Positions 1-20,619 of a stretch of DNA of 20,619 nt are shown here, one piece after another. The position numbers and the translations under genes were made by a program. Source of the DNA: a virus; IMG/VR virus record IMGVR_UViG_3300034066_000842, positions 1 through 20,619 of that record; one strand, written 5' to 3'. The first letter of the stretch is position 1; the number at the start of each line of letters is the position of its first letter. Below the pieces are notes generated by a model, which saw nothing but the letters and a program-made list of their open reading frames with translations, was not told where the DNA came from and did not search any database.

Positions 1-92
1 ATACTGTCAGTTGAATCTATACTTGAGGGATCAACATATAAAATATCACCTCTACTATTCTTTAAGAAATTATCTAAGCGACTAAGACCCAT
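1..92 (-). CDS. Large virion structural protein, N-terminal fragment (runs off the left edge)
   Basis: Reading leftwards from the ATG at 92 gives an uninterrupted frame to the window edge, about 30 residues beginning MGLSRLDNFLKNSRGDILYV and continuing with a DPSSIDSTDS-type stretch. I recognise this opening as that of a very large structural protein found in many marine T4-like phages, where it is followed by a beta-helix or fibre-like body. Only the N-terminus is here, so the length and domains cannot be judged. No clear Shine-Dalgarno is visible, but a late-promoter-like octamer lies about 30 nt upstream, which suits a late virion gene. A small-RNA unit and its terminator separate it from the genes further right. 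The identification rests on recall of the N-terminal sequence; the role in tail or fibre structure is inferred. Confidence 0.75.
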   Translation of the reverse strand, partial: MGLSRLDNFLKNSRGDILYVDPSSIDSTDS

Positions 93-121
93 TTTATTAT
101 ACTAAGATTTCTATTATGATT

Positions 122-129
122 TATTTATT
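122..129 (-). promoter_or_regulatory. Late-promoter-like octamer AATAAATA
   Basis: On the minus strand the octamer reads AATAAATA, one base from the T4 late promoter TATAAATA. It ends about 30 nt before the ATG at 92. The same spacing is seen for the similar octamers before the gp26-like and gp4-like genes. In AT-rich DNA such matches arise by chance, so the support is the repeated spacing. Confidence 0.4.
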
Positions 130-149
130 CACTTAAAAATCCGCAATAG

Positions 150-219
150 AAATACAATAAAACCCTCACAAGGAGGGTTCTACCGTCACACTTTTTGGGT
201 CACTGCGAATTAGTATCGC
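150..219 (-). ncRNA. Putative small phage RNA, about 70 nt, between a consensus promoter and a terminator
   Basis: Transcription from the promoter at 226-254 should start near 219 and stop at the terminator hairpin at 161-179. The interval has no credible ORF: the only ATG nearby reads three codons before a stop. The RNA would begin with a small hairpin (TGCGA, loop TACTAAT, TCGCA), then a single-stranded segment containing two direct copies of GTGAC flanking CCAAAAAGT, and end with the terminator stem-loop. The ends are estimates. It might instead be a leader that partly reads through into the gene at 92. I do not recognise the RNA as a known family. Confidence 0.5.
153..179 (-). terminator. 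Rho-independent terminator, minus strand
   Basis: A perfect 7-bp stem (AACCCTC/GAGGGTT, 161-167 with 173-179) closes a 5-nt loop. On the minus strand it is followed at once by TTTTATTGTATT. On the plus strand the flank is CTACCG with no T-run, so it works leftwards. It would end the short transcript started at the promoter at 226-254 and insulate the structural gene at the left edge. Confidence 0.75.
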
Positions 220-225
220 ATATTA

Positions 226-254
226 ATTATAAGATAAATTTTAATGGTTGTCAA
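226..254 (-). promoter_or_regulatory. Consensus sigma70-type promoter
   Basis: On the minus strand there is a perfect TTGACA (249-254), a 17-bp spacer and a perfect TATAAT (226-231). The -35 box lies inside the last codons of the 54-aa gene. This is a full consensus promoter for host vegetative RNA polymerase, so it should be active early and without phage factors. Its -35 region shares the longer string CTTGACAACC with the promoter at 1544-1572. Confidence 0.8.
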
Positions 255-405
255 GCATATATTCTACAGTATTTGCAATATCATTCATAGCAACTCTTAA
301 TTCTGGTTGTTGTCCAGATTCTTGTTTAACAACTGGACGATGATCATCAGTTAATGTCCATCTCCATTGCTTCATTTCAGTACAATACCACAAATTAATT
401 TTCAT
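241..405 (-). CDS. Small conserved phage protein, 54 aa, unknown function
   Basis: The frame runs from the ATG at 405 to TAA at 241-243 and encodes 54 residues beginning MKINLWYCTEMKQWRWTL and ending EYMLDNH. The composition is soluble, Trp-rich near the N-terminus (three Trp in the first 16 residues) with an acidic helix-like C-terminal half. It resembles small hypothetical proteins I recall from cyanomyoviruses, which is the main reason to call such a short frame. Its first 11 nt overlap the end of the 51-aa gene upstream, indicating translational coupling. The last codons carry the -35 element of the promoter at 226-254. No function can be assigned. Confidence 0.7.
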   Translation of the reverse strand: MKINLWYCTEMKQWRWTLTDDHRPVVKQESGQQPELRVAMNDIANTVEYMLDNH

Positions 406-550
406 TTTTAAATTTCTCCAACTTCAACCAATTAATAAGGGCATTGATTTCCATTCTTTTTTCCTCAGTAAAATCAACACCTTTACTAAAGATATAAAAA
501 TCGAGTGCTTCAATAGTAATATCTCGATCTCGTTGTGAAATTAGTGACAT
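395..550 (-). CDS. Small phage protein, 51 aa, unknown function
   Basis: The frame runs from the ATG at 550 to TAA at 395-397 and encodes 51 residues (MSLISQRDRDITIEALDFYI...). It is charged, predicted mostly helical and without a membrane segment. The end overlaps the start of the 54-aa gene by 11 nt, so the two are probably co-translated. It begins just after tRNA-Thr in transcription order (17 nt from the tRNA 3' end), so the tRNA and both small genes may share a transcript that is processed at the tRNA. I do not recognise a family. The support is the coding-like composition and the coupled arrangement. Confidence 0.6.
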   Translation of the reverse strand: MSLISQRDRDITIEALDFYIFSKGVDFTEEKRMEINALINWLKLEKFKNEN

Positions 551-566
551 AAGAGTAATAAACTCA

Positions 567-638
567 AGCCTTCCATCGGACTTGAACCGATGACCGCTCG
601 CTTACAAGGCGAGTGCTCTACCACTGAGCTAGAAAGGC
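567..638 (-). tRNA. tRNA-Thr (anticodon UGU)
   Basis: The minus strand folds into a perfect cloverleaf: acceptor GCCTTTC/GGAAGGC with one G-T pair, D stem GCTC/GAGC, anticodon stem CTCGC/GCGAG with loop CTTGTAA, a 5-nt variable region, and T stem ATCGG/CCGAT with loop TTCAAGT. The anticodon is TGT (Thr). No CCA is encoded, and the base after the acceptor stem is T. UGU reads ACA, a codon favoured in AT-rich genomes, so the likely role is to supplement host decoding. It sits 1 nt after the stop of the 93-aa gene. Confidence 0.95.
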
Positions 639-639
639 A

Positions 640-921
640 TTAATCTACAGGAAGATCTTCAGGATTTTCTAATTCTATTGGGAATAAACAAGGATGTGCT
701 TCCTCATCAATCAAATAAAAAGAAGTTTTGTATAAATCTTCAGGATCGTATCTTCTATTTTTATCAGCAATAGAAATTAATTCTGGATCTTCTATAGAAA
801 TGGCGGGAAGTTCATCAAAAGTAAATGGTATATGATTAATAAAATACATTTTTACAATCATACTTCCTTTATTATACCAACAGTACGTGGCATCGATTCT
901 GTACGCCATAAGAATCACCAT
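640..921 (-). CDS. Conserved phage protein, up to 93 aa, unknown function; start uncertain
   Basis: The longest frame starts at 921 (MVILMAYRID...) and stops at 640-642. Two internal starts are plausible: ATG at 909 (MAYRIDATYCWYN) and ATG at 861 (MIVKMYFINHIPF), the last preceded by AAAGGA. The C-terminal half is very acidic (DELPAISIEDPEL, DPEDLY, ENPEDLPVD). The TATAAATA octamer at 923-930 would place transcription start near 917, downstream of the first ATG, so an internal start is likely if that promoter is used. The gene resembles small hypothetical proteins of marine T4-like phages. No domain is recognised. It lies directly upstream of tRNA-Thr on the same strand. Confidence 0.7.
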   Translation of the reverse strand: MVILMAYRIDATYCWYNKGSMIVKMYFINHIPFTFDELPAISIEDPELISIADKNRRYDPEDLYKTSFYLIDEEAHPCLFPIELENPEDLPVD

Positions 922-922
922 T

Positions 923-930
923 TATTTATA
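923..930 (-). promoter_or_regulatory. T4-type late promoter TATAAATA
   Basis: An exact match to the T4 late promoter -10 octamer on the minus strand. It lies immediately upstream of the 93-aa gene and would produce a transcript covering that gene and possibly tRNA-Thr. It is so close to the first ATG that it argues for a downstream start codon. Confidence 0.5.
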
Positions 931-965
931 TATGGGGGGCGGAGAGTTATACTCAATCCCTTTAG

Positions 966-1184
966 TTATTCCCCCCTATCATCGATATAAGATGCAGGAT
1001 TGTATTTTAAATATTCATAAAAAGTCAATTTCATTTCTTTTTGTGACATGCCACAATGCTTAGCAGCAGCTGGCAAAGTCATGGTACAATAAAACAAACC
1101 TTCATTTGCCTCTTTTACATTTTCTGGGGTTGTTTTAACCACAGATTCACATAGGGTCCTATAAGAAATTTTATAAGGATTCAT
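966..1184 (-). CDS. Small protein with a possible helix-turn-helix, 72 aa
   Basis: The frame encodes 72 residues from the ATG at 1184 (MNPYKISYRTLCESVVKTTP...). Residues about 36-60 (TLPAAAKHCGMSQKEMKLTFYEYL) have the spacing of a helix-turn-helix: a helix with AAAKHC, a turn at GMS, and a second helix rich in Lys and Glu. This could mean DNA binding, but there is no family match I can name and the second helix is more acidic than a typical recognition helix. Similar short proteins occur in cyanomyoviruses. It follows tRNA-Gly in transcription order, separated by a small hairpin. Confidence 0.65.
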   Translation of the reverse strand: MNPYKISYRTLCESVVKTTPENVKEANEGLFYCTMTLPAAAKHCGMSQKEMKLTFYEYLKYNPASYIDDRGE

Positions 1185-1210
1185 AAAAAGATTTTGTAAA
1201 AATTTTTGAT

Positions 1211-1229
1211 ACCAAAATTCTATTTTGGT
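1211..1229 (-). other. Hairpin downstream of tRNA-Gly (weak terminator or processing signal)
   Basis: ACCAAAA/TTTTGGT form a perfect 7-bp stem with a 5-nt loop, 1 nt after the tRNA-Gly discriminator base. On the minus strand it is followed by ATCAAAAATTTTT, so the T-run is 8 nt away. That makes a standard terminator doubtful; a 3'-processing or stability element is an alternative. Confidence 0.4.
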
Positions 1230-1230
1230 A

Positions 1231-1301
1231 AGCGGGTGACGGGAATCGAACCCGTGACTACAACTTGGAAGGATGGTATGTTACCGCTACACCACACCCG
1301 C
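1231..1301 (-). tRNA. tRNA-Gly (anticodon UCC), anticodon stem imperfect
   Basis: The minus strand gives acceptor GCGGGTG/CACCCGC (7 bp perfect), D stem GTGT/ACAT with one G-T pair, loop CTTCCAA with anticodon TCC (Gly), and T stem ACGGG/CCCGT with loop TTCGATT. The anticodon stem CCATC/GTTGT has only three pairs, with C-T at the outer pair and T-T at the fourth pair. No CCA is encoded; the discriminator base is T. UCC reads GGA and GGG, and GGA is the common Gly codon in the neighbouring structural genes. It is probably functional, given the intact acceptor and T arms, but the stem suggests drift. Confidence 0.88.
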
Positions 1302-1306
1302 ATATA

Positions 1307-1510
1307 TTACCCCTTTACAAGGGGGTCTGCATAAACCAAAGTATCAGATCCAAGCACACTCCTAACAAAAGAAAGAACGTTTAAAAATTCTTGAGAATTG
1401 TTACATTCAATTACTTTTTCATCTCCCAGATTTGAATAGATTAAAAAAGTACGTGTACTTGTATCAACTACGCAACGTGTCAAATATTCATCAACGTTTT
1501 CATCAATCAT
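1307..1510 (-). CDS. Small conserved phage protein, 67 aa, unknown function
   Basis: The frame stays open upstream to an ATG at 1609, but I choose the ATG at 1510 (MIDENVDEYLTRCVVD...). A strong sigma70-type promoter lies at 1544-1572, and its transcription start (near 1537) falls downstream of the longer start. The 67-aa product (TRTFLIYSNLGDEKVIECNNSQEFLNVLSFVRS) has an alternating strand-strand-helix pattern and resembles short proteins in cyanomyovirus genomes. With a host-type promoter it is likely an early gene. It ends 5 nt before the 5' end of tRNA-Gly, so both are probably on one transcript. No function is known to me. Confidence 0.7.
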   Translation of the reverse strand: MIDENVDEYLTRCVVDTSTRTFLIYSNLGDEKVIECNNSQEFLNVLSFVRSVLGSDTLVYADPLVKG

Positions 1511-1543
1511 ATTTATTGTGGTTGTTGCGTTGTTTACCTGATT

Positions 1544-1572
1544 ATAATAGCAAGATCTTAAACGGTTGTCAA
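1544..1572 (-). promoter_or_regulatory. Sigma70-type promoter with extended -10
   Basis: On the minus strand there is a perfect TTGACA (1567-1572), a 17-bp spacer and TATTAT (1544-1549) preceded by TGC, an extended -10 motif. A perfect TATAAT is also present 3 nt further on, at 20-bp spacing. The site drives the 67-aa gene and tRNA-Gly. The -35 region shares CTTGACAACC with the promoter at 226-254. Confidence 0.7.
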
Positions 1573-1592
1573 GCCCCCCCTGGGGATGCCAT

Positions 1593-2387
1593 TTAATAAG
1601 GTCCACCATACACAGGATCTGTGAGAATTCCCGCTACTACAAGTTGATCTGCAGAATCATCATCATTTTCTTTTATTTTTCTATTATAAGACCACACATG
1701 AAATTCATATTCTGTTTTATATTTTTTCACTTTAGTTGCTAAAGTATTATACGAAGATATTCCAGCAGATGAATTTGAATATTGAGTTATTAATGGTGAT
1801 ACACCTGATGCTATAGTAGACCCAGGACAAGTTCCACCGAATATTGGAATCGGTGAACTTGATATTGAAAATACATTACCAATTGTAGATCCACCGTTTA
1901 CAGTATATCGAGTATTTTTACCAATACCAGAATTTCCTGAATTTACAGTGACATATCCTTCACCTTCAAATGGATTCTCAACACTTACGTCTAAATTATC
2001 CACTTTAGGGTATGTATATGCTTCTAGTGCATCACCCTTAATTATACCATATGCAATTGGTATTGATCCTAATCCAACAATCCCTAAAGACGCCGCAGAT
2101 GCAACACCAACACTAGCAACAAGACTTCCATAAGTGGAAGTAATCCAAGCAGTATCTGCAGTATAACAAGATGTATTTAATCCAGTATTGCCACCTAAAG
2201 ATACTGCAGTAGCTTTTGCAGCATTTGCAGAAGTTAAAAGATTTAATGCCAAATCATCAAATTGTTTTGATGGCAATCTATAAGAAGCAGCTAATCCAGC
2301 AGCCCTATCACGATACTCTGGAAGTCCATCAGAGTTCTGTTCTAATTGAGATGCTTCTAAAGTTAATAAATTTACAAGTTCAGACAT
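1593..2387 (-). CDS. Unknown protein, 264 aa, possible virion component
   Basis: The frame starts at the ATG at 2387 (MSELVNLLTLEASQLEQN...). Residues 1-70 look helical, with a stretch rich in Leu and Ala (FDDLALNLLTSANAAKATA). Residues about 85-118 are hydrophobic and Gly/Ala-rich (SVGVASAASLGIVGLGSIP), and could be a membrane segment or a buried structural helix. Residues 130-220 are Ser/Thr/Gly/Asn-rich and beta-like. The C-terminus is charged (KKYKTEYEFHVWSYNRKIKENDDD). I recognise no family. Composition and position beside tail genes suggest a structural or virion-associated protein, but this is inference. Only 28 nt separate its start from the divergent glycosyltransferase-like gene, so any promoters overlap. 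Confidence 0.75.
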   Translation of the reverse strand: MSELVNLLTLEASQLEQNSDGLPEYRDRAAGLAASYRLPSKQFDDLALNLLTSANAAKATAVSLGGNTGLNTSCYTADTAWITSTYGSLVASVGVASAASLGIVGLGSIPIAYGIIKGDALEAYTYPKVDNLDVSVENPFEGEGYVTVNSGNSGIGKNTRYTVNGGSTIGNVFSISSSPIPIFGGTCPGSTIASGVSPLITQYSNSSAGISSYNTLATKVKKYKTEYEFHVWSYNRKIKENDDDSADQLVVAGILTDPVYGGPY

Positions 2388-2415
2388 TTTAAATTATCAT
2401 TATAATTTTATATAT

Positions 2416-3174
2416 ATGATATTTAAAAATGAAATGAAAATAGCATTATTATTGACTGGATACATGAGAAATTGGGAGAACCACTTCCAAAACATAAAAT
2501 CTAATATTATTGACAAGTATTCAACTGATGTATATATCAGTTCTTACAATTATTCCGAACTTTACATGGGATCTGGAATAGTTCGGATAGATATAGATAA
2601 AATAATAAAAGAATATAAACCTAAAAACTACTTGTTTAGAGATAAAGAGACTCTTCCAGAATTTAAATTCAAATCAAATGGGTTAGAAATAAATGGAAGA
2701 GAATGGTCATATAGAATCCTCCGACAATGGTATTCTAATTATTTGGGATTGCGTCTTTTTAATCCCATGGAATATGACACTATTATCAAATGTAGAGGCG
2801 ACTTTTCTATTAAAAATTTTAAACTTCAACCAGATAAAGATTTAGTCCTACCAGCATGGAAAGTTCATCCAGGACCGTGTAATCCAGAAGATTCTTACGT
2901 GGATTACTTTGCCCATGGTAACTGTTATTGGATGAAAAAATATCTTAAATTATATACGAAAACAAAAGAGATGCACGATAATGATTGGGGTGATGTCTCT
3001 CTTGGAGAAACCCTAATCAAATCATACATCGACAGGTATATTGGTCCAGAGCATATCACACTTGATTATGATATGGATTGGATGATGAGAGATGAACCTT
3101 GGATGTCAGAGGTCCAAAAGATCTATAAAAAACACGACCCTCTCAAAGTTGTAACCATTGAGAAGGATGTGTAG
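2416..3174 (+). CDS. Glycosyltransferase-like protein (nucleotide-diphospho-sugar transferase fold suspected)
   Basis: This is the only plus-strand gene left of 17 kb. The product is 252 aa from the ATG at 2416; the ATG at 2434 (MKIALLLTGYMRNW) is an equally plausible start and matches how related proteins open. The N-terminal pattern (MKIALLLTGYMRNW, then KYSTDVYISSYNY) and the later YDTIIKCRGDF are what I know from phage and giant-virus glycosyltransferase-like proteins, where a beta-strand followed by G-x-x-R-x-W/Y begins the nucleotide-sugar domain and an R-x-D segment stands in for DxD. No signal peptide or membrane helix is visible. The substrate is unknown: host surface glycan, virion protein or DNA are all possible. 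The end overlaps the oppositely oriented oxygenase gene by 32 nt. It is likely acquired cargo. Confidence 0.7.
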   Translation: MIFKNEMKIALLLTGYMRNWENHFQNIKSNIIDKYSTDVYISSYNYSELYMGSGIVRIDIDKIIKEYKPKNYLFRDKETLPEFKFKSNGLEINGREWSYRILRQWYSNYLGLRLFNPMEYDTIIKCRGDFSIKNFKLQPDKDLVLPAWKVHPGPCNPEDSYVDYFAHGNCYWMKKYLKLYTKTKEMHDNDWGDVSLGETLIKSYIDRYIGPEHITLDYDMDWMMRDEPWMSEVQKIYKKHDPLKVVTIEKDV

Positions 3175-3817
3175 ACCCTTGATGATAATCTGGATTTTGT
3201 GGTTTTAAAGTAACTCGAATATCTCCAGGAATAACTAACCTCTCCCCTTGTCGTTCGGTAAACTTTTGAGTAAAATGACCAATTTTACTTGGAAATATTA
3301 CAACACTACCTTCAATAGGAGTAATACTATAAACATTACAATTATACTTATTATATCCAGTAATTAAATTTCTTTGCATTGCTTCCATGAACAAATCACC
3401 AACACATTCATTAGGATTTTTTTCTTGTGCTACGCAAAATTTATCAGAAGTCTCATCAGTTTTAACATAATAAACAAAACTCAAATCTGATGCATTGTGA
3501 TTATGAGGTTTTACAGATGGTGTCTCATCATCTTGATGATATCCAACCCAAGATTTGATAATATGATAATCTAATTTTGAATAATCAACATTTAAATATC
3601 CAAAATAATTATCAACATGTGTACGTAATTCTTCAAAAAAAGGTTTACAAGACTTTTTTTGATGAACAAAAATTCTACCAGAATATTCTGGACTTTCATT
3701 CTGATATCCATCAAACCAATAGTCACGAAGTTCATCAAGATTACTCTTAATTTTTTCGTGACAATCCACCATTCCCTGATAAACAATCAGGGGGAATGCT
3801 TCATGTACTCTATGCAT
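3143..3817 (-). CDS. 2OG-Fe(II) oxygenase-like protein
   Basis: The start is the ATG at 3817, which overlaps the upstream stop as TGATG; a GTG at 3820 is in frame but less likely. The 224-aa product carries the signatures of the small 2OG-Fe(II) oxygenases common in cyanophages: KPHNHNASDLSFVYYV (residues about 103-118), giving the His cluster of the iron site, and VVIFPSKIGHF (about 172-182) followed by GERLVIPGDIRVTL, the strand pair that supplies the distal His and the Arg for 2-oxoglutarate. Such enzymes hydroxylate proteins, nucleic acids or small molecules; the substrate here is unknown. The gene is last in the tail operon and its 3' end lies inside the convergent glycosyltransferase-like gene. 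Confidence 0.8.
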   Translation of the reverse strand: MHRVHEAFPLIVYQGMVDCHEKIKSNLDELRDYWFDGYQNESPEYSGRIFVHQKKSCKPFFEELRTHVDNYFGYLNVDYSKLDYHIIKSWVGYHQDDETPSVKPHNHNASDLSFVYYVKTDETSDKFCVAQEKNPNECVGDLFMEAMQRNLITGYNKYNCNVYSITPIEGSVVIFPSKIGHFTQKFTERQGERLVIPGDIRVTLKPQNPDYHQGSTHPSQWLQL

Positions 3818-4473
3818 CACTTACCGTTAATATTATATTCCTTATTATCCCCTGGATAGTCTGCTGGTGTCAAGCCTTGATACTCAGAAATATTTTTATT
3901 TGTATCAATACGTTCACCAAACACAACATAATCACAATTAATTGAAGTTCCAGAATTATTTTTGATATGAATTTTATTACCCCATTCAATTTTATCGACA
4001 AATAATTCTTGCCAATGTCCATTTGGAGTTAACGTTATCGCTAAAGTTTCCATATCAACAAAATCTTTCCAATAATCTGGCAACTCAATATAAGAGTTAT
4101 TTACTAGTTTTCCACGCAAATATACATCTGCAGTTGGTCCTTCCAGACAAATATATCTAAGACGATGTTCTTGTTTTGTTGGGTGTTGAATATCAAAAGA
4201 TTTCTTAGAATCCCAAACTGCAGCCTTTGCATTTAATGAACTAACTGATGCAGTTTTAACATCTGCTGCTTGAACAATTTGATCCGCCTTTAAATTTCCA
4301 ACCTTAACGTTATAATGAATCCAGGGAGTACATGCTTCTTTTGGATAATCATCATCCCCAGTCAAAGATTTTAAAATATAATCAAATTTTGTAGAGAATG
4401 GTCCTTTAATACCTTTATCTCCACAATTTCTTCGTCCAACTCTTTTTGATACAAAAGTTCCTTCTTCAGCCAT
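3817..4473 (-). CDS. Virion structural protein with conserved fibre-type C-terminal domain (paralogue 1)
   Basis: 218 aa. Residues 1-95 are unlike the neighbour and include GDKGIKGPFSTKFDYIL and a short Ala/Val-rich, coiled-coil-like stretch (KADQIVQAADVKTASVSSLNAKA). From about residue 88 to the end it carries a domain also found in the next gene: K-K-x-F-D-I-x-H-P-T-K, R-L-R-x-x-C-x-E-G-P, V-Y-x-R-G-K, IELPxYW, TLTPxG, then YGERxD-like and SEYQGLTPADYPGDN. I know this domain from tail or baseplate-associated structural proteins of many marine myoviruses. Its exact fold and role are not known to me. It overlaps the oxygenase start (TGATG) and follows paralogue 2 by 2 nt, so the two are co-translated. 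Confidence 0.8.
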   Translation of the reverse strand: MAEEGTFVSKRVGRRNCGDKGIKGPFSTKFDYILKSLTGDDDYPKEACTPWIHYNVKVGNLKADQIVQAADVKTASVSSLNAKAAVWDSKKSFDIQHPTKQEHRLRYICLEGPTADVYLRGKLVNNSYIELPDYWKDFVDMETLAITLTPNGHWQELFVDKIEWGNKIHIKNNSGTSINCDYVVFGERIDTNKNISEYQGLTPADYPGDNKEYNINGK

Positions 4474-4475
4474 TT

Positions 4476-5255
4476 TTAATCCTCCTTAACATCATAATGA
4501 TATCCAGATACAGAGTATTCATCATTATTACCTGGATAATCTGCAGGGGTAGAACCTTCGTATTCAGGAATTAGTTTTTCACCATCTTTTCTTTCACCAT
4601 AAACATGATAAAAGCAATGTATTGGGAATCCATTATTTTTTATATAAATTTTATTATCTTTAATATCCTCAACAACTAGGTCTTGATTTATTCCAATCGG
4701 TGTTAAATTAACAGTTATAGAATCTTCATCAACTAAATTTAACCAGTATTCTGGAAGTTCTATAATATTTTTTTTAGTTTTACCTCGAAAATATACATCA
4801 TTAGATGGTCCTTCTGGGCAAGTATGGCGAAGTCTCCACCCCTCTTTTGTCGGGTGTGGAATGTCAAAATTCTTTTTAGCAGAAAGAATATGCCCACCAC
4901 AACGTGACATCACTTCACCCTGAGCAATAATATTATTACCAGCACTAATGTTACCATTTACATCGAGATGTGTAAAAATAGCAGCATTACCAATTACACC
5001 TAATGAATAAGGTGAATTGTTACCAGTACATAAAGCACCAGGAATAATATTTGGTGGAGAGTCTGAGTTTTTATTTGGACCAACCATCAAGGTAGCTTTT
5101 GGTCCTGCACCAAAAACTTTTGGATCTCCAACAACTTCTGGTCCTTCTACATACGCAGATCCTCTAATTTCTGTTGGTCCCAATCCCAATACAAGTGACG
5201 GATCACCAACACCAACAAATAATCTTTTTTTAACTTCTACGTCAGGTAATTTCAT
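4476..5255 (-). CDS. Virion structural protein with conserved fibre-type C-terminal domain (paralogue 2)
   Basis: 259 aa. Residues 1-60 are Gly/Pro/Val-rich short strands (VGVGDPSLVLGLGPTEIRGS, then EGPEVVGDPKVFGAGPK), suggesting a repetitive beta structure. Residues about 85-120 continue with NGNISAGNNIIAQGEV, a beta-helix-like rhythm. From about 127 onwards it has the same C-terminal domain as paralogue 1 (FDIPHPTKEGWRLRH, CPEGPSNDVYFRGK, IIELPEYW, TPADYPGNN). The likely role is a homo-oligomeric baseplate or fibre component. It sits 1 nt after the spike gene, so the product may act at the tip of the baseplate. The exact position in the virion is inference. Confidence 0.8.
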   Translation of the reverse strand: MKLPDVEVKKRLFVGVGDPSLVLGLGPTEIRGSAYVEGPEVVGDPKVFGAGPKATLMVGPNKNSDSPPNIIPGALCTGNNSPYSLGVIGNAAIFTHLDVNGNISAGNNIIAQGEVMSRCGGHILSAKKNFDIPHPTKEGWRLRHTCPEGPSNDVYFRGKTKKNIIELPEYWLNLVDEDSITVNLTPIGINQDLVVEDIKDNKIYIKNNGFPIHCFYHVYGERKDGEKLIPEYEGSTPADYPGNNDEYSVSGYHYDVKED

Positions 5256-5256
5256 A

Positions 5257-5841
5257 TTAAGTCGAGTCCCTTGCTTCTTGATTTTCTAAGTTAGATATTC
5301 CTTTAGATTTTTTAACGGAGGTAGCACCATCTGCACAATCAATTAAACCTCCAGCAAAATTTAATGTATTTTTGCCAACTACTTCACATAATCCAGAAGA
5401 GAAAAATTTTGCTACTGAAGATGCATTAAGTTCAATATTTTTAGAACGAATAATTACTTTTTCATTAGCATCAATATTTACAAATCCACTTTTGTTACTA
5501 TCACCATTTGCTCTAATATCAATATTTTTTGCTTCCATCATTATTCTACCATTTGGAGCACGAATAATGATATCCCCATCAACAGCATTTAAAACAAATG
5601 ATACATTTGTTACTGGATTATTACCACACCAAATCTGATAGACTCCAGGACATCTATTAATTGTTCCACCAGCCATAGTCCCAGTAGACATAAGCTGCAT
5701 ATAATGTTCCGCAGCAGGTGCTGGAGGACCATTACGTATCATTACACCAGCAACATGATTATTAATATTAATGTGCCCAAATTTTATTTGCCCATAATCA
5801 TTACCAAGTTTTAATGGATTATGTATTTTAGCCTTTGTCAT
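5257..5841 (-). CDS. Beta-helix central spike protein (like the gp5 C-terminal needle)
   Basis: 194 aa. After an N-terminal globular part (residues 1-80, with QIKFGHININNHVAGVMIRN), residues about 85-165 form short repeats such as DGDIIIRAPNGRIMMEAKNI, followed by VNIDANEKVIIRSKNIELNA. The alternation of hydrophobic residues with G/N/D turns at about 8-residue spacing is that of the triple-stranded beta-helix in T4 gp5 C-terminal and VgrG needles. It starts at TAATG overlapping the stop of the gp5-like OB protein by 1 nt, so the two products are made together. T4 encodes both parts in one gene; here OB domain and needle are separate genes. The trimeric spike role is inferred from this arrangement and the repeats. 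Confidence 0.75.
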   Translation of the reverse strand: MTKAKIHNPLKLGNDYGQIKFGHININNHVAGVMIRNGPPAPAAEHYMQLMSTGTMAGGTINRCPGVYQIWCGNNPVTNVSFVLNAVDGDIIIRAPNGRIMMEAKNIDIRANGDSNKSGFVNIDANEKVIIRSKNIELNASSVAKFFSSGLCEVVGKNTLNFAGGLIDCADGATSVKKSKGISNLENQEARDST

Positions 5842-8174
5842 TAAACTTTACCCACACAATCTACTACTCTAATAATATTGACATTTTTGGGAACTTCACC
5901 ATCAGTATCATCACCAAATCTACTAACACAAAATATAGGATTCAATTTTGCATTATAACCTGTTTCAGAATTAATGTAAATATTTGGTCTTTCAGTAAAT
6001 CCTTTTCCACCATCAATAATATTAATTCCAGTTAATACACCAAATGGTCCAAAAATTGGTTCTACAACAGCTCCACCAGTATTTGGTTCTATGACAATTT
6101 TATCTTCACTAGAATAATTTATACCAGCATTCTCAATATCAATACCACAAAGATATAAAATTACAGGATAAGAACCAACATTAATTCTTGGGAAAGATTT
6201 AAAATCTGTTCCTCCACCAATACCAGTTCCAGGTACAGAAATATTATTAGATGCAGTATCAGTTCCAGCAAATCCTATACTTGAACTACCAGTACTACTT
6301 CCAGCAATTCCAATATTAGTAGGATCAAAATTAGTAGGATTATTAGAACCTCCACCCAAAACGGCAATAGTGTTCAATATAGTCCTATCTTCTGGCCTAA
6401 TTACTCGATCACCACCTCTTAACTCTGGAATTATTTCTTCACCTGGATCATAAGGAAGATCATAACTACCACTAGATCTTTGAACAATTGTTTGATTATT
6501 TGTTGCCCACGTTCTCCCATCACCACCAAGATCTCCATTTGGTGAGGGTAAATATCCATACCCTTCATCTAAAATAACTACATTTGATACGGACCCAGTT
6601 CCATTTCCACTACCATCATCATCAATTACAACTCTACCTCTACTACCTTTACCTTTTCCACAAGGATCTTTAAAATTAACATATGGTGCTTCAGTATATC
6701 CAAATCCACCTGCAATTATATCAACACCCAATAAATCTCCAGAAGCACTTATTATAGCATTTCCTATGGCACCAGATCCACCACCACCCCAAATTTGAAC
6801 TGCGGGGGGACCACAAAATACTGGTCCAGTATTACAAGCATCAAATGCAGATCCTTTACCAGAAATCATGTTGGAGAAATTAATATTCAAATCATCAATA
6901 CTGGATAACCCAGATACACTAGCAGCAATACCTTTAGCCTTACTTATAATAGAATCGAAATCAAAAATAGATCCAGGTTCTCCAGCTTCAAATATATCCC
7001 ATTCTTTAGCTTGTGGGCATTCTTGTTTTTCATCACATAAGAAAAATCCAAGAATCGCTTTAAGAAGTCCAAGAATACCATCAGCGATACTAAAAACTGT
7101 ACCCAAAATAGAAGATAAAGTTCCAAGTATTTTATCTACTAGTCCACTAACAAGACCCAATATATTACCTAATAAATTGGCAATAAAGTTTTCAACTACA
7201 CATTCAGGAACAGTGATAAATTTATCAAAAGCATTAAATAAAAATCTACCAACCATTTTAATTAGATTGGCAATTAACTTATTAAACAAACAAATTATTA
7301 ATTCTACAACAGTATCTTTTGCAGCTTTTACTTTATCTCTATCTGGTGGATTTACCAAATAATAAAGTTTTTTTGTTTTATCATTTATTTGTTCCAAAAC
7401 ATATTTTCTAATTTCTTCAAATACCCATTTGAGTGCTTTAGAAATAAATTTTGCCGCTTTGTCAATTAATTTTTGAATGTAAGCTTTTTTATCAGCAATC
7501 CAACCTTGTGCAGAATTTTGCCATCTTTTCAATTGACTTTGAACTTTTTCAATATCTTGTATTAAACCTTGAATTGATTTTTGAATTCCTCTTAAAGGAA
7601 TTTTTTCACAGTCTGATGGTGCTGCTACAGCAAATTTAGGTTCATTTAATATGTCTAAATCAGAAATACTCCAAATATTTGGATAATTTATTCCTTCTAA
7701 AGGTAATCCCTTTGCTAAAGGTACATCATATCCAGCGACAATATCTTCAGGAGTATATCCACTGTAAGGAGTAAATGCTGCGTCAGATGGTTGAGTTTTT
7801 ACTAATTCTGTTTGATCATTATTTACTTTAACACCCAACATTATGGGATTGGTTTTTGTAGAGGGACTTCCCCAAATACCCCAAACTCTAGTTCCTTGAG
7901 TAATTCCAGGGGTTATTCCAGTACCTTTATGCCCAGATCCCATAATAGTTGTAGGGACTTCAATCCAAGGAAGAGCAGAATCTGGAAGTATTTTTTTATC
8001 CGCAGGATGAACATGTTGTATTCTCACCTTGACACGATAAGCCCAATTTTGTAATTGCTCTCTAGTTTCAAGACCCTCATCATCTCTGGGCCATTCACTT
8101 CTAGGTGCAACAATTCCTTCCCATATTAACCATGGTTTATCCGATTCAAATAAAAAAGATCCAGCAAATTCCAT
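5841..8174 (-). CDS. 5: Baseplate hub protein with gp5-like OB domain, lacking lysozyme
   Basis: 777 aa. Residues about 44-117 resemble the OB-fold domain that caps T4 gp27: VKVRIQHVHPADKKILPD, LPWIEVPT, GTRVWGIWGSPS, PIMLGVK. No lysozyme motif follows. Instead residues 195-275 are charged helix, 285-380 are strongly hydrophobic (LIANLIKMVGRFLFNAF; LLGNILGLVSGLVDKILGTL), and 460-777 are Gly-rich beta repeats of the type G-V-x-I-x-x-x-G-x-G-Y-x-x-x-P (at about 483, 532 and 715). The gene lies between the gp27-like hub and the beta-helix spike, as expected for a hub/spike adaptor. The gene number is by analogy with T4; only the N-terminal domain supports it. The hydrophobic block is unusual for a hub protein. 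Confidence 0.75.
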   Translation of the reverse strand: MEFAGSFLFESDKPWLIWEGIVAPRSEWPRDDEGLETREQLQNWAYRVKVRIQHVHPADKKILPDSALPWIEVPTTIMGSGHKGTGITPGITQGTRVWGIWGSPSTKTNPIMLGVKVNNDQTELVKTQPSDAAFTPYSGYTPEDIVAGYDVPLAKGLPLEGINYPNIWSISDLDILNEPKFAVAAPSDCEKIPLRGIQKSIQGLIQDIEKVQSQLKRWQNSAQGWIADKKAYIQKLIDKAAKFISKALKWVFEEIRKYVLEQINDKTKKLYYLVNPPDRDKVKAAKDTVVELIICLFNKLIANLIKMVGRFLFNAFDKFITVPECVVENFIANLLGNILGLVSGLVDKILGTLSSILGTVFSIADGILGLLKAILGFFLCDEKQECPQAKEWDIFEAGEPGSIFDFDSIISKAKGIAASVSGLSSIDDLNINFSNMISGKGSAFDACNTGPVFCGPPAVQIWGGGGSGAIGNAIISASGDLLGVDIIAGGFGYTEAPYVNFKDPCGKGKGSRGRVVIDDDGSGNGTGSVSNVVILDEGYGYLPSPNGDLGGDGRTWATNNQTIVQRSSGSYDLPYDPGEEIIPELRGGDRVIRPEDRTILNTIAVLGGGSNNPTNFDPTNIGIAGSSTGSSSIGFAGTDTASNNISVPGTGIGGGTDFKSFPRINVGSYPVILYLCGIDIENAGINYSSEDKIVIEPNTGGAVVEPIFGPFGVLTGINIIDGGKGFTERPNIYINSETGYNAKLNPIFCVSRFGDDTDGEVPKNVNIIRVVDCVGKV

Positions 8175-8177
8175 TTA

Positions 8178-8390
8178 TTAACTTTCGTATATTCTACATT
8201 CAGGAGCATCAGGATTTTCATCACAAAATAATTCTAAAGGAGAAGGATCGTGATCATCATTTGGATGATTTTCTTTATATGATTCTAATGACTTCAATTC
8301 ATCTTCGGTGTGACGACGACATTGAGGAGAAGTTAAAGGATCATCAAGAATTTTTTTATCCTGTTCAATATGTTGATTGATGGTATCCAT
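8178..8390 (-). CDS. Small conserved hub-operon protein, 70 aa, unknown function
   Basis: 70 aa beginning MDTINQHIEQDKKILDDPL. It is acidic, His-rich in the middle (HPNDDHDPSPLELF) and ends CDENPDAPECRIYES. Residues 1-45 look like a helical pair (the HIEQDKKIL and RHTEDELKSLESYK segments). It contains three Cys (CRRHTE, FCDENP and ECRIYE), so a metal site is conceivable, with the Asp/His-rich linker as additional ligands, but this is speculation. It is placed between the gp27-like and gp5-like genes with gaps of 5 and 3 nt. I recall similar proteins in the same place in cyanomyoviruses, suggesting a hub assembly or adaptor role. Confidence 0.75.
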   Translation of the reverse strand: MDTINQHIEQDKKILDDPLTSPQCRRHTEDELKSLESYKENHPNDDHDPSPLELFCDENPDAPECRIYES

Positions 8391-8395
8391 GATTT

Positions 8396-9667
8396 TTACC
8401 TTGGTTTTCTTCCAAATGAATCACGAACCAAATTTATCTTTGTTAGAGTTGAACTTGGTGTAATGTGAAAACATATATCTGATATCATATATATACCACT
8501 TAATTCCTTGTCTGCCATAATTGTGTCCTTTTCACCTTGTTCTGGGAAATCACAAAAAACTAAATCACCAGCTCTTAATGAACAATCTCCTGGAATAATA
8601 ATACTTAATATCAGAGTAAAAACCTGATTATATCTCATAGAAGATTGAATAAGAACATTATTAGAATCTAAATTTTCTTTTGTCGATTTTTGAAGTTGAG
8701 CCTTACTATTGTTTGCTGGTTCGGGTAAATGCCCAACATCCATTCTTTTATAAGATCTTCTAGTTGCACCCTCAAAACCTTCACCTAATTTGGGAGACTC
8801 TAATCCACCAAGTTCTTCCTGCTGTTCTGATGACAATTGCTTAGTGGTTTTAAATTTATCTGTATATGGATCAAACGATTCCATTTTACTTTCATAAGAT
8901 CCCATAATCAAATTAGACATTACATCAATTGTTTTGCTGGCATCATATCTTAATATTTTAGCATCATATCCTGGTGGAAGTAATGTAGTTCCATTAAAAA
9001 TATATTTTTTTACGGGTTCTTGTTCAAATAATTTATCTATAGATTTAAATTTAAACCCATCATAAGTTTCAAATAAAAAATATCCAGCAGAAGTTCCAGA
9101 TGACCCACTAGGAACTGATAATTTTGCAACCTCTGTGGCAAGTTTAAATGGTTTTTTACCTCCACCAATAAAATTATATTTGTTTACGGTTGTATCTACA
9201 TCTATAATTTTATCAGTTTTTATGTTATCTCTCAGAATTCTCATTACAGATTCTGATATTTCTCCATCAAATCTTCGATAAACTTCAGAGTTTGTAAATT
9301 GATTCGTCAGATATTCTTTACTTACAATATCTAAAGTAAATACTGCATTTTGTCTATCTGAAAAAATATTTCTAATTTTAGATACATATAATTCATCAAA
9401 TTTTAATACATTTCCATAATTATCTTCAAACTCAAGTTCAACCTTTTCAAATCCAGATAATTTTAGTCCTTCTAGAACAGTTTTATTATTTGCAGCATTT
9501 CCAGTATCAATAATTGTAACAGAAACCGTTACTGTATGTTCTAACACACTCTCATAATAATCAAACAACACAACACCAGCAGACACATCACAAGAACCAC
9601 TTCCTCTATTAGAGTAAATGATAAACTTTTTAATATTAGCAGATTGTGCTTCTTTATTTGCGGTCAT
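8396..9667 (-). CDS. 27: Baseplate hub protein, gp27-like
   Basis: 423 aa. The N-terminal part (residues about 10-125: IKKFIIYSNRGSG, YESVLEHTVTVSVTI, ELEFEDNYG, IRNIFSDRQNAVFTLDIVS, YLTNQ) matches the barrel-forming architecture of gp27/gpD hub proteins, where tandem beta-barrels build the ring under the tail tube. It continues with an EVYRRFDGEISESVMRIL helix and a second strand-rich region (GYFLFETYDGFKFKSI, about 196-211). The C-terminal part (YNQVFTLILSIIIPGDCSLRAGDLVFCDFP) resembles the barrel seen in hub proteins that bind the spike. T4 gp27 is 391 aa, so the length fits. The first 4 nt overlap the 1060-aa gene. Assignment is by pattern and position, with no alignment run. Confidence 0.7.
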   Translation of the reverse strand: MTANKEAQSANIKKFIIYSNRGSGSCDVSAGVVLFDYYESVLEHTVTVSVTIIDTGNAANNKTVLEGLKLSGFEKVELEFEDNYGNVLKFDELYVSKIRNIFSDRQNAVFTLDIVSKEYLTNQFTNSEVYRRFDGEISESVMRILRDNIKTDKIIDVDTTVNKYNFIGGGKKPFKLATEVAKLSVPSGSSGTSAGYFLFETYDGFKFKSIDKLFEQEPVKKYIFNGTTLLPPGYDAKILRYDASKTIDVMSNLIMGSYESKMESFDPYTDKFKTTKQLSSEQQEELGGLESPKLGEGFEGATRRSYKRMDVGHLPEPANNSKAQLQKSTKENLDSNNVLIQSSMRYNQVFTLILSIIIPGDCSLRAGDLVFCDFPEQGEKDTIMADKELSGIYMISDICFHITPSSTLTKINLVRDSFGRKPR

Positions 9668-12600
9668 GCTAGTGCCGATTCGATACTATTATCTATGTGT
9701 GCGGATCTTCCAATAGTAGGAATTTTTCCACCAGATCCAATAGTAGATGTAGATTTAATTCTCTCATGTATTGGAAGTATTACAACTTTCATTCCAGTAG
9801 ACTCATATGATGCTTGTGATTTTATACTTTCTGGAGCATAAGATTTTTTATTTACTTTTGATATTTTTGCAGATGGTTTCATATCATGCATTTTATTTCC
9901 CATCTCATTCATTGCTTCAAAAGTTTCTCTTCCAAATAAACTAACTGCTTTTGAAGACATAACCATTTCGTTTTTATGAAGCATACCAACACCACCATCA
10001 CCAGTATATCCACCTTTTTTAAAAGCAACATGCACATGATCATAATGAGCAGCATTTGTATTGGAAGGATCTCCACCAGCCCATTTAGATTTTGAAGGAG
10101 GACCCCAATGCGTTAAAGGAACTTTTTTACCCCCAGATATTCCAAATCCAAGAGGAGTATATATCAATTCTTGTACAGAACTTCCATATCTTTTAACAAT
10201 TTCTTTTGCCAATGCAAGTTGTTGTGAAGTTCCCAGTCCTTTACTATCATTCGAAAAATCCATTGCTCTACCAACACCATGAAATCCTCTAGAACCTGGG
10301 CGATAAGATGAAAATAATGGTACTCCCATACTTTCAGCTAAAGATCTCACTGATTGCAAACTTCCTTGTTGAGATCCCATCTTCATATTTGGATCAATAT
10401 TTCCACCAGTAGATGGTTTATATACCGTAATCGCTGGAGATCCTGAAGCTCTTTGTGCAGCGTTTAAATATGACTTGTAGGCACCACTTTTATAAACTGA
10501 CCAGGCAGAAAATCCCTGACTTTCTTTTGTTTTTTTAGCAGCATGTGCATTAATTACGGGATCTTTTAACTGTTCATAATTCGAAATTCCAAATTGTTTA
10601 AGTCTTTCTGGTCCAAGACTATCAATCATATTAATTTGCCATAATCCATAAGAGTTATCTCCAGTAGCTCGATTATTATTATGTGCGTTCGAATTTCCAC
10701 CAGATTCTGCCATAGCAATTGCAGCCATAATTACGGCATCAGATTGACTAAATCCAGCACCTTTAGCTAATCCAACAAGTTGTTCAATACTTATTTGACC
10801 CCTCGATAAAGTTCCAGCAGCGAGTTCTCCATCCATCCCCACAGTAGAATCTCCAGTAACAGATCCAGCAGGAGGTGTTTTTTCAGACTCTAGTTTAATA
10901 GAATTTAAAATTATATCAGATTGCCTTTCTACAAATTGTCTAAACATTCCAGCAACAGAATTTCCAACTCTTTCACCAAAATTTAATTTATCATTTGACA
11001 ACATAGTAGGAACTATTCCACCATTAGCCATTGCTAAAATAGATCTTGCAGTATCATTAACTGCTATATCAGCATTTGCATCAATCAATTGCTGAATAAC
11101 GGAACCAAAAGCATTTCCAACTCGGTCATAAAAATTTTTGTTTGGTTTTTGACCCATTACAAGATCAACACCAACGCCCATAATTTGTCCAAAAAATGAA
11201 CTGTTTGGTTTTTTAAGCTCACTAGACGCAGTTGTTAAAACCCTCAAAGAGCTCATTTGTTGAGAATTTTTTGGATCCTCTGGATTAAATACTTTTTCTA
11301 TTACATCTCTTCCACCAACATCTTTACCAATTTGAACTGGTCTTTCAGATATTTTGGGTGGTTTTGGTTTTGTTCGTTTAAATGTTCTTTGTATTTTTCC
11401 ACCTACTTGCTTTCCACTTCGTGTAGATATTTGTCCACCCTTAGCACGTCCTTCAATTTTTTCAGGTCTTTGATAAGCAGTAATTGTTTCATATAAACTC
11501 ACACCCAATTGGTCACCAATCAATCCACCTAGTAGTCCACCAATTGCAGCACCAGCACCAGCACCAATTAAATTACCAATAATTGGAACTACACTTCCAG
11601 CAACACCACCAACAGTACCACCCAGCCAAGTTCCAAGTGCTTGCCCAACTCCAGCACCAACTGCACCCGCAGTTGCTTTCCCTAAAGGTTCACGTAAAAC
11701 AAAATATCTAAAAGCAAAATCAACTAAAGGTCCAATAATTGGAAATCTACCAAGTGCCTTAGTAGCACCACTAGCAATTTTTGCACCACCTTTACCAAAA
11801 GTTCTTGCTGCAAATCTATTAGCAGTTCTTCCAATTCCCCTTCTTCCAACTTGTCCTGCAGTTTGCCCATCTCCAGCAAGTCCAGAAATATTTCTGCGAT
11901 TAAATAATCCTCTTGGTTGAAATCTTTTCTTAACTTCTTTAAATGCTTGTGAAGAATTTTTACCAGAATCTCTTAGTTCTTCATAATATCTTGCTGCACT
12001 ATTACCAAATTTTCTTTCAATTAATTTTGCTTCTTTACCACGATTCAAATAACGATTGAGTCTATCATTTGCTGGTAATTGTTTCCCTCCACTAATACCT
12101 TTTTGATTACCAAATCCACCTTTTGGTTTCTTTTTACCCATTCCAAAATCAGTTCCACCTATGGTGGACATTCCAGCAATTATAGCAAGATTAATAAATG
12201 TGTTTAATTGTCCAGAGAATTGATCAAATGTTTTTTGGAGATTTTCCCCACCAATATTTTTGATAGTATCTCTAACTTTATCATAAACACCATATCCAAT
12301 TTCAATAAAACTGACTAGTTTATCAGCCATTCCACCAATAAAACTTTCAATGAAAGTTATTGCTGGAGTTAATTTTTTACTGAACTCAATTATTTGTGGA
12401 AGATATTTTACTAATCTTACTAAAACAAATCCAAGTAAAGTGCTAGTGACAAAATTTTTAATACTATCAAGTAATCCCAGTCTTTTAGTGGGAATAGATA
12501 AACCTCCAGGGAGTGATTTATCTTTTTTTTGTTCTAAAATGTTCTCTTTTTTTACCCTTTTTTTATTTTCTAATTCTTTACTCTTACCAATTAGCGTTTT

Positions 12601-12846
12601 CTTTTGTAAATCTAAACTTTTTTTTAAAATATCTTCTATAGATATTACTTTTTCTTTTATTATTAAAATATCTTTGTTTAAATCTTTATTAGATTCTTGT
12701 TGCTCAAGTTCTTGAGGAACTGGTGCAGTATCTCTATACTGTACGTTCTTTGCAGGTACTAAAAATCGAGTAGCATTACTATAAGATGCCTTTTTATTTT
12801 CTTCTTTAGAAGATGGTAATAATTTTTTAGGATCTAATACAGCCAT
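9664..12846 (-). CDS. Second tape-measure-like tail protein with lytic transglycosylase and M15-type peptidase domains
   Basis: 1060 aa. Residues about 45-120 are coiled-coil-like and Lys/Glu-rich. Residues 125-230 are hydrophobic helix (TLLGFVLVRLVKYLPQIIEF). About 395-455 is an Ala/Gly-rich membrane-like stretch (PIIGNLIGAGAGAAIGGLLG). Residues 690-800 resemble a transglycosylase/lysozyme fold: MAAIAMAESGGNS with candidate catalytic Glu714, then YGLWQINM. Residues 845-945 resemble a peptidase M15-like domain: GFHGVGRAMDFS supplies His856 and Asp863, and HYDHVHV supplies His937 and His939, the usual zinc set. A following GEM/NEMVMSSKAVSLFG motif is typical of tape measures. The protein would be carried in the tail lumen and released to cut peptidoglycan. 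It overlaps the gp27-like gene by 4 nt. Confidence 0.75.
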   Translation of the reverse strand: MAVLDPKKLLPSSKEENKKASYSNATRFLVPAKNVQYRDTAPVPQELEQQESNKDLNKDILIIKEKVISIEDILKKSLDLQKKTLIGKSKELENKKRVKKENILEQKKDKSLPGGLSIPTKRLGLLDSIKNFVTSTLLGFVLVRLVKYLPQIIEFSKKLTPAITFIESFIGGMADKLVSFIEIGYGVYDKVRDTIKNIGGENLQKTFDQFSGQLNTFINLAIIAGMSTIGGTDFGMGKKKPKGGFGNQKGISGGKQLPANDRLNRYLNRGKEAKLIERKFGNSAARYYEELRDSGKNSSQAFKEVKKRFQPRGLFNRRNISGLAGDGQTAGQVGRRGIGRTANRFAARTFGKGGAKIASGATKALGRFPIIGPLVDFAFRYFVLREPLGKATAGAVGAGVGQALGTWLGGTVGGVAGSVVPIIGNLIGAGAGAAIGGLLGGLIGDQLGVSLYETITAYQRPEKIEGRAKGGQISTRSGKQVGGKIQRTFKRTKPKPPKISERPVQIGKDVGGRDVIEKVFNPEDPKNSQQMSSLRVLTTASSELKKPNSSFFGQIMGVGVDLVMGQKPNKNFYDRVGNAFGSVIQQLIDANADIAVNDTARSILAMANGGIVPTMLSNDKLNFGERVGNSVAGMFRQFVERQSDIILNSIKLESEKTPPAGSVTGDSTVGMDGELAAGTLSRGQISIEQLVGLAKGAGFSQSDAVIMAAIAMAESGGNSNAHNNNRATGDNSYGLWQINMIDSLGPERLKQFGISNYEQLKDPVINAHAAKKTKESQGFSAWSVYKSGAYKSYLNAAQRASGSPAITVYKPSTGGNIDPNMKMGSQQGSLQSVRSLAESMGVPLFSSYRPGSRGFHGVGRAMDFSNDSKGLGTSQQLALAKEIVKRYGSSVQELIYTPLGFGISGGKKVPLTHWGPPSKSKWAGGDPSNTNAAHYDHVHVAFKKGGYTGDGGVGMLHKNEMVMSSKAVSLFGRETFEAMNEMGNKMHDMKPSAKISKVNKKSYAPESIKSQASYESTGMKVVILPIHERIKSTSTIGSGGKIPTIGRSAHIDNSIESALA

Positions 12847-12847
12847 T

Positions 12848-15250
12848 TTAGTTTATACCACCTATACCGTATATTTGAATGTTATTTTTTCGATGAGAAC
12901 TCATCATAAATGCAGGAAAATCTTCAACATCTCTTATAGCATTCATTCTAGTTCCAGAAGATTCTGTAGATTGTTTTACTACTGGAGGTAATGTAATAAC
13001 ATTAGATTTAGATCTTCCACTTGGTGGTTCTGGAATATATTGTTTAATATTTGGTCGTATATTAATATTTCTTTTTCTAAGATCAACTAGGGTATCACCA
13101 ACACCACTTATCATTGTCATTGCATTATTAATAAATGGTACAATGAAAGGCATTTTTTGTGATAATGGTCTAAATGATTGTAAAGCAGCGTCTTTTATAG
13201 AAACTGAATTTATGTCATTAGATATTTGTAAATTAGAAGGTTTATTATTTGGTTGTGTTCTTGGAGGTTTGAGTGAAAATGGTTTAATAGAAGGTGCCTT
13301 TTGACTTGATTTTTTGTTCGCAGTTGGTACATTTTGTAAAGTATCTGAGGTATCACCAAACATTTTTGTTGGAGTTGTCAATTTTTTATTTTGATCCAAA
13401 GAACTTGCAACATTCACAACATTATTAAGACTCATCATGGATTTTTTATTAGCAACCTCAGGATTAAAAACAGATTTCTTGGCAGCCGCAGATGGTTTTT
13501 CTGGAACTAATGCCCCAACCATTCCACCACCAGCAGCCAATTGAATATTATTCACCATTTTAGGAACGTTAGTTCCTCCACCAGACTTGTTTAATCCTAA
13601 GAAGAAGTTTGCCCCATACTTATCAACTGCTGGTTTAGAGATAACAATCTCTCCAGGTTGAGCAGCAATCAACTGAGTATCTTTCCCAGCTCCAGCAATT
13701 CTAACACCAGTATCATCTGTGATAGTACCACCACTTTCAAATCCAATATTTTTAATTGGAGTAGGTTTCTGATAATCCCCAAATTTAGGGATCAATCCAC
13801 CACCTCTAAACATATTAAATCCACGACTCTGTATTTGCTCTTGTGATAATTGTGCAGCACCTGGTCCTTTACCAGTTTTTGCAGTTTCTTGAGGTAATAC
13901 TGTAGATGGATCAGATTTTTTATTTTCTTTTCTTGTTTTATCAACTTGTTGTGTAGATGCATAAGCACCAACTCCAGCAGCAATACTACCACCAATAAGA
14001 GCTGCTGTAACAGGATTTGCTTTTACAAAGTTGAGTAATTTTGGAATTGCAAATTTACTCAGTTTAAATGTTAATTTGGTAACTGTTCCGATGATAGATC
14101 TAACAAATCCACCTAAAGGAGTTGCAAATAATAAAAATGCTCCTAGTAATGCAGGCCACCAATCACCAATAAATCTAACTAAAGTATCAATTTTCTTTTT
14201 ATTTTTTTTATCCGATATCCAATCTATAAATTTGACCATTAAACGGCCAAGCAAAGTCCAAACAATAAAATTAATTATTTTGTCAAGAATACTTTGGAAT
14301 GGTGCTAAGACTTTTGATGCTAATGTTTTTAACTTGTTATCTCTTTTCTCTAAGTCTTCTTCCCTTTTACCCCTTTTTAAATTTTCACCAATTTTTCTTT
14401 GATTCTCTGCATCTTTTTGAATCAATTTATTTTGAGATGCAAGAAGAGAGGCAATAGAAATTATAGAATTTTTTATTGCTTCAATATCTTTTTTTATTGA
14501 ACTCCCAATATTTGCAGATTCTTTAGAAACATCAGGTACAGAAACTTTTCCAGCAAGAAAATATTGCTGTTTAGATACTCTTATTGGACCAGTTGTTCCA
14601 ATATTATCTGCATTTATTTTTTTACTTCTTACTTTAAATCTACCAACCTTTCCCTTTACTCTTTTAAATTCATCTTGCAATAATATCTGTTCTTCTCTGG
14701 GGATTTTTTTATCCCCCATACTTATTGTTACTAATTTTTCTTTTAGAAGACTTAAATAAGTACCATAATCAATATCAAAAATATCTTGTATCCCAAGTAT
14801 TTTTAATATTCTTTCATCAATTTCCTCATTAACTAAGTCTTCTTCTTTAGTACCTTCATATAAAGTTAATGCACCAGAAGGATCTAGAACATTACTTTTA
14901 GATTGTTCTTTAGGTGGAACTTCTTTTGGTATTTTTGTCTTTTTACTTTTATCATTTACATAGTAATTCCACAAAAATAAAATATACTGGTCACGTAAAC
15001 TAAAATCTTTATTGGATTGTGGATTTTGTACAGACTCAATTGGTGCTGGATAATCCTTATCAGACGCCAAATATGCGTTAATAAAAGTATCTGCTACTTT
15101 ATCTGCCTTCACACCAAAGTTATTTTCAATTAAATACTTGCTCACTTCCATTCGTTGAGCAAGTATTTTTTTATATTGCCCAGTTCTACTCGCTACAATA
15201 GTAGATATTGGCCAAAATTTATCTATAAACTTTGGTTTATTAGCCGACAT
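12848..15250 (-). CDS. Tape measure-like tail protein, 800 aa
   Basis: Residues about 225-315 are coiled-coil-like (ENLKRGKREEDLEKRDNKLK). Residues 315-430 contain several hydrophobic helices (IINFIVWTLLGRLMVKFIDW; WWPALLGAFLLFATPLGG; TAALIGGSIAAGVGAYAS), as in tape measures that insert into the host membrane. Residues about 495-580 are Gly-rich and contain TDDTGVRIAGAGKDTQL, then PGEIVISKPAVDKYG, a motif found in many phage tape measures. T4 gp29 is 590 aa, so this one is longer. It starts 11 nt inside the small ORF at 15240-15407, directly after the gp26-like frameshift site, as gene H follows G/GT in lambda. The T4 gene number 29 is not assigned because sequence alone does not show it. Confidence 0.8.
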   Translation of the reverse strand: MSANKPKFIDKFWPISTIVASRTGQYKKILAQRMEVSKYLIENNFGVKADKVADTFINAYLASDKDYPAPIESVQNPQSNKDFSLRDQYILFLWNYYVNDKSKKTKIPKEVPPKEQSKSNVLDPSGALTLYEGTKEEDLVNEEIDERILKILGIQDIFDIDYGTYLSLLKEKLVTISMGDKKIPREEQILLQDEFKRVKGKVGRFKVRSKKINADNIGTTGPIRVSKQQYFLAGKVSVPDVSKESANIGSSIKKDIEAIKNSIISIASLLASQNKLIQKDAENQRKIGENLKRGKREEDLEKRDNKLKTLASKVLAPFQSILDKIINFIVWTLLGRLMVKFIDWISDKKNKKKIDTLVRFIGDWWPALLGAFLLFATPLGGFVRSIIGTVTKLTFKLSKFAIPKLLNFVKANPVTAALIGGSIAAGVGAYASTQQVDKTRKENKKSDPSTVLPQETAKTGKGPGAAQLSQEQIQSRGFNMFRGGGLIPKFGDYQKPTPIKNIGFESGGTITDDTGVRIAGAGKDTQLIAAQPGEIVISKPAVDKYGANFFLGLNKSGGGTNVPKMVNNIQLAAGGGMVGALVPEKPSAAAKKSVFNPEVANKKSMMSLNNVVNVASSLDQNKKLTTPTKMFGDTSDTLQNVPTANKKSSQKAPSIKPFSLKPPRTQPNNKPSNLQISNDINSVSIKDAALQSFRPLSQKMPFIVPFINNAMTMISGVGDTLVDLRKRNINIRPNIKQYIPEPPSGRSKSNVITLPPVVKQSTESSGTRMNAIRDVEDFPAFMMSSHRKNNIQIYGIGGIN

Positions 15251-15407
15251 TTTGTTGTTGTTTAAGTTTTTCTTCTTCCAAATGAGCCTTCAATAAAGTA
15301 ACGTAAATGTCCCGTTCCCACGGTATCAAATTTTCAATCTCTGTTAATGAATATTTATGATATTGAATCAAAGAAAAATTCAACTTATAATAATTCTCCA
15401 AGTCCAT
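15240..15407 (-). CDS. gp51-like 55-aa ORF, likely expressed as the -1 frameshift extension of gp26
   Basis: The frame runs from the ATG at 15407 (MDLENYYKLNFSLIQYHKYS) to TAA at 15240-15242. The product is helical and charged, with LTEIENLIPWERDIYVTLLK and a Gln/Lys/Glu tail (LEEEKLKQQQ), a pattern I associate with tail assembly chaperone C-termini and the small hub-assembly protein placed after gp26 in T4-like phages. The frame remains open upstream through the slippery site (next codons CGT ATA GCT CTA GTC CAT), so it can be read either as an independent protein or as the last 61 residues of a 299-aa gp26 fusion. It overlaps the tape-measure start by 11 nt. T4 gp51 is a hub-assembly catalyst; homology is not demonstrated here. 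Confidence 0.7.
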   Translation of the reverse strand: MDLENYYKLNFSLIQYHKYSLTEIENLIPWERDIYVTLLKAHLEEEKLKQQQNVG

Positions 15408-15414
15408 ATGGACT
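15401..15414. repeat. Perfect 14-bp palindrome AGTCCATATGGACT after the slippery site
   Basis: AGTCCATATGGACT equals its own reverse complement. In the minus-strand mRNA it can fold as a 5-bp stem with an ATAT loop, beginning 10 nt after the slippery heptamer. That is slightly further than the usual 5-9 nt spacer. It contains the 55-aa ORF start codon, so folding could also regulate independent initiation there. Confidence 0.6.
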
Positions 15415-15418
15415 AGAG

Positions 15419-16138
15419 CTATACGAAAAAACTTGACAGGCCCTCCAGTACGACAGTACTTTCAACACCAGTATTTGGATTGGTAACTTTAATTTCATGA
15501 GAAAGTTTTGGCATCGTATCAAAGAATTCTTCAATCATTTTAAATTGAGAAGAATTCATTTGATCTAGAAATTCAACAATTTCTTTTTTGGTTACATCAG
15601 AAGAAGACCATGCTTCATTTTCCGTATAAATTTTATCCACACAAGAAGCAACTAAATCAAAAGATTGCTCCATATTACTATTACCAGTAAAGTCAAAATT
15701 ACTCTTAATAAATTGATCCAATGAAGGATATTTCATTTCCATCATTATGGAATCATCAATTTTAATCTGTGTTTTGTGCTTATCATTTTTTTGCACTTGA
15801 ATATCATCAATATCAATAGTTACAGGAACTGTAGTCTGTTCATCATCAGGACAAATAATATTTACTTCAAGTTCTTCACCAACCGACTTTCCACGAATAT
15901 TTAAAAACAAATATTCAATATCAAATGTTGGTAATGATTCTACCTTTATATTTTTTGTAAGTATACAGTTTTTAATAACTGTTTTAATTGCTGTCGTAAT
16001 TTGTTTAGTATCTTCACTCTCCAATGCTAAAACTAATAGTTTTTCTTCTCTTACTAAAAATGGTCTATATTGTATAACTTGACTAGTAGAAGGCAATTCC
16101 AACTCATATGTTGGGGCAGAAATTTTTGGTAAAGGCAT
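15419..16138 (-). CDS. 26: gp26-like baseplate hub / tail assembly chaperone
   Basis: 239 aa beginning MPLPKISAPTYELELPSTSQ. The pattern RPFLVREEKLLVLALES (about 26-42) followed by helical KQITTAIKTVIKNCIL and DIEYLFLNIRGKSVGEELEV is typical of the T4_baseplate (gp26) family. T4 gp26 is 208 aa. The C-terminal half is acidic and helical (KKEIVEFLDQMNSSQFKMIEEFFDTMP). The start has a good Shine-Dalgarno (TAGGAG, 3 nt before the ATG) and a late-promoter-like octamer 26 nt upstream. The 3' end carries the slippery heptamer at 15425-15431, three bases before the stop. It heads the tail operon. I infer that its role may be that of a chaperone for the tape measure. Confidence 0.8.
   Translation of the reverse strand: MPLPKISAPTYELELPSTSQVIQYRPFLVREEKLLVLALESEDTKQITTAIKTVIKNCILTKNIKVESLPTFDIEYLFLNIRGKSVGEELEVNIICPDDEQTTVPVTIDIDDIQVQKNDKHKTQIKIDDSIMMEMKYPSLDQFIKSNFDFTGNSNMEQSFDLVASCVDKIYTENEAWSSSDVTKKEIVEFLDQMNSSQFKMIEEFFDTMPKLSHEIKVTNPNTGVESTVVLEGLSSFFV
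15425..15431 (-). promoter_or_regulatory. -1 ribosomal frameshift heptamer T TTT TTC
   Basis: On the minus strand the codons before the gp26 stop are AGT TTT TTC GTA TAG. The heptamer T TTT TTC matches X XXY YYZ with zero-frame codons TTT and TTC. Slipping back one base re-pairs both tRNAs on TTT TTT and continues CGT ATA GCT into the 55-aa ORF. The zero-frame stop follows 3 nt after the heptamer. Confidence 0.7.
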
Positions 16139-16163
16139 AATCTCCTATAAAATTCAGTTACTT

Positions 16164-16171
16164 TATTTATT
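16164..16171 (-). promoter_or_regulatory. Late-promoter-like octamer AATAAATA
   Basis: AATAAATA on the minus strand, one base from TATAAATA, lies 26 nt before the gp26-like ATG in the only real gap (47 nt) of the minus-strand tail block. It would drive the whole tail operon. The spacing matches the octamers at 122-129 and 17051-17058. Confidence 0.4.
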
Positions 16172-16185
16172 GTGTTTTTGAGATC

Positions 16186-17049
16186 TTATACATCATCATA
16201 TATTTGCGATAATGTAGATCTACCATCCTGTATAGCAACAGTTCTTGGAATATCAGTTCCTCTTGATCCATTTAACTGAACTGTTGTAGTTCCAGGTGGA
16301 ACATCTGGATTTCCAGTTGAATTTGGATTTCTATCAGGAACTGTTGTCTCAGCAACAGTTGTTAAATCATCAACAGCATATCTAGTATAAGAAAAAGATA
16401 CAGTAACTTTTAATAAAGAAGAAGATTCATAAGATACTGGAATAGAATTTAAACTCACTGGAAATGCATCTACAAAATTATAGATTAATAATGGTGATTG
16501 AGATGATCTACCAGTGCCATAATCTCTCTCATATTTAACAATTTGTATAATTGATTTATAGAACTCTGGATATTGTATTCTAGATATCGATGCGGAAGAA
16601 AGTTTATCATTAGCAGAAACTCCCTGAATATATTGCTCATTTGCAATATATCTCATCCATGCCTCAAAAAATCTAATTTGATAATAGTTACTATCTTGAG
16701 TCACATAAAATGTAAAGTCTGCCCTATCATCATATAATCTCCTGTATGCATGTTTTTGGGTTATCCCCATATAATCATTATTAATATCAATTGTTGCAAA
16801 TGATGATCCTGGTAATGATGCCTCAGAACAAGATAGTTCTAATAATTCATTATCTACTGGTTTTCCTATTTGTTTTTCTATGAATGACAAAGCAAACCCC
16901 TTATCCCCAGATTGTCTAGGAAAAGAGGCTTTACCTGGTGGAGCAATTATAACAGAATAATTAGATGTTAAAGCAGGCTGCAATAGTCTACTTTTTATTC
17001 TAGACATTGATACCCCAGGATTTATCGCTGGAAGACTTTTACCCGCCAT
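16186..17049 (-). CDS. 54: Tail-tube initiator, gp54-like (tail tube protein fold)
   Basis: 287 aa. The opening MAGKSLPAINPGVSMSRIKS is followed by a tail tube-like body: ELSCSEASLPGSSFATIDIN (about 65-90), ADFTFYVTQDSNYYQIRFFEAWMRYI (about 110-135), YPEFYKSIIQIVKYERDYG (about 160-180) and FVDAFPVSLNSIPVSYESSSLLKVTVSFSYTRY (about 190-223). That order is the phage T4 gp19/gp54 tube-fold pattern. T4 gp54 is 320 aa and gp19 is 163 aa, so gp54 fits better. It nucleates tube polymerisation on the hub together with gp48. A Pro/Thr/Asn-rich C-terminal tail (NPNSTGNPDVPPGTTTV) extends beyond the fold. It is divergent from the gp4-like gene. Confidence 0.7.
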   Translation of the reverse strand: MAGKSLPAINPGVSMSRIKSRLLQPALTSNYSVIIAPPGKASFPRQSGDKGFALSFIEKQIGKPVDNELLELSCSEASLPGSSFATIDINNDYMGITQKHAYRRLYDDRADFTFYVTQDSNYYQIRFFEAWMRYIANEQYIQGVSANDKLSSASISRIQYPEFYKSIIQIVKYERDYGTGRSSQSPLLIYNFVDAFPVSLNSIPVSYESSSLLKVTVSFSYTRYAVDDLTTVAETTVPDRNPNSTGNPDVPPGTTTVQLNGSRGTDIPRTVAIQDGRSTLSQIYDDV

Positions 17050-17050
17050 C

Positions 17051-17058
17051 TATAAATA
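17051..17058 (+). promoter_or_regulatory. T4-type late promoter TATAAATA
   Basis: An exact match to the T4 late octamer on the plus strand, in the 40-bp divergent gap between the gp54-like and gp4-like genes. It ends 32 nt before the gp4 ATG and would drive the plus-strand block of gp4-, gp2-, gp48- and gp53-like genes. Confidence 0.6.
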
Positions 17059-17089
17059 TTTTTACTATTATATACTATGTAGTTAATTT

Positions 17090-17533
17090 ATGAATGAAAG
17101 CATAAAAAGCAAATACCGACCATCAAACCCACAAAAATATAAAGGAAATCCAAATAATATTATTTGTAGAAGTAGTTGGGAACGTAAATTTTGCAAATGG
17201 TGTGACTTGAATGAAAATATTTTAGAGTGGGCAAGTGAAGAATTTTTTATCCCCTACATATCACCAATTGACCGAAGAGTTCATAAGTATTACCCAGACT
17301 TTATAGTAAAAATGAAAGATAAAACTGGAACTATAAAAACTTATGTAGTTGAAGTCAAACCAAAAAGACAAACCGCTCCACCAAAAAGAAAATCCAGAAT
17401 AACCAAATCATTTTTATATGAAGCCCAATTGTATGAAGTAAATAAAGCAAAGTGGAATGCCGCAGAAGAATGGTGTAAAGATAGACTTCTAGAATTTAAA
17501 ATTATAACAGAAGATGATTTAGGTATAAAGTAA
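17090..17533 (+). CDS. 4: Head completion protein, gp4-like nuclease fold
   Basis: 147 aa; T4 gp4 is 150 aa. KYKGNPNNIICRSSWERKFCKWCDL (about 17-40) and SEEFFIPYISPIDRRVHKYYPDFIV (about 49-73) are close to the gp4 head-completion family. The motif YYPDF (Asp70) followed by VVEVKPKRQ (Glu88, Lys90) is a PD-(D/E)xK nuclease arrangement. T4 gp4 is required to complete the filled head so that the tail can join; a nuclease role in trimming DNA at the portal is inferred. The stop overlaps the next start as TAATG, so translation is coupled. Confidence 0.8.
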   Translation: MNESIKSKYRPSNPQKYKGNPNNIICRSSWERKFCKWCDLNENILEWASEEFFIPYISPIDRRVHKYYPDFIVKMKDKTGTIKTYVVEVKPKRQTAPPKRKSRITKSFLYEAQLYEVNKAKWNAAEEWCKDRLLEFKIITEDDLGIK

Positions 17534-18174
17534 TGTCTAAAAAAACTCTGTTCGAAGAACTTAACGAAGAAGTAAACTTAGAAGGAAAAGGAAAATCTCC
17601 ATTTTTCTATCGAAGAGCTTTTGCACGGTTATCAGAAAAATATAAAAATGACCCACAAAGACTAATATTAGATGAGCAAAAAGATAATGGTAAAGAAGAA
17701 GACAAAGATACAAACGTATTAAGAAGAATTCCAAAAGTTGGACATTTGATGATGTTTGAATATGAAGCATCTTCAAAAAATTTAAAGTATTTTGATAAAA
17801 ATCCTTTAGTTTATATAATTTCAACCTCAGGAAATTCTTTTACTGGAAGTAATTTACATTATATTGATCCACCAAAAAGACAAATAATAACAGAAAATTT
17901 AATGGGAGGTAGATTGAATTTACCATATAGTTCTGTGTCTAAATATAATATAAATCAAATTAAAGGTTTATTATTAGATGTAGCATTTGATGAATGGATA
18001 ACTGCCATAAATATACCAATTGAATCTTTTGTATCAATAAAAGAAGGCAAAGAAAAATCCATTTTAGTAACTGATGTTTGGAAAGACACTAACAAAACAT
18101 TTAAAAAAATGCTAAGAGGAGTAAGAACTTATAAAGGATATGGTAAAAATGATTTAGACTTTAGGGGGAATTAA
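17533..18174 (+). CDS. Possible DNA end-protector (gp2-like), function tentative
   Basis: 213 aa. Residues 20-45 (SPFFYRRAFARLSEKYKND) are basic helix. About 65-118 reads KVGHLMMFEYEASSK, KYFDKNPLVYIIS, FTGSNLHYIDPPKRQ, a pattern I recall from the conserved cyanomyovirus protein annotated as DNA end protector gp2. The C-terminal half has SKYNINQIKGLLLD and a basic end (KTFKKMLRGVRTYKGYG). T4 gp2 protects the injected genome ends from RecBCD and is 274 aa, longer than this. The gene order next to gp4 and near gp53 matches T4, supporting the call. It overlaps gp4 by 1 nt. It could instead be an unrelated tail or head-completion factor. Confidence 0.5.
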   Translation: MSKKTLFEELNEEVNLEGKGKSPFFYRRAFARLSEKYKNDPQRLILDEQKDNGKEEDKDTNVLRRIPKVGHLMMFEYEASSKNLKYFDKNPLVYIISTSGNSFTGSNLHYIDPPKRQIITENLMGGRLNLPYSSVSKYNINQIKGLLLDVAFDEWITAINIPIESFVSIKEGKEKSILVTDVWKDTNKTFKKMLRGVRTYKGYGKNDLDFRGN

Positions 18175-18176
18175 AA

Positions 18177-19607
18177 ATGGCAGGAAATTTTAAATGCCCC
18201 CAAGGTCAAATTTGTAGTAATGAATTTGGAACTAGAACTGGTAAAGACACTACAAATGGATTTTATAGAACTTCAACTGCAATATCCCAACAATCTGGTG
18301 GAGCAGCAGTATCTGGTGGAACTACAACACTTTATTATTGGAAACCTGCAAATGTTTCTGGACAAATAACTTTAGCTGGTGTAGTAACAAATAAAGGAAG
18401 TTGGGTTCCAGCAGCAAAAACCTCTGATGGTCAAACTTGGGAATTATTAAAAGATTCAGATGGAAAACCTGTTTTAGGAACAGATGCCGCAAATTCATTA
18501 AAAAATTCAAACGGTAATTTAAATAAAAACACATCAGTACAAGTAACTAGGGCATTAGAATCTAGTGGTATAACATCAAAACAAGAACAAACTAGAGTTA
18601 TAACTCCACCAGCATCATCAAACCCAGCAGACTCTGCCGCTACTGGTGGTGATGTAGCAAATCAAAATGATCAAGATAACACATCAACTCCTGTAGATTT
18701 GTCTGGAATAGCAAATTTAAATTTTGAAGGAGTAGGACAAAGAGATCAATATGCAGATTATAAATACCCATTAAATCAAGGATCACAACCAACAGATTAT
18801 ATTGTTTTTAAAGCATTTAAATATGGTGGGAGAGATGTTAATGGTGCAAGTGGTAATATTTTCAGCTTTAAAGAAAGAGATTTAAAGCAAGAAATAAAAG
18901 GATCAGTAAGACTCCCAATTCAACCTTCAGTTACAGATCAAAATGGTGTTAAGTGGAATGAGGGTACAATAACACCATTACAGATGGGAGGTGCAAATCT
19001 AGCTTTAGGAACCATAAACGGCGGTGCAGAAGGTGCTACAGCAGCATTAGAGAATGCTTTAAGAACGACACAAGATGGTGAAGTGTCCTCACAAATAAAA
19101 AACTTTGTTGCATTATATGCAGCAGAACAAGCAGTACAAACAAATTTAGCAGCAAGATTAACTGGTGCGATTGTAAACCCAAACTTAGAACTACTATTTG
19201 ATGGTCCTACTTTAAGACCTTTTACATTTAATTTTAAACTATCACCAAGATCAATACAAGAGGCAGAACAAGTAAAAGGAATTATTAGATTTTTTAAACA
19301 AACCATGGCAGTAGTGACTACACCAAAAGATTTGTTTTTAAAAGCACCTTGTGTTTATGAAATATCATATTTTTATCAAGGAAAACCACACAAAGGAATT
19401 AATAAAATAAAAAAATGTGCATTACAAGCATGTAGTGTTGACTACACTCCAGATGGTTCTTATATGACATTTAATGAAGATTTTATGGAAAATGGAGACA
19501 ACAAAAGTCATTCAATGTTTTCATATAATCTAAGTTTACAATTCATGGAACTTGAACCAATATATGCAAAAGATTATGACGACTCTTCTAAAGAAATAGG
19601 TTACTAA
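18177..19607 (+). CDS. 48: Baseplate tail-tube cap, gp48-like
   Basis: 476 aa; T4 gp48 is 364 aa, so this form is extended at the N-terminus. Residues 1-180 are Ser/Thr/Gly/Asn-rich and low complexity (QQSGGAAVSGGTTTLYYWKP; TPPASSNPADSAATGGD). Residues about 190-476 contain DYIVFKAFKYGG, RLTGAIVNPNLELLFDG, RPFTFNFKLSPRS, AEQVKGIIRFFKQTM, the core tail tube-fold signature seen in gp48/gp54, then ISYFYQGKPHKGINKIKKCAL and FMENGDNKSHSMFSYNLSLQFMELEPIYA. It should cap the hub and seed the tube with gp54. It begins 2 nt after the gp2-like stop and ends 2 nt before the gp53-like start, consistent with one transcript. Confidence 0.75.
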   Translation: MAGNFKCPQGQICSNEFGTRTGKDTTNGFYRTSTAISQQSGGAAVSGGTTTLYYWKPANVSGQITLAGVVTNKGSWVPAAKTSDGQTWELLKDSDGKPVLGTDAANSLKNSNGNLNKNTSVQVTRALESSGITSKQEQTRVITPPASSNPADSAATGGDVANQNDQDNTSTPVDLSGIANLNFEGVGQRDQYADYKYPLNQGSQPTDYIVFKAFKYGGRDVNGASGNIFSFKERDLKQEIKGSVRLPIQPSVTDQNGVKWNEGTITPLQMGGANLALGTINGGAEGATAALENALRTTQDGEVSSQIKNFVALYAAEQAVQTNLAARLTGAIVNPNLELLFDGPTLRPFTFNFKLSPRSIQEAEQVKGIIRFFKQTMAVVTTPKDLFLKAPCVYEISYFYQGKPHKGINKIKKCALQACSVDYTPDGSYMTFNEDFMENGDNKSHSMFSYNLSLQFMELEPIYAKDYDDSSKEIGY

Positions 19608-19609
19608 AA

Positions 19610-20619
19610 ATGGCATTCTATTTTAGAAACGTACCCGATTTTGAATATGTAAGTAGATTTCCAGGAAAGAGAAATCTTAATGACTATGTTCCTGTAAAGA
19701 ATTTATTTAAAAGAGGGAAGATAAGAGACGACATATTTGGTAACTTAAAATATTTTACAAAATATAATATTATTGGAGATGAACGCCCAGATAATATCGC
19801 TAAAAAAATATACGATGATTCCACATTAGATTGGGTAGTTTTATTATCAAATAATATATTGAATGTATATAATGAATGGCCAAAGACTCAATATGCCTTT
19901 GACAAATATCTTTTAGAAAAATATGGTTCTTATGAAAATATTTACTCAGGAATACATCACTATGAGACCATAGAATATAAAACTTCAGATTCAATTACAA
20001 TTGTCCCTTCTGGAACATTTGTAGATGAAGGATTTTATAACGCACCAGAATACACAATAGAATTAAATAATGATATAGAATTACCAGAATCTATATCTGG
20101 AGAGCAGGCATTAGCATCATCAACAATAAGTAATTCAAGTATTATAAATCTCAATTTAATCTCTGCAGGAACTGCATACGATGAAAGTGTGCAGGTATAT
20201 ATTGAGAATCCTCCTCAAGGAAGAGTCGCAATTGCAACTGCAGTCTTATCAACAGTTTTAGGTGAGAGAGAAGTTGCTTCAGTCTCAATTGTAGACTTTG
20301 GTAGAGGATATACTTATCAACCATTAGTATCTTTTACTCCTCCACCACCAACCATACCACCCGAATTTAACGTCACTATTGGTGCTGCAGGAACAGTAAC
20401 CTCAGTTTCTATAGGCAATTCTGGAGAAGGATATACATTTTTACCTATATTAGAGTTTTCTTATCCAGAAGATATTATTAGTAATGCTATATTCTTAGGT
20501 GAAATGCCTTCACAAACTATCAATACTGGTCTTGAAGGTATGTACATCTCTCCAGATGGAGACAGAATGTATACTGCCCATGGAGCGTCTGGTTATACTC
20601 AAGGAAGAATAGAACAATA
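19610..20619 (+). CDS. 53: Baseplate wedge protein, gp53-like, with C-terminal extension (runs off the right edge)
   Basis: The frame from the ATG at 19610 is open to the window end (336 complete codons). Residues 1-130 (FYFRNVPDFEYVSRFP; LFKRGKIRDDIFGNLKYFTK; GDERPDNIAKKIYDDSTLDW; VVLLSNNILNVYNEWPKTQY) are the gp53 wedge domain, which has a LysM-like fold in T4. T4 gp53 is 196 aa, so at least 140 extra residues follow. These contain Y-x-x-x-P repeats also found in the gp5-like protein (SVSIVDFGRGYTYQPLV; SVSIGNSGEGYTFLPIL) and finally GLEGMYISPDGDRMYTAHG, which looks like the first blade of a beta-propeller. The wedge role is known for the family; the extension's role is not, though a host-surface or structural contact is plausible. 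Confidence 0.75.
   Translation, partial: MAFYFRNVPDFEYVSRFPGKRNLNDYVPVKNLFKRGKIRDDIFGNLKYFTKYNIIGDERPDNIAKKIYDDSTLDWVVLLSNNILNVYNEWPKTQYAFDKYLLEKYGSYENIYSGIHHYETIEYKTSDSITIVPSGTFVDEGFYNAPEYTIELNNDIELPESISGEQALASSTISNSSIINLNLISAGTAYDESVQVYIENPPQGRVAIATAVLSTVLGEREVASVSIVDFGRGYTYQPLVSFTPPPPTIPPEFNVTIGAAGTVTSVSIGNSGEGYTFLPILEFSYPEDIISNAIFLGEMPSQTINTGLEGMYISPDGDRMYTAHGASGYTQGRIEQ

Follow-up and report, generated by a model that had tools for sequence, protein, structure and literature searches.

In many public cyanophage genomes gp51 is annotated as a gene of its own for a baseplate hub assembly catalyst, has its start placed at varying codons, or is omitted (e.g., S-PRM1, ACG-2014b, and ACG-2014d). 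The locus described here raises the question of whether gp26 and gp51 are two genes in such phages or one. The DNA analysed, referred to below as the window, is a stretch of 20,619 nt of viral DNA (IMG/VR record IMGVR_UViG_3300034066_000842) from a T4-like marine phage. Based on the conservation of the junction between the two reading frames, programmed -1 frameshifting very probably takes place there, and its product would be a TAC-NC chaperone.

In phage lambda, G and GT provide a short chaperone, a -1 shift near its 3' end at the slippery sequence G GGA AAG, and a long form, followed by the tape measure gene. A general conserved frameshift of tail genes was reportedly described by Xu, Hendrix, and Duda in 2004. 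For T4-like phages, Vladimirov, Gautam, and Davidson are said to have found, in Virology (2022, 566:9-15), that frameshifting appears conserved in several groups, with T4 using genes 26 and 51.

Frameshifted chaperones in T4-like phages are already described, as two papers citing Vladimirov et al. 2022 indicate (PMC12846349 and PMC10885494). In TAC-N genes of T4-like phages, poly-T motifs serve as recognised signals for -1 frameshifting (Vladimirov, Gautam, and Davidson 2022, cited in PMC12846349), and some T4-like phages carry a short gene and a fused long TAC gene instead (Vladimirov et al. 2022, cited in PMC10885494). The chaperones described there belong to the same gp26/gp51 family as those of the window and follow the same idea, with TAC-N as the short form and TAC-NC as the long one. 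The present analysis adds an upstream Shine-Dalgarno (SD)-like element, classes of hairpin, and losses of start codons, all reported below, and the upstream element and the 3' hairpin may be new details.

Results

Gene order and slip site

The ORF list and family searches gave the order tail tube, gp26-like gene, 55-aa gp51-like ORF, and 800-aa putative tape measure ORF, all on the minus strand. The tail tube protein (16186..17049, minus strand; PF23849, E 2.9e-17; phrog_45, E 1.7e-33) lies directly upstream of the gp26-like gene (15419..16138, minus strand), which encodes 239 aa, matches PF12322 T4_baseplate (E 1.3e-75) and phrog_150 (E 2.6e-80), and would represent the short form of the tail assembly chaperone (TAC-N). 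The gp51-like ORF (15240..15407, minus strand), with its ATG at 15407, matches phrog_634 (E 5e-26) and, in addition, phrog_150 at its C-terminal end. The putative tape measure protein (12848..15250, minus strand) was assigned from the size and position of its ORF, family matches being weak or unnamed, and with this assignment the chaperone stands between the tail tube gene and the tape measure gene.

The 3' end of the gp26-like gene reads AGT TTT TTC GTA TAG. It includes the slippery heptamer T TTT TTC (15425..15431, minus strand; T TTT TTN in homologues), and the first T of the heptamer occupies the third position of its zero-frame codon, i.e., the register is X XXY YYZ. The zero-frame stop TAG of the short form (15419..15421, minus strand) is located one codon (GTA) past the heptamer. 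In the -1 frame the sequence continues from the heptamer as FF-RIALVH-MDLENYY... until a stop at 15240. This 61-aa extension (15240..15425, minus strand), composed of RIALVH and the gp51-like domain, is an open frame with a coding pattern in the alignment, and would turn the short form into a fusion of 299 aa. An initial annotation of the locus had claimed a canonical heptamer at the end of the gp26-like gene, a -1 frame open through the 55-aa ORF to a 299-aa fusion, an 11-nt overlap of that ORF with the tape measure start, and a lambda-like layout of short chaperone, frameshifted long form, and tape measure. The coordinates and register of the heptamer hold, the fusion was reproduced by direct translation and the overlap from the coordinates (15250 vs. 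15240), and the layout is borne out by the gene order and the open -1 frame. The 55-aa ORF, as an annotator would call it, is most plausibly the C-terminal portion of the long form.

Conservation of the junction

The homologue set comprised 80 close relatives from viral contigs, about 235 more obtained via three other gp26 queries, and named phages. An in-register T TTT TTN was present in 313 of the 315 homologous junctions with enough flank, and its last base was C in 265, A in 26, T in 21, and G in one. For the later counts, 191 non-redundant junctions were drawn from those 313; all 191 therefore have the heptamer by construction, whereas the open -1 frame is not a matter of construction. 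This frame is open for 58-71 codons in 191/191, and a zero-frame stop stands close behind the heptamer in every one of them, so that the window and its homologues share a short ORF that has an in-register heptamer close to its 3' end and can be extended through an open -1 frame. Phages with the heptamer include those of Synechococcus, Prochlorococcus, Methylophilales, Sinorhizobium, Pseudomonas, Stenotrophomonas, Aeromonas, and Vibrio.

Entropy by codon position in the alignment indicated zero-frame coding up to the heptamer and -1 frame coding after it. The codon before the heptamer is AGT, TCT, AAT, GAT, GCT, ACT, or GGT; parsimony on the tree requires at least 50 changes in its first two bases, while its third base is constantly T (191/191). 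An alignment of this kind had been proposed in the initial annotation, and it came out as expected there: both in Kyanoviridae and in T4-like phages farther away, the heptamer, the frame offset, and the open -1 frame are kept while the flanking codons drift.

The two junctions without the heptamer were those of Vibrio K452, in which there is a TAATG overlap, and of a T4-type Enterobacter gp26. Vibrio D531, a relative of K452, is also without it. Searches of the viral contigs for relatives of the BUCT-ZZ01, K567, and Ahp1 versions found none. In Stenotrophomonas phage IME-SM1 the gp26 call is 280 aa long, and an in-register heptamer is missing from the region around its annotated end; the heptamer is present in Bhz51, a relative of this phage.

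Elements flanking the heptamer

An internal SD-like GGAGGG (15441..15446, minus strand; -15..-10 relative to the heptamer), reading CTGGAGGGC in the window, is proposed as a 5' stimulator. Across the 191 homologues, the strongest mean anti-SD pairing of the aligned region was found in 9-nt windows starting 14-18 nt upstream of the heptamer, with a mean energy of -7.4 kcal/mol at that site against a regional mean of about 0. Synonymous recoding gave -5.7 instead of -7.4 (z -12 to -18), while z in other gp26 windows ranged from -5 to +8. A similar bias was seen in the Leu-Glu-Gly codons, where after Glu written GAA the Gly is GGG in 38/50 at the site vs. 13/201 elsewhere. The SD-like site was seen in most homologues, but several distant phages (BUCT-ZZ01, ZPAH1, and Ahp1) have a weak site or none; judged by codon choice, it is under selection at the codon level in most homologues. 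The internal SD was also considered as the ribosome binding site for gp51 and was rejected, because the distance from it to the candidate ATGs downstream is about 24 and 33 nt.

On the 3' side, folding of the window and covariation in its relatives point to a stem-loop (15396..15418, minus strand) as the proposed 3' stimulator, with the core stem AGTCC-ATAT-GGACT (15401-15414). It has 9 bp and one bulge, starts 6 nt past the heptamer, and has a folding energy of -11 kcal/mol (z -2.9 vs. dinucleotide shuffles). Among the homologues, the folding energy at +3..+41 is better than that of synonymous recodings (mean z -2.2), and z is about 0 farther downstream. RNAalifold gave no common hairpin for all 191 homologues, and the hairpin classes were therefore analysed apart. 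Class A (64 sequences) has a stem of about 11 bp (+6..+16/+26..+36), in which the pair 14-28 is T-A, A-T, or G-C. Class B (58 sequences, including the window) has a 5-bp stem (+11..+15/+20..+24) written GGTCC/GGACC, GATCC/GGATC, or AGTCC/GGACT. With neither class detectable in 69/191, some hairpin is present in about two thirds of the homologues. In groups chosen regardless of structure, the paired-cell fraction and the covariation score exceeded all 500 shuffles and the slid controls, although the shuffle-based significances are inflated because the homologous sequences are related.

Start codons in the -1 frame

An ATG is retained early in the -1 frame in 158/191 junctions, with one at codon 5 in 120 and at codon 8 in 89, and because it is kept there the gp51 part could possibly be translated separately in these 158. 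Both products might then occur, the frameshift giving the long form and the ATG giving some free gp51 domain in many phages. The frequency of the ATG at codon 5 or 8 would agree with such a double output, as would its position in the hairpin loop in the window's clade, but the codon-5 ATG is essentially without an SD (tetramer upstream in 0/120), and the ATG state switches at least 12 times on the tree, which argues that the ATG is dispensable. We regard the occurrence of both products as unlikely.

It is also conceivable, but very improbable, that gp51 is exclusively a separate small protein, made from its own ATG or by re-initiation after the gp26 stop, and that the poly-T is incidental. Besides the same ATGs at codons 5 and 8, this explanation could draw on the annotated gp51 starts that overlap the gp26 stop in Vibrio K567 and PVA8, and on database records that give gp51 as its own gene. 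However, the first 20 codons after the slip contain no ATG in 33/191 and no ATG, GTG, or TTG in 19/191, and even the codon-8 ATG has an SD tetramer upstream in only 18/89. Moreover, the in-register heptamer would be left unexplained, as would the internal SD that precedes it by 10-15 nt, and the gp51 domain is fused in T4. The initial annotation had named, as evidence against a frameshift, homologues whose downstream ORF lies in an incompatible frame with a strong ribosome binding site of its own; what was found is an ATG that is often missing and little or no SD. Since starts in the -1 frame are missing or poor, the absence of any gp51 gene in several public records (S-PRM1, ACG-2014d, ACG-2014b, and ZPAH1) fits.

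That the heptamer is kept solely because Phe-Phe is needed at the chaperone C-terminus is scarcely credible: FF is conserved in most homologues, but just 31/467 (6.6%) of the other Phe-Phe dipeptides of the same loci are written NNT TTT TTN, the preceding codon always ends in T despite the residues S, N, D, A, T, and G, and the last heptamer base turns F into L in some clades with the slippery site intact (FL as TTT TTA or TTT TTG in nine homologues).

Protein family and fold

The window gp26, T4 gp26, and T4 gp51 all match PF12322, i.e., the pair of the window belongs to the same protein family as T4 gp26 and gp51, and phrog_634 is matched by both T4 gp51 and the window gp51. T4 gp51 covers nearly all of phrog_150 and bears the phrog_634 part, while T4 gp26 ends where the short form ends, without the C-domain. 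Going by this profile coverage, T4 gp51 corresponds to the fusion made by the frameshift and T4 gp26 to the short form. T4 differs from the window in that gp26 and gp51 are two separate, divergently transcribed genes.

The AlphaFold model of the window gp26, from which one alignment row of an annotated record was left out, had a pLDDT of 87.5. Against the PDB, its residues 1-96 matched 3fgx (Z 8.1), the HK97 TAC 2ob9 (Z 7.9), and YqbN 3klu (Z 7.4), with the next match at 4.7, although a Z of about 8 can arise by chance. A sequence search of gp26 against solved structures returned no match, Foldseek alone with the gp26 model against the PDB gave nothing significant (HK97 TAC at E 1.3), and the tail chaperones were set apart from other PDB matches only by a second look with VIA. 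The resemblance of the predicted gp26 N-domain to solved tail assembly chaperones is therefore moderately supported.

Discussion

Since the junction is conserved, the gp51 starts are poor, and the T4 long form is fused, the interpretation in the initial annotation, namely that the gp26-like and gp51-like pair is one frameshifted tail assembly chaperone, is supported. As far as sequence evidence goes, the best explanation is that gp26 and gp51 of the window form a single gene of the lambda G/GT type, with the same order of short form, -1 shift, long form, and tape measure. The slippery sequence is different, being G GGA AAG in lambda and T TTT TTC in the window.

We infer the slippage itself and its rate, and the process could be as follows. 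Most ribosomes would translate the 239-aa short chaperone and halt at TAG, and a minority would move back by one base at T TTT TTC and enter the -1 frame, giving the 299-aa long form. Anti-SD pairing to GGAGGG upstream and the hairpin ahead may stimulate the slip. By analogy with lambda, the C-terminal gp51 domain of the long form presumably binds the tape measure protein, the gp26 parts would coat that protein during tail assembly, and the mature virion would lack the long form.

The -1 signal of E. coli dnaX consists of an upstream SD-like element, the heptamer A AAA AAG, and a downstream hairpin. The window resembles it in layout and spacing, with the SD-like element at a fitting distance and a predicted hairpin downstream, and these two elements hint that the recoding signal is a complete one of the dnaX type. 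On the other hand, the heptamer is A AAA AAG in dnaX and T TTT TTC here, and the phage hairpin varies by clade and is unseen in some relatives. The extra RNA signals probably tune the frameshift. Whether chaperones of T4-like marine phages use the full dnaX-like signal, i.e., a selected internal SD and a 3' hairpin re-built by clade around a fixed heptamer, is a proposition to which we give even chances. If it is true, pairing of the host ribosome's anti-SD with the site would partly set the short-to-long ratio, and this could be compared directly with the two-gene solution of T4.

For the public cyanophage records, conservation indicates that the real product is probably the fused long chaperone. 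Reading the pair as a fused chaperone also matters for T4, where gp26 and gp51 have long been assigned to the hub. Moreover, these phages provide a large natural set for the evolution of one frameshift signal, in which the heptamer is fixed and the stimulators change, with T4 having two genes.

No usable ribosome-profiling study of cyanophage-infected cells was found in the literature. At the protein level, the zero-frame product of the window ends in FFV, and the predicted -1 product would give the tryptic peptide VTNPNTGVESTVVLEGLSSFFR, with FFR at its end, followed by IALVHMDLENYYK.

Related loci and neighbouring genes

In the Methylophilales/Melnitz-like clade (homologous loci L091 and L249-L275), the slippery heptamer of the gp26-like gene is T TTT TTT, with the zero-frame stop immediately after it, and the ATG of gp51, the small -1 frame ORF, is missing in most members. 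The clade is a natural variant in which the stop adjoins the slippery codons. The heptamer is absent from the gp26-like gene of a group of Vibrio phages (K452, L089; D531, L338), which carries TAATG at its end with a short -1 ORF behind and lies in a different gene neighbourhood. This TAATG arrangement is possibly a third route to both products, the short and the long form. In Stenotrophomonas phage IME-SM1 (L337), the annotated gp26 is 280 aa long and runs, in another frame, beyond the position of the heptamer in its relative Bhz51; the call was possibly caused by a miscounted base in a poly-T run.

Immediately after the putative tape measure ORF, the window encodes a protein of 1060 aa (9664-12846, minus strand) that contains a lysozyme-like SLT domain. 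Its role could be that of a tail lysin or of a second tail-lumen protein. The minus strand also carries a pair of phage tRNA genes, one for Thr (TGT) at 567-638 and one for Gly (TCC) at 1231-1301.
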